From NCBI RefSeq assembly GCF_002135375.1, contig NZ_NEGH01000010.1, forward strand, positions 62,001-126,000: a DNA stretch of 64,000 nt, in the 5' to 3' direction. The DNA comes from Acinetobacter sp. ANC 4558 (lineage in GTDB: Bacteria > Pseudomonadota > Gammaproteobacteria > Pseudomonadales > Moraxellaceae). A model generated the notes under the pieces. It searched no databases. It was not told where the DNA came from and saw only the letters and a list, made by a program, of their open reading frames with translations. Made by a program: the position numbers and the translations under genes. Shown piece after piece: positions 1-64,000 of this stretch. Position 1 is the first letter of the stretch, and each line of letters opens with the position of its first letter.

Positions 1-269
1 AATTTTACTTCCTCGCTATTATTTTGAACAGTAAATATCAATATACACGAATCAATATTTTAAAAATCTGGGTGAAATTAGTTTTTTGACATTTCCAATG
101 AGTAACGTTATTAGCTTATTAAGTATGCAGTTAAAGATGATTATGAGAAATATAATTGATTTCATATGGATATATGAACTTAATGTAATAATTTTAGTTA
201 GTTTAACTTTAATTATTAGTTAGGTAAATTAAATATTGGCATGAAAATTGTTTAAAAAATTACTCGAAG

Positions 270-1889
270 ATGAATCTAGAGAAATTATTAATGAGTAATC
301 AACAAGAAAAACAGACTTATCAAATTTTAAATACGTTATTAACACGACGTTCAGTCCTTATTGGTGGTATGGCTTTACCTGCAATATCAATGTTTACGGC
401 ATGTACTGAAGAAAATGCTCAGAAACATTCAATTAAGTCTGATTTTATAATACCTTTTGGTCCATATTCACCAGAAGATGCACCAAAAAAATTAGAAAAT
501 GCACCAATTATTCCCGATGAAAAATCTGAGCCTATTATTGACCCTAATGCTATAAAAATGAATGTAGGCATTTATAACTTTGAATATAATTCATTTAAAC
601 AATTGCGAGGTCGTCGTCTAGTGAGTAGGGGTACACCTGGATCGGTGGTATTTAGAGGTAAAGATGGTTCATTTGCTGTATATGAAAGCATTATCGACTA
701 TGTGAAAAGATCAGTTGATAACCGATTTGTACTTCTATATAGAGGGATGTTAACTGCATTTAATGCAAGATCTCCTAAAGATTATGATGTTAGTTTTTTT
801 ACTGCACCAGAATTTTACTGGAATGTTCCTTGGGGAGAATTTTTAAATATTGATGAGGTTTTAGTTGCTTCAGATTTATTTTTAAAATTGGTTACTCAAA
901 AAGTCCGCAGCTTGATAGCTAATTTTCCAGAATGTGATTATGGGAAATTAATTTTATTACCAGGAACCATTGCTGCCTTAAAACCATCAGTGAGTGTTTT
1001 TAATAAAGATGGCAGAACAGCCAGCACGAAAGAAAAGCCAATTTATAATGCATCTAATCATTTGGTTTGTGTACATAATTTGCCCTTAAATGACGTATAT
1101 CAAAGACCAGCTTATATGATTTGGCCAAAACGTACCGTTTCAGGAATTGATTTTATTAATGGTAAAAGATGTGAGTTTGATGAAAATACGAAGCTTGCAG
1201 CGAATCGAATAAATCCAGATATTAACCATCGTGTAAAAATATGCAAATTAAATCCAGATAAAAGTTTAGTTATAAGAATTCATAATGTTTCTTCAGATAA
1301 AGTTGAAGCATTTGATGACTATGGTCGACAACTTTTAGATACAAGCTTTAATAATGAATTAATCCCAGGTTTACCATTTGGAATAAATATTTGTTTAGAT
1401 CATGTAGCAGCTAGTTCTACACATGATCGCTATCGAATGGCACAACTCAAAAATACGAAGTTTAAATTAGATTTTGTTATTGCAGCAGGCATTGGATTGG
1501 ACGAAAATAGTTATGGAAAATCAACAACCGTACAATATGCGATCCATAATGATGGTATTCAGGGAAGTAATCAGAATCCTCAGCAATTAAGTAAAATATT
1601 TTATAGTAATGTATCACAGGTTATTTCTGATCAAAATAAAATACGCTTTTTAACATTACCAGCGCTAAAAATATCAAAAGATGAAAAAAATAAATATCCG
1701 AGCATGATACGCATAGATCATAGTGCTGATTTTAATTATCCAGATAGATATTCAGGAATGCCCTCTATTATTGGTCCTATTAATCCAGCAAACGTACGTG
1801 TTTGGAATATTCCTGTCGATGTGAGAGATACATTAAAAACTCCAGAAGAGCTTAGAAGGGTTGTATCGGAAAAATGTGCATCTGTTTGA
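270..1889 (+). CDS. Tat-exported nitrilase-superfamily-like lipoprotein
   Basis: The 539-residue protein begins with a twin-arginine signal. TRRSVLI at residues 25-31 is followed by a hydrophobic stretch and a lipobox-like FTAC with Cys45, so it may be a Tat-exported lipoprotein. The body carries three features that fit the Glu-Lys-Cys triad of nitrilase-superfamily amidohydrolases: APEFYW with Glu181, a WPKR lysine at 287, and GINICLDH with Cys375. Spacing is stretched compared with classical nitrilases, so the assignment is inferred from motifs only. The tatABC genes follow directly, which makes this the likely dedicated cargo. An internal ATG at 291 could be the true start and would leave the twin-arginine motif intact. 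The substrate is unknown. Confidence 0.6.
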   Translation: MNLEKLLMSNQQEKQTYQILNTLLTRRSVLIGGMALPAISMFTACTEENAQKHSIKSDFIIPFGPYSPEDAPKKLENAPIIPDEKSEPIIDPNAIKMNVGIYNFEYNSFKQLRGRRLVSRGTPGSVVFRGKDGSFAVYESIIDYVKRSVDNRFVLLYRGMLTAFNARSPKDYDVSFFTAPEFYWNVPWGEFLNIDEVLVASDLFLKLVTQKVRSLIANFPECDYGKLILLPGTIAALKPSVSVFNKDGRTASTKEKPIYNASNHLVCVHNLPLNDVYQRPAYMIWPKRTVSGIDFINGKRCEFDENTKLAANRINPDINHRVKICKLNPDKSLVIRIHNVSSDKVEAFDDYGRQLLDTSFNNELIPGLPFGINICLDHVAASSTHDRYRMAQLKNTKFKLDFVIAAGIGLDENSYGKSTTVQYAIHNDGIQGSNQNPQQLSKIFYSNVSQVISDQNKIRFLTLPALKISKDEKNKYPSMIRIDHSADFNYPDRYSGMPSIIGPINPANVRVWNIPVDVRDTLKTPEELRRVVSEKCASV

Positions 1890-2053
1890 GCAGTGTTTTA
1901 TTGTCTAAATTAATTAATTTAATATTATAAGTGAGTTTTGTAGCTTAAATAAACTTTTATTAATTAAATTTAATATTTTTTAGTTTTTTCGATATTTTAA
2001 ATATTTAATTATTTTCTATATCAATAGATTTTATTTTTATTTGGATTTTTATT

Positions 2054-2275
2054 ATGATCGGTTTATCTATTTGGCATATTTTATTGTTTTTATTGATTGT
2101 TATTTTATTATTTGGAACATCTAAAATAAAAAACCTAGGAAGAGATATTGGTAGTGCCATTAAAGATTTTAAAGAATCAGTAAAAGATAATGGAAAAGAA
2201 TGTATTGAGGAGGATAATAAAATTATTAATCTTCCTTTAGATAATGTTCAGAAAATTTCAGCTGAAAAAAAATAG
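2054..2275 (+). CDS. tatA: Sec-independent protein translocase subunit TatA
   Basis: TatA forms the membrane-weakening or pore component of the twin-arginine pathway, which exports folded proteins. The 73-residue product has the family plan: one N-terminal membrane helix at about residues 5-20, the FGTSK hinge, an amphipathic helix with KDFKESVKD, then a charged tail. The N-terminal SIW and LLFGT segments closely match E. coli TatA. It is the first gene of tatABC and lies about 165 nt after the Tat-signal protein. The run before it is very AT-rich and shows no clear terminator, so co-transcription with that protein is possible. The identification is secure. Whether this is the only Tat set in the genome cannot be seen here. 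Confidence 0.93.
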
Positions 2276-2304
2276 TTTAAATTATTATAAAGGTAATATG
2301 ATCT

Positions 2305-2670
2305 ATGTTGGACATGGGTTTTAGTGAAATATTATTATTTTGCATTGTTATGGTTGTTGTACTTGGTCCAGATAAGTTACCACAAGCAATGAGATTTGTT
2401 GGACATTGGTATAGTAAAACTCGACGATTAATAGTGAGTGTTCAAAGAGATATAGAGAGAGAACTGAATCTATTAGAAATGAAAGAACAACTTCATAAAG
2501 AACTGGAGCAAATCCGAACCTTAGAAGAAGATATGCAGCAACAACTTAAAGAAATGAAACAATTGATTAATGTCAGCCCTGATCATTCACAAGAGAATGT
2601 TTTTCAGAAATCTGAAGCATCACATCAAATAAAATCGAATGAAATGGTGAAAAACAATGATATCAGATGA
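2305..2670 (+). CDS. tatB: Sec-independent protein translocase subunit TatB
   Basis: TatB partners TatC in the receptor complex that binds twin-arginine signal peptides. The 121-residue product opens with MLDMGFSEILL and VVLGPDKLP. These include the conserved Glu8 and the Gly-Pro hinge that separate TatB from TatA. A long charged amphipathic/coiled region (residues 40-90) follows. The gene begins 29 nt after tatA, and its end overlaps tatC by 14 nt, indicating translational coupling. The tail after residue 90 is polar and not conserved, as is usual for TatB. Confidence 0.92.
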   Translation: MLDMGFSEILLFCIVMVVVLGPDKLPQAMRFVGHWYSKTRRLIVSVQRDIERELNLLEMKEQLHKELEQIRTLEEDMQQQLKEMKQLINVSPDHSQENVFQKSEASHQIKSNEMVKNNDIR

Positions 2671-3427
2671 GTTAAAGCAAGAAAAAAATTCATTAGCTTC
2701 TATGGAATTATTATCTCATATTATCGAGCTTCGTAAATATTTAGTAAGAATTTTTGGAATAATATTAATTCTTTTACTCTGTATTATCCCTTTTTCAAAT
2801 AATTTATATGAAATATTATCGGAGCCTCTTCGTTTGCAGTTGCCAACGAATACGACGATGATTGCAACAGATATTACGACAACATTTATGGCGCCATTAA
2901 AACTGAGCCTTTTTATAGCAATGATTGTTGCGATGCCTTTTATTTTATATCAAATTTGGTTATTCGTAACGCCAGCTTTATATAAACGAGAAAAAAAAAT
3001 TGCAATTCCGCTATTGTTTTCAAGCATTACATTATTTTATATTGGAATTTCTTTTGCCTATTTTATTACCTTACCTGCTATATTATCTTTTTTTATACAT
3101 ACCACTCCTGATGCTGTCGTTCCGATGACGGATATTAGTAGTTATTTGAATTTTTGTTTAAAACTATTTTTAATTTTTGGCTTAACATTTGAAATACCTG
3201 TTGCAATAATCTTATTGATTTTAATTAATGTTATCTCGGTAAAGTCTTTAGAAAATAATAGGCGTTATATTATTGTCGGTTGCTTTTTTGTTTCTATGTT
3301 TATTACACCACCTGATGCTTTGAGTATGTTAATGTTAGCAATTCCAATGTGGGTGCTGTTTGAAATTGGATTAGCTTTTGGTAAATTTATAGAAAAAAGT
3401 ATTATCGTAAGTAATAATAAACAATAA
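2657..3427 (+). CDS. tatC: Sec-independent protein translocase subunit TatC
   Basis: TatC is the six-helix inner-membrane receptor for twin-arginine signals. The 256-residue protein has the usual length and hallmarks: HIIELRKYL near the N-terminus, TPALYKREKK with the conserved glutamate of the first cytoplasmic loop, and FGLTFEIPVAI with the conserved membrane glutamate. Hydrophobic segments fit six helices. The start overlaps the end of tatB. A hairpin about 140 nt downstream probably ends the transcript. With tatA and tatB it makes a complete translocase. Confidence 0.94.
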   Translation: MISDELKQEKNSLASMELLSHIIELRKYLVRIFGIILILLLCIIPFSNNLYEILSEPLRLQLPTNTTMIATDITTTFMAPLKLSLFIAMIVAMPFILYQIWLFVTPALYKREKKIAIPLLFSSITLFYIGISFAYFITLPAILSFFIHTTPDAVVPMTDISSYLNFCLKLFLIFGLTFEIPVAIILLILINVISVKSLENNRRYIIVGCFFVSMFITPPDALSMLMLAIPMWVLFEIGLAFGKFIEKSIIVSNNKQ

Positions 3428-3565
3428 CCAGATTTAAGGACAAAATATGTTGATTTTTATTAATAAAACTAATATTAGAGTAAATAAAAGGCGTAAACTA
3501 CTGGTTGGACTTTAGGGAAATTATTATTTTAATAATAGAGCTGTGTAATATTATAAGTTTAAAAG

Positions 3566-3598
3566 ATTGCCTATTATTTTATTTTTAGGCAATTTTAT
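3566..3598 (+). terminator. Probable terminator after tatC
   Basis: An 8-bp perfect stem (ATTGCCTA at 3566-3573 pairing with TAGGCAAT at 3586-3593) is followed by a short T-rich run. It lies 138 nt past tatC and is the first strong hairpin downstream. Confidence 0.6.
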
Positions 3599-3906
3599 AT
3601 TAAATATTAGATCTTTTTCATCAATCAAAAATCGACTAATTTGGGGGGTAATCGTTAATATTGAACTATCTAAATTGAAATGCTGACCATTTAAGAAACA
3701 CTGTGTAGTGTAGAGATAATTTAGATGTATTTCGTGCTCTACTTTCTAATCAAGCCATTTAAACTTGAGTGAGGAGTCATCTATTAAAGAGCAAAATTGG
3801 TGCGATCGAATATAAAAACTAGAGTCATGAGATTTGTGTCGTAACTCAAGGCTTTAATTTTGCAAATATTTAAGGTATATACTTTTTCGATATTCTCATT
3901 GATTTA

Positions 3907-3921
3907 ATTGATCAGACCAAT
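3907..3921. promoter_or_regulatory. Distal GntR/FadR-type operator, candidate LldR site
   Basis: The sequence ATTGATCAGACCAAT fits the FadR-subfamily pattern TNGTNNNACNA with one departure in the left half. It lies about 370 nt upstream of lldP, far from the other two sites, which is the arrangement used for repression by DNA looping in E. coli lldPRD. The binding protein is inferred from context. Confidence 0.45.
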
Positions 3922-4107
3922 ATTTTGAGAATTAAATTATTTTAATCAGACAATTATTCGATCTAAATTACATCATAATGATCGAAACAAGACTAAAGTT
4001 GTATAAGAAATTATTTATTTAATTAAAAGATAATAAAAATAATTAGTTATGATATTTCTCTGTCTGTGTGTTTGGAAATAAATCTATTTTTTGTCTAAAA
4101 ATTAAAG

Positions 4108-4130
4108 TAATATTGGTCATACCAATATTA
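4108..4130. promoter_or_regulatory. GntR/FadR-type operator, candidate primary LldR site
   Basis: This is a perfect palindrome with two 10-nt arms (TAATATTGGT and ACCAATATTA) around CAT. The core TGGTCATACCA matches the FadR-subfamily consensus. It sits about 160 nt upstream of the lldP start, and the cognate repressor gene lldR is in the downstream operon. Confidence 0.7.
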
Positions 4131-4217
4131 TATTTTATATCTACACCTTGATCTTTAAGTGTTCAGAAATTAATATTTTTGCATATTTAGTGTTAGTTCT
4201 CTGTTTGATAAGCATTT

Positions 4218-4232
4218 ATTGGTCATACCGAT
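4218..4232. promoter_or_regulatory. Promoter-proximal GntR/FadR-type operator, candidate LldR site
   Basis: ATTGGTCATACCGAT repeats the core of the 4112-4126 site with a single change in the right arm. It lies about 60 nt before lldP, probably downstream of or overlapping the transcription start. The two proximal sites are 106 nt apart centre to centre. Confidence 0.65.
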
Positions 4233-4291
4233 CTTGAGCAACTAAGCTACCCAATCTTCTATATTAGCCTTAGCATTTCAAGGAGATGAGA

Positions 4292-5956
4292 ATGCTTCAA
4301 TCTTGGCAACAGATTTATGATCCGATGGGTAATATTTGGTTATCTAGCCTTATTGCATTAATTCCTATTGTATTTTTCTTTTTGGCTTTAGCGATATTTC
4401 GCTTAAAGGGAAGTGTAGCGGGAACGATTACGGTAATTTTGGCACTAGGCGTATCTCTATTTGCATATGATATGCCAACACCTATGGCACTCGCATCGCT
4501 TGTATATGGTTTCCTTTATGGTCTATGGCCGATTGCATGGATTATTATTGGTGCTGTTTTTCTTTATAAAGTATCGGTTAAAACTGGGCAATTTAATATC
4601 ATTCGTTCTTCAATTTTATCGATTACAGAAGATCAACGTTTGCAAATGTTATTAGTTGGTTTTGCATTTGGTACTTTTTTGGAAGGTGCGGCAGGTTTTG
4701 GTGCACCAGTTGCAATTACCGCAGCATTATTGGTTGGACTCGGTTTTAAACCTCTTTATGCAGCTGGATTATGCTTAATTGTAAATACAGCACCCGTTGC
4801 ATTTGGTGCGATGGGAATTCCAATTATTGTTGCGGGTCAGGTTTCAGGGGTAGATACCTTAGAAATCAGTCAGATGGTCGGTCGTCAACTTCCATTTATG
4901 GTACCGATTGTTCTGTTTTGGATTATGGCAATTATGGATGGTTGGCGTGGTGTAAAAGAAACTTGGCCTGCGGTCATTGTTGGTGGTGGTGCATTTGCAA
5001 TTGCGCAATATTTAACGTCAAACTTTGTTGGACCTGAACTTCCAGATATTACGGCAGCAATCGCATCATTGGTTTCTTTGACCATTTTGTTGAAATTTTG
5101 GAAGCCTAAGCATATTTTCCGTTTTGATCAAGATGAAACAACGAGCAATAACGATTTAGACGCTGAAAAACAAAAAAAATATACATTGGGACAAATTGCG
5201 AAAGCATGGTCGCCATTTGCAATTTTAACCGTGATGGTTACGATTTGGAGTATCAAACCATTTAAAGATTTATTCGCAAAAGATGGCGCATTACATGATT
5301 TAATTATTGCAATTAAAGTTCCATATTTACATCAATTGGTACAAAAAATGCCGCCAGTTGTTGCAGATATTCAAGATTATGATGCGGTTTTTAAATTTGA
5401 TTGGTTGTCTGCAACAGGCACAGCAATCATGATTGCTGCAATTTTAAGTATTATTTATCTAAAACTTAAACCTAAAGAGGCAGTTGTTACATTTGGCGAA
5501 ACTTTAAATGAATTAAAAACTCCAATCTATTCCATCGGGATGGTTTTAGCATTTGCATTTATTGCAAACTATTCAGGTATGTCTGCGACATTAGCCTTGG
5601 CCTTGGCACATACAGGTCATGCATTTACTTTTTTCTCACCCTTCTTAGGTTGGATTGGAGTGTTCTTAACAGGATCAGATACTTCTGCAAACGCACTGTT
5701 TTCAGCCCTTCAAGCGACGACTGCACAGCAAATTGGTGTGCCAGAAGTATTGTTGGTGGCAGCAAACACCAGTGGAGGGGTAACTGGAAAAATGATTTCT
5801 CCTCAGTCTATTGCTATTGCTTGTGCGGCAGTTGGATTGGTTGGAAAGGAATCAGACTTATTCCGTTTCACGGTAAAACACAGTATCGTTTTTACCGTAA
5901 TGATCGGTATTATTGTCACTTTACAAGCTTATGTGTTCCCATGGATGATTCCATGA
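4292..5956 (+). CDS. lldP: L-lactate permease LldP
   Basis: This proton-coupled inner-membrane permease takes up L-lactate and also accepts D-lactate and glycolate. The protein is nearly collinear with E. coli LldP. It shares the N-terminal [10 protein letters not shown], the conserved [20 protein letters not shown] segment, [14 protein letters not shown], and the C-terminal block from [11 protein letters not shown] to [12 protein letters not shown]. About 12-14 membrane segments are visible. Two in-frame ATGs exist, at 4286 and 4292. The second has AGGAG at 4281-4285 at proper spacing and is preferred, giving 554 residues. It is the first gene of lldP-lldR-lldD-dld. Confidence 0.95.
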
Positions 5957-5977
5957 CATATCAATAAAGGTGAACGA

Positions 5978-6721
5978 ATGAAAGTCTCTGACCAAGTACT
6001 ACAAAACTTACGTATATTTATTGAAGAGAATAATATGCAGGTTGGAGACCGTTTACCTGCTGAGCGAAAGCTATGTGAGCAGCTTGGTGTATCTCGCTCT
6101 TCATTACGTGAAGCGATTCAGCAACTGATTAGTCAAGGTCTATTAATCAGTAAAGTTGGTGCGGGTACATATTTAAAACAGGCATCTACAGATTGGTCAC
6201 ATCATCAAATTGTTCAGCCTTTAAGTGGGTTAATTGATGAAGATCCTTTATATCGATTTGATATACAAGAAGCTCGAATTGTTTTAGAGGGTGGTACCGC
6301 TTGGTATGCTGCACAGCGTGCGACGCCTGCGGATATTAAAAAAATACGTGAATATTATGAACAAATTTCATATTTTCAATCGATTGGTGATGCTGATCAG
6401 GCTTCTATGGCAGATGCCTATTTTCACCAAGCCATTGCGGAAGCTACGCATAATTTAGTCCTCATTCAGGTAATGCGTGGTTTTTTTGATTTATTGCAAT
6501 ATAACGTGGTTTTGGGTAGACGAAAAATTTATTCAGATCCAGAGCGTTTTGATCAAATTCGTGATCAGCATTTGCAAGTGATGGAAGCGATTGAACGTAA
6601 AGATCCAGAAGCTGCACGTAATGCAGTATGTGGACATATTGAATTTGTCATTCAACAAGTACGTTTAATTGAAGACGAGGAAGCTCGCTTTAAACGTGCA
6701 AGTCGATTAAACAGGATGTAG
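5978..6721 (+). CDS. lldR: GntR/FadR-family regulator LldR of the lactate operon
   Basis: LldR represses the lactate genes, and L-lactate relieves the repression. The 247-residue protein has an N-terminal winged helix (residues 1-75; [28 protein letters not shown] is typical GntR), followed by the all-helical FCD ligand domain. Metal/ligand-binding histidines in that domain are visible, for example in [14 protein letters not shown] and CGHIEFV. The start has AAAGGTGA upstream. It lies 21 nt after lldP and 2 nt before lldD. Its likely targets are the three palindromes upstream of lldP. Confidence 0.92.
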
Positions 6722-6723
6722 TT

Positions 6724-7878
6724 ATGATTATTTCTTCTGCTAATGATTATCGTGAAGCTGCAAAACGCCGCTTACCACCATTTTTATTTCATTATATTGA
6801 TGGAGGTGCCTATGCAGAATATACTCTCAAACGTAATGTAGAAGATCTTTCAAAAATAGCACTTAGACAACGTGTTTTAAATGACATGTCTCAGTTGAGT
6901 CTCGAAACACAATTATTTAATGAAACTTTATCTATGCCTGTTGCATTATCTCCCGTAGGACTTACAGGAATGTATGCACGTCGTGGTGAAGTACAAGCGG
7001 CTGTGGCTGCAGATCAAAAGGGCATTCCATTTACCTTGTCAACTGTTTCCGTTTGTCCAATTGAGGAGGTTGCACCTGCAATTTCACGCCCCATGTGGTT
7101 TCAATTATATGTATTGCGTGATCGAGGTTTCATGAAAAATGCATTAGAGCGAGCAAAGGCAGCGGGTTGTTCCACTTTAGTTTTTACCGTAGATATGCCA
7201 GTGCCAGGTGCACGTTATCGTGATGCTCATTCAGGTATGAGTGGGCCAAATGCTGCAATGCGTCGTTATATGCAATCATGTTTTCACCCGCATTGGGCTT
7301 GGAATGTAGGATTGATGGGGCGCCCACATGATTTGGGGAACATTTCTAAATATTTAGGAAAACCGACAGGTCTAGAAGACTATATTGGTTGGTTGGGTAA
7401 TAACTTTGATCCTTCAATTTCTTGGAAAGACTTAGAATGGATTCGTGAATTCTGGGATGGCCCCATGGTGATTAAAGGAATTTTAGATCCAGAAGATGCA
7501 AAAGATGCTGTACGTTTTGGTGCAGATGGTATTGTGGTTTCAAATCATGGTGGTCGTCAGTTAGATGGTGTTTTATCGACAACGCGAGCGTTGCCTCCAA
7601 TTGTTGACGCTGTAAAAGGTGATCTTAAAATTCTGGTAGATTCTGGAATTCGAAATGGTTTAGATGTGGTACGTATGCTGGCCATGGGGGCTGATACATG
7701 TATGCTTGGACGTGCATTTGTTTATGCTTTAGGTGCGGCAGGCGGTGCTGGCGTCAGTAATTTACTTGATTTAATAGACAAAGAAATGCGTGTTGCTATG
7801 ACACTTACAGGTGCGAAGACAATTGCTGACATTAACTCAGATTGCTTGGTTAGATTAGATCGTGAGCTTACGAGTTAA
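6724..7878 (+). CDS. lldD: FMN-dependent L-lactate dehydrogenase (quinone)
   Basis: LldD oxidises L-lactate to pyruvate at the inner membrane and passes electrons to quinone. The 384-residue sequence is very close to E. coli LldD from the first residues ([22 protein letters not shown]-like start) to the end. It belongs to the alpha-hydroxy-acid oxidase family. [10 protein letters not shown] holds the catalytic His275, and [13 protein letters not shown] and GRAFVYAL bind FMN phosphate. It starts 2 nt after lldR with AGGATG as ribosome site. It is slightly shorter than the E. coli enzyme at the C-terminus, which is common. Confidence 0.96.
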
Positions 7879-7926
7879 TTGATGTATTCAGTTCTTTTTC
7901 ACTGAAAAGTAAATTGGTTTTATGAA

Positions 7927-7947
7927 AACCTAAAGTGTTTTTAGGTT
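7927..7947 (+). other. Short hairpin between lldD and dld
   Basis: An 8-bp stem (AACCTAAA at 7927-7934, TTTAGGTT at 7940-7947) sits in the 186-nt gap between lldD and dld. No T-run follows, so it is more likely an RNA-processing or attenuation element than a full terminator. Confidence 0.35.
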
Positions 7948-8064
7948 GCTCATTATTCTCATGACATGATGAGTCATTTATTCAATGACATATACATGAT
8001 CTTAGTTTTAGTAAGTTTGTCAGTTGCGGTTGTTTAAGTGAACTGTAGAAAAGTAGGGTTTAAA

Positions 8065-9756
8065 ATGCAAATTGATTCAGTAAAAACCATTCAAAACCTG
8101 ATAAATATTGTAGGTAAACCGCATGTATTAACGAGTGATAGCGATACACGTTTATATCGTCAAGGGCGTCGTTATGGTTCTGGAAACGTGTTAGCAGTGG
8201 TTATTCCTGGAACACTACTTGAGCAGTGGCAAGTTTTACAAGCTGCAGTTGCTGCAGATTGTATTGTAATTATGCAAGCTGCGAATACTGGATTGACAGG
8301 TGGTTCAACACCATTTGGTGATTATGATCGTCCCATTATTCTACTCAGTACTCGACGTTTGACGGGTATTCAGGTGATTCAAGATGGCAAACAAGTTGTT
8401 TGTTTACCAGGGGCTACGCTTGATGCACTTGAAAAGCAGCTGGCAGTTTATAATCGTGAACCTCATTCAGTGATTGGCTCCTCTTGTATTGGTGCTTCTG
8501 TATTGGGTGGGGTCTGTAATAATTCAGGAGGTGCTTTAGTGCGCCGTGGTCCTGCTTATACAGAATTAGCACTTTATGCACGTGTCAATGCAGAGGGAAC
8601 GTTAGAACTGATTAATCATTTAGGCATCGAATTAGGTGATACACCTGAAGAAATTTTAACTAATTTAGCAAACCAAAAGTATGTTCCGCTGAATATTAAA
8701 CAAGAAGAACATCGCTGCGCATCTGATCAACGTTATGCGCATGATGTGTGTCAGGTGGATGAAGATACTCCAGCACGATTTAATGCGGATCCAACACGTT
8801 TATTTGAAGCATCTGGCTCTGCTGGAAAAGTTTGTGTATTTGCTGTGCGTTTAGATACGTTTGAAAAAATACCGAGTCAAGTGTTTTATGTTGGAACAAA
8901 TTCACATGATGATTTAACTGAAATTAGACGTTTTTTATTAAAAGATCTACCACGGTTACCGATTGCAGGTGAGTATATTCATCGAGTTGCATATGATATT
9001 GGTGCCGAATATGGTAAAGATACGTTTATGTTTATTGAAAAATTTGGTACTGCAAAAGTACCCGCGGCATTTGCTATGAAAGATAAGGTAGATGGCTATT
9101 TACAGAAAATAGGATTACACGGATTAAGTGATAAAATTTTACAACTTATTACGAAACTATTGCCATCTCACTTACCAAAACGAATGAATGAATTTCGAGA
9201 TTTATATGAACATCATTTGGTGTTACGTATCGAAAATCAAGATATCGAGCAAGTCAAAAACTTTTTTAAAACATATTTTAATCAGCATTCGACGGGCGAT
9301 TATTTCCATTGTAGTGAAGAAGAAGGGCGTAAAGCATTTTTGCATCGTTTTGCTGTAGCGGGTGCAGCAATACGTTATCGAGATACACACAAAAGTGAAG
9401 TTGAAGATATTGTTGCCTTGGATATTGCATTACGTCGTAATGACCGAGAATGGGTTGAAACCTTACCTATATCAATGAATGATAAAATTCTTCATAAGTT
9501 GTATTACGGACATTTTTTATGTCATGTTTTCCATCAAGATTACATTGTAAAAAAAGGCGTAGATCCTTTAGCAATGGAACATGAAATGTGGGCTTTATTA
9601 GATGGTCGTGGTGCTGAATATCCAGCAGAACATAATGTTGGACATTTATATATTGCGAAGCCATCACTTAAAAATCATTATCAACAATTAGACCCAACCA
9701 ACCAGTTTAATGTAGGTATAGGGCATACATCTAAATTAAAGAATTGGCAAAAATAA
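8065..9756 (+). CDS. dld: Quinone-dependent D-lactate dehydrogenase
   Basis: Dld is an FAD-containing peripheral membrane enzyme that oxidises D-lactate to pyruvate. The sequence aligns along its length with E. coli Dld. It has the FAD-binding segment MQAANTGLTGGSTP, then EPHSVIGSSCIGASVLGG and CNNSGGALV, the membrane-binding middle domain, and the C-terminal GHLYIAKP and DPTNQFNVGIG. The reading frame is open from a GTG at 8038, but the ATG at 8065 follows AGTAGGG and starts the family-like MQIDSVKTIQ, giving 563 residues. It is the last gene of the lactate operon, with a strong hairpin about 20 nt downstream. Confidence 0.95.
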   Translation: MQIDSVKTIQNLINIVGKPHVLTSDSDTRLYRQGRRYGSGNVLAVVIPGTLLEQWQVLQAAVAADCIVIMQAANTGLTGGSTPFGDYDRPIILLSTRRLTGIQVIQDGKQVVCLPGATLDALEKQLAVYNREPHSVIGSSCIGASVLGGVCNNSGGALVRRGPAYTELALYARVNAEGTLELINHLGIELGDTPEEILTNLANQKYVPLNIKQEEHRCASDQRYAHDVCQVDEDTPARFNADPTRLFEASGSAGKVCVFAVRLDTFEKIPSQVFYVGTNSHDDLTEIRRFLLKDLPRLPIAGEYIHRVAYDIGAEYGKDTFMFIEKFGTAKVPAAFAMKDKVDGYLQKIGLHGLSDKILQLITKLLPSHLPKRMNEFRDLYEHHLVLRIENQDIEQVKNFFKTYFNQHSTGDYFHCSEEEGRKAFLHRFAVAGAAIRYRDTHKSEVEDIVALDIALRRNDREWVETLPISMNDKILHKLYYGHFLCHVFHQDYIVKKGVDPLAMEHEMWALLDGRGAEYPAEHNVGHLYIAKPSLKNHYQQLDPTNQFNVGIGHTSKLKNWQK

Positions 9757-9777
9757 ATTAAAATTCAATTTTTAAAG

Positions 9778-9820
9778 AAGGTATCTACATCACTTGTACA
9801 GAGAGTGATGTAGATACCTT
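9778..9820. terminator. Long hairpin downstream of dld
   Basis: A perfect 17-bp stem (9778-9794 with 9804-9820) encloses a 9-nt loop. The T-run is poor on the plus side (AAAATTTGG follows), so termination may rely on the very stable stem. It closes the lactate operon. Confidence 0.6.
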
Positions 9821-10434
9821 AAAATTTGGTCAAATTATTTTGATATTACCGTTAGTTAAGCTAAAGCATAGCTATGAATTTTTTATTATAAAAATAACAA
9901 CCTCATATTGTCAGTAAATTGTACTATTCCAAAAATCAGCTTCTCATTAATATTTAGTCATTTATGTGAATGTTAAAGTATTTCTATTAAAATGGATTCA
10001 TAAATTGTGTGAATTATATTTTAGTTTTAGATCGAAATGTGCTGAATTTTAGCTTTGGAATGTTCATATTTAGATAATTTTGAATGGATGAAAATTATAA
10101 TTATTTTTTAAATTTAAGCAATGTATTTATTGAAATAATAATAAATCCTTAAGTAATGGAATGTTAAAAAAAAACTATAGCTATTACTTAAATATACAAG
10201 TAATTAACTAGTGTGATTTTTGCACAGGCTCTTTAATGTAGATGTTGTAATTACTGACTTATTAGATGAAAAATAACTTTTTAATTTAATTTTATTAAAT
10301 AAATTAGTTATTTAAGTTGAGTTTATTTAATAAGAATATTTACAAGCATTAATAATATCAATCAATTATTCATATGGAAAATATAGTCATATTCAAATGA
10401 TTGTATAAATTAATTTAATATCAGTGAGGTTTTT
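9821..10434. other. AT-rich upstream region of the ecp operon
   Basis: About 610 nt with no supported gene on either strand. It presumably contains the ecpA promoter and regulatory sites. No ecpR-like regulator gene is present. A GTGAGG ribosome site stands just before the ecpA start. No clear operator repeat was recognised. Confidence 0.5.
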
Positions 10435-11028
10435 ATGAAAAGTACACTTTCTAAATTAGCACTCTTATCTTCATCTATTTTACTTGCAACTTCTGCAATG
10501 GCTGATGTAACTGCATCTGCTACAGCACGTTGGGATGCAACTGCAACTAAAGATACAACGTCTAGCTTAGTTGTAACGCCGTTGCGTTCTTTGAGTTTCC
10601 AATATGCTGAAGGTGAGAATGCCTTTAACCAACAAACGGGTGCTTTTGATGTCACAATTCAAGGTCAAAGTGGTGCGACAGATTTTGAATTATCCTCAAA
10701 ATTAGTCGGAAATACGTTATCTCGTACAGGTGATACTTCAACGCTTCAAGTGGGAGTTGCATGGAATGGTAGTAAACTTTCTCCAACAGAACCAGTATTT
10801 TTAATCAATACTGCTGATGATGACTTTGCTAATGCTGGTTTAGAAGCACTTGCTCAAAGTACTGCATATGCAGGAGCTGATCGTAGTTCAGCTCGAGGTA
10901 GTTTTATATTTACCGTTGATAATGCAACAAGCGATGGTTCTACAGATGCAGCATTTGCTGATTTAGCTGACGGTACATGGGATGGTGAAGTTGCCGTTCA
11001 ATTCACAGCACATTGGACTACACCTTAA
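10435..11028 (+). CDS. ecpA: Common pilus major subunit EcpA (alpha-fimbrial pilin)
   Basis: EcpA is the main structural pilin of the E. coli common pilus (Mat fimbria), an adhesive fibre. The 197-residue precursor has a Sec signal ending SAMA-DV at about residue 22. The mature part is clearly EcpA-like: DVTASATARWDATATKDT, SLVVTPLRSLSFQYAEG, then TGAFDVTIQG, and the C-terminal WDGEVAVQFTAHW donor-complementing strand region. It is the first of four pilus genes. A hairpin directly downstream can explain higher pilin output than chaperone and usher. The homology was recognised from memory of the E. coli protein. Confidence 0.92.
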   Translation: MKSTLSKLALLSSSILLATSAMADVTASATARWDATATKDTTSSLVVTPLRSLSFQYAEGENAFNQQTGAFDVTIQGQSGATDFELSSKLVGNTLSRTGDTSTLQVGVAWNGSKLSPTEPVFLINTADDDFANAGLEALAQSTAYAGADRSSARGSFIFTVDNATSDGSTDAAFADLADGTWDGEVAVQFTAHWTTP

Positions 11029-11036
11029 GTTTTCTA

Positions 11037-11073
11037 ATATGAGGGAGAATTCTCCCTCATATCTTTTTTATTT
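11037..11073 (+). terminator. Intra-operon terminator/attenuator between ecpA and ecpB
   Basis: A 26-nt perfect palindrome (11037-11062, arms ATATGAGGGAGAA and TTCTCCCTCATAT) is followed directly by CTTTTTTATTTT. This is a textbook intrinsic terminator placed inside the operon. It probably lets only part of the transcripts pass into ecpBCD. Confidence 0.85.
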
Positions 11074-11085
11074 TGGGATTATAGA

Positions 11086-11766
11086 ATGAATAAAATACTT
11101 CCTGTCATTGTTTGCTGTTTCGCAATGAGTGCAAATGCTGTGAATGTGGGTGACATTACTTCTATTATTAATGCCAACGAAAAAACACTCGCGAAAGAAG
11201 TCGAAAATACCACTAATGTTGCACGATATATTGCTTTAAAAATAGAAAAAATATCCAATCCAACGGCAGAAGGTGTGGTCATTCCTTTAGCCAATAATGA
11301 AGTGCTTTCAACCCCCGCAGGTCTGGTTTTACCTGGCGGTGGACAAGATGTTTTTAAAATTTTCTATAATGGTCCCGAAGATGATCAAGAACGTTATTAT
11401 CGTCTTTCTTGGTTAGATGCCCCAGTATTAGGTGCAGAAGAAAATACAGCCAATAAAGGTGCTTTAGCCACCACTTCAGCGCTCATTAACACCATTTTAG
11501 TGGTCACACCGCGCAAAGATAAATTTGATTATCAGTATGCCAATGGAACAATTACCAATACTGGAAATGCCAGCTTTCGTATTGTTGCAGCTGGAACTTG
11601 TCTAGATAAAGCAAAAGATATTGATGGTAAAGGATGCCGGGAACGATACTATGTTATGCCGGGTAAATCAGCCACCTTAAAATTTACAGATTGGAATTCT
11701 CCTAAAACTCATCTCGGTGTGTGGTATGGCGGACAATATATCAATGTAAATAAAAATAAAAAGTAA
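11086..11766 (+). CDS. ecpB: Periplasmic pilus chaperone EcpB
   Basis: EcpB is the alpha-fimbrial chaperone that holds pilin subunits in the periplasm. The 226-residue protein has a short signal ending ANA and mature VNVGDITSIIN, like E. coli EcpB (VGDISSFMN). ERYYRLSWLDAP, TILVVTPRKDKFDYQYANGTITNTGN and YYVMPGKSA all have close E. coli counterparts. Two cysteines (TCLDK and GCRER) match the conserved pair. The gene begins 57 nt after ecpA, past the hairpin, and 5 nt before ecpC. E. coli has a second chaperone, EcpE, which is missing here, so EcpB must act alone or with an unlinked partner. Confidence 0.9.
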   Translation: MNKILPVIVCCFAMSANAVNVGDITSIINANEKTLAKEVENTTNVARYIALKIEKISNPTAEGVVIPLANNEVLSTPAGLVLPGGGQDVFKIFYNGPEDDQERYYRLSWLDAPVLGAEENTANKGALATTSALINTILVVTPRKDKFDYQYANGTITNTGNASFRIVAAGTCLDKAKDIDGKGCRERYYVMPGKSATLKFTDWNSPKTHLGVWYGGQYINVNKNKK

Positions 11767-11771
11767 GGCCT

Positions 11772-14288
11772 ATGAAAAGATATCTATTACCTGGTGTTTT
11801 GTTAAGTGGTTGCACTTTTGTGCCCATATTGTCTCATGCAAAAGGGGAGCGTATCGTTATTGGTGACTATACTTTTCCGACTGTATTGTCTCATGCTTTA
11901 CAGCAAGGTATTAGTATTCCTGTCTATTTAAAATATACCAAAGACACTGCAATTATAGATGACAAGAGTCAGCAGAAAGTTGCCGATGCAACCTTAATTT
12001 ATAAAAATGATCATTTATATGTAAAAACCATTGATTTTGAGTCTTATCAGCAAACCACTACACTGTCTTCAGAATTAAAACAAAACCTAGAGTCATTAGA
12101 CAAGAGCTTTAACCAACAGATGCAGTTGCAAGTGAATGATGATTCTGCATTAAAACTAGATTTAGAGTCTTTATATTTAGAACTTTTGGTTGATCGAGAT
12201 GCTTTGGAAACCACCTTTATTCCGCGCTCTGATATTCTAGAAAAAGCAACCTCGAATGAAGTCTCGTCAATCTTAAATTATCGCTTTGGTTATGCTTATA
12301 ATGAATATGATGATCGCTCAAACTCAACAAACTACTTAAGTTTAGATAGCATTAGTTCATTTAAAGAACATCATTTAAGTTTAAACGGTTCAATTTATGG
12401 TATTGGTAAAGGTTCATCGAATGCAGATCTCTATCGTGCCATCTATGAACGAGATTTTGAAGGTTATCGTCTTGCTGCGGGGATGATGGACACTTGGAGT
12501 ATGCAATCCATTGCCAGTCTTTCAGCCTTAAATACCAGTAAAATTTATGGGGTCACTTACGGTAATAAAAGTAATACCACCATTGAAGACAATAAACAGT
12601 CTTTAACGCCAATTGTGGTGTTCTTACCGAGTGCAGGAACGGTGCAAGTTTACCGAGATGGTCGTTTATTAAGTATCCAAAACTTTTCCATGGGTAGCCA
12701 TGAAATAGATACTTCAAACTTCCCATATGGTATCTATAATGTTGAACTGAAAACCATTATTGATGGACAAGAAACCACCTCGAATGCGCAAGTGAATAAG
12801 TCCTATGGTCGGAGCTCTAGTGTCACTGGAAAACTGGATTGGCAAGTTTTTGGGGGAATGCTGGAATATTATAAATCTGATCGTAGAGAACAGATTAGAG
12901 ATATTAATAAAAAAGACACCTGGTTAATGGGTGTCGCATTAGCAAAAAACTATAATGTCTTATCAGGTTTAGGCTTAAGAAGTACATTTTATGCTTTTGA
13001 TGAAAATGCAGTAGCCGAAACCCAAACCACCTTATCGGTCACACCGAGTACCAACCTGACGCTACAAACTATGTTGGCCAGTGATGGTTCTTATTTGGCA
13101 TCTACTTCTGTTGGTTATACATTGCCTAAAGGTTATGGGAGTGTCTGGGGTGCCTTTAACCGCAGTGAAGAAGGCAATAAACTCTATTTCACCCAAAGCC
13201 ACAGTTTTGATTTAGGTTTAAGTTTAAACCTCAAACAAGTGTATTCTAAACTAGGTTTTTTAAATACCAGTTATAATAAAGACTTGCAACGCGGTTATAG
13301 CAACACCAATATTGAATATTTTCAGAATGTATTTAATGGGCGTTATGCCAATGTGAGCATAAGAACTGGTGTACAAAAATCAACGTATGACAATCAACGC
13401 TCTGATAATGATAAATATATTTTTTTAGATTTAAGTTTACCAATTTCCAGATGGTTTAGTGCTGGAATTAACAGCCGAAATAGTAACCTCCTTGCCAATG
13501 CCAGTTATAAACAAAACTTTAGCAATAGTGTTGTGCAAAGTGTTGGCGTGGATTTAAATCAGGTGATTAAAAGAAAGAATGATTATTTAAATAGTGATGA
13601 TTTCTCAGCATCGGCTTATTTAGCGTACCAAACCAGTATTAATGCAGGAACCTTGTCAGGAAGTGCCTCATCACACAGCAAGAATTTCAACTACAGTACC
13701 CAAGGTTCGATTGCCAGCTCTAACTTTGATTTAGGACTTGGCAATAACAGTCATGGTTCAGGTATTTTGATTAAAACAGGTTTACCACGTGGTACCACCA
13801 TGTCCGCACTGATTAATGGACAAGATTATACTTTAAAAGGAAATCGTAACTTTATTCCGTTATCACCGTATAAAAAATACACAGTAGAATTAAGAAGTGA
13901 TAAGCATTCCATGGATAGTGTCAGCGTCGGTCAGGGTCGTAAGAGCACGGTAGTACTTTACCCAGGGAACGTCGCAAAACTTGAGCCTGAAATTAAACAA
14001 ATGGTGACGATCTTTGGACGGATTCGTTATCCAAATGGTGAGATTGCCGCCAATACACAGCTAAATAACCATATTGGTAAAACCAAAACTGATAATAACG
14101 GTGAGTTTTCTCTTGATATTGACAAGAAATATCCAGTAATTACTTTAATTCGTGACAATGGAGATATTTGTGAATCTGAATTGGCACTGAATAAAGAACA
14201 AGGTGTGGCTTGGTTAGGTGAAATTTCATGTGTATATAAAGTCGCGAGTCATAGTAAGAATAATTTAGAGGTACGTAATCATGATTAA
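11772..14288 (+). CDS. ecpC: Outer-membrane pilus usher EcpC
   Basis: EcpC is the outer-membrane beta-barrel through which pilin is assembled and secreted. The 838-residue length matches the E. coli usher (about 840). It has a signal peptide (cleavage near SHA-KG, residue 24), a periplasmic N-domain, a barrel with many YxxN/aromatic alternating strands, and a plug region around residues 280-340 (VQVYRDGRLLSIQNF, usher-like). Carboxypeptidase-like C-terminal domains follow, with TIFGRIRYPNGEIAANTQ and DNNGEFSLDI. It overlaps ecpD by 8 nt. The alpha-fimbrial ushers differ strongly from the FimD/PapC type, so the family call rests on context plus length and motifs. Confidence 0.88.
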   Translation: MKRYLLPGVLLSGCTFVPILSHAKGERIVIGDYTFPTVLSHALQQGISIPVYLKYTKDTAIIDDKSQQKVADATLIYKNDHLYVKTIDFESYQQTTTLSSELKQNLESLDKSFNQQMQLQVNDDSALKLDLESLYLELLVDRDALETTFIPRSDILEKATSNEVSSILNYRFGYAYNEYDDRSNSTNYLSLDSISSFKEHHLSLNGSIYGIGKGSSNADLYRAIYERDFEGYRLAAGMMDTWSMQSIASLSALNTSKIYGVTYGNKSNTTIEDNKQSLTPIVVFLPSAGTVQVYRDGRLLSIQNFSMGSHEIDTSNFPYGIYNVELKTIIDGQETTSNAQVNKSYGRSSSVTGKLDWQVFGGMLEYYKSDRREQIRDINKKDTWLMGVALAKNYNVLSGLGLRSTFYAFDENAVAETQTTLSVTPSTNLTLQTMLASDGSYLASTSVGYTLPKGYGSVWGAFNRSEEGNKLYFTQSHSFDLGLSLNLKQVYSKLGFLNTSYNKDLQRGYSNTNIEYFQNVFNGRYANVSIRTGVQKSTYDNQRSDNDKYIFLDLSLPISRWFSAGINSRNSNLLANASYKQNFSNSVVQSVGVDLNQVIKRKNDYLNSDDFSASAYLAYQTSINAGTLSGSASSHSKNFNYSTQGSIASSNFDLGLGNNSHGSGILIKTGLPRGTTMSALINGQDYTLKGNRNFIPLSPYKKYTVELRSDKHSMDSVSVGQGRKSTVVLYPGNVAKLEPEIKQMVTIFGRIRYPNGEIAANTQLNNHIGKTKTDNNGEFSLDIDKKYPVITLIRDNGDICESELALNKEQGVAWLGEISCVYKVASHSKNNLEVRNHD

Positions 14289-15960
14289 TTATAGAACTTT
14301 ATTTCTTGGCGCACTTTCAGCGTTTTCTATTCATCATGCTGCGCATGCCTTAAATCCACCGACATCATTTACAGGTGGGGGAACAAACAGTTTTATTTTC
14401 TTTGAAAATAATATAGACCAAGAATACTTGATTTCAGCTGAGCATCTCAACCCGCGGTTCACTGGGGCAAACGTTTGGACACGCTATGGACGAGACCAAC
14501 AAGACTCCTTAGGTTATATGGGAACAGATACAACGTTACGCAATCGAAATAACGTGGATATGTGGTTAGAAAACTCTAGTATGTTAACGCCTTTTCAAGG
14601 GATACGTTGTCGTATACGAAATAACGGGGCATGTCCTGCAACTGGGTTTTTACCCGCAGAATTTATAGATCAATTCGGTGCCTATAAAATACGTTCAGCA
14701 TCTGGTGATTTCGATGGGGGATATGCTCGTGCGTCATTTGGGCCAGATGCATATGAATATTTGAAGGAATTAGCTCCTGGAGATGTTCATCAGTTTATTA
14801 TGCATTATTGTGAAACCACAGAAGACTATAATCCAAGCGCAGGAGGACGCTGTAAAGATGCAACAACGGGCAGATGGCGAAAAACGCAACTTAATATTAC
14901 CAAAGATGCGCATATTAAATTTATAGATACTCGAGCTTTTAGTGAAATCTGGGTGGCAACCGATGGAACGCCAAGTATAGCACAAAATAGTGAGCTTTGC
15001 CGAGATCTTGTTGTGCCGCGGGGGGGAACTGCTGATCAACGCGAAGGCATTGCTTGTAAAATGGTACAGTATGACTTGAATGGACCAACCTCCGCATTTA
15101 ATAACTCAACTCATTTATACATGGCTGTTGATCAGGCTGCATTGAATAATATGGCAATTGCAGCTTATGATCTTCGAATCAATGCTGGTGGTAATGATGA
15201 CTGGGTTCGATACGATGCAGATACAAGGGTTGAGAACCTTATGAACAGAATGTTGCAGAGTGGAAGGCATTATATTGAAGTTTTATTTACTAAATCCTTC
15301 TTCAAAAAAATGTTAGCAGCTGAAGCTTCTACCTCAGGAAGGCGTGGTGTCTTTACATTTGCTGTAAATAATACGGCTACTCCACAATCAGGCTATTATC
15401 AATTTGCCACAAATATGGATATTGATATTATTCCACGTGAATATGGCATTAGCATTCGCCATCAAAACCAAAATGAACGCGTTAAAACAGGAAAAATTGG
15501 TGAAGAAGACATTACATTTAATTATGTAGTGACTCAATCTGCACCAAAAACAACGGGTGCGAATGGCGGAAGAGCGGATGTAGTAAAAGCAAGAGTACTC
15601 GGAGAGTCGACGACTGTTAGAGGGAATAGTTATTGTTTATTTAAGTCGAAAGATGAGGTCTTGCAGGTTCCTATTCCAGCTTATTTGTCCTATACCAACA
15701 GTGCTGGGCAAAAGATTGAGCAGTATAGTGGCTGTAATGCCAGTGCGACGCTTGATTTAACGGATGCGAATTGGAATGCGGTACCATGGGACCAACAACA
15801 ATCAGGATTTTTTCACTCAACTAATTTGGACTTAAGATTTCCCATGAACGATAGAGTCTCTTTATTTACAATAGATGGCATAGATTGGTTGGGAAGTGTG
15901 CGCGCTGAAGGTGATGTTGAAGTTGAAGCAACTTGGATCGGTGTAACTAGACCCAAATAA
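14281..15960 (+). CDS. ecpD: Pilus tip adhesin EcpD
   Basis: EcpD is the two-domain tip adhesin of the common pilus. The 559-residue precursor has a signal peptide ending AAHA-LN and close matches to E. coli EcpD through its length. Examples are LNPRFTGANVWTRYG, QDSLGYMGTD, VDMWLENSSMLTPFQGIRC, CKMVQYDLNG, FFKKM, SGYYQFATN and the C-terminal EVEATWIG. Several cysteine pairs (RCRIRNNGAC, CETTEDYNPSAGGRC) look like the adhesin disulfides. The start lies inside the end of ecpC with GAGG upstream. It is the last gene of the operon, and no ecpE follows. Confidence 0.9.
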   Translation: MINYRTLFLGALSAFSIHHAAHALNPPTSFTGGGTNSFIFFENNIDQEYLISAEHLNPRFTGANVWTRYGRDQQDSLGYMGTDTTLRNRNNVDMWLENSSMLTPFQGIRCRIRNNGACPATGFLPAEFIDQFGAYKIRSASGDFDGGYARASFGPDAYEYLKELAPGDVHQFIMHYCETTEDYNPSAGGRCKDATTGRWRKTQLNITKDAHIKFIDTRAFSEIWVATDGTPSIAQNSELCRDLVVPRGGTADQREGIACKMVQYDLNGPTSAFNNSTHLYMAVDQAALNNMAIAAYDLRINAGGNDDWVRYDADTRVENLMNRMLQSGRHYIEVLFTKSFFKKMLAAEASTSGRRGVFTFAVNNTATPQSGYYQFATNMDIDIIPREYGISIRHQNQNERVKTGKIGEEDITFNYVVTQSAPKTTGANGGRADVVKARVLGESTTVRGNSYCLFKSKDEVLQVPIPAYLSYTNSAGQKIEQYSGCNASATLDLTDANWNAVPWDQQQSGFFHSTNLDLRFPMNDRVSLFTIDGIDWLGSVRAEGDVEVEATWIGVTRPK

Positions 15961-15969
15961 TATACATTG

Positions 15970-16005
15970 GTGTAGAATTTTGCTCAATTGAGCAAAATTC
16001 TACAC
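15970..16005. terminator. Bidirectional terminator, 36-nt perfect palindrome
   Basis: A perfect inverted repeat spans 15970-16005 with arm core TGTAGAATTTTGCTC and centre AATT. It lies 9 nt after ecpD and about 120 nt after the convergent zapA, so it can stop both transcripts. T-runs outside the arms are weak. Confidence 0.6.
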
Positions 16006-16127
16006 AATAGAAGTAAAAGTTTATTCATGCTTTTCAACAAAAAATAAAATGACAACAGGTAATTTCTGACCTCACTTTTCGATCAATAAAATTTATAACT
16101 TTATAATCATGAAAATGATCAATTGTT

Positions 16128-16412
16128 TTAATTAAACTGTTTGACCTCATCTAAAATATTTTCTAATAGACGCTCACAATGCTCATATTCTTGTAAAGAT
16201 TTATTCATTGAAAGTACTTCTTGCATGAGTTCTAATGCCACCATAATGGTTAATTTACTTGGCTCCATACGAGGCGCCTTTCGTCGTAATTCATTATAAC
16301 GTTCATTTAATAATTCAGCAGCACGTTCTAAGTCTGTAGAACCTTCTTTGGTTGTTGCTAAACGAAAACTATGCCCAAGAACTTTCAGTTCAACTGGAAT
16401 TTGTTCACTCAT
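16128..16412 (-). CDS. zapA: Cell division protein ZapA
   Basis: ZapA binds FtsZ and bundles its filaments at the division ring. The 94-residue product shows the family start (VELKVLGHSFRLATTKEG), the acidic/basic LNERYNELRRKAPRM region, and the C-terminal coiled coil MVALELMQEVLSMNKSLQEYE. Its start codon directly abuts the stop of the upstream coiled-coil gene, and GAGGAAG inside that gene's end serves as ribosome site. The two are therefore translationally coupled. The same zapA/ygfB/pepP neighbourhood is conserved in E. coli and Pseudomonas. Confidence 0.93.
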   Translation of the reverse strand: MSEQIPVELKVLGHSFRLATTKEGSTDLERAAELLNERYNELRRKAPRMEPSKLTIMVALELMQEVLSMNKSLQEYEHCERLLENILDEVKQFN

Positions 16413-16964
16413 TTATACTTCCTCATTATTTTCAGAAGGGTGGGCAAGTTGCTGAATTTCTTGGGTATAAGAATCTTGAGCCGTTCCTAAAATGCTTAAA
16501 CGTTGAATAATGGTTTCAACTTTTGCTTTTGCTAAATCATTTTTTTGTAATAAACGCTCACGCTCACTTTGAAGTGCTTGAATTTCATGTTGAGCATGGC
16601 GCTGATCATTTTGAAATTTTTCTTTCAATATGCGTAATTCATTACGTTCAGCAAGTATTTCTTGAAATCGATTTTTTAAATCTGTACAGCTTTTTTCTAA
16701 GCGATTATATCGATCTGCAAGAGCTGTAGCATCATCATTAATTTGCTTTAGCTTTGATTGCGTATTTTCTAGCTGCTCAGCGAGTTGATCACATTCTGTT
16801 TGCTTTTGCGTAATCGTATTGTTTTTTAAGTCAAGTTGAATCTTAAATTGTTGATTTGAATTTAATTTATCATCTTCTAGAGCATTGTTTTCAGACTCAA
16901 ATTGAGATAAACGTGATTTGAGCGCACTAATATGCGCTTGCAGACGCTGTAATTCTTCTAACAT
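16413..16964 (-). CDS. Coiled-coil protein coupled to zapA
   Basis: The protein (183 residues from the ATG at 16964) is nearly all predicted coiled coil. Heptad-like charged and Leu/Ile positions run from MLEELQRLQAHISALKSRL to about residue 160, with no membrane segment or signal. Small ZapB-like coiled-coil proteins are encoded beside zapA in other gammaproteobacteria, so a role at the division ring is a reasonable inference but is not shown. It is far longer than ZapB (about 80 residues). A TTG at 16991 would extend the frame by 9 residues, but I prefer the ATG. It is the first gene of a two-gene operon with zapA. Confidence 0.7.
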   Translation of the reverse strand: MLEELQRLQAHISALKSRLSQFESENNALEDDKLNSNQQFKIQLDLKNNTITQKQTECDQLAEQLENTQSKLKQINDDATALADRYNRLEKSCTDLKNRFQEILAERNELRILKEKFQNDQRHAQHEIQALQSERERLLQKNDLAKAKVETIIQRLSILGTAQDSYTQEIQQLAHPSENNEEV

Positions 16965-17028
16965 ATCGTAGTCGCACAGTATCGTAAACAAGGGTAATAT
17001 ATAAGAAGTATAAAGATTGGATAGACGA

Positions 17029-17646
17029 ATGCAAGACGATATTTCAGGTTGGTCAGATTGGACCCTACATTTTTCAGAAATTGAAGAAATTTCAAGCCCA
17101 AGTGAGCTTCATGGCTTAGTAACAGGTATCGTTTGTGTAACTCAAGCACCAACAGATGAAGAATGGGGGCAAATATTAAAAACGTTAGAAGTTCCAGAGC
17201 TCAGTGCAGAAGCACTTGCGCTTTTAACGGAAGAGGCGGAAGATATTTCACATGCTTTAGCAGATGATGCATTAGATTATTTACCCATTTTACCCGATGA
17301 CGAACACACACTTTCAGAGCGTGTTCAAGCACTGGCAGATTGGTGTGCAGGTGTGGTGTTAGGTTTTGGTCTTGCATCTGGTCATTTACGTGCAGATGAA
17401 AAAGAATTGATTGAACATTTACAAGATGTTGCATCTGTTGAGTTTGATGAGTCGGATGATGACGAGGAAGGCGAAGAAAGTTATCAGGAATTATATGAAT
17501 TTGTTCGACTCATTCCGATCAGCTTATCCATGGGGCGCAAGAAAGTTCCATTAGCTGAAACGCCACTTTTACAAAAAGTTTCAACAAGGCAGCCAAATAA
17601 CACCAGTAATGTGGTTGAAATGTTTACACCACATCGTCCAAGTTAA
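17029..17646 (+). CDS. ygfB: UPF0149 family protein YgfB
   Basis: YgfB/YecA-family protein of about 205 residues. Family features visible are SPSELHGLVTGIVC near the N-terminus, WCAGVVLGFGLASGHL in the middle, and an acidic stretch DESDDDEEGEESYQELYEFVR before the end. In Pseudomonas a YgfB homologue affects beta-lactam tolerance through AmpDh3; that role is not shown here. The C-terminal 30 residues (LQKVSTRQPNNTSN and on) are an unconserved extension. The frame is open from TTG 17017, but the ATG at 17029 is a better start. It is followed 80 nt later by pepP, as in E. coli. Confidence 0.88.
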   Translation: MQDDISGWSDWTLHFSEIEEISSPSELHGLVTGIVCVTQAPTDEEWGQILKTLEVPELSAEALALLTEEAEDISHALADDALDYLPILPDDEHTLSERVQALADWCAGVVLGFGLASGHLRADEKELIEHLQDVASVEFDESDDDEEGEESYQELYEFVRLIPISLSMGRKKVPLAETPLLQKVSTRQPNNTSNVVEMFTPHRPS

Positions 17647-17726
17647 ATAGAAATTTAATGGCAATTTTAGGGTTTATTGGTTAGTCCTAAACCCTAATTT
17701 TATCCAAACAGATGAAGAAACACTGA

Positions 17727-19049
17727 ATGAAGAAATTAGCTCAAATACATTTTGCACACCGTCGAGATCAACTTGCAGCAGAAATAGGATTACGCAGCAT
17801 TGCAATTATTGCAACGAATCCTGTCATGATGAGAAATAATGATGCAGATTATAAATATAGAGCTGATAGTAGTTTCTTTTATCTAACAGGTTTTGCTGAG
17901 CCTGAAGCGGTTGCAGTGATTGAAACATTTGATACGGAAGAGGAAGGATATTGTTACAGTTTATTTTGTCGTGAACGCAACAGAGAAATGGAAATATGGA
18001 ATGGATTTCGTGCAGGTTTAGATGGCGCACTGAATGACTATGAAGCAGATGAAGCTTATGTCATAGACCAGCTAGATGAAAAAATTCTTGAAAAGTTATT
18101 GAATAAAGATCAATTGTTTTATCGAATTGGTCATCAAGCAGAATTTGATACACAGATGACCGCTTTGCTTAAAAAAGCAGAAACAACGCATCGTCACGGT
18201 AGTGTACCTACACAAATTATTCAATTGAATCATATTGTGAATGAAATGCGTTTACATAAAACATCAGAAGAAATTGAATTAATGCAAATTGCATCAGACA
18301 TCAGTGCACAAGCACATACATGTGCAATGAAAAGTGTAAAAGTCGGAATGATGGAATATGCTTTGGAAGCAGAACTCAATTATATTTTTGGCAAAAATGG
18401 TTGCGTACCTTCATATAATAGTATTGTTGGAGGTGGCGAAAATGCATGTATTTTACATTATGTAGAAAATGATAAAGAACTCAAAGATGGCGACTTAGTT
18501 TTAATTGATGCTGCTTGTGAATATCAATTTTACGCATCAGATATTACACGAACATTTCCTGTGAATGGTAAATTTAGTGAAGCGCAAAAGGCGCTATATA
18601 ACGTGGTACTTCAAGCACAAATCGCTGCGATTGATGCTGTTCAAGTTGGTCATTCTTATCAAGAACCGCATCATGTAGCTGTCAAAATTTTAGTTCAGGG
18701 ATTACTTGATTTAGGAATTATGCAAGGGCAGTTGGAGGAAATTATCGAAACTGAACGTTATCGTCAGTTTTATATGCATGGTACAGGTCATTGGTTGGGA
18801 ATGGATGTACACGATGTTGGCTCCTATCGTATAGATGGAAAGTGGCGGACTTATGCAGAAGGAATGGTTGTTACAATTGAGCCAGGTTTGTATATTGCAC
18901 CAGATGATGACACAGTTGATAAACAATGGCGTGGAATCGGCATTCGTATTGAAGATGATATTGTGGTAATGAAAAATGGACCACATGTTTTAACTTCTGC
19001 AGTGGTAAAAACAGTTGAAGAAATAGAAGCCTTGATGATGATTTCTTAA
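17727..19049 (+). CDS. pepP: Xaa-Pro aminopeptidase PepP
   Basis: PepP removes the N-terminal residue from peptides with proline at position 2, using two manganese ions. The 440-residue length equals E. coli PepP. Metal ligands are visible: Asp in VLIDAACEYQ and SDITRTFP, His in YMHGTGHWLGMDVHDVG, Glu in TIEPGLYI, and Glu in GIGIRIEDDIVV. The N-terminal domain has YKYRADSSFFYLTGFAEPEA, typical of the family. In E. coli and Pseudomonas the next gene is ubiH. Here ubiH lies 10.7 kb further on, beyond two accessory modules. Confidence 0.95.
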   Translation: MKKLAQIHFAHRRDQLAAEIGLRSIAIIATNPVMMRNNDADYKYRADSSFFYLTGFAEPEAVAVIETFDTEEEGYCYSLFCRERNREMEIWNGFRAGLDGALNDYEADEAYVIDQLDEKILEKLLNKDQLFYRIGHQAEFDTQMTALLKKAETTHRHGSVPTQIIQLNHIVNEMRLHKTSEEIELMQIASDISAQAHTCAMKSVKVGMMEYALEAELNYIFGKNGCVPSYNSIVGGGENACILHYVENDKELKDGDLVLIDAACEYQFYASDITRTFPVNGKFSEAQKALYNVVLQAQIAAIDAVQVGHSYQEPHHVAVKILVQGLLDLGIMQGQLEEIIETERYRQFYMHGTGHWLGMDVHDVGSYRIDGKWRTYAEGMVVTIEPGLYIAPDDDTVDKQWRGIGIRIEDDIVVMKNGPHVLTSAVVKTVEEIEALMMIS

Positions 19050-19072
19050 AATTAAAAAAAATATGACTTGAG

Positions 19073-19105
19073 AACTTCTTCTGTTAAAAGGAGAAGTTTT
19101 TTATT
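19073..19105 (+). terminator. Intrinsic terminator after pepP
   Basis: A 7-bp stem (AACTTCT 19073-19079, AGAAGTT 19092-19098) is followed by a T-rich run. It lies 24 nt after pepP, so pepP is not co-transcribed with the accessory genes that follow. Confidence 0.8.
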
Positions 19106-19479
19106 TTCATCTTCTAATGATCAAATTACTTATGTTATAAAAATTATTAAATATATGAATATAAAAAATATTTATACTTTTCTGTATAGTGTCCAATTTT
19201 TATTGTTTTGATTTGAAATTTCTATTGAAATATCTAAAGGTATTAAAAAAAGTATTAATTTATGCATAAAAAGATATGGAAATTTCCATATAAAAATGGA
19301 ATATTAGGCGGATGCTGTTATGAATCAGGATTTTAAAAGCTCAAGACGGAATTTTTAAAGCGTCTGTTGATTAAAAATAGTGAGAATGATCAATTATTTT
19401 TACAACAGTCCTTTCCTATTTATATGGAGAAAATAACGACTTATGAGGAATATAAGTCGTCATACAAGGATTAAGTTAC
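19106..19479. other. Leader region of the MFS gene with two inverted repeats
   Basis: No gene is seen. It holds an 18-nt perfect palindrome at 19274-19291 (arms ATATGGAAA and TTTCCATAT) and a hairpin at 19436-19460 (ACGACTTAT with ATAAGTCGT). The hairpin lies 20 nt before the MFS start, just upstream of its AAGGA ribosome site. Between them, AAATGGAATA at 19294-19303 matches part of the AraC-type half-site found at 22004-22019. Confidence 0.55.
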
Positions 19480-20832
19480 ATGAACAGTTCTGTTAAGGAT
19501 CCAGTAGAATCTGGAAGTAAAAAATCGAATATTTATGCATGGTATGTCGTTTTACTATGTATGTTGGCCTATATTTTCTCATTTATTGATCGTCAAATTT
19601 TAGCGTTGATGATTGAACCCGTAAAAGCAGATTTAGATTTAACTGATACGCAATTCAGTCTTTTACATGGATTGGCGTTCTCATTATTTTATGCATTTAT
19701 GGGCTTGCCGCTCGCCTACTTAGCTGACCGTTTTTCACGACCAAAAATTATTGCTGTTGGTATTATTTTTTGGAGTGTGGCAACTGCAATGTGCGGCTTA
19801 AGTAAAAACTTTATTCAACTGTTCCTCAGTCGTATGGGGGTCGGAGTTGGTGAGGCTGCATTGTCGCCTGCAGCGTATTCAATGTTCAGTGACTTGTTTA
19901 AAAAAGATAAGCTTGGTCGAGCTGTCGCAGTTTATTCAATTGGCTCTTTTGTAGGCGGTGGTATTGCATTTTTAGTCGGTGGCTACGTCATTGGCTTGCT
20001 TAAAGATTTAACTTTAATTGAAATTCCATTATTTGGTGCAGTAAAAGCATGGCAAATGGCATTCATTTTAGTGGGCATCCCTGGTGTTTTTATTGGTTTA
20101 TTATTTATTTTGACTGTTCGTGATCCAATGCGTAAAGGGCAAAAGCTCAATGCAGATGGTCAGGTTGAAAAAGTAACAATGAAAGCTGCATTCACCTTTC
20201 TTAAAAAACATCGTACCACTTTTACTTGTCATTACCTCGGTTTTACATTTTATGCGATGGCGTTGTATTGCTTAATTAGTTGGTCACCTGCATTCTTTAT
20301 GCGTAAATTTGGTTTAACACCAACAGAAGCTGGTTATATGCTTGGAACGGTATTACTGGTTGCAAATACATTAGGTGTATTTGCTGCAGGTTGGTTGAAC
20401 GACTGGTTTATTCAAAAAGGACGTAAAGATGCTCCAATGATTACTGGTGTGATTGGTATTGTCGGTCTTGTTTTGCCATTAATTGCATTCACTCAAGTTT
20501 CTGAATTGTGGTTGGCAGTTACATTATTGGCACCAGCAATGTTTTTTGCTTCTTTTCCAATGCCAGTTTCTACAACTGCAATGCAAATGCTTGCACCCAA
20601 CCAATTACGTGCTCAAATATCAGCAATTTTCCTTTTAATTAGTAACTTAGTTGCTGTTGGTATTGGAACAACATTGGTGGCTTTGGTTACAGATAGAGTA
20701 TTTGATAATCCATTAATGGTTGGAACATCACTGTCTATCGTGGGTGGAATTTCATGTGTATTGTCGTTTATCTTACTGAAAAAAGGATGTAAAGCATTTA
20801 AGGACAGTATGCAACGTGAATATGCATCTTAA
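19480..20832 (+). CDS. MFS transporter, spinster-like subgroup
   Basis: A 450-residue major facilitator with about 12 membrane helices. The first loop (LPLAYLADRFSRPKIIAVG) and helix 4-5 region (SRMGVGVGEAALSPAAYSMFSDLF) place it with the spinster-like and anion/organic-acid carriers. The N-terminal 20 residues are polar and cytoplasmic. The position before an AraC regulator and two dehydrogenase genes suggests it imports the substrate of that pathway. No substrate can be read from the sequence. It has its own leader and a terminator after it, so it is a separate transcription unit. Confidence 0.85.
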   Translation: MNSSVKDPVESGSKKSNIYAWYVVLLCMLAYIFSFIDRQILALMIEPVKADLDLTDTQFSLLHGLAFSLFYAFMGLPLAYLADRFSRPKIIAVGIIFWSVATAMCGLSKNFIQLFLSRMGVGVGEAALSPAAYSMFSDLFKKDKLGRAVAVYSIGSFVGGGIAFLVGGYVIGLLKDLTLIEIPLFGAVKAWQMAFILVGIPGVFIGLLFILTVRDPMRKGQKLNADGQVEKVTMKAAFTFLKKHRTTFTCHYLGFTFYAMALYCLISWSPAFFMRKFGLTPTEAGYMLGTVLLVANTLGVFAAGWLNDWFIQKGRKDAPMITGVIGIVGLVLPLIAFTQVSELWLAVTLLAPAMFFASFPMPVSTTAMQMLAPNQLRAQISAIFLLISNLVAVGIGTTLVALVTDRVFDNPLMVGTSLSIVGGISCVLSFILLKKGCKAFKDSMQREYAS

Positions 20833-20852
20833 AATCGCTTTTCTTTCACTCA

Positions 20853-20886
20853 TTTATATGATGTATTAGGTAATACATCATATAAA
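20853..20886. other. Perfect inverted repeat after the MFS gene
   Basis: Two 16-nt arms (20853-20868 and 20871-20886; TTTATATGATGTATTA and its complement) flank GG. It lies 20 nt after the MFS stop and has no adjacent T-run. It could stabilise the 3' end or bind a protein. Confidence 0.5.
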
Positions 20887-20930
20887 GTAAGAATCAAAAG
20901 GAAGGATTCACTTTATATCTTTTTACACTT

Positions 20931-20956
20931 GCCCATTGATGACGAATGGGCTTTTG
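20931..20956 (+). terminator. Intrinsic terminator between MFS and AraC genes
   Basis: Stem GCCCATT (20931-20937) with AATGGGC (20945-20951), followed by TTTTGTATTT. It separates the MFS transcript from the regulator. Confidence 0.7.
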
Positions 20957-20991
20957 TATTTAGAACAAAAATATAATGAATGGAGTGAGTG

Positions 20992-21981
20992 ATGAATCAG
21001 TTGTCGAATTTGAACCATTTACATTACATGGATGAGTTTTTATTATTTAATTCAGATGATTATCAAACGATTAAAGATCAAATTAGTCATTATTTATGCC
21101 CTCATCAATTTGATGTTGATAGATTAACCACGTTAAATACACGCCTGAATGGATTTAGCTTCGGAAATTCTGCGTTATATGACTTAAAGTATAATGCACC
21201 CGTTGCCATTACTATCGATGAAGCATCGCAAAATTATTTATTTCGTATTACCTTAGAAGGCGAATGTGAGGTGGATAATGCACATAATCAGGTGCTTCAA
21301 TCTGTGGGTATTATGACGGTAACGCATCCGAATAGTAAGAACCGTATCGTTACAAATCAGCGTTGTCGGAATATTATTTTAAAGTTAACTCAGCAGGATG
21401 TCGAAACTCAATTATTTAAAATGTTAGGTTATACTTGTACTCATCCAGTGATATTTAACAGTGGATTATCTTGTACAAGTGAAGGATTAAACTCAATTAT
21501 AGAAACACTTAATTATTTATGTCATGCTTATTACAATATTCAAAATTGGAGTTTTATTTCAGGTAGTTTTACACAATATTTAATTGAACTAATTTTATTA
21601 AAAGTTCCCAATAATTATAGCCAGAAATTGAATGAGCAACGACAACTGGTTTTACCAAACTATATGAAAAAAGCACAACAATATATTCAAAATCATATTC
21701 AGGACAATATTGTATTGGCTGATTTGAGTGTCTTTTGTGGTGTGTCCAGTAGAACAATACAGAAAGGGTTTAATCAATATTTTCAACAAACACCGATTGA
21801 ATATATTCGAGATTTACGCGTTGAACGGATACATCAAGATTTGCTGAAAAGCCATGGCAATGAGACAGTAACTGATATTTTATTGCAGTATGGGATTCAA
21901 AGTTTTGGACACTTTTCTAATGTTTATAAAAAGCGATATGGTTGTTTACCTTCACAAACATTAAAAATGTACATGGCATAA
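20992..21981 (+). CDS. AraC/XylS-family transcriptional activator
   Basis: The protein is 329 residues from the ATG at 20992, which has GGAG at ideal distance; a GTG directly before it is less likely. The N-terminal part is a cupin-like AraC_binding_2 type sensor. The C-terminal 100 residues hold the two helix-turn-helix motifs: IVLADLSVFCGVSSRTIQKGF and VTDILLQYGIQSFGHFSNVYKKRYG, with the AraC signature. It is followed by a 111-nt gap that carries tandem direct half-sites, then by the opine-dehydrogenase-like gene. It therefore probably activates that operon, with the pathway substrate as inducer. Confidence 0.88.
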   Translation: MNQLSNLNHLHYMDEFLLFNSDDYQTIKDQISHYLCPHQFDVDRLTTLNTRLNGFSFGNSALYDLKYNAPVAITIDEASQNYLFRITLEGECEVDNAHNQVLQSVGIMTVTHPNSKNRIVTNQRCRNIILKLTQQDVETQLFKMLGYTCTHPVIFNSGLSCTSEGLNSIIETLNYLCHAYYNIQNWSFISGSFTQYLIELILLKVPNNYSQKLNEQRQLVLPNYMKKAQQYIQNHIQDNIVLADLSVFCGVSSRTIQKGFNQYFQQTPIEYIRDLRVERIHQDLLKSHGNETVTDILLQYGIQSFGHFSNVYKKRYGCLPSQTLKMYMA

Positions 21982-21982
21982 A

Positions 21983-22039
21983 TTTTCCAAGGGAATAGAT
22001 GACTTCGCAAATGGAATAGTCTTTTCGCATACGGGGGAG
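21983..22039 (+). promoter_or_regulatory. Tandem AraC-type half-sites
   Basis: Two 16-nt direct repeats of the form TTCGCA-N3-GGRRNAG lie at 22004-22019 (TTCGCAAATGGAATAG) and 22024-22039 (TTCGCATACGGGGGAG). A weaker third copy precedes them at 21983-21998 and shares its GGAATAG end. The spacing is 21 and 20 nt, two helical turns, as for AraC/XylS dimers. The last copy ends where a -35 element would fall for the TATGAT box at 22060-22065, the class II activator arrangement. Confidence 0.6.
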
Positions 22040-22059
22040 TACAAAGTAGATTGATCTTC

Positions 22060-22065
22060 TATGAT
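22060..22065 (+). promoter_or_regulatory. Candidate -10 box for the dehydrogenase operon
   Basis: TATGAT lies 17 nt downstream of GAGTAC (22037-22042), which is a poor -35 sequence. A weak -35 overlapped by an activator half-site fits an activator-dependent promoter. A strong AGGAGG ribosome site precedes the ATG at 22093. Confidence 0.4.
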
Positions 22066-22092
22066 GAGATAAGTTAATCAGGAGGATTTAAA

Positions 22093-23199
22093 ATGAAAAT
22101 TACAGTACTTGGTGGTGGTCATGGATGTTATGCAGCAGCTTTAGAAATGGCTGAGAAGGGGCATGACGTTGTATTATGGCGTCGTGATGCAGAAGCATTG
22201 AATGAACTTGCAGCGACTGGACAGCTTTTTGTTCGAGATTACCGTGGGGAGCGTTCAGTTACTGTTGGTTTTGAAAATAGTCAGATTAATTTACAAAATA
22301 ATTTAGAACAAGCGATTCATCATGCAGAGCTTATTATTATTCCTTTACCATCGACAACCCATCTCAATTTAGCACAACAAGCAGCACCTTATTTTAAAGA
22401 TGGGCAAGTTGTTTATTTACCACCAGGTACATTTGGTAGCTTTGTTTTTGCTCAAGCGATGAGAGAAGCAGGTAATCAAGCTCAAGTTGCATTTGCTGAA
22501 ACAGGAACACTCCCTTATTTAGTACGTAAACATGGGGTGAATCGTATTGTGGTGAGCGGTTATGCAACGCGTTTACCGACTGGTGTATTTCCATCTAACC
22601 TCTCTGAGCATGCATTTAAAATTTTGCAACAAGCGTACCCAAGTGTAGAGCCTATTGAAGATGGCTTAAGCGGCGCTTTGATGAATGCGGGCCCCATTAT
22701 TCATCCACCATTGATTATGATGAATGCTGGTCCTTTAGAACATTTTGAAGCTTGGGATATTCATAATGAAGGTACTCAACCTTCAATCCGCCGTGTGACA
22801 AGCGAGCTTGATGCTGAGCGGATGCGTGTTCGTGAAGCATTAGGGTATCCTGCACCCCATTTTCCTCTTGCGGATCATTATAATAAAGATGGTGAAGGTG
22901 ATGAGTGGATGTATGGTCGAGGGGCACATGGTAAGTTGACGGATAGTGGTGATTGGCGTGAAGATATCGACTTACAAGAACATCGTTATATGCTTGAAGA
23001 TACACGCTTAGGATTATCTTTAATTGTATCTGTAGGACGTTGGGCGGGTGTGCCGACTCCTGTTGCTGAAGGACTACTAAATATCGCATCTGCGGTGACA
23101 GGTCGAAATTTATATGCAGAAGGTCGCACTTTAGAAAATTTAGGATTGGCTGATAAGTCTAAACAGGAAATGTATGTGATTCTGCAACAAGGAGTTTGA
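22093..23199 (+). CDS. Octopine/nopaline dehydrogenase family oxidoreductase
   Basis: The 368-residue protein starts with a Rossmann fold (ITVLGGGHGCYAAALEMAEKGHDVVLW; Gly-rich loop at residues 7-11). It continues with a C-terminal helical domain of the NAD(P)-dependent opine dehydrogenase type. The IHPPLIMMNAG segment with His204 corresponds to the conserved HP...N motif of that domain. Family members reductively condense an amino acid with an oxo acid, or run the reverse oxidation. The gene has a strong AGGAGG ribosome site and is followed 1 nt later by a 3-hydroxyacyl-CoA-dehydrogenase-like gene, so the two act together. Substrate unknown. Catabolic use is inferred from the transporter and activator nearby. 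Confidence 0.8.
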   Translation: MKITVLGGGHGCYAAALEMAEKGHDVVLWRRDAEALNELAATGQLFVRDYRGERSVTVGFENSQINLQNNLEQAIHHAELIIIPLPSTTHLNLAQQAAPYFKDGQVVYLPPGTFGSFVFAQAMREAGNQAQVAFAETGTLPYLVRKHGVNRIVVSGYATRLPTGVFPSNLSEHAFKILQQAYPSVEPIEDGLSGALMNAGPIIHPPLIMMNAGPLEHFEAWDIHNEGTQPSIRRVTSELDAERMRVREALGYPAPHFPLADHYNKDGEGDEWMYGRGAHGKLTDSGDWREDIDLQEHRYMLEDTRLGLSLIVSVGRWAGVPTPVAEGLLNIASAVTGRNLYAEGRTLENLGLADKSKQEMYVILQQGV

Positions 23200-23200
23200 A

Positions 23201-24196
23201 ATGAATAAAATTCAACATGTTGCAGTGATTGGTGCAGGGAGAATGGGAAAAGCAATTGCCATTGCTTTTGCTTATGCGGGACTGCACGTGAAATTGGTTG
23301 ATGCGAAAGAACGTACTGAGTTGGAATTTAAGCATTATCAACAACAAGTGATACAAGATATTGTACAAGAGTTAGCACTGCTCAATAAAATTCAGTTTAT
23401 CCAATCGAATCAAAGTGAAGATATTTTAGATAATATTCAGGTGCTTGCTAAACAAGAGTCGATATCATTTTTACGGCAATGTGATTTAATTATGGAAGGC
23501 GTGCCTGAACAAACTCAGGCGAAACAAGATATCTTCACTTGGTTAGATCAATATATTTCTCCTAAATGTATTGTCGCGTCAACCACATCAACATTTTTGG
23601 TGACCGACATTGCTCAAATGCTGTCTCATCCAGAACGCGTTGTGAATGCACACTGGTTAAATCCTGCATATCTCATTCCTTTGGTTGAATTAAGTCGTTC
23701 GGAACAAACATCTAATGATATCGTTGAAAATTTGAAAGCATTTTTAACCCAAATCGGTAAAGTTGCTGTGGTGTGCAATGCGAAGGCTGGTTATATCGTA
23801 CCTAGAATTCAAGCATTGGCGATGAATGAAGCAGCACGCATGGTGGAAGAAGGTGTGGCTTCTGCGGAAGATATTGATATTGCAATTCGAACTGGGTTTG
23901 GGCTACGGTTTTCAGTTTTGGGCTTGCTTGAGTTCATTGATTGGGGCGGTGGTGATATTTTGTATTATGCATCGCAATATTTACAGCAAGAATTAGGTGA
24001 ACGTTATCGTACACCACAAATTATTGCAGACAATATGCAGAATAAACGAAATGGTTTACGTGAAGGTCAGGGGTTTTATGACTATGCGACAATGGATATA
24101 GACGCATATAAATTTAATGTGTTGAATACTTTTGCTCGTCGAATTGAAACTTCTCAATTAAAACCAATATTCAATGTTTTAAAAAGTGAATCGTGA
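23201..24196 (+). CDS. 3-hydroxyacyl-CoA dehydrogenase-like oxidoreductase
   Basis: A 331-residue NAD-dependent enzyme of the 3-hydroxyacyl-CoA/L-carnitine/L-gulonate dehydrogenase superfamily. It has GAGRMG at residues 11-16, His151 in VVNAHWLNPAYLIPLVELS, and AGYIVPRIQALAMNEAARMVEEGVAS at the domain junction with the usual Asn. The second domain has GLGLLEFIDWGGGDILYY-like sequence and a C-terminal GFYDY, as in short carnitine-dehydrogenase-type members. It begins 1 nt after the opine-dehydrogenase-like gene. Together they suggest oxidation of a hydroxy acid or amine intermediate. A strong terminator follows. Confidence 0.8.
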   Translation: MNKIQHVAVIGAGRMGKAIAIAFAYAGLHVKLVDAKERTELEFKHYQQQVIQDIVQELALLNKIQFIQSNQSEDILDNIQVLAKQESISFLRQCDLIMEGVPEQTQAKQDIFTWLDQYISPKCIVASTTSTFLVTDIAQMLSHPERVVNAHWLNPAYLIPLVELSRSEQTSNDIVENLKAFLTQIGKVAVVCNAKAGYIVPRIQALAMNEAARMVEEGVASAEDIDIAIRTGFGLRFSVLGLLEFIDWGGGDILYYASQYLQQELGERYRTPQIIADNMQNKRNGLREGQGFYDYATMDIDAYKFNVLNTFARRIETSQLKPIFNVLKSES

Positions 24197-24225
24197 AATT
24201 TTTATTTTTAAATTTCAAATGAAAT

Positions 24226-24258
24226 AAAAAAGCTCATCTATTATGGATGAGCTTTTTT
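24226..24258 (+). terminator. Intrinsic terminator after the dehydrogenase operon
   Basis: A perfect 13-bp stem (AAAAAAGCTCATC 24226-24238, GATGAGCTTTTTT 24246-24258) with a 7-nt loop. The A-tract and T-tract make it potentially bidirectional. Confidence 0.9.
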
Positions 24259-24703
24259 ATGATCAGATATGTTGGAATGCTTTAATGATAAAGTATTCCA
24301 TTCTCTTTATTAGAAGGCGTCATCTTTGAGATAAAGCACTGTTTATCTTTGAAATATATAATTATAATTTTTGTTTGATATACACTTTAATAATGAATAA
24401 TTTAGATTAATTATCTTTTTTTTAATCTAATCATTTGATTTATATCTATATTTATTTAATAAAATTAAATATTTTTAAAATAATAATATGGTGATATTAT
24501 GTGATTTATTTGGCATTTTTAATTGTAATTGATATTTTTTACCATTAATCTTTGGGGTTGTTTTTGCATTAATCTACAACTTTCAAAGATTTGAGTTCAA
24601 AACCTATTATTTTTAGATTAAAAATATTTTCAAAAATCTATTAAAAAATTCCAGAAAATGATGAGAATTTTTAAATAAAAAGATTTATAGAGTTAATAAT
24701 TAC
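24259..24703. other. AT-rich upstream region of the ABC exporter operon
   Basis: About 445 nt with no supported gene. It presumably holds the promoter of the three-gene exporter operon. No clear operator was recognised. Confidence 0.5.
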
Positions 24704-25765
24704 ATGAACATTAAAAAATATTTTACTTTTGGAGCTACGCTTGGTCTTTTTATTGCTGCCTATTTTATTTGGCAAAAGTTACATACTGTAACGCCTGATA
24801 CCATTCTGAGTGGTAATGGTCGCATTGAGGCGACTGAGGTGAATATCGCAAGTAAATCTGCGGGTCAATTAATAGAAGTCCTAGTGAAAGAAGGAGAGTT
24901 GGTAGAGGCAGGACAAATACTTGCGCGAATAAAAGTATCTGCTTTGGAAGCAAGAATTAAAGAAGCTGAAGCACAGCAGAAACAAGCTGAAGATGCAGTA
25001 AATATGGCTGAAGCACAAGTTGATATGAGGATAAGTGAGAAAGAGGTTGCAAAAGCAGTTGTTGATCAACGATTGACAGAGTTAACCGCTGCACAGAGAC
25101 GAGTAGAACGCCTTGAAGCTTTAGCAGAAGATGGAGCAGTATCCATTCAGCAACTCGATAATGAGCGTGTTGGCGTAAAAAGTGCATTTGCTGTTTTAGG
25201 CTCTGCAAAGTCACAAGTGAGAAGTGCTGACAGTGCTATTTTAGCAGCGCGTAGTCAAGTATCGAGTGCAAAATCTCAGGTTGAGGCGGCTAAAGCAACG
25301 GTTGAACGTTTAAATTATGATATGGAGGATGCACAGCTCAAAGCCCCCCTCAATGCGCGTGTACAGTTTCAAATTGCACAACCTGGCGAAATGGTCGCAG
25401 CAGGTGGGCGGGTGATGAATCTGATTGATTTATTTGATGTCTATATGACATTTTTTTTACCCGAAAAAATAGTGGGGCGTATTGCGATTGGTTCAGAAGT
25501 TCGTATTATTTTAGATACTGATAAAAATACAGTCATCCCTGCAAGAATATCTTTTATTGCTGATACAGCACAATTTACCCCGAAATCAGTGGAAACTGAA
25601 AATGAACGTCAGAGATTGATGTTTCGTGTGAAAGCAAATATTGATCCTCAGCATTTAGAAAATGGAATCGGAAATGTAAAAACAGGTCTACCTGGGGTTG
25701 CATATATCAAAATTGATCAACAAGCTGAATGGCCAATCTTCTTAAATGATCAGGTTGCATTGTAA
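24704..25765 (+). CDS. yhiI: HlyD-family membrane fusion protein, YhiI-like
   Basis: Periplasmic adaptor of an ABC-2 exporter. The 353-residue protein has an N-terminal membrane anchor (residues 7-23) and a biotinyl-lipoyl hairpin half ([35 protein letters not shown]). A long helical coiled coil follows, Ala/Gln/Glu-rich at about residues 75-205. The second lipoyl half ([24 protein letters not shown]) and a beta-barrel end complete it. Its stop overlaps the rbbA start by 1 nt (TAATG). The set matches E. coli yhiI-rbbA-yhhJ in order and lengths (about 355, 911 and 374 residues there). Confidence 0.88.
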
Positions 25766-28515
25766 TGCAACAAGATACTCAAGAATCGATTGTTGCTGAA
25801 GTCAATCATGTGAGCTTACATTATGGTAAGACAGTAGCATTAAAAAACGTATCTATTGCATTCCCCGCAGGGAAAATGGTGGGTTTGATTGGGCCAGATG
25901 GTGTAGGTAAATCAAGTCTTCTTGGCTTATTATCAGGCGCTAAAAAAATTCAAACAGGTACGATTCAAGTTTTGGGAATCAATCTTGCACATAAAAATGA
26001 TCGAAAAAAGATTTGTTTACATGTTGCTTATATGCCACAGGGTTTAGGTTCTAATTTATATAAGACTTTATCTATTGAGGAAAACTTGCAATTTATTGCT
26101 CGATTATGTGGGCATAATAAACAAGAACGTAGAAAAAAAATTGATGAACTCACAAAAAGTACGGATCTATATGCATTTTTAGACCGCCCAGCAGGTCAAT
26201 TATCTGGTGGAATGAAACAAAAACTTAGTTTATGTTGTGCGCTGATTCATGACCCTGATTTTTTGATTTTAGATGAACCTACCACAGGGGTAGCACCATT
26301 AGCACGAGCCCAGTTTTGGGATTTAATTCAGAAAATACGCAATGTACGCCCACAAATGAGTGTGCTTGTTGCTACGGCATATATGGATGAAGCCCAAAAA
26401 TTTGATTGGTTGGCCATGATGAATGATGGCGAAATTCTTAAAACAGGAACTCCTCAAGAATTATTAAATCTAACCAACAGCCAAAATTTAGAAGATGCTT
26501 TTATACAGCTTTTACCAGAGGATAGAAAACATGGTTATCAACCTGTTGTTATTCCTCCATTAGTGACGGATGATTCAGATGAATATGTAATAGAAGCACA
26601 AAATCTAACTGTTAAATTTGGAAATTTTACGGCTGTAAATCATGTCGATTTTAAAATTAAACGTGGTGAAATTTTTGGCTTTCTAGGCTCAAATGGGTGT
26701 GGAAAATCAACCACAATGAAAGTGCTGACAGGACTCTTAGAAGCGACTGAAGGCGAAACATGGTTATTTGGTCAGCCTATCGACGGGGGGAATATGAATA
26801 CTCGTCGTCGTATAGGATATATGTCACAATCATTTTCACTTTATACTGAGCTTACCGTTTTACAAAATCTAGTACTGCATGCGAAATTATTTCATATTGC
26901 GACAACAGAAATGAACTCTCGGGTTGAATTAATGTTACAACGATTCAATTTAGAAGATGTTAAAGATAAGTTACCACACGATTTACCTGTCGGGCTTCGA
27001 CAAAGGTTGTCTTTAGCCGTTGCATTAGTACACAACCCTGAAATCTTAATTTTGGATGAGCCAACTTCAGGTGTTGATCCGATTGCACGTGATAATTTTT
27101 GGTATTATTTGATTCAACTTTCACGTGATGATGGCGTAACAATCTTTATTTCTACGCATTTTATGAATGAAGCATCACGCTGTGATCGTGTTTCATTGAT
27201 GCATGCAGGATCAGTGCTCGATAGTGATTCGCCCGTGCAACTCATGAAAAAAAAGCAAACTGAAACATTAGAAGATGCATTTATTCAATATTTATTGGAT
27301 GCAGGCGCAGGTACGTTAACTTCATATGCATCAGAAAGTGAAAGCAACACAGTAACACGGATTAATGACAAACAAACGAATAGGTTGGCACACTTTAGTT
27401 TTTTAAGACTATTTAGTTATGCTTGGCGTGAGTCTTTAGAACTTGCTCGTGACCCTATTCGCGCAACTATGGCGTTGCTTGGGTCTATTCTTTTACTTTT
27501 TGTGATGAGTTATGGCATTAATTTAGATGTAGAAAATTTAACATTCGCCGTATTGGATCATGATCAAAGTAGTTTAAGTCAGAACTATACAATGAGTATT
27601 GCAAGTTCTCATTATTTTATGAAAAAACCATCATTACAAAATCATGACGATATTGATCGGCGTATGCGACGTGGGGATATTGCTTTAGCTATTGAAATTC
27701 CACCACATTTTTCTAGAGATATTGCACGTGGTGAGGCGGTTAAAATAGCTGCTTGGGTAGATGGAACGATGCCATCTCGTGCCGAAACGGTTCAGGGATA
27801 TATGAATGGCATTCATAGTCATTGGTTATTGAGTAAAGCCTTAGAGCAGACAGGTTATCATCAAGCCAATTTAGTGAATATCGAAACACGATATAGATAT
27901 AACCCTGATATTAGAAGTTTACCTGCAATGACAACAGCTATTTTGCCGTTATTATTACTTTTAATTCCAGCAACGTTAACAGCATTATCGGTTGTGCGAG
28001 AAAAAGAATTAGGTTCCATTGTCAATTTATATGTTACGCCTGTAACGCGTAGTGAATTTCTGATTGGTAAGCAAATTCCATATATTATTTTAGCCATGTT
28101 TAATTATTTTTTAATGTGCTTCATTATTGTGTATGTATTTAAAGTACCAATGAAAGGAGATTTTTTCGTTCTGACTATTGCGGCATTCCTCTTTTCAATT
28201 TTTGCAACAGGGACTGGAATGCTCGCATCGACATTAACGAAAAGCCAGATTGCGTCTTTATTTTTGGTTTTAATCGGTACGCTTATTCCTGTGACCCAAT
28301 TTGCTGGATTAATTAATCCAGTTTCTTCTCTTGAGGGATTTGCTCGGTGGTTTGGTGGCATTTATCCAGCAACAAATATGATCAATATTAGCCGAGGCGT
28401 ATTTAATAAAGGTTTAGGTTTTGAAGATTTATCCTCTCAGCTTTGGGTTATTATTATTTCAATACCTGTTGTCATACTGACAGCGATTGCCTTGTTAAAA
28501 AAACAGGAGTCGTAA
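25765..28515 (+). CDS. rbbA: Fused double-ATPase/ABC-2 permease RbbA-like
   Basis: A 916-residue fusion of two ABC ATPases and an ABC-2 membrane domain. The first ATPase has Walker A GPDGVGKS (residues 43-50), signature LSGGMKQKL and ILDEPTTGV. The second has GSNGCGKST (about residue 310), a signature degraded to LPVGLRQRL, and [10 protein letters not shown]. The membrane part runs from about residue 560, with a large external loop and then five helices ([29 protein letters not shown] is typical ABC-2). E. coli RbbA was described as a ribosome-associated ATPase, but the membrane fusion and the adaptor gene argue for export. Neither activity can be shown here. Confidence 0.9.
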
Positions 28516-28516
28516 C

Positions 28517-29644
28517 ATGATAATCAGAAAAATACAAAATATTTTCCAATTAGGACGCAAAGAACTATGGAGCTTATGGCGTGATCCAATAATGCTAATC
28601 TTAATTTTATATACATTCACGATTTCAGTGTATATCGCAGCAACAGCAATTTCGGATACGCTTTATAATGTTCCTGTTGCTATTGTAGATGAAGATCAAT
28701 CACTTTTATCAGAGCGAATAACATCTGTATTTTATGAACCTTATTTTGATCGAAAAATAACAGAACTTAATTTGATCGATTCTGGAATGAATACTGGAGA
28801 ATATGCATTCTCAATCGATATTCCTCCGAAGTTTAATGAAAACATTTTAGCTGGAAATCCAACCGCAATACAGGTCAATGTCGATGCAACTCGGATGAGC
28901 CAAGCGATGTCAGGTGCAGGTTATATTCAACATATTATTCAATCGGAAGTGAGAGAATATATTCAACGTTATCGTGCTTTTGAAAATGTTGCCGTGGAGC
29001 TAGAGTTGCGAGCACGATATAACCAAACCTTAGATTATAAATGGTTTGGTAGCGTGATGCAGATCATTAATAATGTTGCCATGTTATCGATTGTATTAAC
29101 AGGTGCTGCTTTAATTCGTGAGCGTGAACATGGAACCATTGAACATTTAATGGTGATGCCAATTACATTTCTTGAAATTATGGTAGCAAAAATTTGGTCA
29201 ATGAGTCTGGTTGTTTTATGTGCCGCTTTTTTAGGTATTAAATTAATTGTTGAGATGGTACTTACCATACCTATTGAGGGCAGTTTATGGTTGTTTTTCT
29301 TTGGTGTATTACTCACCTTGTTAGCAACAACTTCTCTCGGTATTTATTTGGCTACCATTTCGAAATCAATGCCCCAATTTGGTTTATTGACAATGCTTAT
29401 TATTATACCATTGCAAATGCTTTCTGGTGGATCAACTCCTAGAGAAAGTATGCCAGAGGTTGTACAGCATATTATGCTTATGGCACCAACCACACATTTT
29501 GTGTCATTAGCCAAAGCAATTTTATATCGAAATGCAGGAATAGAAGTTGTTTGGCCTACTTTTTTATGGTTAATCGTCATCGCAAGTATTTTTTTCTATA
29601 TTTCATTAAAAAGGTTTAAATCTACCATTCATACAATGGCTTGA
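28517..29644 (+). CDS. yhhJ: ABC-2 transporter permease YhhJ-like
   Basis: A 375-residue ABC-2 permease with one N-terminal helix (about residues 25-45), an extracytoplasmic domain (residues 50-170), and five C-terminal helices. The last part contains LTGAALIREREHGTIEHLMVMPIT, the conserved ABC-2 signature. It starts 1 nt after rbbA with AGGAG at the junction. It probably pairs with the membrane half of RbbA to make the exporter channel, with the YhiI-like adaptor linking to an outer-membrane factor encoded elsewhere. The cargo is unknown. Confidence 0.9.
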   Translation: MIIRKIQNIFQLGRKELWSLWRDPIMLILILYTFTISVYIAATAISDTLYNVPVAIVDEDQSLLSERITSVFYEPYFDRKITELNLIDSGMNTGEYAFSIDIPPKFNENILAGNPTAIQVNVDATRMSQAMSGAGYIQHIIQSEVREYIQRYRAFENVAVELELRARYNQTLDYKWFGSVMQIINNVAMLSIVLTGAALIREREHGTIEHLMVMPITFLEIMVAKIWSMSLVVLCAAFLGIKLIVEMVLTIPIEGSLWLFFFGVLLTLLATTSLGIYLATISKSMPQFGLLTMLIIIPLQMLSGGSTPRESMPEVVQHIMLMAPTTHFVSLAKAILYRNAGIEVVWPTFLWLIVIASIFFYISLKRFKSTIHTMA

Positions 29645-29802
29645 TTTTATGGGTAAGTAGATTTGATGTGTATTTTAGTCAGTGAGTGTACAGATGAATA
29701 GGGCTGATCATGTCAAAATGATGAACCTTCATGTAATATAAAACCACTTAATATTATAAAAATCTGTCGCGACATTACGGTCACACTAGTGAGGATAAAA
29801 GC

Positions 29803-31011
29803 ATGCAGCAAGACATTATCATTGTAGGTGGTGGGATGGTTGGGTTAAGCCTAGCGCTCATGCTGGCAAAAGCGAAGATGCGTGTAAAGCTTTTGGAAGC
29901 GATTAAATATCCAGATTATGACGATGCTAATCTTGTTCCTTACCATTCAAGTTTTGATGCACGCAATAGTGCTTTATCACGCCGTACCGTACAAATTTAT
30001 CAAGAGTTAGAGCTTTGGGATACTTTACAAGCGCATGCAACACCAATTTTACAAGTACACATTACTGAGCAAGGAAGTTTTGGTAAAGCACGATTGGATG
30101 CCAAGCAAGAGCAAGTAGAAAGCTTTGGTCAAGTGATTGAAAATGCTTGGTTAGGTCGAGTATTACTGACCCAAGTACGTCAACAACCATTAATCGAACT
30201 GATTGATGGAGTAATAGTGACATCACTAACTCAAAATGAAAACTATGCACAGATTAAGGCAAATCAAGGAGATAATTTACTTTCTTTTCAAGCTAAACTG
30301 ATTATAGCCGCAGATGGTCGAGACTCTTTTTGCCGTCAGGCTTTGGGTATTGGTGCCTCTGAGCATGATTATGATCAAATGGCAATCGTGACGACAGTCC
30401 AAACATCCAAACCACATCAGCATGTAGGATTTGAACGGTTTAGTCATTTAGGTCCTTTAGCTTTGCTGCCTTTACCTGGTGAGTATCGCCGTTCAGTGGT
30501 TTGGCCAGTCAAAAAAGGAACAGAAGAAGAGTGGTTGGGTGAGCAAAATGACCAACATTTCTTAAATGCACTGCAAGAAACTTATGGTGATCGTGCAGGA
30601 AAATTTCAAAAAACAGGCAAACGTTTCTGTTTTCCATTGTCTCAAGTTCTGGCAGAAAAACAGGCGGTTGGGCGTGTAGTATTAATGGGAAATGCTGCAC
30701 ACACCATTCATCCTGTAGCAGGGCAAGGATTTAACTTGTGCATGCGAGATGCTTATGTTTTATTACGATATCTAACTGAGCAGCAAGCAAAAAATGCCGA
30801 TATAGGTGAACCGAAAATGTTATTAGCGTATGAACAAGCGCGACTGACCGATCAACAACGTGTGATTAAATTTTGTGATGCTGTTGTTCGTGGTTTTAGT
30901 AATCAAAATCCATTGTTAAAGTTCATTCGAAATACGGGCTTATTGGCTTTTGATAACATCCCTGGCGTTAAACCCTTAATTGCAAATTATGCGATGGGAT
31001 TAAAGGCATGA
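29803..31011 (+). CDS. ubiH: UbiH-type ubiquinone biosynthesis flavoprotein hydroxylase
   Basis: An FAD-dependent aromatic hydroxylase of ubiquinone synthesis, UbiH-type (C1 hydroxylation in E. coli). The 402-residue protein has the FAD motif GGGMVGLSLALMLA at residues 8-21, the second motif AADGRDSFCRQALG, and the third GNAAHTIHPVAGQGFNLCMRDA. GAGGA precedes the ATG. It overlaps the following ubiI-type gene by 4 nt (ATGA). In E. coli the order is ygfB-pepP-ubiH-ubiI; here pepP is displaced. UbiH and UbiI are paralogues, so the exact ring position is inferred from gene order. Confidence 0.9.
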   Translation: MQQDIIIVGGGMVGLSLALMLAKAKMRVKLLEAIKYPDYDDANLVPYHSSFDARNSALSRRTVQIYQELELWDTLQAHATPILQVHITEQGSFGKARLDAKQEQVESFGQVIENAWLGRVLLTQVRQQPLIELIDGVIVTSLTQNENYAQIKANQGDNLLSFQAKLIIAADGRDSFCRQALGIGASEHDYDQMAIVTTVQTSKPHQHVGFERFSHLGPLALLPLPGEYRRSVVWPVKKGTEEEWLGEQNDQHFLNALQETYGDRAGKFQKTGKRFCFPLSQVLAEKQAVGRVVLMGNAAHTIHPVAGQGFNLCMRDAYVLLRYLTEQQAKNADIGEPKMLLAYEQARLTDQQRVIKFCDAVVRGFSNQNPLLKFIRNTGLLAFDNIPGVKPLIANYAMGLKA

Positions 31012-32252
31012 GCATAATGAATGATTCAGTTTTAGATGTTGTCATTGTTGGTGGTGGTCTTGTTGGTGGTTTAACCGCTTTACTTCTTGCACAAGGCGGT
31101 GTGCAGGCAACGGTTTTAGATGCAGCACCTATTTTAGATGAGGAAAAAACCATTTCAGTTGCAAACCCTCGTGTTTTAGCACTGAGTCAGGCGACAATTC
31201 ATTTATTAAAAACAGTAGGTGTGTGGGAAAAACTTGCGCGTCAAATGCCCTATAGCGGCATGCAAGTATGGAATAAGAATGGCTACGGTGAAATTAATTT
31301 TGGAAAATTCTCTGAGCAGCCGCCTCACATTGATCAAGCTTTAGGTTCAATGGTAGAACCAAGTTTATTAAATTTGGCCATCCAACAAAAAATGTTAAAA
31401 GAATTAAAAGATTATCGAACAGAAGTCAAAGTGGTGAGAATTGAAGAAGGCGTCGGGGTTTGGCATATTGATTTAGCTGATGGCACACACCTAACAACAA
31501 AATTAGTGATTGGTGCAGATGGTGCAAATTCATTTGTTCGCGATCAGGCTTTTATTGATTTTGATATTTTAGATTATCAACAAGCGGGCCTAAGCTGTGC
31601 GATTCGAACTCAGTTCCCTCATCAATATGTTGCACGACAAATTTTCTTAGAAACAGGGCCATTGGCATTTTTACCTATGGCAAGTTTAAACCCTGAGCAA
31701 GAAGGTTATTGGCAATCTATTGTATGGACTTTACCTGATGATTATGCAGATGAGTACGTTGCATTATCAGATCAAGCATTTACTCAGCTTTTAACGCGTG
31801 AAAGTCATCATATGCTTGGAGAAGTATTAGAAGCAACACCACGTGCGAAGTTCCCACTGAAAGCACGCGCTGCACAAAAGTATGTTAAGTCTGGGTTGGC
31901 ACTTATTGGTGATGCTGCTCATGTGATTCATCCACTTGCAGGGCAAGGTGTAAATATTGGTTGCTTAGATGCAGCGATTTTATGTGATGCTTTATTGCAC
32001 GATAAAAAGCGTGGCGTATGGGCACATGAGCAAACCCTTCGACGGTATGAACATCGACGAAAAGGACAAAATGATGCCATGATGCATAGTATGTCAGCAA
32101 TTGGATGGCTTGAAACAACAACCTTATATCCAATCATTTGGGCAAGAAATTTAGGTTTAAAACATGTTGAAAAACACAATGTACTTAAAGATGCATTTAT
32201 GATTCAAGCCAATGGATTAAATATTTTAAAAGGAACACAATATTCGGTTTAA
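31008..32252 (+). CDS. ubiI: UbiI/VisC-type FAD-dependent ubiquinone hydroxylase
   Basis: Second flavin monooxygenase of the pair, 414 residues. It shows GGGLVGGLTALLLAQGG near the N-terminus, IGADGANSFVRDQA in the middle and IGDAAHVIHPLAGQGVNIGCLDAA as the third FAD motif. FPLKARAAQKYVKSGLALIGDA is the typical VisC/UbiI signature. Its ATG overlaps the ubiH stop. UbiI in E. coli hydroxylates C5 of the ubiquinone precursor. No hairpin was seen directly after it. Confidence 0.88.
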   Translation: MSIMNDSVLDVVIVGGGLVGGLTALLLAQGGVQATVLDAAPILDEEKTISVANPRVLALSQATIHLLKTVGVWEKLARQMPYSGMQVWNKNGYGEINFGKFSEQPPHIDQALGSMVEPSLLNLAIQQKMLKELKDYRTEVKVVRIEEGVGVWHIDLADGTHLTTKLVIGADGANSFVRDQAFIDFDILDYQQAGLSCAIRTQFPHQYVARQIFLETGPLAFLPMASLNPEQEGYWQSIVWTLPDDYADEYVALSDQAFTQLLTRESHHMLGEVLEATPRAKFPLKARAAQKYVKSGLALIGDAAHVIHPLAGQGVNIGCLDAAILCDALLHDKKRGVWAHEQTLRRYEHRRKGQNDAMMHSMSAIGWLETTTLYPIIWARNLGLKHVEKHNVLKDAFMIQANGLNILKGTQYSV

Positions 32253-32430
32253 AATTAAATTGAGTATATTTTGTTCGGTTGAACATGTTTTTTTACAGAT
32301 TTGCGTAAAAAAAAAGCTGATTTTTGTTATGGAGTACTATGCGAAATCCTTAGAGATTGTTAAATTTCTTCATAATTCAGAACCCAATATTTAGATCAAT
32401 TAATGAACGCCATCTGTAAGGAGTTTTAAT

Positions 32431-32679
32431 ATGACGGATATGAATGATTATGACGAAGTAGATGACACAGCAGTTGATGAGGATGAAGCCAAAGCAGCTG
32501 AAAAAGGAGCATCGGATAGCGATGATGCACCTCATGATGGTGATGCGACTGAAGCAGAAACTTTAACTGTAACGGCCAAGCTAAAGCAACGTCAGGCATT
32601 AGAAGATGAGGTTGCTGCATTCTTAGCGCGTGGAGGACAAATTACTGAAGTCCCACCAGATGAGTCAGCAAAAGAATGA
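32431..32679 (+). CDS. Small acidic SutA-like protein
   Basis: An 82-residue protein with an Asp/Glu/Ala-rich, probably disordered N-terminal half. The C-terminal KQRQALEDEVAAFLARGGQITEVPPD resembles the core of Pseudomonas SutA, an RNA-polymerase-binding regulator of slow growth (KERDALAKAMEEFLSRGGKVQEI). The conserved SutA tail after that segment (a PPKKP...YGSRPI-type end) is absent. It may thus be a shortened relative or a parallel family. TAAGGAG precedes the ATG, and a perfect terminator follows directly, so it is a monocistronic small gene. Confidence 0.65.
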   Translation: MTDMNDYDEVDDTAVDEDEAKAAEKGASDSDDAPHDGDATEAETLTVTAKLKQRQALEDEVAAFLARGGQITEVPPDESAKE

Positions 32680-32680
32680 A

Positions 32681-32711
32681 AAAAAACACCACGATTGAGT
32701 GGTGTTTTTTT
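32681..32711 (+). terminator. Intrinsic terminator after the SutA-like gene
   Basis: A perfect 12-bp stem (AAAAAACACCAC 32681-32692, GTGGTGTTTTTT 32699-32710) with a 6-nt loop, one nucleotide past the stop. It may also serve the convergent rsmI. Confidence 0.92.
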
Positions 32712-32793
32712 ATGATACATAATTTGCAGTATTTTAGAATTTTAACTGAGATAACCAAAGTATATATTCAGCGAACTAAGCAAAAATATAAAA

Positions 32794-33633
32794 TTAAAGC
32801 TTATCCGTTAATTCTAAAGCACGTTGATAGGCGACTTTCTTTTTGATGCCAGTTAAGTCAGCAGCAAGTTGAGATGCAGCCTTAACTGATAAATCCTGTA
32901 AAAGACGATTTAGAAGTTGATCTAATTTTTCTTGTTCCATATCTTTTTCTTGGGTTGCGCCACCGACAACTAAAACAATTTCACCTTTTTGTTGATGATG
33001 ATCATTGGCAATAAACTCAACCAATTCAGATAACGTCATTTTTTTGATGGTTTCAAATGTTTTTGTAATTTCTCGTGCAAACCCCACAGGGCGATCGGCA
33101 CCAAAAGTATTGACCATATCTTTGACACATTCTAAAATTCGATGAGGTGCTTCATAAAAAATTAAAGTTTGTGTTTCATCTTTTAACTTTTCTAAATTTA
33201 AAATTCGTTGTGATGATTTTGAGGGCAAAAATCCTTCAAAGCTAAAGCGGTCACTAGGCAGGCCAACAGCACTTAATGCTGCAATTGCAGCACAGGCGCC
33301 AGGGACAGGAATCACACGAATATGATTCTCTTGCGCAGCACGAACTAATTTGAAGCCTGGATCGCTAATGAGAGGCGTCCCCGCATCACTAATTAATGCA
33401 ATGTCTTCACCAAGCAATAACCGCTGAATGAGTTGATCGACTTTATTACTTTCATTGTGATCATGGCATGCAGTTAAAGGTGTGGAAATATTAAAATGTT
33501 TAAGTAATAAAGCTGAGGTACGTGTGTCTTCTGCTGCAATCACTTTGACAGATTTTAAAACGTTAATTGCACGATAACTAATATCGTCTAAGTGCCCGAT
33601 GGGGGTTGCAACAACAAATAACTGGGCACTCAT
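32794..33633 (-). CDS. rsmI: 16S rRNA (cytidine-1402-2'-O)-methyltransferase RsmI
   Basis: RsmI methylates the ribose of C1402 in 16S rRNA using S-adenosylmethionine. The protein of about 280 residues has the family start LFVVATPIGHLDDISYRAINVL, then AAEDTRTSALLLKHF, ALISDAGTPLISDPGFKLV (tetrapyrrole-methylase fold), PVPGACAAIAALSAVGLPSDRFSFEGFLP and FYEAPHRI. The frame is open to 33684, but the ATG at 33633 has GGAG upstream and gives the usual MSAQLF start. It is divergent from yraN. E. coli has lpoA between rsmI and yraN; none is present here. Confidence 0.94.
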   Translation of the reverse strand: MSAQLFVVATPIGHLDDISYRAINVLKSVKVIAAEDTRTSALLLKHFNISTPLTACHDHNESNKVDQLIQRLLLGEDIALISDAGTPLISDPGFKLVRAAQENHIRVIPVPGACAAIAALSAVGLPSDRFSFEGFLPSKSSQRILNLEKLKDETQTLIFYEAPHRILECVKDMVNTFGADRPVGFAREITKTFETIKKMTLSELVEFIANDHHQQKGEIVLVVGGATQEKDMEQEKLDQLLNRLLQDLSVKAASQLAADLTGIKKKVAYQRALELTDKL

Positions 33634-33767
33634 AATATTCTCCACACATGCTAAAAAATTTAGCTCAATCGATGAATGGAGCATTTTACCTGAATAGTAA
33701 AATGAATGCGAAGTGAGTTAAAATTAAGTATATATTTAAGGGATTAGAAGAAACGATTAGAATAAAA

Positions 33768-34187
33768 ATGACCAAAAAGAATCCTATGGGAACATGGGCA
33801 GAATTGGAATCTTTGCGATATTTGCAAAATTTAGGTTTTAGACTTATTCAACAAAATTATCATTCAAGGTTTGGCGAAATTGATTTGATTCTGTATAAAG
33901 AAAAGGATTTGATATTTGTAGAGGTGAAAGCAAGATCAAAAACGCAATTTGGGTGCGCACATGAAGTTGTTTCTAAATCTAAACAAAAAAAGATTATTCA
34001 AACTGCCGCAGATTTTTTAAGTAAGAAACCTGAATATCATGAGTTTTATTGCCGATTTGATGTCATTTGTTTTAATTTTGCGCAACGATTTTCAAAATCG
34101 ATACAGTATGATTTTTCTAATCGTCATTATGATTTAAATTGGATTGAAAATGCTTTTACTTTTGATTCAGAGTTTATTAGTCTTTAA
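33768..34187 (+). CDS. yraN: YraN (UPF0102) family endonuclease-like protein
   Basis: A small protein of 139 residues with the nuclease-fold pattern of the UPF0102 family. It shows GTWAELESLRYLQNLGFRLIQQNYHSRFGEIDLILYKEKDLIFVEVKARS in pieces: the GEIDLI and VEVKAR motifs hold the Asp/Glu-x-Lys residues expected of a restriction-endonuclease-like fold. The biological role is not settled for the family. It lies divergent from rsmI and 72 nt before dolP, as in the E. coli yraL-yraM-yraN-diaA-yraP region, with diaA and lpoA missing. Confidence 0.9.
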   Translation: MTKKNPMGTWAELESLRYLQNLGFRLIQQNYHSRFGEIDLILYKEKDLIFVEVKARSKTQFGCAHEVVSKSKQKKIIQTAADFLSKKPEYHEFYCRFDVICFNFAQRFSKSIQYDFSNRHYDLNWIENAFTFDSEFISL

Positions 34188-34259
34188 GCATAATTTAGGT
34201 TAATTTGAGCCTTTGGCATATTAAAAAGATCAAATAAAGTAATGAAGGAGTTTGTTTGA

Positions 34260-34913
34260 GTGTTTAATCGTATTGCTGTTACTTTGCTGTGTGTTGCAAG
34301 TTTATCGGGTTGTGCAAGCTTTATTGCAGGCGGAACAGGAAGTACGCCCGTCGGTACTGAAAGTGGATCTCGTACTTTGGGTCAAGTTTTCATTGATAAT
34401 TCAATTGAACGTACAGCCAATATTAATATGTATAAATTGGATTCCAGATTTAAACAATCTCGTGTCAATACTGAAAGTTTTCATAGTAATGTTTTATTAA
34501 CGGGTCAAGTGCCTGATGCTCACTTAAAAAAATTAGCAGAAGATAACGTACGTTCAATGAGTGATGTTAAATCGGTGCATAATTATATTACGGTTGGTGA
34601 CAAAATTGGTTACGGCACAATTATGCAAGATACCTCGGTGACAGGAAATACGAAGGGCTTAATTGCAAGAGCAGCTGTTATTTCTGGTGGAAAAGTTCGA
34701 ATACATACTGAAGATGGTGTGTTGTATGTGATGGGGCGACTCAATACAGCTGAAATTGCAGATTTAAATGGAGTTTTACAAAAAGTTGGTAATGTCACTA
34801 AAATTGTGATGCTTGTCGATAATATAGATACACCTGCGGCATCTACTCAATCGACAATTATTACGCCTACAGCAATTGAATTAGATCAAATTGAACCAAC
34901 AAATGCGCAATAA
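34260..34913 (+). CDS. dolP: Outer-membrane BON-domain lipoprotein DolP
   Basis: The 217-residue lipoprotein has a signal ending LSGC at residues 15-18 and two BON domains. The first runs over about residues 45-115 (FHSNVLLTGQVPDAHLKKLAEDNVRSM) and the second over about 125-195 (KVRIHTEDGVLYVMGRLNTAEIADLNGVLQKV). DolP (YraP) in E. coli supports outer-membrane integrity and the BAM complex. The start is a GTG with AAGGAG 9 nt upstream, and no in-frame ATG gives a lipoprotein signal. The C-terminal 25 residues are Thr/Ala-rich and not conserved. The stop overlaps the next gene. Confidence 0.9.
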   Translation: MFNRIAVTLLCVASLSGCASFIAGGTGSTPVGTESGSRTLGQVFIDNSIERTANINMYKLDSRFKQSRVNTESFHSNVLLTGQVPDAHLKKLAEDNVRSMSDVKSVHNYITVGDKIGYGTIMQDTSVTGNTKGLIARAAVISGGKVRIHTEDGVLYVMGRLNTAEIADLNGVLQKVGNVTKIVMLVDNIDTPAASTQSTIITPTAIELDQIEPTNAQ

Positions 34914-35784
34914 ATTAAATAAACTGTCAAGGTATGCAAATCAGAAAATATCAGTTGCAAAAGCATATTATTCAGAATTTCGACTTTATAATGTAGGTCG
35001 TTTTGCATTAAATCATTTTGTTTCAAACAAAGGATTTTATAAAAAAATAGATATCGCTTATGGTGAATATGAACGACAGAAACTTGATTTATACCAGACA
35101 GAACGAAAAAAACGGGCTTTATTGGTTTTTGTTCATGGTGGTGCATGGTCGAGCGGCGATAAAAAAGATTATCATTTTTTCGGACAAGCCTTTGCAACAG
35201 AAGGTTTTGATGTTGCAATTGTGAATTACCGACTTGCACCCCACGATATTTTTCCGAATTATGTAGATGATCTTGTCTTAGCACTTGATTACTTGAATGA
35301 AAATCAATCATCTTTAAATATTGATACTGATAATATGATTCTTATGGGACATTCAGCAGGTGCTTTTAATATTATGTCTGCTGTATATTATCCTGAAAAG
35401 AATGGTGCCTATACACAACAAAATATTAAAGCATTGATTGGGTTAGCAGGACCGTATCATTTTAACTACAAAAATGATCCTTTATGTGCTGATGCATTTG
35501 ATCAAGAACAGCCATATCAACATGTAATGCCTTATTATTTTGTACATCATAATAAAATTAAACATTATTTATTTATGGCTGAAAAGGATCAAATTGTTGC
35601 CGATTGGAATGCAATTGATTTAAATCAGAAATTAAAAGATCATAACAATCATTCTGAAATGATTGTTATTCCAAAAACTGGACACATTACAATCATGGGT
35701 TCAGTTTCAAGTTTATTTAGCCCATTCTTCCAAACAAAAACAGAAATTTTAAGAGCGTTAGATGAAACTTTAAATGAAGTTTAA
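34903..35784 (+). CDS. Alpha/beta-hydrolase (esterase/lipase-like)
   Basis: The protein of about 293 residues from ATG 34903 shows the HSL/carboxylesterase pattern. HGGAW at residues 78-82 is the oxyanion region, Ser151 in GHSAG is the nucleophile, AEKDQIV suggests the acid, and GHITIM carries the probable catalytic His near the end. It has no signal peptide, but residues 20-45 are amphipathic. Its start overlaps the end of dolP, so translation may be coupled. The substrate is unknown; a kynurenine-formamidase-like or simple esterase role are both possible. It ends convergently against nudC with a 4-nt overlap. Confidence 0.82.
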   Translation: MRNKLNKLSRYANQKISVAKAYYSEFRLYNVGRFALNHFVSNKGFYKKIDIAYGEYERQKLDLYQTERKKRALLVFVHGGAWSSGDKKDYHFFGQAFATEGFDVAIVNYRLAPHDIFPNYVDDLVLALDYLNENQSSLNIDTDNMILMGHSAGAFNIMSAVYYPEKNGAYTQQNIKALIGLAGPYHFNYKNDPLCADAFDQEQPYQHVMPYYFVHHNKIKHYLFMAEKDQIVADWNAIDLNQKLKDHNNHSEMIVIPKTGHITIMGSVSSLFSPFFQTKTEILRALDETLNEV

Positions 35785-36557
35785 AGCCATTCTTTTGTGT
35801 CATCTGCAACAGCACTACCTTGGGTGACATGCATAATCATGGCATGTGCAATACTGCCTTTAAAAGGTGTTTTAGGTAATTGATCAAACTTAAAGAAATT
35901 GGCATCACTAATTTCTTCTTCTTGAAGCAAAATGTCACCCGATTCATATTCTGCTTTAAATGCGATCATTAAATTACTTGGAAATGGCCAAGGCTGACTG
36001 GCTAAATATTGTATATTTTTGACTTTAATCCCGACCTCTTCTAACGTTTCGCGTCTTACTGCTTCTTCTAAGGTTTCACCAACTTCAACAAATCCTGCGA
36101 TCAAACCATACATATCATTATTGTTTCTTGCATTTTTTGCTAAAAGAACTTGATCTTGTCCTTTCGTGATGACTGTAATTACACAAGGTTGAACACGTGG
36201 ATATTGATGATAACGACAAGAAGGGCAAACCATGGCATATTCTGAATGATGAACGTCAGTTTTATGTCCACAATGACTGCAAAATTGATGATTCCGACGC
36301 CATTCTAGCAATTGAATCGCTTTACTGGCTTGTTCAAATTGCGCTGTTGTCCAATATTGTAGTAATTGGCGTATAGGGACTAATTTTAAACCGTTTGGAA
36401 TTGATTCATGTTCGAGTAAATCTCGCGCGATAACTTGATGATTTTCATTCAGACTTAAATCACTTGCTAAACGCTCTACTTGAGGAAGTTGGAATTCATC
36501 ATCAACCAATAATTGTTGTTGATGAAAAATATAGGCAAGAGAGATATTTGTGGTCAT
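35781..36557 (-). CDS. nudC: NAD+ diphosphatase / NAD-decapping Nudix hydrolase NudC
   Basis: NudC hydrolyses NAD(H) and removes NAD caps from RNA. The 258-residue protein has a zinc ribbon of four cysteines (FCSHCGHK and VCPSC), the Nudix box GFVEVGETLEEAVRRETLEEVGI, and SQPWPFPSN, the signature that separates NADH pyrophosphatases from other Nudix enzymes. Length agrees with the family. The stop codon overlaps the convergent esterase stop. Upstream is a 320-nt gap with a hairpin. Confidence 0.92.
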   Translation of the reverse strand: MTTNISLAYIFHQQQLLVDDEFQLPQVERLASDLSLNENHQVIARDLLEHESIPNGLKLVPIRQLLQYWTTAQFEQASKAIQLLEWRRNHQFCSHCGHKTDVHHSEYAMVCPSCRYHQYPRVQPCVITVITKGQDQVLLAKNARNNNDMYGLIAGFVEVGETLEEAVRRETLEEVGIKVKNIQYLASQPWPFPSNLMIAFKAEYESGDILLQEEEISDANFFKFDQLPKTPFKGSIAHAMIMHVTQGSAVADDTKEWL

Positions 36558-36881
36558 TAGATATTTTGAGTTAAGTGGGTACTGTTTTCTAATCCTACAA
36601 TAAACTTTAGTGATATAACAGGTTATAAATATGATAAATAATGAATAAAAAGTGCGATATAAATATATTGTTATATGGGTATTTAAGAAAAAAGCTTGAA
36701 GTAAATTGAATGATTACCTCATGTTATTTGGAATTAAAAATATAAAATAAGTTGAAAGAAGATGAGCTAATGGACCAATCGTAAAATTAGCCCATCTTAT
36801 GAGGTAAAATAAAGGAAATTACATAATAAAAATATGCCCTATCTTTTAGCCGTATAGGTGCCGCTGTTTTAAATCAAGTTT
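36558..36881. other. Gap between nudC and rnhA-dnaQ
   Basis: No gene is seen. A hairpin at 36759-36798 (AAGATGAGCTAAT with ATTAGCCCATCTT, one mismatch) may terminate the minus-strand transcript coming from rnhA-dnaQ, though the T-run is weak. The nudC promoter should lie at the left end. Confidence 0.5.
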
Positions 36882-38255
36882 TTAAGAATTAGAACTGGTC
36901 TGTTCAAATATACATGGCCGACCATGCTTTTCTGCATATTGTTTTACCCAGTTTTCATGCGCTTCAAGATCAGAAATAGAAGGTAAAATGACAGGTAATT
37001 CTACATTGATTTCACGTCTTTCAGCTGTGCCTTGAGGATTTACAGATTGAGAGAGGGCATCCATGTCAAAGGAAACTTGACCGCCTGTCATGGCTAAATA
37101 AACATCCGCTAAAATTTCAGCATCGAGTAATGCACCATGAAAAGTACGGTCACGTGCTGGAATTTCATAACGACGAACTAACGCATCTAGGGAGTTTTTT
37201 TGCCCTGGATGTTTGCTTTTAGCGAGTGCTAAGGTATCTGTTACTTCACATACTTGTGATAATTTACCTAAACCTACACGGTCAAACTCCATATCTAAGA
37301 AGTTCATATCGAAGGTGGCATTATGTGCAATAATTTCTGCACCTTTTAAATAGTTAAAGAGTACATCTGCAATTTCAGCATACTTAGGTTTGTCTTTTAA
37401 GAATTCATCACTAATACCATGAATATTTTCAGATTCACCCACGAGTCTTTCAGGATTGATATAAATATGAATTGAGCTTCCTGTCAGTTTCCGATTGATC
37501 ATTTCAATGGCACCAACTTCAACAATACGATCACTATCTTGAAAATAAAAACCTGTTGTTTCTGTATCTAGGATGAGTTGTCGAGGGCCAATCGCATCAA
37601 TTGTTGCAGGCGTAATTACAATATGTGAAGGTGAATTTTTTGCCACTTCAATTTCGGAAGTCGGTGCTATGAGTGGTTTATTAGTGCCCGTTATTTCATA
37701 TTCCATTTGGTCTGAGCCATGTAACATGTCGAAGTCAGTATGATCTTCAGTCTCTTCTTCATCTAAACCAAAAGGGTCTGTTAATAACCAATCAGATTCA
37801 ACTTTTTTTTTATCATTTATATGCTTGCTTTGAGCACTAAGATTGTCAGCGCCTTGATTAGCAAGCTGATCCGCCATTTCATTGCCCGCATGACCTGCAT
37901 GACCTTTAATCCAATTCCATTCAATTTCACGACCTTGGCATGTTTGATCTAGTTTTTGCCATAAGTCTGGATTTTTAACATCTTTCCAATTTTTCTTTTT
38001 CCAACCGTCAATCCATTCAGTAATACCGCGTTTTACATACGTGGAATCTGTCCAAACAGTCAGTTTAGCGTCAGTGGGACAAAATAGAATACCTTCAATT
38101 GCTGCAGTTAGCTCCATACGATTGTTTGTCGTATCGAGTTCTCCACCACAAATTTTATGTTCATCTTTTTCAGTAATAATATATGCACCCCAACCTCCTA
38201 ATCCAGGATTACCACGACAAGCACCGTCGACATAAAGCGTGATTGTTTGAGTCAT
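36882..38255 (-). CDS. rnhA-dnaQ: Fused RNase HI–DNA polymerase III epsilon subunit
   Basis: One frame joins two enzymes. Residues 1-135 are RNase HI, with Asp10 (YVDGAC), Glu48 (NNRMEL), Asp70 (WTDSTYV), His122 and Asp129. Residues about 222-395 are the DnaQ proofreading exonuclease, with Asp230/Glu232 (LDTETTG), Asp316 (HNATFD), and His373/Asp378 (HGALLDAE). QVSFDM at 393-398 stands where the clamp-binding motif of E. coli epsilon lies. An acidic linker of about 85 residues separates them, and a 55-residue tail follows. In E. coli rnhA and dnaQ are divergent neighbours. Starts at 38270 or a TTG at 38306 are possible; 38255 best matches RNase HI. Confidence 0.92.
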   Translation of the reverse strand: MTQTITLYVDGACRGNPGLGGWGAYIITEKDEHKICGGELDTTNNRMELTAAIEGILFCPTDAKLTVWTDSTYVKRGITEWIDGWKKKNWKDVKNPDLWQKLDQTCQGREIEWNWIKGHAGHAGNEMADQLANQGADNLSAQSKHINDKKKVESDWLLTDPFGLDEEETEDHTDFDMLHGSDQMEYEITGTNKPLIAPTSEIEVAKNSPSHIVITPATIDAIGPRQLILDTETTGFYFQDSDRIVEVGAIEMINRKLTGSSIHIYINPERLVGESENIHGISDEFLKDKPKYAEIADVLFNYLKGAEIIAHNATFDMNFLDMEFDRVGLGKLSQVCEVTDTLALAKSKHPGQKNSLDALVRRYEIPARDRTFHGALLDAEILADVYLAMTGGQVSFDMDALSQSVNPQGTAERREINVELPVILPSISDLEAHENWVKQYAEKHGRPCIFEQTSSNS

Positions 38256-38455
38256 AGGTGTGAAATCCATATTTAATGCTAAAAGTTTTGCTATTGTATA
38301 ACGCAAATTGAAGAATTAAGAGGTTTATATCTTAATATTTTAATTTCTTGTAACATTTATCTTGAATTGACCTTAGATTATTACCTTGTTTCATTGTGAT
38401 GCTCCTCTACAATAGTCTTATTAAAATTAAATTGTACGAGTTGTTTGGATTTCTT

Positions 38456-41400
38456 ATGTATAAACCAACCACGAATATGTGGCAACCGACCTTACCAGCA
38501 TTATTTAAAATTACAGTATTAGGAACAGCACTGATTGCATTAGGCGCGATCACAGGATGTAGCTCTACACCAAGCGCTTCCAAAGTGGTCAAAACACAGG
38601 GAATCAGTGGAAGTGGTTACCTTGATGCAGATAGTCTTGATTCGTTAGAAGGGTTACTTTCTGCAACTGATATGCGTGCAGTTGAAGGTGATCGATTACT
38701 GATTTTAAAACATGGTGATGTTTGGAAGCGTATGAGTGTGGGTTCTAAAATGGATACTGAAGTTTGGAATCCACGAATTGATGCTCAGCGTAGTTGGTTT
38801 ATTTCACGTCAACCATATATTGATCGTTTAAGTGCTCGTGCTTCACGTTATTTATTTCATACGGTAAAAGAAGCAGAACGCCGTGGTATTCCGACTGAAC
38901 TTGCGTTATTACCTGTGATTGAGAGTTCGTATGATCCGGCTGCAACCAGTAGTGCAGCAGCAGCAGGATTATGGCAGTTTATTCCGAGTACAGGAAAAAT
39001 TTATGGTTTACGTCAGACATCTATGTATGATGGGCGCCGTGATGTTGTCGAGTCTACACGAGCAGCCTATGAGTTTTTAGGCAGTTTATATAATCAATTT
39101 GGTTCTTGGGAATTAGCCCTCGCTGCATATAATGCAGGGCCAGGTCGTATTCAGCAGGCAATTAATCGAAATAAAGCAGCTGGATTACCGACTGACTATT
39201 GGTCATTAAAATTACCTCAAGAAACAATGAATTATGTGCCACGATTTATTGCTGTTGCGCAAATTATTAAAAACCCAAATGCATATGGTGTTTCACTACC
39301 ACCCATTGCAAATAGACCTCACTTTAGAGAGGTTACTGTTGGAACGGTAAGTTTGAATGATGTTGCTGCTGTAACGGGTTTAAGTCGTGCTGAACTTTAT
39401 GCGTTAAATCCTGCATATCGTGGAGATTTTATTGACAGTGAAAGCCCGATGAAGGTTTTAATTCCTGCTGATTTAAGTCCGACGATAGATGCAAGATTGA
39501 AAAAGTTATCAAATAATAATTCCTCAGCGTTATTAGCAAATAATACCGTTACTTCTTCAGTCAAAGAACCGTTGGTGAGTACAAGCTCTATCACGAAACC
39601 AGTGACGCCAAATATATCTGTTACTACAACCAGACAAGCTGCAACGACAAATATGACCGCAGCTTCGACAGCGGCAAATACAAGCTCCTCTAATCTTTCT
39701 GTAAATGCAGGAACTCGAGTTACCAATGCGGTTACTACACCTACGGTTAAAGGCGTAACACCAAAAGGTTCTTCTGCACTTGCATCGTTTGCATCTAATT
39801 CAGATATACCAAGTGCACCACGAATTCCTGTTGCCGTGATACAAGCCAACAATGTGAAACCCATTTCGATAGAGCCACCAATTACAGAGGCAGAGAGAGC
39901 ACAAATTTTATCAGCAGTTGCAGCTGAAGGAAGTAAGCAAACGCTAGAACAAGTATTAAAACCTGTTGCTTCAAAAGCAGAGCAAGATCAAGTGGTGGCT
40001 GAAATTCAGAAAATTGCACCACAAGGAACAGAAATTTTAGATCCTTATGATGGGAGAATTAAGCTGACTGCAATTCAAACTAGCTTATCGGTTGCAGAAC
40101 AGCAAGGAAAGGAGTTAACGAAAGGTTTTGCATATCCTAAATCAGTTACATCCAATACAAACCCAAATTCTGATGAAGTTAAACGTAACCAAGGTAAAAA
40201 TGTTATTCAGACCGATTCTGAAGTGGTCGTGATTCCACCGAAAGGAAAACGAACCTTATATACTGTAACGTCAGGCGATACTTTGGCAATTATTGCATCT
40301 AAAAATGGACTGAATTGGCGTGATATAGCGAATTGGAACCAAATTGATCCATCGGGAACCTTATTTGCAGGTACAACGATTTATTTATATGATGCAAAAC
40401 CGCAAATTGATGCACCAACTAAAGAAAAATCGAAACCAGAGAGTTATATTGTACAAGCCAACGATTCTTTGACAGGTGTTGCATCACAGTTTGGTTTAAC
40501 GCTTAAACAACTTGCAGACTATAACGGATTGTCTGTCACCAGTAATTTAATTGTTGGTCAAAAACTTGCGTTAAAAGATACGAATAATGTCAAAGCAAAA
40601 GAGCCAGAAAAGAAGACTGAGCAATCGAACACAGTTGCTGCAACTTCTATAAAAATAGCAACGAAGCCTTATGTTGTTAAACGTGGTGAATATTTAAAAT
40701 TAATTGCAGACCGTCATGGATTATCATTACAAGAATTGGCTAATTTAACACCAGAGTTGACACCGACCAATAGCTTATTCGTTGGACAAAAAATTAATAT
40801 TCCTGCAACGGGTATTGTTGAGACCCAAGCCAATGTTGTGAAGAAAGAGACTAGAGCTGAACCGTCTATTAAAGTTGATAATTATGTCGTTCAGCGTGGG
40901 GACACGCTCTATAATTTAGCGATCAGTCGAAAAATAAGTGTTGCAGAGCTTGCAGCTTTAAATGATTTAACTAGTAATGCAAATTTGCAAGCTGGTCAAA
41001 CATTAAAAGTACCCGCGCTTAAAGAAGAGATTAGCAATAAAACACCTTTAAGTTATACGGTGCAATCGGGTGATTCATTGTCTGCAATTGCTGTTAAATA
41101 TAATTTAAATATCGAAGATATTACCAATTTAAATGGAATTAATCGAAATACGAATCTACTGGTTGGGCAAAAGCTAAAATTAGTTGAGGATGAGCCAAAA
41201 TCATCAACGAAAACTGGGGCAATAACGGATAGAAAAGCCAAAGTAGAAAGTGAATCAGTGAAGAAAACAGAAGCCCAAGTACCGAAAAAAGAAAACAACA
41301 GCAATAGTACTAAAAATACAGAACAATATGTGGTGAAATCGGGTGAGTCTTTACATGTGATTGCAGGACGTATCGGAATATCTGTTGCGGACTTGGCTGC

Positions 41401-41614
41401 GTTGAATGATTTAAGCGCTAGAGCAGGTTTAAGAGTTGGACAAACCATTTTAATTCCACAGCTCATCACCAATTATAAGGTAAAACGTGGTGATACTTTA
41501 ATTGGTCTCGCAAGCCGTTACGGTATGGAAACATCGGCATTGGCGGAGTTAAATGGCATTCAGCCTAATACACAATTAAAAATTGGGGAAACCATCAAAG
41601 TCCCTAATCTTTAA
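38456..41614 (+). CDS. mltD: Membrane-bound lytic transglycosylase MltD with multiple LysM repeats
   Basis: This outer-membrane lipoprotein cleaves the peptidoglycan glycan chain and releases 1,6-anhydro-muropeptides. From ATG 38456 it is 1052 residues. It has a lipobox ITGC near residue 36 and an SLT domain with catalytic Glu156 in VIESSYDP, then AAGLWQFIPSTG and AYNAGPGRI. A LysM-like module follows near residue 300, then a Ser/Thr/Ala-rich linker of about 250 residues. Seven LysM repeats begin at about residues 600, 661, 736, 807, 863, 955 and 1004. E. coli MltD has 452 residues and two LysM. yejA starts 32 nt downstream. The frame also opens at 38396, but that start would bury the signal. 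Confidence 0.9.
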   Translation: MYKPTTNMWQPTLPALFKITVLGTALIALGAITGCSSTPSASKVVKTQGISGSGYLDADSLDSLEGLLSATDMRAVEGDRLLILKHGDVWKRMSVGSKMDTEVWNPRIDAQRSWFISRQPYIDRLSARASRYLFHTVKEAERRGIPTELALLPVIESSYDPAATSSAAAAGLWQFIPSTGKIYGLRQTSMYDGRRDVVESTRAAYEFLGSLYNQFGSWELALAAYNAGPGRIQQAINRNKAAGLPTDYWSLKLPQETMNYVPRFIAVAQIIKNPNAYGVSLPPIANRPHFREVTVGTVSLNDVAAVTGLSRAELYALNPAYRGDFIDSESPMKVLIPADLSPTIDARLKKLSNNNSSALLANNTVTSSVKEPLVSTSSITKPVTPNISVTTTRQAATTNMTAASTAANTSSSNLSVNAGTRVTNAVTTPTVKGVTPKGSSALASFASNSDIPSAPRIPVAVIQANNVKPISIEPPITEAERAQILSAVAAEGSKQTLEQVLKPVASKAEQDQVVAEIQKIAPQGTEILDPYDGRIKLTAIQTSLSVAEQQGKELTKGFAYPKSVTSNTNPNSDEVKRNQGKNVIQTDSEVVVIPPKGKRTLYTVTSGDTLAIIASKNGLNWRDIANWNQIDPSGTLFAGTTIYLYDAKPQIDAPTKEKSKPESYIVQANDSLTGVASQFGLTLKQLADYNGLSVTSNLIVGQKLALKDTNNVKAKEPEKKTEQSNTVAATSIKIATKPYVVKRGEYLKLIADRHGLSLQELANLTPELTPTNSLFVGQKINIPATGIVETQANVVKKETRAEPSIKVDNYVVQRGDTLYNLAISRKISVAELAALNDLTSNANLQAGQTLKVPALKEEISNKTPLSYTVQSGDSLSAIAVKYNLNIEDITNLNGINRNTNLLVGQKLKLVEDEPKSSTKTGAITDRKAKVESESVKKTEAQVPKKENNSNSTKNTEQYVVKSGESLHVIAGRIGISVADLAALNDLSARAGLRVGQTILIPQLITNYKVKRGDTLIGLASRYGMETSALAELNGIQPNTQLKIGETIKVPNL

Positions 41615-41646
41615 TTATCATATTTCATATAGGGATATACATATTT

Positions 41647-43485
41647 ATGTCAAAAACTTTTGCCAAACAGTTATGTCTTGTCTTAAGTTGGATCGTCTAT
41701 CCTCAAATGGCGTGGTGTGAATTACAGACCACGCCTTATATTGCATTGAATGAAATCCCCAAATATGCTGGTGCAAAGGCGTTGCCTTATGCGAATCCTC
41801 AAGCGCCTAAAGGGGGGTATATTAGTACCGCGAATACAGGTACTTTTGATAATTTAAACACCATGAATGGTAAAGGGACGCCAACCAGTGGGAATGAGTA
41901 TTTATTTGATACTTTAATGGCGAAATCCTTAGACGAAGTGAGTGTGATGTATCCGCTATTGGCGGAAAAAGTTACCTATGATCCGCAAAAACCTAAATTT
42001 GTTATATTTCACTTAAATCCTAAAGCGAAGTTCAGTAATGGAAATCCACTCACTGCTGAGGATGTGAAATTTAGTTTTGATGTATTTCAACATCAGTCTA
42101 ATCCTGGATTACAGACTTATTTAGCAGATTTAGATCACACTGTTGTACTATCAAAGTATCAGGTGAAAGCCATATTTAAATCAAATAATAATAAAGAAAT
42201 GCCCTTAATTTTGGCTGAACTTCCTATCTATTCTAAAAAAGATTGGCAAAATAAAGACTTTACGCGAATTACCATGAAACCTATTTTAGGTTCAGGGCCG
42301 TATGTGATTGATCGTATCGACTCAGGTCGAAGCATTAGTTATAAGCGCAATCCAAATTATTGGGCAAAAGATTTACCTGTGAATCGAGGAAAATATAACT
42401 TTGATCAAATTAAAATTGTGTATTATCGTAGTCTAGATATTGCTTTTGAAGGATTTAAGTCAGGGCAGTACACGTTTCATACAGAAAATATTGCACGTAA
42501 ATGGGCAACTGAATATCATTTTCCAGCTGTTAAATTAGGTTTAGTGAAACAAATGGAATTTCACCATCAAAACCCAATTACCACGCAAAGTTTTGTATTT
42601 AATACACGTAGAACACCTTTAAATGATATTCGCTTTAGACAAGCAATTAGTTATGTTTATGATTTTGAATGGCAGAATAAGGCTTTATTTTATGGGAAAT
42701 ATCAACGTTTACAAAGTTATTTCAGTAATAGTGAATTAGAAGCGAAAGGCAGACCTTCAGATGCAGAAATGCGGATATTAAAACCATATCTTGCAAAGTT
42801 AAACCCAGTACAAAGAGCAGGTGTATTGGCTGACTGGAAAAATCATGTTTCTGATGGCAGTGGATTTAATCGCTCTGGATTGCTCAAAGCACGAGAACTT
42901 TTGCTCAAAGCAGGATATCGTTATAACGGTGGCATATTATTAGATCCTCAAGGACAACCCGTTAAAATAGAGTTTTTGATTCATCAAGATGGTTTAACAC
43001 GTACCTTAATGCCATTTGTTCGCAATATGAAAAAGATAGGAATAGCGGTGAATATTCGACAAGTGGATGTTCCTCAATATATTGAAAGAAAAAGTAATTA
43101 TGATTTTGATATGACCACAGATGCAATGCCACAATCTTTAAGTCCAGGCAATGAGCAAGCGCAGCTATGGGGGAGTTTGGCAGCAGATCAGCCAAGAAAC
43201 TATAATTATGCAGGGATTAAGAATCCTGTTATTGATGATGCTATTCAAGGTGTAATTCGTGCGCAAAATCGTCAAGAGTTGATCATACGAACGCGGGTGC
43301 TAGATCGATTATTAAGAGCAGGTTATTATCAAATACTCACTTATCAAAAAAATGCCTATTGGTATGCCTATTGGAATATGTATAAGCAACCTACAATAAA
43401 ACCAAAACTGGCAGTAGGATTAGAATATTGGTGGAGTGATCCACGTGAGGCACAAAAAGTAGCCCAGTATTTACGAAAAAAATAA
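41647..43485 (+). CDS. yejA: Periplasmic oligopeptide-binding protein YejA
   Basis: Solute-binding protein of the YejABEF ABC importer (SBP family 5). The 612-residue precursor has an N-terminal signal of about 24 residues. LPYANPQAPKGGYISTANTGTFDNLN is the typical YejA start, followed by FHLNPKAKFSNGNPLTAEDVKFSFD and the C-terminal domain. In E. coli Yej imports microcin C. In Agrobacterium a Yej importer takes up muropeptides, which fits the mltD gene directly before it. It is followed by yejB after 22 nt with GAGAAGGA as ribosome site. Confidence 0.92.
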   Translation: MSKTFAKQLCLVLSWIVYPQMAWCELQTTPYIALNEIPKYAGAKALPYANPQAPKGGYISTANTGTFDNLNTMNGKGTPTSGNEYLFDTLMAKSLDEVSVMYPLLAEKVTYDPQKPKFVIFHLNPKAKFSNGNPLTAEDVKFSFDVFQHQSNPGLQTYLADLDHTVVLSKYQVKAIFKSNNNKEMPLILAELPIYSKKDWQNKDFTRITMKPILGSGPYVIDRIDSGRSISYKRNPNYWAKDLPVNRGKYNFDQIKIVYYRSLDIAFEGFKSGQYTFHTENIARKWATEYHFPAVKLGLVKQMEFHHQNPITTQSFVFNTRRTPLNDIRFRQAISYVYDFEWQNKALFYGKYQRLQSYFSNSELEAKGRPSDAEMRILKPYLAKLNPVQRAGVLADWKNHVSDGSGFNRSGLLKARELLLKAGYRYNGGILLDPQGQPVKIEFLIHQDGLTRTLMPFVRNMKKIGIAVNIRQVDVPQYIERKSNYDFDMTTDAMPQSLSPGNEQAQLWGSLAADQPRNYNYAGIKNPVIDDAIQGVIRAQNRQELIIRTRVLDRLLRAGYYQILTYQKNAYWYAYWNMYKQPTIKPKLAVGLEYWWSDPREAQKVAQYLRKK

Positions 43486-43507
43486 TCCCAGCGAGAAGGA
43501 TTGTCTG

Positions 43508-44572
43508 ATGGGTGTATATATTTTAAAAAGATTGTTTCTCATTGTTCCTACACTATTCTTTATTTTAGTCATTAATTTTGTCGTGATTCAAATTGCACCA
43601 GGTGGTCCTGTAGAGCAAGCGATTCAGCAAATTGAAATGTCGAGAGGATTAGGAATATCTGGGGGGGAAACGGCAACAACCTCAAGCCAATATCAGGGGG
43701 CAAGAGGATTAAGCGAAGACATGATTAAACAAATTGAAGCGCAATATGGTTTTGATAAATCAGCCGTAGAGCGTTTCTGGATTATGCTTAAAGGCTATTT
43801 ATCATTTGATTTTGGAACGAGTTTTTTTAAAGATAAACCTGTAACTACATTGCTTTGGGAGCGTCTTCCTGTTTCAGTATCATTGGGATTATGGAGTACA
43901 TTGCTCATTTATTTGATTTCTATCCCACTTGGAATTAAAAAGGCACGCGAGCATGGTTTAATATTTGATAAAGTCAGTTCATTGCTACTTGCAGTTGGAT
44001 ATGCCATTCCAGTTTTTGCTTTGGCAATTATTCTAATTGTATTTTTTGCAGGCGGGTCATATTGGCAATGGTTTCCGCTACAAGGTTTAGTTTCTGAAAA
44101 TTTTGCACAGCTTAGTTTATTTGAAAAAGTTAAAGATTATTTTTGGCATATGACATTGCCTTTATTTACAATGGTGATTGGCGGTTTTGCTGGTTTAACG
44201 TATTTAACAAAATATTCATTTATGGAAGAGTTAAATAAACAATATGTACTGGCTGCGCGAGCTAAAGGTCTGACAGAAAATCAAGTTTTGTATGGACATG
44301 TCTTTCGCAATGCCATGTTGATTGTTATCGCAAGTTTGCCCGAAGCACTCATTGGAATTTTCTTTGTGGGTAATTTATTTGTTGAAGTGATCTTTAATTT
44401 AGATGGCTTAGGTTTGCTCGGGTTTGAAGCAATTACGCAACGCGATTATCCCGTCATTTTTGGAACATTATTTATTTTTACTCTTATCGGGTTACTGCTC
44501 AGATTAATCAGTGATGTCATTTACCAACTCATAGACCCTCGTATTAATTTTGATTCGAGAGGTGCTAAATAA
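43508..44572 (+). CDS. yejB: ABC importer permease YejB
   Basis: A 354-residue inner-membrane permease of the DppB/OppB type with six helices. It has the N-terminal MGVYILKRLFLIVPTLFFILVINFVVIQIAPGGPVEQ pattern in pieces, and the EAA-like loop EELNKQYVLAARAKGLTENQVLYGHVFRNA that contacts the ATPase. The insertion at residues 45-75, a Gly/Ser-rich stretch, is usual for YejB. Its stop overlaps the yejE start by 1 nt. Confidence 0.93.
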   Translation: MGVYILKRLFLIVPTLFFILVINFVVIQIAPGGPVEQAIQQIEMSRGLGISGGETATTSSQYQGARGLSEDMIKQIEAQYGFDKSAVERFWIMLKGYLSFDFGTSFFKDKPVTTLLWERLPVSVSLGLWSTLLIYLISIPLGIKKAREHGLIFDKVSSLLLAVGYAIPVFALAIILIVFFAGGSYWQWFPLQGLVSENFAQLSLFEKVKDYFWHMTLPLFTMVIGGFAGLTYLTKYSFMEELNKQYVLAARAKGLTENQVLYGHVFRNAMLIVIASLPEALIGIFFVGNLFVEVIFNLDGLGLLGFEAITQRDYPVIFGTLFIFTLIGLLLRLISDVIYQLIDPRINFDSRGAK

Positions 44573-45585
44573 TGTCACCTATTTTAAAAACACGATTGAA
44601 AAAATTTAAACAAAATAAATTAGGTTTTGTGTGTTTTATTATTTTTAGCATCATTTTTGTATTGTCTTTGGGTGCAGAGTTTATTGCAAATGATAAACCA
44701 CTGGTGGTGAAATATGAGCAATCATATTATTTTCCTGTGTTTAGGGAATACCCTGAAACAGCTTTTGGCGGTGTCTTTGAGACAGAAGCAGACTATAAAG
44801 ATCCAACAGTTAAAGAATTAATTCATGAAAAAGGTTGGACAATTTGGCCGGTGATTCCATTTTCATATCAAACGCCTAATTTAGATTTGGCAGTTCCTGT
44901 ACCCTCGAAGCCTACTGCGCAAAACTGGCTAGGCACTGATGATCAGGGGCGTGATGTTGTTGCTCGTATTTTATATGGATTACGTATATCGCTTTTATTT
45001 GGTTTTGCATTGACTTTGGCATCGGCCTTTTTAGGAGTCAGTATTGGGGCAGTTCAGGGCTATTATGGTGGATGGATTGATTTAGTCGGACAACGTATTT
45101 TGGAGGTATGGGGAGGATTACCCATGCTTTTCATGGTCATGGTTTTGGTCAGTATGTTCACTCCCAGTATCTTTTGGTTATTCATAATTATGTTGATCTT
45201 TGGCTGGACAGCATTGGTGGGATTGGTCCGCGCTGAATTTTTAAGAGCTCGAAATTTTGATTATGTGCGTGCGGCGAGAAGCTTAGGTGTCAGCGATTCT
45301 ACGATTATGTTTCGACATATATTGCCAAATGCAATGAGTTCAAGTTTATCGCAGCTTCCATTTATGCTAACTGCAAATATCACCGCCTTAACAGCTTTAG
45401 ATTTTTTGGGTTATGGATTGCCACCCGAAGCGGCATCTTTAGGGGAATTGTTGGCGCAAGGACGGGATAATATTACAGCACCTTGGCTTGCATTTTCAGG
45501 CTTTTTAACTTTGGCTATTGTCTTGTCTTTATTGATTTATATTGGGGAGGCGACACGTGATGCATTCGATCCAAGACGCCAATAA
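44572..45585 (+). CDS. yejE: ABC importer permease YejE
   Basis: A 337-residue second permease, OppC/DppC type. It has one N-terminal helix, a long periplasmic segment with TAFGGVFETEADYKDP and WPVIPFSYQTPN (characteristic of YejE), then five helices with the EAA loop RARNFDYVRAARSLGVSDSTIMFRHILPNA. The GTDDQGRDVVARILYG motif is the OppC signature. The 3' end overlaps yejF by 26 nt when the preferred yejF start is used. Confidence 0.93.
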   Translation: MSPILKTRLKKFKQNKLGFVCFIIFSIIFVLSLGAEFIANDKPLVVKYEQSYYFPVFREYPETAFGGVFETEADYKDPTVKELIHEKGWTIWPVIPFSYQTPNLDLAVPVPSKPTAQNWLGTDDQGRDVVARILYGLRISLLFGFALTLASAFLGVSIGAVQGYYGGWIDLVGQRILEVWGGLPMLFMVMVLVSMFTPSIFWLFIIMLIFGWTALVGLVRAEFLRARNFDYVRAARSLGVSDSTIMFRHILPNAMSSSLSQLPFMLTANITALTALDFLGYGLPPEAASLGELLAQGRDNITAPWLAFSGFLTLAIVLSLLIYIGEATRDAFDPRRQ

Positions 45586-47143
45586 ACCAGTAGTTTTACA
45601 GGTTGAGCATTTGAAAATTCAAAATGAACAGCATGTTTTACTTCAGGATTTAACATTTACACTGCATGCAGCTGAAACTTTAGCTTTGGTCGGTGAAAGT
45701 GGTTCAGGAAAATCAATCAGTAGTTTGGCACTTTTAGGGTTATTACCGAGTACATTAGAAATTACGGGTTCTGCACAATTTAATGGTCAAGATTTATTTG
45801 AAATAACAGAAACACAAAAGCGCCAAATCCGTGGAGCTAAAATTGCCATGATTTTTCAAGAACCGATGACGGCACTCAATCCGTTACATCGGGTAGAAAA
45901 AATTATTGGTGAAAGCTTGTGGTTAAATGGGTGGTCAAAAACAAAGGCGCAAGAACGAATTATTCAGCTTTTAACTGATGTCGGTATATCTGAACCTGAT
46001 GAAAAATTAAAACGTTATCCACATGAATTGTCGGGCGGTCAGCGCCAACGTGTCATGATTGCAATGGCTTTGGCTTTAGATCCAGATATTCTTATTGCCG
46101 ATGAACCTACAACAGCATTAGATGTCACTTTACAAGAGCAAATTTTGACTTTATTAAAATCATTACAAGAACAACGAAACATGGCGATGATTCTAATTAG
46201 TCATGATTTAAATCTGGTAAAGCATTATGCAGATCAAGTGATTGTTTTGAATAAAGGTCAAGTGGTTGAGACAGGTTGTGTTCTAGATATATTTAATCAT
46301 CCGCAACAAAATTATACTCAAAATTTATTAAATCATAATTTTGGTGAAGCTTTAGCTCATCAAGCATATCCTGAACTTTTGAAACTTATAGAACTAGATG
46401 TAAAGTTTCCAATTAAAAGAGGCTTATTCAATAGAACTGTAGATTATTTTGTTGCGATAGAGCCACTGAGTTTAGCTTTAATGCAGGGAGAGTCTATTGG
46501 TATTGTTGGAGAGAGTGGTTCTGGAAAAACATCATTGGCATTGGCAATTGCACGTTTAATCAATAGTCACGGTCAAATTATCTTGAATAATATCGAATTG
46601 AATCAGTTGTCTGAAAAAAAGTTGCGACCTCTAAGATGTCAATTTCAAATGGTTTTTCAAGATCCGTTTAGTAGTTTAAACCCCCGTTTAAATGTAGAGC
46701 AAACTATTGCAGAAGGTTTATATTTTCAAAAACTTTCTAAACAAGATATTGAACAGCGGATCAACTATATACTCGAAAAAGTTGAGTTATCAGTAGATTT
46801 TAAAAGCCGATATCCACATGAATTGTCAGGTGGACAAAGGCAACGTGTTGCTTTGGCACGTGCACTTATTTTACAGCCTCAACTTTTAATTTTGGATGAA
46901 CCAACTTCAGCATTAGACCGAACCACACAGCAAGCCATTGTTAAACTTTTAAGGCAGTTGCAAAAAGAATTCCAAATTGGTTATATATTTATTAGTCATG
47001 ATTTAAAAGTGGTTAAAGCATTATGTCAAAAAGTTTTGGTACTAAGACATGCAAAAGTGGTCGAGTTTCAAGAAACTGAACAGTTGTTTAAGTCCCCTAA
47101 AACTGAATATACGCGTCAATTAATTGCAGCAAGTCAATATTAA
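45560..47143 (+). CDS. yejF: ABC importer double ATPase YejF
   Basis: The protein of 527 residues carries both ATPase domains of the importer in one chain. Domain 1 has Walker A GESGSGKS and signature LSGGQRQRVMIA. Domain 2 has GESGSGKT and LSGGQRQRVALARAL, each followed by DEPT. The oligopeptide-transporter C-terminal motifs are present. ATG 45560 has GGGGAGG 9 nt upstream; the upstream in-frame start at 45542 is less likely. It is the last gene of mltD-yejABEF, and no strong terminator was seen in the 210-nt gap after it. Confidence 0.93.
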   Translation: MHSIQDANKPVVLQVEHLKIQNEQHVLLQDLTFTLHAAETLALVGESGSGKSISSLALLGLLPSTLEITGSAQFNGQDLFEITETQKRQIRGAKIAMIFQEPMTALNPLHRVEKIIGESLWLNGWSKTKAQERIIQLLTDVGISEPDEKLKRYPHELSGGQRQRVMIAMALALDPDILIADEPTTALDVTLQEQILTLLKSLQEQRNMAMILISHDLNLVKHYADQVIVLNKGQVVETGCVLDIFNHPQQNYTQNLLNHNFGEALAHQAYPELLKLIELDVKFPIKRGLFNRTVDYFVAIEPLSLALMQGESIGIVGESGSGKTSLALAIARLINSHGQIILNNIELNQLSEKKLRPLRCQFQMVFQDPFSSLNPRLNVEQTIAEGLYFQKLSKQDIEQRINYILEKVELSVDFKSRYPHELSGGQRQRVALARALILQPQLLILDEPTSALDRTTQQAIVKLLRQLQKEFQIGYIFISHDLKVVKALCQKVLVLRHAKVVEFQETEQLFKSPKTEYTRQLIAASQY

Positions 47144-47353
47144 TGGATTGGATGTGGAGTGATATAGGATGGTTGAATAATATTTTTATCATTATGTATT
47201 TTATATCACTATTATTATATTTTTCGAAGTTTATATCATATTTTTCGCATGAAAATAAATAATCTCTTATTGTTTTATGATTTAAATGAATTATAGAATC
47301 TTAAAGTTAAAAGTTATATGAATTTTATTTGATTATTATAAGCGAGGAAAATA

Positions 47354-47917
47354 ATGAAGAAGTTAATTCCAGCATCAATTGCATTAGCACTTGTGATGAC
47401 AATGAGTGGTTGTGCGATTACACCAACTCAACCATTAACCTTTAATCAATTAGGTGAATTTTCTGCTTATCCTTTAAGTAAAGAATCTTTCCGAATTTCT
47501 TATAAAGCACGTGATAGTGTAAGTTATTCGCAAGCTCAAAATATTACTTTGGTCAAAGCGGCTCAAACTGCAGTTTTAAATGGTTATCAATATTTTACCA
47601 TTTTAAACGGTCCAACTACGGTAAATAGAAAGCCTCAATCTGAAGTTGTGTATCCAAATGCAGGATGGGGGGCTGGACCATGGGGTCCATGGGCTGGTTT
47701 TGGACCAGGATGGAGCGATCCTTTCTATGGTGTACCGCAAACGATTCGTACAGGTTCGGCTGAAATTGCTTACAATATTGAATGCTATCAAAATGAAAAA
47801 GATGCACCAGCAAAAGCCTATGATGCACGTTTAATTTTACAATCAATTGGTTCACAGTATGGTGTAACACCAACGGGTCAAGTGTTAACGCCTCAACCAC
47901 AAGTTGCAAATAAATAA
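47354..47917 (+). CDS. Lipoprotein with Gly/Trp/Pro-rich segment
   Basis: A 187-residue protein with a lipoprotein signal (lipobox MSGC, Cys20). It resembles the small CC0125/CC1285-type lipoproteins: a SYSQAQNITLVKAAQTAVLNGYQYFTIL core with a YNI strand after it. A low-complexity stretch of Gly, Trp and Pro at residues 99-127 lies before IRTGSAEIAYNIECY. The function is unknown. It has its own AT-rich upstream region with a GCGAGGAAAA ribosome site, and a perfect terminator follows, so it is monocistronic. Confidence 0.75.
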   Translation: MKKLIPASIALALVMTMSGCAITPTQPLTFNQLGEFSAYPLSKESFRISYKARDSVSYSQAQNITLVKAAQTAVLNGYQYFTILNGPTTVNRKPQSEVVYPNAGWGAGPWGPWAGFGPGWSDPFYGVPQTIRTGSAEIAYNIECYQNEKDAPAKAYDARLILQSIGSQYGVTPTGQVLTPQPQVANK

Positions 47918-47936
47918 TTTTTTACCTATGTGGAAG

Positions 47937-47967
47937 AAACATCACCTGTGGGTGATGTTTTTTTATG
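47937..47967 (+). terminator. Intrinsic terminator after the lipoprotein gene
   Basis: Perfect 10-bp stem (AAACATCACC 47937-47946, GGTGATGTTT 47951-47960) with TGTG loop, then a T-run. Confidence 0.92.
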
Positions 47968-48008
47968 TATAAATAAGATTGTTATTGAGTGAGAAATAAG
48001 ATAGGTAA

Positions 48009-48040
48009 TAAAAAAACTCAAGTCATAATGCTTGAGTCTT
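48009..48040 (-). terminator. Terminator of the tRNA-Glu operon
   Basis: On the minus strand the stem GACTCAAG/CTTGAGT (48016-48022 with 48031-48037) is followed by a run of T (the A-run at 48010-48016). It ends the transcript of the three tRNA genes. Confidence 0.82.
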
Positions 48041-48071
48041 TTCATTAATCAATATTAAATTGATCTAAATA

Positions 48072-48147
48072 TGGCGTCCCTACGGGGATTCGAACCCCGG
48101 TTACCGCCGTGAAAGGGCGATGTCCTAGGCCTCTAGACGATAGGGAC
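48072..48147 (-). tRNA. tRNA-Glu (UUC), copy 3
   Basis: A 76-nt tRNA on the minus strand with encoded CCA. It starts GTCCCTATCGTCTAGAGGCC and has anticodon TTC in the CCCTTTCACGG loop and T-arm GGTTCGAATCC. It is identical to the two upstream copies and lies farthest from the promoter. Confidence 0.97.
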
Positions 48148-48185
48148 AAAAGAAGTAATGTATTTTAAAACCATCTTATATTAAA

Positions 48186-48261
48186 TGGCGTCCCTACGGG
48201 GATTCGAACCCCGGTTACCGCCGTGAAAGGGCGATGTCCTAGGCCTCTAGACGATAGGGAC
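48186..48261 (-). tRNA. tRNA-Glu (UUC), copy 2
   Basis: Identical 76-nt tRNA with anticodon TTC and encoded CCA. Spacers are 38 nt to the downstream copy and 25 nt to the upstream copy, and they differ in sequence, so only the tRNA units are repeated. Confidence 0.97.
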
Positions 48262-48286
48262 TTAATAAAAAATTACTTCTGAAAAT

Positions 48287-48362
48287 TGGCGTCCCTACGG
48301 GGATTCGAACCCCGGTTACCGCCGTGAAAGGGCGATGTCCTAGGCCTCTAGACGATAGGGAC
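48287..48362 (-). tRNA. tRNA-Glu (UUC), copy 1
   Basis: First of three identical tRNA-Glu genes in the transcript. The promoter with consensus-like boxes lies 18 nt upstream. Anticodon TTC, encoded CCA. Confidence 0.97.
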
Positions 48363-48379
48363 GTTTCAGAGGTGGGCGT

Positions 48380-48408
48380 ATATTAGGGCGAAAATGAGAG
48401 GGTGTCAA
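48380..48408 (-). promoter_or_regulatory. Sigma-70 promoter of the tRNA-Glu operon
   Basis: On the minus strand TTGACA (48403-48408) and TAATAT (48380-48385) are separated by 17 nt. Downstream of the -10 the sequence is GC-rich (ACGCCCACC), like the discriminator of stringently controlled tRNA promoters. Confidence 0.88.
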
Positions 48409-48705
48409 ACGCTTTTCAGCAAAAAAAACAGACTTAGGAAACGTTTGCATAAAAATAAAACAAATCATGCTTTTTGGTATAAAAATAAAGCAGTATATTG
48501 ATTAAAATAGAAGTTTTAAGAGATTTATCTTATGATGTTATTTATTACATGAATGGATTTGAAAAAATAATTTAAGCGAATTAGAAATGAAGTTGATTCA
48601 GTAATGCATTTATCAATAAAATATGTTAACACTTCATTGCATTTTTATACTTTATTCAATGGTATATTGGCAATTTAAAACCACAAAAATAGACGAGGAA
48701 GAATA

Positions 48706-50160
48706 TTGAAAGGTTGGATAATCGCTTGTGGTTTAGGTTTATTGGCATCGTCATCAACTTTTGCGCAAACTACGAATACAACAAATCCTTTTTCTTATGT
48801 TCCAAAATTTGAAGTTCCTGAAATAGGGAGCGGCATTGGTTTCTTGGATAAACAACGAGAAGCGCAAATTGGTGCACAGGTTTATCGGCAAGTTTATCGC
48901 GTAATGCCAGTGATTCAAGATCCTTGGTTGGAAGATCAATTATTTTCGACTTTTTCTCAGTTATTAACTCAAACACAATTAGGGAAACCCATTGGGTTAT
49001 TATTGATTAATGATAAGCAAATTAATGCATTTGCAGTACCTGGTGGATTATTTGCATTAAATGCTGGATTAATTACGCATGCACGTAATTTAGATGAAGT
49101 GGTCGGGGTGATGGCACATGAGGTTGCTCACGTCTCACAGCGACACTACAGTCGCTCTCAGGAAGCTTTTAAAGGGCAAGGTTTACTTGCTTTGGCTGGG
49201 ATTGTTGTTGGTGCATTAATCGCGACTCAAGGTGGGGGGGATGCAGGTGCAGCAGTGATGCTCGGTTCACAAGCGGCTTTAATGGATAAACAACTTAATT
49301 ATAGTCGAAATCAAGAGCGTGAAGCAGACAGAATTGGTATGCAGTACATGTACGCGCTGGGCTATAACCCACAAAGTATGGCAGATTTTTTTGAAGTGAT
49401 GCATCGTGAATCAAGTCGTGTTAGTTTTTTACCAGACTTTTGGTTGACACATCCTCTAACGTCAGAACGTATGAGTGAAGCAAGACTTAGAGCAAATCAA
49501 TTGCCGAAAATTCATAAGCCAACTAATCAAGAAGATTTTGATATATTAAAGCTATATACCTCGGTTTTATCTAATCAAGCAACAGAACAGCAATTATTAT
49601 CGGTTGCACAACAAAATAGTTTTGCAGGAAAAATTGCTTTATCGACTTATTATTTGAAGTCTGGTGATTATGTAAAGTCTCAGCAAGCACTGAATGATGC
49701 AATGTCACAAGGAAAAAAACATAACTTAATTCCACTCGTGCAAACTGATATTTATTTAGGGCAAAATCGCCCAGATTTAGCCTTAAGCACGATTCAATCT
49801 ATTGCAAAAGTAACACCTGAAAATAGAGCGCTTAATTATAAGTTAGCGGAAGTTTATATTCGTCTGAATCAACCACTAGAAGCACAAAATATTGTGCAGA
49901 AGTTTGTGCAGAAAAACCCACAAGATGTACAAGGGTGGGAGTTAATGCAATATGCTGCAAATACAGATAAGTCTAATCCTTTACATGCTGTAAATGTACT
50001 TAGATACAGAGCAGAAGCCCAATTTTGGTCTGGTTGGGAGCAAGAGGCGGTTAAATCATTATTGCAAGCACAGCGTATTAGTAAAGACAATAAATCTATG
50101 GCTGCAACCTTGAAGAAGCGTATTGCTGAAATGCAAGGAGATATTACGGCAAAGGTCTAG
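48706..50160 (+). CDS. bepA: Periplasmic M48 metalloprotease BepA-like
   Basis: A 484-residue zinc protease and chaperone for outer-membrane proteins such as LptD. It has a signal peptide (ending FAQ, about residue 20), a metalloprotease domain with HEVAH at residues 138-142 and a later EREADRIGMQYM with the third zinc ligand, and a C-terminal TPR region from about residue 300. The start is a TTG with GAGGAAG upstream; the signal peptide begins right after it, supporting this start. It is monocistronic. Confidence 0.9.
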   Translation: MKGWIIACGLGLLASSSTFAQTTNTTNPFSYVPKFEVPEIGSGIGFLDKQREAQIGAQVYRQVYRVMPVIQDPWLEDQLFSTFSQLLTQTQLGKPIGLLLINDKQINAFAVPGGLFALNAGLITHARNLDEVVGVMAHEVAHVSQRHYSRSQEAFKGQGLLALAGIVVGALIATQGGGDAGAAVMLGSQAALMDKQLNYSRNQEREADRIGMQYMYALGYNPQSMADFFEVMHRESSRVSFLPDFWLTHPLTSERMSEARLRANQLPKIHKPTNQEDFDILKLYTSVLSNQATEQQLLSVAQQNSFAGKIALSTYYLKSGDYVKSQQALNDAMSQGKKHNLIPLVQTDIYLGQNRPDLALSTIQSIAKVTPENRALNYKLAEVYIRLNQPLEAQNIVQKFVQKNPQDVQGWELMQYAANTDKSNPLHAVNVLRYRAEAQFWSGWEQEAVKSLLQAQRISKDNKSMAATLKKRIAEMQGDITAKV

Positions 50161-50403
50161 ATCAAATATTTTTATATATCATTCAAAGTATGGGTATTTT
50201 TCAGAAGTTCAAGTTATTGATCTCGAAGAGATTTACTCAAGACTATATGATTAAGATTGAACGTAATGAATGGATTTATTTAGAATCCATGGTGATTTGA
50301 ATACATTGAAGAGAAATCGATTTTTATTGATGAATAAAATTTAGTTTACCGAGACGATTGAACTGCTTTTATGGCAGTTCAACGTAATAGGAGCTGAAGA
50401 TTA

Positions 50404-50850
50404 TTAAGCGAGTTTTGCTTTAATTTTAGCAGAAACTTGAGCAGGATCGGCGCGCCCGGCTATGAGCGGACGCAGAGAGTTCATCACCTTACCCATATCT
50501 TTCATGCTAGTAGCTTCTTGCGCAGTAATTGTTTGCGCAATGATGGAATCAAGTTCTTCCTCAGTCATAGCTTCTGGTAGAAATTGAGATAACACCTCAA
50601 CCTCGGCTTGTTCCTTACTAGCTAAATCTTCTCGACCAGCACCTTCGAAGGCTTTGATCGATTCTTTACGTTGTTTAATTTGCTTTTCAATGACCGCAAG
50701 AACTTGTTGATCGTTAAGTTCAATACGATCATCGACTTCAATTTGCTTAATTGCTGCTTGCAGACCACGTATGACCGTTAACTTATTCATTTCTTTAGCA
50801 CGCATTGTTGCTTTTAAAACTTCAGTTATTTGGTTTTTTAAAGTCGTCAT
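50404..50850 (-). CDS. yqeY: GatB/YqeY domain protein
   Basis: A 148-residue protein of the YqeY family, related to the tail domain of GatB. It has EVLKATMRAKEMNKLTVIRGLQAAIKQIEVD at the start, KEQAEVEVLSQFLPEAMTEEELDSII in the middle and GKVMNSLRPLIAGRADPAQVSAKIKAKL at the end. The function is not established; a role with charged tRNA is inferred from the GatB relation. It lies 33 nt after rpsU and is probably co-transcribed. Confidence 0.92.
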   Translation of the reverse strand: MTTLKNQITEVLKATMRAKEMNKLTVIRGLQAAIKQIEVDDRIELNDQQVLAVIEKQIKQRKESIKAFEGAGREDLASKEQAEVEVLSQFLPEAMTEEELDSIIAQTITAQEATSMKDMGKVMNSLRPLIAGRADPAQVSAKIKAKLA

Positions 50851-50883
50851 TATTTATTCCAAGCAGTCAATCACAAATTAATT

Positions 50884-51099
50884 TTAGTAAAGACGTGTAG
50901 TACGAACTGATTCGCGAGCCAATTTCTTTTGGTAACGTTTTACAGCAGCAGCTTTTTTACGTTTACGTTCTTGAGTTGGCTTTTCATAGAATTCACGTTT
51001 ACGAACGTCAGCTAAAACACCCGCTTTTTCGCAAGAACGTTTAAAACGACGGATAGCTACGTCTACTGGTTCGCCTTCTTTCAATTTAACTTGTGGCAT
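50884..51099 (-). CDS. rpsU: 30S ribosomal protein bS21
   Basis: A 71-residue basic protein identical in plan to bS21: [41 protein letters not shown], then a Lys/Arg-rich C-terminus. It binds the 30S platform near the anti-Shine-Dalgarno. TGAGGA is the ribosome site. It is divergent from tsaD with promoters facing away, the same arrangement as in E. coli. Confidence 0.96.
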
Positions 51100-51168
51100 G
51101 AAGAATCCTCATTAAGTTATGGATAAGATCTCAGGCAAAATTACCTGTGATCACAAGTGAAGGTCAGT

Positions 51169-51197
51169 ATTTTACTCATTTACATCTCATATCACAA
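51169..51197 (-). promoter_or_regulatory. rpsU promoter
   Basis: On the minus strand TTGTGA (51192-51197) and TAAAAT (51169-51174) are 17 nt apart, 70 nt upstream of rpsU. It overlaps the tsaD promoter on the other strand. Confidence 0.6.
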
Positions 51198-51206
51198 GTC
51201 TATAAT
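51179..51206 (+). promoter_or_regulatory. tsaD promoter
   Basis: TTTACA (51179-51184) and a perfect TATAAT (51201-51206) are 16 nt apart, 40 nt before tsaD. It shares DNA with the divergent rpsU promoter, so the two may compete for RNA polymerase. Confidence 0.65.
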
Positions 51207-51245
51207 AGCAACTGCATAAAATTGAGATAGGTTATAGGCAGTTTA

Positions 51246-52271
51246 ATGATCGTTTTGGGCTTGGAAACTTCGTGTGATGAGACAGGACTTGCACTGTATG
51301 ATAGTGAGCAAGGCTTACGCGGACAGGTATTGTATAGCCAAATTAAACTGCATGCAGAATATGGGGGGGTTGTCCCAGAGCTTGCTTCTAGAGATCATGT
51401 GAGAAAATTAATTCCGTTGATTAATCAGTTACTTGAGGAAAGTCAGGTTGCAAAATCAGAAATTGATGCGATTGCTTATACTCGAGGGCCAGGTTTAATG
51501 GGGGCATTAATGACAGGTGCTTTATTTGGTCGTACTTTGGCATTTGCTTTAAATAAGCCTGCGATTGGTGTGCATCATATGGAAGGTCATATGTTGGCAC
51601 CATTATTATCTGAAAAACCACCAGAATTTCCTTTTGTGGCACTTTTAGTGTCTGGTGGACATACGCAATTGATGGCAGCATATGGCATTGGTCAATATGA
51701 ATTACTGGGTGAGTCGATTGATGATGCTGCTGGTGAAGCTTTTGATAAAGTTGCGAAAATGATGGGTTTACCATATCCAGGTGGCCCGAATATTTCAAAA
51801 CTTGCTGACCAAGGCGATATAAATGCATTTGAATTTCCACGCCCTATGCTTCATAGAGGCCTAGATTTTTCATTTAGTGGTTTAAAAACGGCTGTATCCG
51901 TAGAAATGAAAAAATTAGGTGATGAAAATAGAGATGCAGATATTGCAGCAAGTTTCCAAGAAGCCATTGTAGATACATTAGTAAAAAAATCTGTCAAAGC
52001 ATTAAAGCAAACAGGCCTAAAACGTTTAGTGATTGCAGGTGGTGTGAGTGCGAACAAGCGTTTACGTGAACGTTTAGAAGCAGATCTCACTAAAATTCGT
52101 GCTCAAGTTTATTATGCAGAGCCAGCACTTTGCACGGATAATGGTGCAATGATTGCATTTGCAGGTTATCAACGCTTAAAAGCTGGACAACATGATGGAT
52201 TGGCAGTTACGACAACACCACGTTGGCCAATGACCGAACTGAGTTCTCCAACTGAAATAGCCGTAGAATAA
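51246..52271 (+). CDS. tsaD: tRNA N6-threonylcarbamoyladenosine synthase subunit TsaD
   Basis: TsaD transfers the threonylcarbamoyl group to A37 of tRNAs reading ANN codons, with TsaB, TsaE and TsaC. The 341-residue protein has the family start [31 protein letters not shown], the metal-binding [20 protein letters not shown], and the ASKH/actin-fold SGLKTAV. It is essential in most bacteria. The start has ATAGGC upstream, and a strong terminator follows. Confidence 0.96.
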
Positions 52272-52281
52272 AATATTCATG

Positions 52282-52317
52282 AAATAAAAAGAACCCAATA
52301 GAGGGTTCTTTTTATTT
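52282..52317. terminator. Bidirectional terminator between tsaD and the Lrp-like gene
   Basis: Perfect 15-bp stem (52282-52296 with 52303-52317, core AAAGAACCC/GGGTTCTTT) with 6-nt loop and A/T-rich flanks on both sides. It serves both convergent genes. Confidence 0.92.
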
Positions 52318-52330
52318 GAAATAGCCGTTT

Positions 52331-53296
52331 TTAATTCTGAAGATAAAATTGTGCATGACCGACTTTTCGCATAAAGCCTGCACGTTTTAATGCCAAAGTT
52401 ACCATGTTGGTATTACAAGATTGAATACCTTCAAAATTACCTAAATCTTCTGTAATAAGCTTCCATAAGTCACTTAAATCTTGGCATAAAACATGCCAAA
52501 AGAATTGGGAGTCTCCACTGATTCCAAATAAACAGCGTGTGTTTTTTAATTCAGACAAAGTTTTTGCAATTCGATTGGCAGCTTCTGGACGTGCTTTAAT
52601 GAGAATAATTGCTTCAGATTTAAAACCCATTAAACTTGGTTCAAAGTCAATTCGAATATTAAAAATTCCTTCTTCAAGTAGATCACTTAAAAGCTTTTGC
52701 GTTTTATGTTCACTTAGTTCGACTTGCTCAGCCAAACTTTTGATGGATGAACGGCCATCAAGTGATAAAAGATGAATAAGCTGTAATTCCGTTTCTGTTA
52801 AAGCTCGAATTTCATTTATTTTTTGCCCAGTAGCATCTACAACTTTAGGTTTGCTGGCCCAGGTAAAAGGCTTTAATACTGCTTGTGTTTCTACAGTTTT
52901 AATATCTGGAATTTGTGTCACAAAATCGTGCATCCAGATGGAAAGATCAGCTGGTTTTTCTAAACCGATTTCTAAGAAGATATCTGCAAGTCCTGTGGTT
53001 AAAAATACAATACGAACTTCAGGTCGCTGTGCAAAAAATTGAGCAATTTCTTTTTCTTTGCCAAATTTCACACTAATCCAAACATGAACTGTATACCCTT
53101 TGTTGGTAACAATTGGATTAAGTTCAACAGAAGTACGAATCACTTGATCGTCAAATAATTTACTTATTCGTCGAGAAAGTTTTTTTTCTGGAACGTCACT
53201 GATTAAACTTAATTCTCGCCACGATCCTCGTGGATTGGCAATTAAGGCATTAATGCAGGCGATATCGATATCATCGAGATTAAAAGTTTCACTCAT
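52331..53296 (-). CDS. Tandem Lrp/AsnC-family regulator
   Basis: The 321-residue protein contains two Lrp/AsnC units. Unit 1 spans residues 1-150: the helix-turn-helix DIACINALIANPRGSWRELSLISDVPEKKLSRRI and then a RAM-type ligand domain. Unit 2 spans about 165-315, with ELQLIHLLSLDGRSSIKSLAEQVELSEHKTQKLL as the second HTH, followed by a second ligand domain. Most Lrp members are about 150-165 residues, so this is a fused dimer. It is divergent from an MFS transporter and amidase across 97 nt that hold three direct repeats. The likely role is control of that pair, and the effector is an amino acid or amide. Confidence 0.85.
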   Translation of the reverse strand: MSETFNLDDIDIACINALIANPRGSWRELSLISDVPEKKLSRRISKLFDDQVIRTSVELNPIVTNKGYTVHVWISVKFGKEKEIAQFFAQRPEVRIVFLTTGLADIFLEIGLEKPADLSIWMHDFVTQIPDIKTVETQAVLKPFTWASKPKVVDATGQKINEIRALTETELQLIHLLSLDGRSSIKSLAEQVELSEHKTQKLLSDLLEEGIFNIRIDFEPSLMGFKSEAIILIKARPEAANRIAKTLSELKNTRCLFGISGDSQFFWHVLCQDLSDLWKLITEDLGNFEGIQSCNTNMVTLALKRAGFMRKVGHAQFYLQN

Positions 53297-53308
53297 AAAG
53301 GTTGACTT

Positions 53309-53383
53309 GTCTAAAAACTAAATATAATCTTATTTTAAGTCTAGAAACTAAAATACATTGTGTATTTATGTCTAAATATTAAA
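53309..53383. promoter_or_regulatory. Three direct repeats, candidate Lrp-type operators
   Basis: GTCTAAAAACTAAA (53309-53322), GTCTAGAAACTAAA (53339-53352) and GTCTAAATATTAAA (53370-53383) occur in the same orientation with 30 and 31 nt spacing. This is close to three helical turns, so all lie on one face of the DNA. They fill the gap between the tandem Lrp-like regulator and the transporter gene, which makes that protein the likely binder. Binding is an inference. Confidence 0.6.
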
Positions 53384-53393
53384 TGAGACGCTT

Positions 53394-54689
53394 ATGGATG
53401 AGTATAAAATGCAAAAAATAGCTTCCACCCCTAGAAATGTATCACAAAAGAAAGTCATTCTTGCAGGAACTGTAGGAAATGCAGTCGAATGGTTTGATTG
53501 GACAATATATGCAACTTTTGCAGTATTTTTTGCCAAACAGTTTTTCCCATCAGAAGATCCAACAGCTTCATTACTTGCAACGTTTGCAATATTTGCAGTT
53601 GGTTTTTTTATGCGCCCTTTGGGTGGTGTTGTGCTTGGGATATTTTCTGATCGTTTCGGCAGAAAAGCAGCACTGGCGGCAACGATTATTATGATGGCGG
53701 GCGGATCATTAATGATTGGTCTTTCTCCAACTTATGAAACGATTGGAATTTTTGCACCAATTATTCTGGTATTAGCACGATTATTACAAGGTTTATCTTT
53801 AGGTGGCGAGTTTGCTTCAGCAGCGACTTACTTATCTGAAATGGCGCCTAAAAATAAGCGTGGTTTTTATTCTAGTTTCATGTTTTTTAGTTCTGCAATT
53901 GGTATTTTACTCGCATCTAGCTTGGCATGGGCACTGACTACGATTTTGAGTGAAACTCAAATGAGTGAGTATGGTTGGAGAATTCCATTTATTCTTGGTG
54001 CTATTGGTGGTTTGGTTGGAATGTGGATTCGTAAGTCTGTTCCAGACAGCGAAATGACCCATCAAAAAGAAAAAGTGAAAAATCCACTGGCTGTATTGAT
54101 AAAGAAACATCCAAAAGAAACGTTACGTATTGTCGGTATTTCAATTCTAACAACCTTCGCATTTTATATTTTTGTGGTGTATGTCCCGACCTATGCAATT
54201 AAAGTTTTAGGTGCAGATCCAAAAACGACCTTTGCGGCAAATACGATCGGGTTGATTATTTTCATGTTATGTCAGCCTTTATTTGGTTGGTGTTCAGATA
54301 AATTTGGTCGTAAACCACAACTGATTGTATTTGCTTTAGGTTATTTGATCTTTTTCTACCCAGTTATTAAGTGGATGGATGGTTCATTTACATCAATATT
54401 ATTGGTTGAAATGTTTGGTTTAATTTTATACGCACTTTATACCTCAATTGGCCCTGCTGTAATGTCGGAACAATTTCCAACAGAAGTCCGTGCAGTCGGT
54501 ATTGGTGCTCCATATAACTTAATGGTAGCGCTGTTAGGCGGAACAACACCATATGTATTGACATGGCTTCAAAGCATAGGTAAGCAAGACTATTTCTATT
54601 TCATGGTGTTAGTCGGTGCGGTGATTACCTTAATTACATTTATCAAGATGCCTGAAACGGCTGGGAAAGGATTGGAAGATATAAAATGA
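53394..54689 (+). CDS. MFS transporter of the metabolite:H+ symporter family
   Basis: A 431-residue MFS protein with 12 helices. It has the MHS-type features AVEWFDWTIYATFAVFF, RPLGGVVLGIFSDRFGRKAALAATI and LARLLQGLSLGGEFASAATYLSEMAP. These carriers move small organic acids, betaines or amino-acid-like compounds with protons. It overlaps the amidase gene by 4 nt and lies downstream of repeats that may bind the regulator, so it probably imports the amidase substrate. A second in-frame ATG at 53409 is possible. Confidence 0.88.
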   Translation: MDEYKMQKIASTPRNVSQKKVILAGTVGNAVEWFDWTIYATFAVFFAKQFFPSEDPTASLLATFAIFAVGFFMRPLGGVVLGIFSDRFGRKAALAATIIMMAGGSLMIGLSPTYETIGIFAPIILVLARLLQGLSLGGEFASAATYLSEMAPKNKRGFYSSFMFFSSAIGILLASSLAWALTTILSETQMSEYGWRIPFILGAIGGLVGMWIRKSVPDSEMTHQKEKVKNPLAVLIKKHPKETLRIVGISILTTFAFYIFVVYVPTYAIKVLGADPKTTFAANTIGLIIFMLCQPLFGWCSDKFGRKPQLIVFALGYLIFFYPVIKWMDGSFTSILLVEMFGLILYALYTSIGPAVMSEQFPTEVRAVGIGAPYNLMVALLGGTTPYVLTWLQSIGKQDYFYFMVLVGAVITLITFIKMPETAGKGLEDIK

Positions 54690-56035
54690 ATATAATGAAC
54701 TTATCTGCGCTTGAAATTGCACAAAAAATTGCAAATAAAGAGATAACTTCAGTTGATGTTGTACAATTTTATATTGATCGAATTCATGCATTGAGTCATT
54801 TGAATAGTATTTCTGAACTTTTTGAAACTGAGGCACTAGAACAAGCTCGACAAAAAGACCTCCAGATGGAATCTGGTATTTGTTTGAGCCCTTTTCATGG
54901 AATTCCTATTTTATTGAAAGATAATTTGGATGTGAAAGGGCACATCACACATGCAGGAACCGTATATTTAAATGATATTGCACAACAAAGCTGTGAACTT
55001 GTTCTGCAATTAGAGTGCTTAGGATTTGTCATTTTAGGGAAAACTAAAATGACAGAACTCGCATTTGGATTATCTGGACAAAATCCAATGCAAGGCACAC
55101 CAATGAATCCATGGTCAGCGCAACAATTATCGCCAGGAGGTTCTTCTTCTGGTTCTGCTGTAGCTGTTGCAGCGGGCTTAAGTCCGCTTGCAATTGGTGG
55201 TGATACAGGTGGATCGATTCGAACACCTGCAGCGTTGAATGGCATTTTTGGATTTAAGCCATCCAGTCATAAAATTGCCGATCAAGGTGCGGTACCACTA
55301 TCTGCATCTTTAGATACACTTGGTCCATTCTCACGCTTTGCAGAAGATATCACGGTACTTTATCAACTGTTAAGTGCAAGCTCATGTGAATCTGAGCAGG
55401 AAACTGATGTAATTTATTACTTAGATGAGGCTTCATTTCCTTTCCCACTTGAAGCACAAATCTTAGCAATTTGGAGAAATTTTTTACATCGATTGGAAGT
55501 ACAAGGATTTAAATTACTGCCATGGGCAGTTCCAAAAAGTTTTGATTTTCAGGATTTATCCGATCGTACTTCAGATATTATTGCCTATGAAAGCTATTTA
55601 TATCACGGAGAAAAAGCAGAAGACCTGCAAGCCACCATGTGGGAATTGGTACGTCAGCGTGTTTTGAGAGGTAAAGAGATCAGTCAAAGAGACTATGAAA
55701 CATTGATTCAAGAGCGTGAAAAATTTCAACTGTTATTTAAACAGTCCCTGCATGGGCGAAGCCTATTATTTCCAGTCAGTCCATTTTTTGCACTTGTTTC
55801 GAGTCAAGAAGATACAGAGTTTACGCATGTTGGTGAGTATACTCGACCTTTTAATTATTTAGATGCACCCAGCTATGCTTTTCCTGTGGGTTCCAGTCAA
55901 GTCGGTTTGCCTATGGGTTTACAGCTTGTTTCTCATCAAGGGAATGATTGTGCCGTGGTTAATACAGTGCAAAAAATTGCACAGTCTATGACTATTCAAG
56001 CACCTGTTGCACCACTGTGTATTCATGAAGTTTGA
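54686..56035 (+). CDS. Amidase-signature family hydrolase
   Basis: A 449-residue amidase of the GatA/amidase signature family. ILLKDNLDVKG holds the catalytic lysine. PGGSSSGSAVAVAAG and GGDTGGSIRTPAALNGIFGFKPS carry the cis-serine and the nucleophile serine. The rest follows the family fold with a shortened C-terminal region. It is not a GatA subunit, as no gatB or gatC is near. Co-transcription with the MFS gene (4-nt overlap) and the divergent Lrp-like regulator suggest use of an exogenous amide as carbon or nitrogen source. Substrate unknown. Confidence 0.88.
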   Translation: MNIMNLSALEIAQKIANKEITSVDVVQFYIDRIHALSHLNSISELFETEALEQARQKDLQMESGICLSPFHGIPILLKDNLDVKGHITHAGTVYLNDIAQQSCELVLQLECLGFVILGKTKMTELAFGLSGQNPMQGTPMNPWSAQQLSPGGSSSGSAVAVAAGLSPLAIGGDTGGSIRTPAALNGIFGFKPSSHKIADQGAVPLSASLDTLGPFSRFAEDITVLYQLLSASSCESEQETDVIYYLDEASFPFPLEAQILAIWRNFLHRLEVQGFKLLPWAVPKSFDFQDLSDRTSDIIAYESYLYHGEKAEDLQATMWELVRQRVLRGKEISQRDYETLIQEREKFQLLFKQSLHGRSLLFPVSPFFALVSSQEDTEFTHVGEYTRPFNYLDAPSYAFPVGSSQVGLPMGLQLVSHQGNDCAVVNTVQKIAQSMTIQAPVAPLCIHEV

Positions 56036-56114
56036 AGGTAGGGATATCCAACTTGAAGTTCAACAAGTCATTTGCATGAAGATGTAATTTTAATTTGTTT
56101 GGCTTAATCGTTTA

Positions 56115-56150
56115 AAAAATGCGAAAGAACTCGAAGTCTTTCGCATTTTT
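56115..56150. terminator. Terminator after the amidase gene
   Basis: Perfect 14-bp stem (AAAAATGCGAAAGA 56115-56128, TCTTTCGCATTTTT 56137-56150) with an 8-nt loop. It may also serve the minus-strand gene at 56193. Confidence 0.92.
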
Positions 56151-56192
56151 AATTTAGATTTTAAATAATTAAAAGCCTAAAAATGAATGATA

Positions 56193-56555
56193 TTATGCTT
56201 TAGAGATCAATCTTTTTATTCCAAGATTGCCTAAAATACCTACCTGTAAACAGAGGAAACTCAATAATAAAAGCTGCCAGAGTTGCTGTGGAATTTGTTT
56301 AAAGACATCTAAAAATAATGCAATAAATGCAACAATGAGTAAGGCTAAAATTGTTGAATGGATATATTTGTTGGATACGGCTTTTTGAGCCAGAAAGTAA
56401 CCAATAATAGCAAATCCAATGAAAAATAGAGGCGTGATTAAACGCTCAAGCTGTTGTTTTTCTAAAAATTGATAACCAATCATGGTAATTAAAAATACAA
56501 CTAAAATCATAGCAAAAAGTAAACTAATACCAAACGCAAAATATTTAAAACTCAT
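56193..56555 (-). CDS. Small integral membrane protein
   Basis: A 120-residue protein with four predicted membrane helices (about residues 5-27, 39-58, 66-84 and 91-110), a short polar loop EKQQLERL after the first helix, and KRLISK at the end. No family was recognised and no catalytic motif is visible. It lies downstream of mutS on the same strand with 74 nt between. A GAGGGC hairpin at 56603-56623 stands between them, so it may have separate transcription. Confidence 0.6.
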   Translation of the reverse strand: MSFKYFAFGISLLFAMILVVFLITMIGYQFLEKQQLERLITPLFFIGFAIIGYFLAQKAVSNKYIHSTILALLIVAFIALFLDVFKQIPQQLWQLLLLSFLCLQVGILGNLGIKRLISKA

Positions 56556-56602
56556 AAGTCAGCATCATTATTTAGTTGATTGAAAGGAATATCGATGTAA
56601 TG

Positions 56603-56623
56603 GCCCTCTTATAAAAGGAGGGC
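56603..56623. other. Hairpin between mutS and the membrane-protein gene
   Basis: Stem GCCCTC (56603-56608) with GAGGGC (56618-56623). It is 7 nt past the mutS stop on the minus strand but lacks a T-run there, so terminator function is uncertain. Confidence 0.4.
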
Positions 56624-56629
56624 TATCTT

Positions 56630-59260
56630 TTATACTTTAAGTTGTTCTTTTAAAGCATAAAGTTGTTCAAGCGCTTGGCGCGGAGTGAGGTTATCTACAT
56701 CAATAGATTGTAGTAATTCTAAAGCTGGAGATGTTTTTTCTATTTCAATAATACGTTCAAGGACTTCAGCTTGTTGCTCTTCTGCGAATAAATCATTTTG
56801 AACGGCTAGATTTATTCCTTTGTTTTGCTGGTTCTCTAAAATCTTTAAGCGATTTTGAGCCTCTTTAATGACATTGGCAGGTATTCCAGCAAGTTTAGCA
56901 ACTTGTAAACCATGACTCTGACTGGCTGGTCCTGATTGGACTTTATGCAATAAAATTAAATTGCCATTCATTTCTTTGGCAGTCACATGATAGTTATCAA
57001 TACCAGATTCTTTACTTAATTCAGTTAATTCAAAGTAATGTGTTGCAAATAAACATAAACATTTAATGCGTTTGGCTAAATCTAAAACACAAGCCCAAGC
57101 TAAAGATAGACCATCATAAGTACTAGTTCCACGCCCAACCTCATCCATTAAAACTAAAGATTGATTGGTCGCATGATGTAAAATTTGCGATGTTTCTGTC
57201 ATTTCAACCATAAAAGTTGATTTACCAGTAGATAAATCATCTGCAGATCCAATACGGGTGAATATTCGATCAATTGGTCCTAATGTTACTGCTTGTGCAG
57301 GGACAAAACTTCCACAATATGCCAGTAAAGTAATTAAAGCTGTTTGGCGCATGAAGGTCGATTTACCCCCCATATTGGGACCCGTAATAATAGCCAAACG
57401 ATGATTAAAACTGAGTGAGGTATTATTGGGAGTAAATGCAGTTTTGCTTAATAATTCGACGACTGGATGGCGACCAGCTTGAATTTGAATTCCCATTTCA
57501 GGGCTGAATTCTGGTCGAGTCCAGTTTTTTTGGCGAGCTTGAAAGGCAAAATTGGCAATTAAGTCGATTTGAGCGACTGAGCTGCTCATCATTTGAAGTT
57601 GTGCAATATCTTCACGTAATTCTTCAAGAAGCATTTCAAAAAGCATTTTTTCACGTGCTAGTGCGCGAGACTCACTGGAAAGTACTTTATCTTCAAATAA
57701 TTTAAGTTCAGGTGTGATGTAACGTTCAGCATTTTTTAAGGTTTGACGACGAATATAATGTTCAGGTGCTTGAGAGGCTTGACCACGGGTCAGTTCAATA
57801 TAATATCCACTGACACGATTATAACCAATTTTTAAATTATTGATGCCAGTGGTTTCACGCTCTTTTATTTCTAAATCAATTAAGAATTGCCCAGCATGAT
57901 CCCGTATTTTTCGCAATTCATCCAATTCAGAATCAAAACCTTCTGCAATTACATTGCCATCTCGGAGTAAAACAGGTGGATTTTCAACGATGGCAGATAA
58001 GAGTCTTTGATGAAGTCCACCAAAGTCACCTAATTCATCATTAAGTTGATGGATTAATCCAGTTGTTTTATCCTTTAGAATGGGCTGAATCGCGTGCCGT
58101 AAAAATGGAATTTGTGCACAGGCTTGTCGAAGTTGCACTAAGTCTCGTGGGCGAGCGCTGCCTAATGCGATACGACTTAAAACACGTTCAATATCGCTTA
58201 TTTCTTTTAATACGAGTCGTACAGGTGATTCATGGTAGCCTGCAATTAAAAGTTGGATTGCATCTAAGCGTGCATCTAAAATTGCGGTATCACGTAAAGG
58301 CTGCATTAATGTTCGGCTGAGTAAACGACCTCCCATTGCCGTTTGGCAGTCATTAATCAGTTGAAATAGTGATGTTCCATGTTCAAATAGCGGAACAATT
58401 AATTCTAAATTACGACGCGTGACAGGATCTAAGGCAATAAAGTCACTACTTTGTTCTAATTGAATAGATCGAATATGAGGCAAAGCAGTTTTTTGGGTTT
58501 CTTTTGCATAGTGAATTAAAGAAGCTGCTGCCGCTTTTGCAAGGGGGAGATGATCTATACCAAAACCAGAAAGCGTTGCTACAGACAATTGATCACATAA
58601 GGTTTTTTGTGCATTATTTAAGTTAAAATCGACATTGGGACGTTTTGTTATAGGACATTCGATTTGTTTTTTAATGCTTTCAATAATATTTTGATCGACA
58701 ATATCTTCATCAATTAAGAGTTCACTTGGCATGATTCGAGCCAGTTCAATCATGAGCTGTTCTGGCTGGTATTCTTGTTGTTGAACTTTGAAAATACCAG
58801 CACTTAAATCTAATAACGCAATACCAATTTGATTTTGCTGAATACAAATCGCAACGAGATTTGAACTTTGATGCGCATTAAGTAAAGCATCATCGGTAAG
58901 TGTTCCTGGTGTGATAATTCGAACAACGCCGCGTTCAACAGGTCCTTTCCCTGTAACTTCTCCAAGCTGTTCACAGATAACAACAGTTTCTCCTTTTTTG
59001 ACTAAACGAGCCAAATAGCCTTCAGCAGCATGAAAAGGGACACCAGCCATCGGGATAGGGTCACCATTGGCTTTCCCGCGATGCGTTAAAGTAATCCCTA
59101 AAAGTTTAGCCGCTTTGTGTGCATCTTCAAAAAATAGCTCATAAAAGTCACCCATACGATAAAACATTAAAGAATGTGGATGTTGAACTTTTACAGACAT
59201 GTACTGTTGCATCATTGGGGTAAGCGTTGAAAAATCAGTCATGTGCGCAGCAAAGTTCAT
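56630..59260 (-). CDS. mutS: DNA mismatch repair protein MutS
   Basis: MutS recognises base mismatches and starts repair with MutL. The 876-residue protein has the mismatch-binding [11 protein letters not shown] (Phe and Glu contact the mismatch), the connector and lever domains, and the ATPase with Walker [26 protein letters not shown] and the dimer-interface ATHYFELT. The C-terminal part includes the helical tail after residue 800. Length is typical. The first ATG (59260) and one six residues later (MTDFS) are both possible starts. Confidence 0.96.
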
Positions 59261-59557
59261 GTATGGAGAATCCTATAAAAATCAGCTTGATCAAGATTGA
59301 AAAAAGAAATGGGCATGCAATGCAAATATAGCATTCAATTAATTGCCGAATGATTTTAACAAAATAAAAAATAATGAGTTTGAAAAAATGCTAAATTTAA
59401 TCATTTAATTGTTCTATATAGCATGAAATGATACATAGATACTATGTGCGTTATTAAAATGATGATACATGGATATAACACTTTTGAATTATTTTATCTT
59501 AACAGCTGATAGATCACGCGCAATGTAGTGTGTACAACATTACGCATGATTTGAGTA

Positions 59558-61597
59558 TTATTTTTTAATGGTTGGATTAGTTATCGATTGTTGATTAAGC
59601 TCTGTTAGATGAAGTCGTAAAATTCTACGTAATTCTAATACCGCTTCAGGTGTTTCTTGAATGGAGTGTCCACCATGAATAATCTTTTCAGATAATGCGC
59701 CATCTAAATGAGCGCTGCTATAGGGCACTATTCCATCATTAATGATTTCAGGATCTGTACTATTGGTAATATTTCCCATAATACTGTGAAATTTAAGACC
59801 TTTACGAGGTTGAATATCTTTTGTTATTGCTGTGAAATCAGAATTTTTACTTAAATCACTGGGTCCATTTTGTATCAGTCCATATCCAACATCTTTACTA
59901 AAATCTTTAATATTAATTTCACCTTGTAACGTATCGGCAAACGCATTGAGGAAGGCAACAGGAAGACGAATCACTTTTCGTAATGCACGAGTGAACCAAC
60001 GGTCTGCATAAGCCGTTCCTCTATGAGGCGCCGATAGAAATACAGCACGGCTAAAGTAAGGCAAAGGTTCAATTTCAAGTCTGGCTTGGAACAAAGAATC
60101 CGTTTCAATTTGCACTGTACGTTTTTTACTACTCGTCAGCTCCATTGCTTTATGTTTAAGATCTGCTTGACTCACCAGTAAACGAGAAATAATGCCGCCC
60201 ATACTATGACCAACAAGAACGGCATCTTTATAGGCCGAGTCTTTTGCGTCGACCAGTTCAAAACCTTGTTGAATGATGGCATTAATTTGATAACGGCTTT
60301 CTAATATGGGCATATTGGTCGAATAAAATACTTGCCAAATTTGATAATGATCACGTAAAACACTATCGCCCATAATATCATTGGTTAATCGAATCCATGC
60401 TTCTGGACTGCTGGCTAAACCATGAATTAAAACAATGACTTTTTTATTGGGATTATAGGGCTCTAGCATATAAAGATGTGGCATAGTTAAATTTTCATCT
60501 CGATCGATGAGCGTTAAATATGCTGCTTTATTGAGATTATTTTCTGCAAGCCATAGTCCATAGGGTGCAGAAAAATTTGCTGCAAGCGGGTAGGTTTTAC
60601 CTTCAATTTTGGTTTGATCATATAAATAGGGATTAAATATTTTTAATTGAAATTCAGTTTGATTCAGAATATCTTTTTGCGATGAAGGTTGAGTCGGTTC
60701 AGCCGTAATTGTGGTTGCTAAGTATCGAGCAGGATGTAAATTGGGGTTACCACCTTCAGGGTACTTATAATGTAATGGGTCCACAATATATTTAGTTTTA
60801 TCGCCTAAATCATTTTTAGTTTCATCTGATAAAACAATGAGAAATTCTGAGCCAAATCCATCACGACGAATGATTGAGCGTAAGCCTGAAAAGTTCATAT
60901 TGTAGCTAGGCGTCAGTTGTTCAATGGAATCCCCAGTTTTACTTTTTAGCATATGGGAGTGTTCATAATTGACTTTATACGTACTATCGCCAATTTTGAG
61001 TTCATGAATTGATTCTTTGGTGCTATGTCTCATCGTATAGACTTGAACTAATTCAGCGATCGCTTGATTGTAGAAATCGCGAATTTGAACTTGTCTGTTA
61101 TCAAAGATACGATCTTCGGGTTGACGTTCAGTTTTAAATAAATAGGCATAACTATATCGAATACTTTGATCAAGCATCGCGAGTTCTTCATCTAGGCATT
61201 TTTCATAAATTTCTTTTTCAGCTGCTTGTTTTTCTAAAGATTTATGATGACTCAAAATGCTAGTTTTACAGTTTGATGAAGCTTTAAGCGCTTGTGCTTT
61301 TGCAAGATATAATTCACTTGCGGTAGAAAGCATCATTTCGTTGGGGATTTCAGAGATACCTTTAATTTCATCAACACAAGATTTAGGCTGATCTGAACAA
61401 ATCTTAGCATCTTTACCTGCCATAGAAAGAACGTTTAAACTTGCTTCACTGAGCTTATTACGTGAAATAATGCTCTCACGTTCATTGGCAATACTGACAT
61501 TGAAAGCTTGTTGCTTTACGCTAACGACCTGACATCCTGCGCTGAAAATAATCGTGCCAAAAAGACTAAATAATGTTAGTTTTTTTATGGAATTCAT
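59558..61597 (-). CDS. Lipase-like alpha/beta-hydrolase lipoprotein
   Basis: A 679-residue protein with a lipoprotein signal (FSAGC, Cys22). The first 360 residues, mostly helical with four cysteines (Cys67, Cys74, Cys110, Cys134), were not matched to a family. The C-terminal part is an alpha/beta-hydrolase: VLIHGLASSPEAW near residue 390 is the oxyanion region, GHSMGG contains Ser465, and a DGIVPYSSAHLDG and HSIQETPE end likely carries the acid and His. It fits surface lipases or acyltransferases of the PGAP1/esterase type. The gene is alone, with a strong terminator upstream of its promoter. Substrate unknown. Confidence 0.75.
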   Translation of the reverse strand: MNSIKKLTLFSLFGTIIFSAGCQVVSVKQQAFNVSIANERESIISRNKLSEASLNVLSMAGKDAKICSDQPKSCVDEIKGISEIPNEMMLSTASELYLAKAQALKASSNCKTSILSHHKSLEKQAAEKEIYEKCLDEELAMLDQSIRYSYAYLFKTERQPEDRIFDNRQVQIRDFYNQAIAELVQVYTMRHSTKESIHELKIGDSTYKVNYEHSHMLKSKTGDSIEQLTPSYNMNFSGLRSIIRRDGFGSEFLIVLSDETKNDLGDKTKYIVDPLHYKYPEGGNPNLHPARYLATTITAEPTQPSSQKDILNQTEFQLKIFNPYLYDQTKIEGKTYPLAANFSAPYGLWLAENNLNKAAYLTLIDRDENLTMPHLYMLEPYNPNKKVIVLIHGLASSPEAWIRLTNDIMGDSVLRDHYQIWQVFYSTNMPILESRYQINAIIQQGFELVDAKDSAYKDAVLVGHSMGGIISRLLVSQADLKHKAMELTSSKKRTVQIETDSLFQARLEIEPLPYFSRAVFLSAPHRGTAYADRWFTRALRKVIRLPVAFLNAFADTLQGEINIKDFSKDVGYGLIQNGPSDLSKNSDFTAITKDIQPRKGLKFHSIMGNITNSTDPEIINDGIVPYSSAHLDGALSEKIIHGGHSIQETPEAVLELRRILRLHLTELNQQSITNPTIKK

Positions 61598-61666
61598 TAT
61601 GAATTTATCTAGATGACTGCTTCAATCCATAATACGATGATTCTTTTAATTTTCAATTATAAAAAT

Positions 61667-61697
61667 AAAAAAAAGATCGATAAACGATCTTTTTTTT
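61667..61697. terminator. Terminator between the lipase-like gene and the repeat lipoprotein
   Basis: Stem AAAAAAAAGATCG (61667-61679) with CGATCTTTTTTTT (61685-61697), loop of 5 nt. It ends the minus-strand transcript of the 61712-62623 gene. Confidence 0.85.
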
Positions 61698-61711
61698 GAA
61701 CACTATTCTCG

Positions 61712-62623
61712 TTATTTAGGCGCTAAAACTTGCCAAACATTCCAACGATTTTGAGTTTGTACCTCTTTAATCAAACGATCGGCAACTTGTGCTTCTTGAG
61801 GAAATTTGATTTTGTAATTATTGAGCATTTGAATGGCATTTTTCTTTTGTTCTAAGGCTAAATAATTATTGACTGAAACTAAATATGCCTCTTGAACGCC
61901 ACCACTCATTGCTTTATCTAAGTATTGAATCGCTTCACGTTGACCGCCGCCTTCGGAAAGTCCAAAACCAAACCAAAAGTTCGTTTCAGGATCATTTCTA
62001 TCTATTTTTAATAGGCGTTGCGCATAAGTCAAAGATTTCGTGGTATAAGCGGCACCTAAATCTAAGTTTCGGCCTAATACACTGGCTTTGAATGCGCGTA
62101 TTAATACATCATAAGATGCATTATTGTTTGCGGCTAACTCATCAAGTTGAGTACTCACTTGTCTGAGTTTTCTTTCTAATCCACGACGTTCTTGGCGATT
62201 AGTATAACGAGGCGGATAGTGGCGTGCTTGACCTTCTAAAGTTTGCAAGAGCTCATCAATCTCTGTCACATCCAATTCATTGGCAGTGGCTAAAACAGCA
62301 TATTTCATTGAACGAGTTTTGCTATTAACTGTTGGAATAATTAATAGATTTTTATCTAATGTAATTTTCTGCGATGGATTACTTGGATTTGCAACTATCA
62401 TTTTCGCAACAGGCTGTATTGACGCTTTTAGAAGATTGGCTTCAAATACTGGTGGTGCACTGTAGTCGAATGGGTTATATGCGTAAAATGGTGCTGAAAG
62501 ATCTGGTTCTGTAAATATAATAGAGTCTTTGGTGATTACGGCAGGCGTATTATCTGGAGCTTTAGTCGCACATGCAGTTAAAACAGAAACGCTAAGTAAG
62601 GCTATTGCCAAAGGCTTAAGCAT
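61712..62623 (-). CDS. Repeat-containing lipoprotein
   Basis: 303 residues from the ATG at 62623, with a lipobox VLTAC (Cys18). Upstream in-frame ATGs to 62701 exist but would add a non-signal segment, and GGAAG precedes 62623. The second half has two or three TPR-like helical pairs: DPETNFWFGFGLSEGGGQREAIQYLDKAMSGG and EAYLVSVNNYLALEQKKNAIQMLNNYKIKFPQEA. The first half contains a short coiled coil (RQERRGLERKLRQVSTQLDEL). No family name was recognised. An outer-membrane-anchored scaffold or assembly role is possible but unproven. Confidence 0.65.
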   Translation of the reverse strand: MLKPLAIALLSVSVLTACATKAPDNTPAVITKDSIIFTEPDLSAPFYAYNPFDYSAPPVFEANLLKASIQPVAKMIVANPSNPSQKITLDKNLLIIPTVNSKTRSMKYAVLATANELDVTEIDELLQTLEGQARHYPPRYTNRQERRGLERKLRQVSTQLDELAANNNASYDVLIRAFKASVLGRNLDLGAAYTTKSLTYAQRLLKIDRNDPETNFWFGFGLSEGGGQREAIQYLDKAMSGGVQEAYLVSVNNYLALEQKKNAIQMLNNYKIKFPQEAQVADRLIKEVQTQNRWNVWQVLAPK

Positions 62624-62736
62624 AGTAATGATCTTCCAATAATTTTTTCTTGAATATAGGGTTTTGCACATTAGCCAGTCTAAAAAATGTCTGACTAACA
62701 TGCAAGTAATAGGATGTTAAATCACGTGAAAATCTT

Positions 62737-63546
62737 TCACGCTTTAGATTGCTGACTTTGCGCTTCGCATTCACGTCTGACATCTTCAATAATTTTTAAT
62801 TCTTCTTGGCTAAATGGATGTTCATTTAACACTTGCTGCGTAAATGTCGGATCTAATAACGACAAACGCTGACATAAATTATTCATACGTTTTTCATTAT
62901 ATTGAATTCGATCGAGTAAGACACGCATACCTTCAAGCATCGGATCAGATTGATCTTGTGTTGCTGCATAGGGTTGGAAGCCAATACTTTCAGCATAATC
63001 TCGACGACGTGATTCTTCATCATCTTTCGGTTTATCTTTAGTAATGAAACGCGCAGGATTACCAACAGCTGTGGTGTTAGCAGGCACGCCTTTGGTGATG
63101 ACAGCATTTGAACCTACTTTGGAGTTTTTTCCAATCGTAAAAGGTCCTAATATTTTGGCACCAGCACCAATAACAACGCCATCTTCAAGTGTTGGATGAC
63201 GTTTGCCTTTATTCCATGTTGTACCTCCTAAGGTGACACCATGGTAAAGCGTAACATCATCACCAATTTCAGCAGTTTCTCCAATCACGACACCCATACC
63301 ATGATCAATGAAAAAACGTCTACCAATTTTTGCACCAGGATGTATTTCAATGCCTGTTGCAAAACGGCTGAAAGAGGATAATAAGCGTGCAGAGCCTTTA
63401 CAGTCTTTTTTCCATAACTCATGCGCCACACGATGCATAAGTAATGCGTGAATGCCTGGATATGTAGTTAAGACTTCAAGAGTATTTCGTGCAGCGGGAT
63501 CGCGCGCGAAGACAGCTTGGATATCTTCTTTGAGCTGTTTAAGCAT
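62737..63546 (-). CDS. cysE: Serine O-acetyltransferase CysE
   Basis: CysE acetylates serine to O-acetylserine, the first step of cysteine synthesis. The 269-residue protein has a helical N-terminal domain and a left-handed hexapeptide-repeat domain: [44 protein letters not shown] with the catalytic His, then [28 protein letters not shown]. The C-terminal tail past residue 190 is longer than the minimal family form and less conserved. Its start overlaps the trmJ stop by 1 nt (TAATG), so the two are translationally coupled, as in other gammaproteobacteria. Confidence 0.95.
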
Positions 63547-64000
63547 TATTGATGATCCTTTTCCTGACCAATTTTTTCAGTTTTTTTCCACGTACCGTTA
63601 TTGAGCGCTTGTACACGACTAAAAATTCCGCGGAGTAAATGATATTCCATACGATCTAATTGTATACGTCCAAAAAGGCGACGCAAGCGTAATGGTAATA
63701 ATCTTGGATTTCTAGGATCTAAAAACTCAATTTCGGCTAACATTTTTTCAATATGCGGATAAAATTGTTCCATTTGTTCGTGAGTAACAAGTGGTTCATC
63801 CCATTGCATATCTTCAGTTTCAGTGACATGCATATTGGCATTAGAATCAGTTTCTTTACCAATAATGTCAATAGCTGACATGCGTAATTCATAACAAATC
63901 ACTTGAATAGCTTGAGCAACATTGAGTACACCGTAAAGATCATTGACTGGAATGGTCAGATGATAATTCGCCAAAGCCAATTCTTCATTGGTTAAACCAC
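63546..64000 (-). CDS. trmJ: tRNA/rRNA 2'-O-methyltransferase TrmJ, partial
   Basis: The C-terminal part of a SPOUT methyltransferase that modifies position 32 of tRNAs. It enters from beyond the window end. The visible part reads [39 protein letters not shown] and a C-terminal region with [35 protein letters not shown]. These match the conserved end of TrmJ. The frame is open through 64000, so the gene is cut by the window edge rather than broken. It overlaps cysE by 1 nt. Confidence 0.9.

Follow-up and report, generated by a model that had tools for sequence, protein, structure and literature searches.

A two-oxidoreductase gene module that accompanies auxin-degradation genes in Acinetobacter and other bacteria

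We find that two neighboring oxidoreductase genes, together with an importer and a regulator, form a module that occurs almost only with auxin-degradation genes, so that its probable role is to supply this pathway with a related indole compound. On balance, we read it as a peripheral, AraC-controlled catabolic unit of auxin degradation in which an indolic carboxylate would be oxidized in two NAD(P)-dependent steps toward IAA. The candidate substrate that we favor is indole-3-lactate or a similar indolyl alpha-hydroxy or alpha-keto acid; that indole-3-lactate itself is the exact substrate is possible, but doubtful.

Results

Within the window, which is the whole 64-kb stretch of DNA that was analyzed, the module consists of four genes on the forward strand. 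An MFS importer of 450 amino acids is encoded at 19480..20832 (Pfam MFS_1, E = 4e-47), followed by an AraC-family activator of 330 amino acids at 20989..21981 (GTG start as listed; Pfam and NCBIfam matches), an octopine/nopaline-dehydrogenase-family oxidoreductase (ODH) of 368 amino acids at 22093..23199 (Pfam Octopine_DH, PF02317, E = 1e-29), and a PRK08269-family hydroxyacyl-dehydrogenase-like enzyme (HADH) of 331 amino acids at 23201..24196 (Pfam 3HCDH_N, 6e-47, and 3HCDH, 8e-21). The gaps between them are 156 nt (MFS-AraC), 111 nt (AraC-ODH), and 1 nt (ODH-HADH). The Pfam families agree with the preliminary description, which had listed the same four genes with adjoining oxidoreductases. 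Terminator-like hairpins at 19070-19101, in the gap between the MFS and AraC genes (20931..20951, forward strand), and behind HADH (24224..24260, reverse strand, 15 pairs) are consensus matches that do not stand above shuffles, and such sites are not enriched (4 found against 3.3 expected from shuffles). An Rfam scan of 18500-25500 gave no match. A conserved palindrome is present upstream of the MFS gene.

The pairing of ODH with HADH extends far beyond the window. We examined 80 named loci (23 from Acinetobacter and 57 from other organisms), which are the best 80 of 83 matches, and ODH and HADH are adjacent on the same strand in 79 of them, from Acinetobacter to Actinobacteria, indicating that the pairing is beyond chance. 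The exception is L080, where an IS-like insert splits HADH, and in Luminiphilus the two proteins are fused into one. The count of relatives (21) excludes the window's own genome. An earlier proposal that the genes are an uncharacterized catabolic unit, with an importer and a regulator, is supported, and the two oxidoreductases belong together.

The distribution of ODH follows that of iacA. Among 149 Acinetobacter genomes, 28 carry both genes, 31 carry iacA alone, and 90 carry neither, and among 199 Pseudomonas genomes the corresponding counts are 20, 22, and 157 (Fisher p = 4e-14 and 4e-16, respectively, both of which are optimistic because the species are related). ODH alone was found in no genome of either set, that is, in 0 of 90 Acinetobacter and 0 of 157 Pseudomonas genomes without iacA. 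The module adjoins a MarR gene and iacHABCDE in all 23 named Acinetobacter loci of this set. We see iacF in 21 of these loci and iacG in 20, and in the remaining loci these genes fall beyond the end of the stretch; in the window's own genome, iac lies on other contigs and is not adjacent to the module. The best match of the IacR-type MarR of locus L031 is 7l1i (E = 7e-79), which, according to an excerpt of PMC11630574, is the A. baumannii MarR. The NCBIfam matches of eight L031 iac proteins include no Iac-named model, so these genes are called iac on the strength of gene order, annotated plasmid products, and this MarR match. The module is missing from 31 of the 59 iacA-bearing Acinetobacter genomes, which places it outside the core pathway and argues against its being needed for growth on IAA. 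Of 20 Pseudomonas carriers, 8 have the module and iacA no more than 15 kb apart. Pseudomonas strains with the module include P. jessenii DSM 17150 and P. umsongensis DSM 16611.

These distributions bear on whether ODH and HADH might instead act downstream, on a fragment or intermediate from both auxin routes (for example, at the dioxindole-acetate level or on the side chain), giving a better yield and no new substrate. Excerpts of the auxin literature make dioxindole-3-acetic acid common to both routes and describe the iac steps past it as unknown in 2020, and the module does sit beside iac in Acinetobacter. Nevertheless, we consider a downstream role unlikely, given that the module comes with a separate importer and with an AraC-type repeat that a scan of three own-genome stretches and three Pseudomonas clusters did not detect at iac, that in 12 of 20 Pseudomonas carriers it is not within 15 kb of iacA, and that so many iacA-bearing Acinetobacter genomes do without it.

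Outside Acinetobacter, a strong IacA homolog was found in 38 of 46 searched carriers (48 of the 57 loci, chosen without L073, L075, L077, L082, L094, L095, L097, L103, and L107, minus L086 and L106); two further matches at 26-27% are weak and were excluded from a raw tally of 40. Linkage of the module to iac was also observed in Halomonas L084, Rhizobium L102, four Paraburkholderia, and, at 12 kb, Amycolatopsis. Of the 57 named loci outside Acinetobacter, only 6 hold an iacA or iacC homolog of at least 40% inside the stretch read. No iac or iad genes appear in the annotated stretches, taken as stretches only, from Paraburkholderia largidicola, Azospirillum, and Pseudooceanicola algae. Three of the eight carriers without a strong IacA, namely Antarcticimicrobium, Azoarcus, and one Luminiphilus, have iad-type genes; the iad set is full in L178 and L179 and partial in L181. 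In Paracoccus L163, the module abuts a set whose annotated products match the iadC-J order, and the alpha subunit of this set is nearest to 9o71 and 7yls, both of which we take to be IadD. In five carriers, all MAGs (G204, G206, G207, G208, and G211), no iac genes and no convincing set of iad genes were found.

ODH resembles the opine dehydrogenases in fold as well as in domain content. The top 12 rows of the fold comparison are all opine dehydrogenases, and N-(1-D-carboxylethyl)-L-norvaline dehydrogenase (1bg6) is the best match both by sequence (E = 2e-33; 26% identical) and by fold (Z = 38.5, rmsd 2.6, 336 aligned). A catalytic His-Asp pair is a defining feature of this family. ODH H204 and D303, which align with the His and Asp of 1bg6, are invariant among 20 aligned sequences, as is W29-R30-R31. 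The invariant Arg pair sits where 1bg6 has Asp-Ile, suggesting a different cofactor for ODH, probably NADP(H) as judged from these residues. Since ODH is nearest to 1bg6 by sequence and fold and retains the aligned His and Asp, an opine-type reaction is conceivable, whereby ODH would split an opine or other N-carboxyalkyl amino compound, possibly indolic, and HADH would oxidize the product. However, the likeness in fold reaches ketopantoate reductase and D-mandelate dehydrogenase (Z = 22.3, rank 18) and the recurrent partners of the module are auxin genes, and we regard such a reaction as quite improbable. The preliminary description had suggested breakdown of an opine-like or hydroxy-amino compound; a hydroxy compound is possible, but an opine pathway is unsupported. 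The five annotated regions have no neighbor named for opine or carnitine use, and the module co-occurs with auxin catabolism (iac or iad) instead.

HADH scores 458.5 bits with the NCBIfam PRK08269 model ('3-hydroxybutyryl-CoA dehydrogenase', NF006125), above its cut-off of 427. We know of no member of this family with a tested substrate. With the two carnitine dehydrogenase models, HADH reaches 120 and 102 bits, far below the cut-offs of 592 and 414, so the label 'carnitine-dehydrogenase-like' given to it earlier was too specific. We rejected the carnitine and plain fatty-acid readings on these scores; although HADH is a member of the superfamily concerned, a role in carnitine-type or general 3-hydroxyacyl-CoA metabolism is scarcely credible with such scores and no carnitine-named gene in the five regions. 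H151, E163, N154, and D34 of HADH are invariant among 17 aligned sequences, and its cofactor is probably NAD(H). Apparently different cofactor preferences (read from the invariant W29-R30-R31 of ODH and D34 of HADH) and the fusion of both dehydrogenases in one lineage would suit a stereo-inverting couple, in which each enzyme would take one of the two enantiomers of an aromatic hydroxy acid, one of them oxidizing its enantiomer to the keto acid. Relatives of HADH, however, use beta-hydroxy rather than alpha-hydroxy acids, and we think a couple of this type very improbable.

Neighboring genes were also considered as a guide to the substrate. Those of the alphaproteobacterial copies (cupin, methionine-synthase-like, CoA-ligase, hydantoinase-like, and transporter genes, mostly judged from the letters and only some by Pfam) vary by lineage and point to no common substrate, and this approach was rejected. 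A Burkholderia cenocepacia plasmid stretch without annotation was left out. An alpha-hydroxy-acid dehydrogenase gene lies directly before ODH in two Pseudomonas loci, the only 2 among the loci retrieved.

The AraC protein contains AraC_binding_2 (1e-16) and HTH_18 (2e-18) domains, and its best NCBIfam match is AndR (anthranilate; NF041686), at 123.5 bits against a cut-off of 350. Close to the promoters that they control, activators of the XylS/AndR type bind direct repeats whose spacing is roughly two turns of the helix. A direct repeat with half-sites TTCGCAAATGG and TTCGCATACGG and a period of 20 bp is present on the forward strand upstream of ODH (22004..22037), in keeping with this arrangement, and it is the top-scoring site of the 64 kb (37.1, with the next at 4.5). 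Among the best 80 of 83 matches, the period-20 repeat occurs in 22 of 23 Acinetobacter loci, in 27 of 27 Pseudomonas loci with an AraC of at least 44%, and in 5 of 30 others, compared with 1, 3, and 4%, respectively, in shuffles of those groups, the pattern having been defined after the sequences were seen and controlled with other periods and shuffles. The repeat is probably the AraC site that controls ODH-HADH.

The importer differs among carriers. Of the 23 named Acinetobacter loci, 22 have MFS copies that are 82-90% identical; identity is 70% in L045 and 66-68% in the Pseudomonas loci that hold one; other carriers have a TRAP or ABC importer in its place, and many Pseudomonas have an OprD porin. 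In Halomonas L084, a TRAP binding protein encoded behind HADH matches 4nap (E = 1e-70). A TRAP binding protein is also encoded in Antarcticimicrobium L105. Among the nearest TRAP structures, 4mnc/4mni presumably hold benzoylformate, and 4pgn/4pgp/4nap hold what we take to be indole pyruvate, IAA, and D-tryptophan. The 4nap structure is labeled Dde_0634, a protein that binds IAA according to an excerpted source. This TRAP match, the alpha-hydroxy-acid dehydrogenase gene, and the D-mandelate dehydrogenase fold match are hints of an aromatic acid; the TRAP clue comes from other species and may concern IAA itself, a point against the favored reading.

Discussion

In the role that we favor, as a peripheral unit of auxin degradation, the MFS importer would bring in an indole-type carboxylate, which AraC would sense, binding the repeat at 22004-22037 and switching on ODH-HADH. 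ODH, probably NADP-linked, and then HADH, probably NAD-linked, would work on the side chain, with the intermediate handed between the neighboring enzymes. We infer that flow runs toward IAA or another intermediate that the iac and iad pathways have in common; the auxin cluster would then degrade this product. P. putida 1290 did not grow on indole-3-lactate according to an excerpt of PMC7225977, and the core pathway alone may thus not suffice for this compound. No decarboxylation step is visible in the module, though conversion of indole-3-lactate to IAA requires one. We tentatively propose, at somewhat less than even chances, an undescribed pathway in which enzymes of the opine-dehydrogenase and hydroxyacyl-dehydrogenase folds produce IAA from a precursor or stored form of auxin, indole-3-lactate being one example, and so feed either known aerobic route.

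Searches of one open-licence library turned up no account of the module. The word 'octopine' does not occur in the main texts of PMC8383072, PMC9613470, PMC11434297, PMC12462448, PMC10374108, PMC12633357, PMC7225977, and PMC11373566, nor 'opine' in PMC11630574 or 'hydroxybutyryl' in the main text of PMC11373566; PMC9973260 has 'octopine' twice, both times about the regulator OccR. The loci described in the excerpted auxin papers serve IAA itself. Root growth is shaped by bacterial auxin degradation, and the proposed pathway, if true, would give both enzyme families a new activity and microbial control of plant hormone levels a new entry. In two large genera the module is nested in the genomes that carry iac, and it occurs with iac or iad in other Proteobacteria and in Actinobacteria. 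This pattern points to a further compound that such bacteria may eat. Anonymous 'octopine dehydrogenase' and '3-hydroxybutyryl-CoA dehydrogenase' annotations would thereby lead to a few indole substrates that can be tested.

The known systems closest to the module include the iac cluster of P. putida 1290 and A. baumannii, which converts IAA to catechol and is its neighbor and constant companion in the Acinetobacter examined. The genes of that cluster do not include the module, which brings its own importer and AraC-type site. The iad cluster of Variovorax CL14, which converts IAA to anthranilate, is a companion in Paracoccus, Antarcticimicrobium, and Azoarcus and, less completely, in one Luminiphilus; the iadC-K2 genes, as excerpts describe them, include neither ODH nor HADH. 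According to an excerpt of PMC11373566, the Marinomonas iac cluster contains an extra alpha-hydroxy-acid oxidizing gene and a 2-dehydropantoate 2-reductase gene. While these oxidoreductases come from other families than ODH and HADH, the Marinomonas cluster resembles the module loci in being an iac locus extended by oxidoreductases of unassigned role.

Gene content and conservation of the ODH-HADH pair

The four genes of the module lie where the preliminary description placed them (19480-24196 in the window), all on the + strand and separated by gaps of 156, 111 and 1 nt. The window belongs to Acinetobacter: ODH occupies 1222162-1223265 both in G143, a genome of the same genus, and in the named Acinetobacter contig of L031. 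Their proteins carry the Pfam domains MFS_1 (importer), AraC_binding_2 and HTH_18 (regulator), Octopine_DH (the opine-dehydrogenase-family enzyme, ODH; 22093-23199), and 3HCDH_N and 3HCDH (the hydroxyacyl-dehydrogenase-family enzyme, HADH; 23201-24196). The gene content and the ODH-HADH pairing are certain. Searches with NCBIfam models did not bear out the earlier view of HADH as carnitine-dehydrogenase-like, as it exceeds the PRK08269 cut-off and scores far under the cut-offs of the carnitine models. The closest NCBIfam model for the AraC protein, under its cut-off, is AndR, the anthranilate regulator.

The ODH-HADH pair is a unit. A single scan of named genomes gave 83 matches, and ODH and HADH are adjacent on the same strand in 79 of the best 80, among them loci of Acinetobacter, Pseudomonas, Paraburkholderia, Burkholderia, Halomonas, Amycolatopsis, Saccharopolyspora, Luminiphilus, Rhodospirillales, Azoarcus, Rhizobium and Rhodobacterales. 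The exception, Acinetobacter colistiniresistens NIPH 2036 (L080), carries an apparent IS-like insert within HADH (11200-12500 of that locus), and in three Luminiphilus loci (L092, L094, L110) the two enzymes share a single reading frame. The importer differs among loci, being MFS, MFS with an OprD porin, TRAP, or ABC. A NIPSNAP-family gene lies 3' of ODH-HADH at L188 (16182-16802) and L191 (1821-2441) and 7 of the fetched loci that were searched contain such a gene; in Rhodospirillales MAGs, the end of a cupin gene directly abuts the ODH start (4272-4799 of L096, also L097 and L099).

By sequence, ODH is closest to N-(1-D-carboxylethyl)-L-norvaline dehydrogenase (1bg6, E 2e-33), and its predicted model (mean pLDDT 86) is closest in fold to the same enzyme (Z 38.5, rmsd 2.6, 336 residues). 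Opine dehydrogenases fill the top 12 rows of the fold search, followed by ketopantoate reductases and D-mandelate dehydrogenase at Z 24 to 19; because these also match, opine chemistry cannot be read from the fold. The ODH His and Asp aligned with those of 1bg6 are invariant among 20 sequences, as is W29-R30-R31 after strand 2, a motif that suggests NADP as the cofactor. HADH keeps H151, E163 and N154 among 17 sequences, along with D34 at the end of strand 2, which suggests NAD.

Association with auxin degradation

The module very probably has a strong tie to the catabolism of the auxin indole-3-acetic acid (IAA), for which bacteria have two known aerobic routes, iac and iad. Behind the module, all 23 named Acinetobacter loci have a MarR gene and then iacH-A-B-C-D-E; the stretch read also includes iacF in 21 of them and iacG in 20. 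The MarR protein of one locus (L031) best matches 7l1i (E 7e-79), then 7kua and 7l19, identified in passages of PMC11630574 (see also PMC9613470) as MarR structures of A. baumannii, P. putida and Enterobacter soli, respectively. Among 149 Acinetobacter genomes, ODH is present in 28, all within the 59 that have iacA, and the two genes are at most 6 kb apart in 26 of the 28; the exceptions are the window's own genome and G034 (11.5 kb). Likewise, all 20 ODH carriers among 199 Pseudomonas genomes fall within the 42 with iacA (E 1e-60 or better), 8 of them with the genes within 15 kb. Fisher p-values, uncorrected for relatedness, are 4e-14 (Acinetobacter) and 4e-16 (Pseudomonas). Pseudomonas IacA homologues comprise a 59-62% type, a 44-49% type and one 42% fragment; in the three regions read, the 44-49% type is part of a complete iacA-B-H-C-D-E-F set. 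Plasmid pYUSHP14-1 (NZ_CP090068.1, Acinetobacter sp. SH20PTE14; source, pig manure) holds the module, with an ODH 91.3% identical to the window's, and a complete-looking iac cluster on one replicon, which shows that plasmids can carry genes for auxin degradation.

The window's module is not adjacent to iac; pepP precedes it, and between it and the UbiH/VisC pair is an HlyD/ABC exporter set (24704-29644). Among the 21 other Acinetobacter genomes read, 13 have UbiH no more than 1.5 kb after pepP, and none has the MFS gene at this site. The pepP-ubiH/visC interval (19050-29800), holding both module and exporter set, is a possible insertion hot spot. The iac genes of this genome are spread over several contigs. 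The end of C12 carries marR-iacH-iacA and part of iacB, C1 has iacD-E-F-G after a run of N, and C28 holds a second set, which is partial. Stretches of iacB and iacD are 99% identical between sets, and these near-identical stretches probably caused the assembly to break at a duplicated auxin cluster.

Outside Acinetobacter, 38 of 46 carriers searched have a strong IacA homologue, including all 26 Pseudomonas. Three carriers without one, Antarcticimicrobium (L178), Azoarcus indigens (L179) and one Luminiphilus (L181), hold an iad-type set, full in the first two and partial in the third; neither iac nor iad was found in five MAG carriers (G204, G206, G207, G208, G211). The iad-type reference, Paracoccus saliphilus (L163), has the order reductase, ring-hydroxylating alpha and beta subunits, AMP-binding protein, thiolase, SDR, cyclase, SDR, corresponding to iadC-iadJ as given in PMC12633357, with ODH-HADH-TRAP directly 3' of this set. 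Its alpha subunit matches 9o71 (E 5e-172) and 7yls (E 3e-170). Physical linkage to iac within named 21-kb stretches occurs in 6 of 57 non-Acinetobacter loci (Halomonas L084; Rhizobium L102; Paraburkholderia L081, L085, L087, L088), and Paraburkholderia largidicola, Azospirillum thermophilum and Pseudooceanicola algae have the module without iac or iad within the annotated stretches.

Regulation

A direct repeat with a period of 20 bp lies between AraC and ODH (22004-22037 in the window). Of the loci with AraC identity of 44% or more, 22 of 23 in Acinetobacter and 27 of 27 in Pseudomonas have it (shuffles, 1% and 3%), as do 5 of 30 other loci (shuffles, 4%). The repeat is also upstream of the OprD porin in the two Pseudomonas loci scanned; scans of iac in the window's own genome and of three Pseudomonas clusters did not find it. 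This pattern suggests a single AraC regulon of porin and ODH-HADH, apart from the MarR-controlled iac genes.

Proposed role and substrate

We found no description of the module in the literature searched. Antarcticimicrobium has a TRAP binding protein closest to 4mni/4mnc of Polaromonas (Z 35.7), whose ligand we take to be benzoylformate. The Halomonas TRAP binding protein encoded behind HADH is closest to 4pgn (E 9e-71) and 4nap (E 1e-70), the latter being Dde_0634, which is described in a paper passage as binding IAA. Between porin and ODH, Pseudomonas L188 and L191 carry an FMN_dh-family gene whose top PDB row is a double-length L-lactate oxidase entry (E 2e-100) and whose best row with a single full-length stretch is (S)-mandelate dehydrogenase (E 2e-81).

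As described in passages of PMC11630574 and in PMC12633357, the iac route leads to catechol and the iad route to anthranilate with different enzymes; IAA and dioxindole-3-acetic acid are common to both (PMC12633357). Since the module accompanies either cluster, it most simply supplies one of these two compounds, and we lean slightly toward a flow toward IAA. The module is absent from 31 of the 59 iacA-bearing Acinetobacter; if these degrade IAA, it is dispensable for IAA growth in general.

Passages of PMC7225977 report that neither indole-3-lactate nor indole-3-pyruvate supports growth of P. putida 1290, and that IacA oxidizes indole-3-lactate to a product that IacE does not convert. Some Marinomonas iac clusters include an alpha-hydroxy-acid oxidizing gene, according to a passage of PMC11373566. 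Together with the TRAP and FMN_dh matches, these hints, all indirect, make an indolyl alpha-hydroxy or keto acid our best guess for the substrate, with indole-3-lactate itself a favored but rather doubtful candidate. The main weakness of such a substrate is that a decarboxylation step is missing. Separately, a ketopantoate-reductase-family gene and a class II aldolase gene lie near Pseudomonas iac (10900-12669 of L192; 17166-18934 of L148). This second, unexplained accessory set resembles one described for Marinomonas in a passage of PMC11373566.
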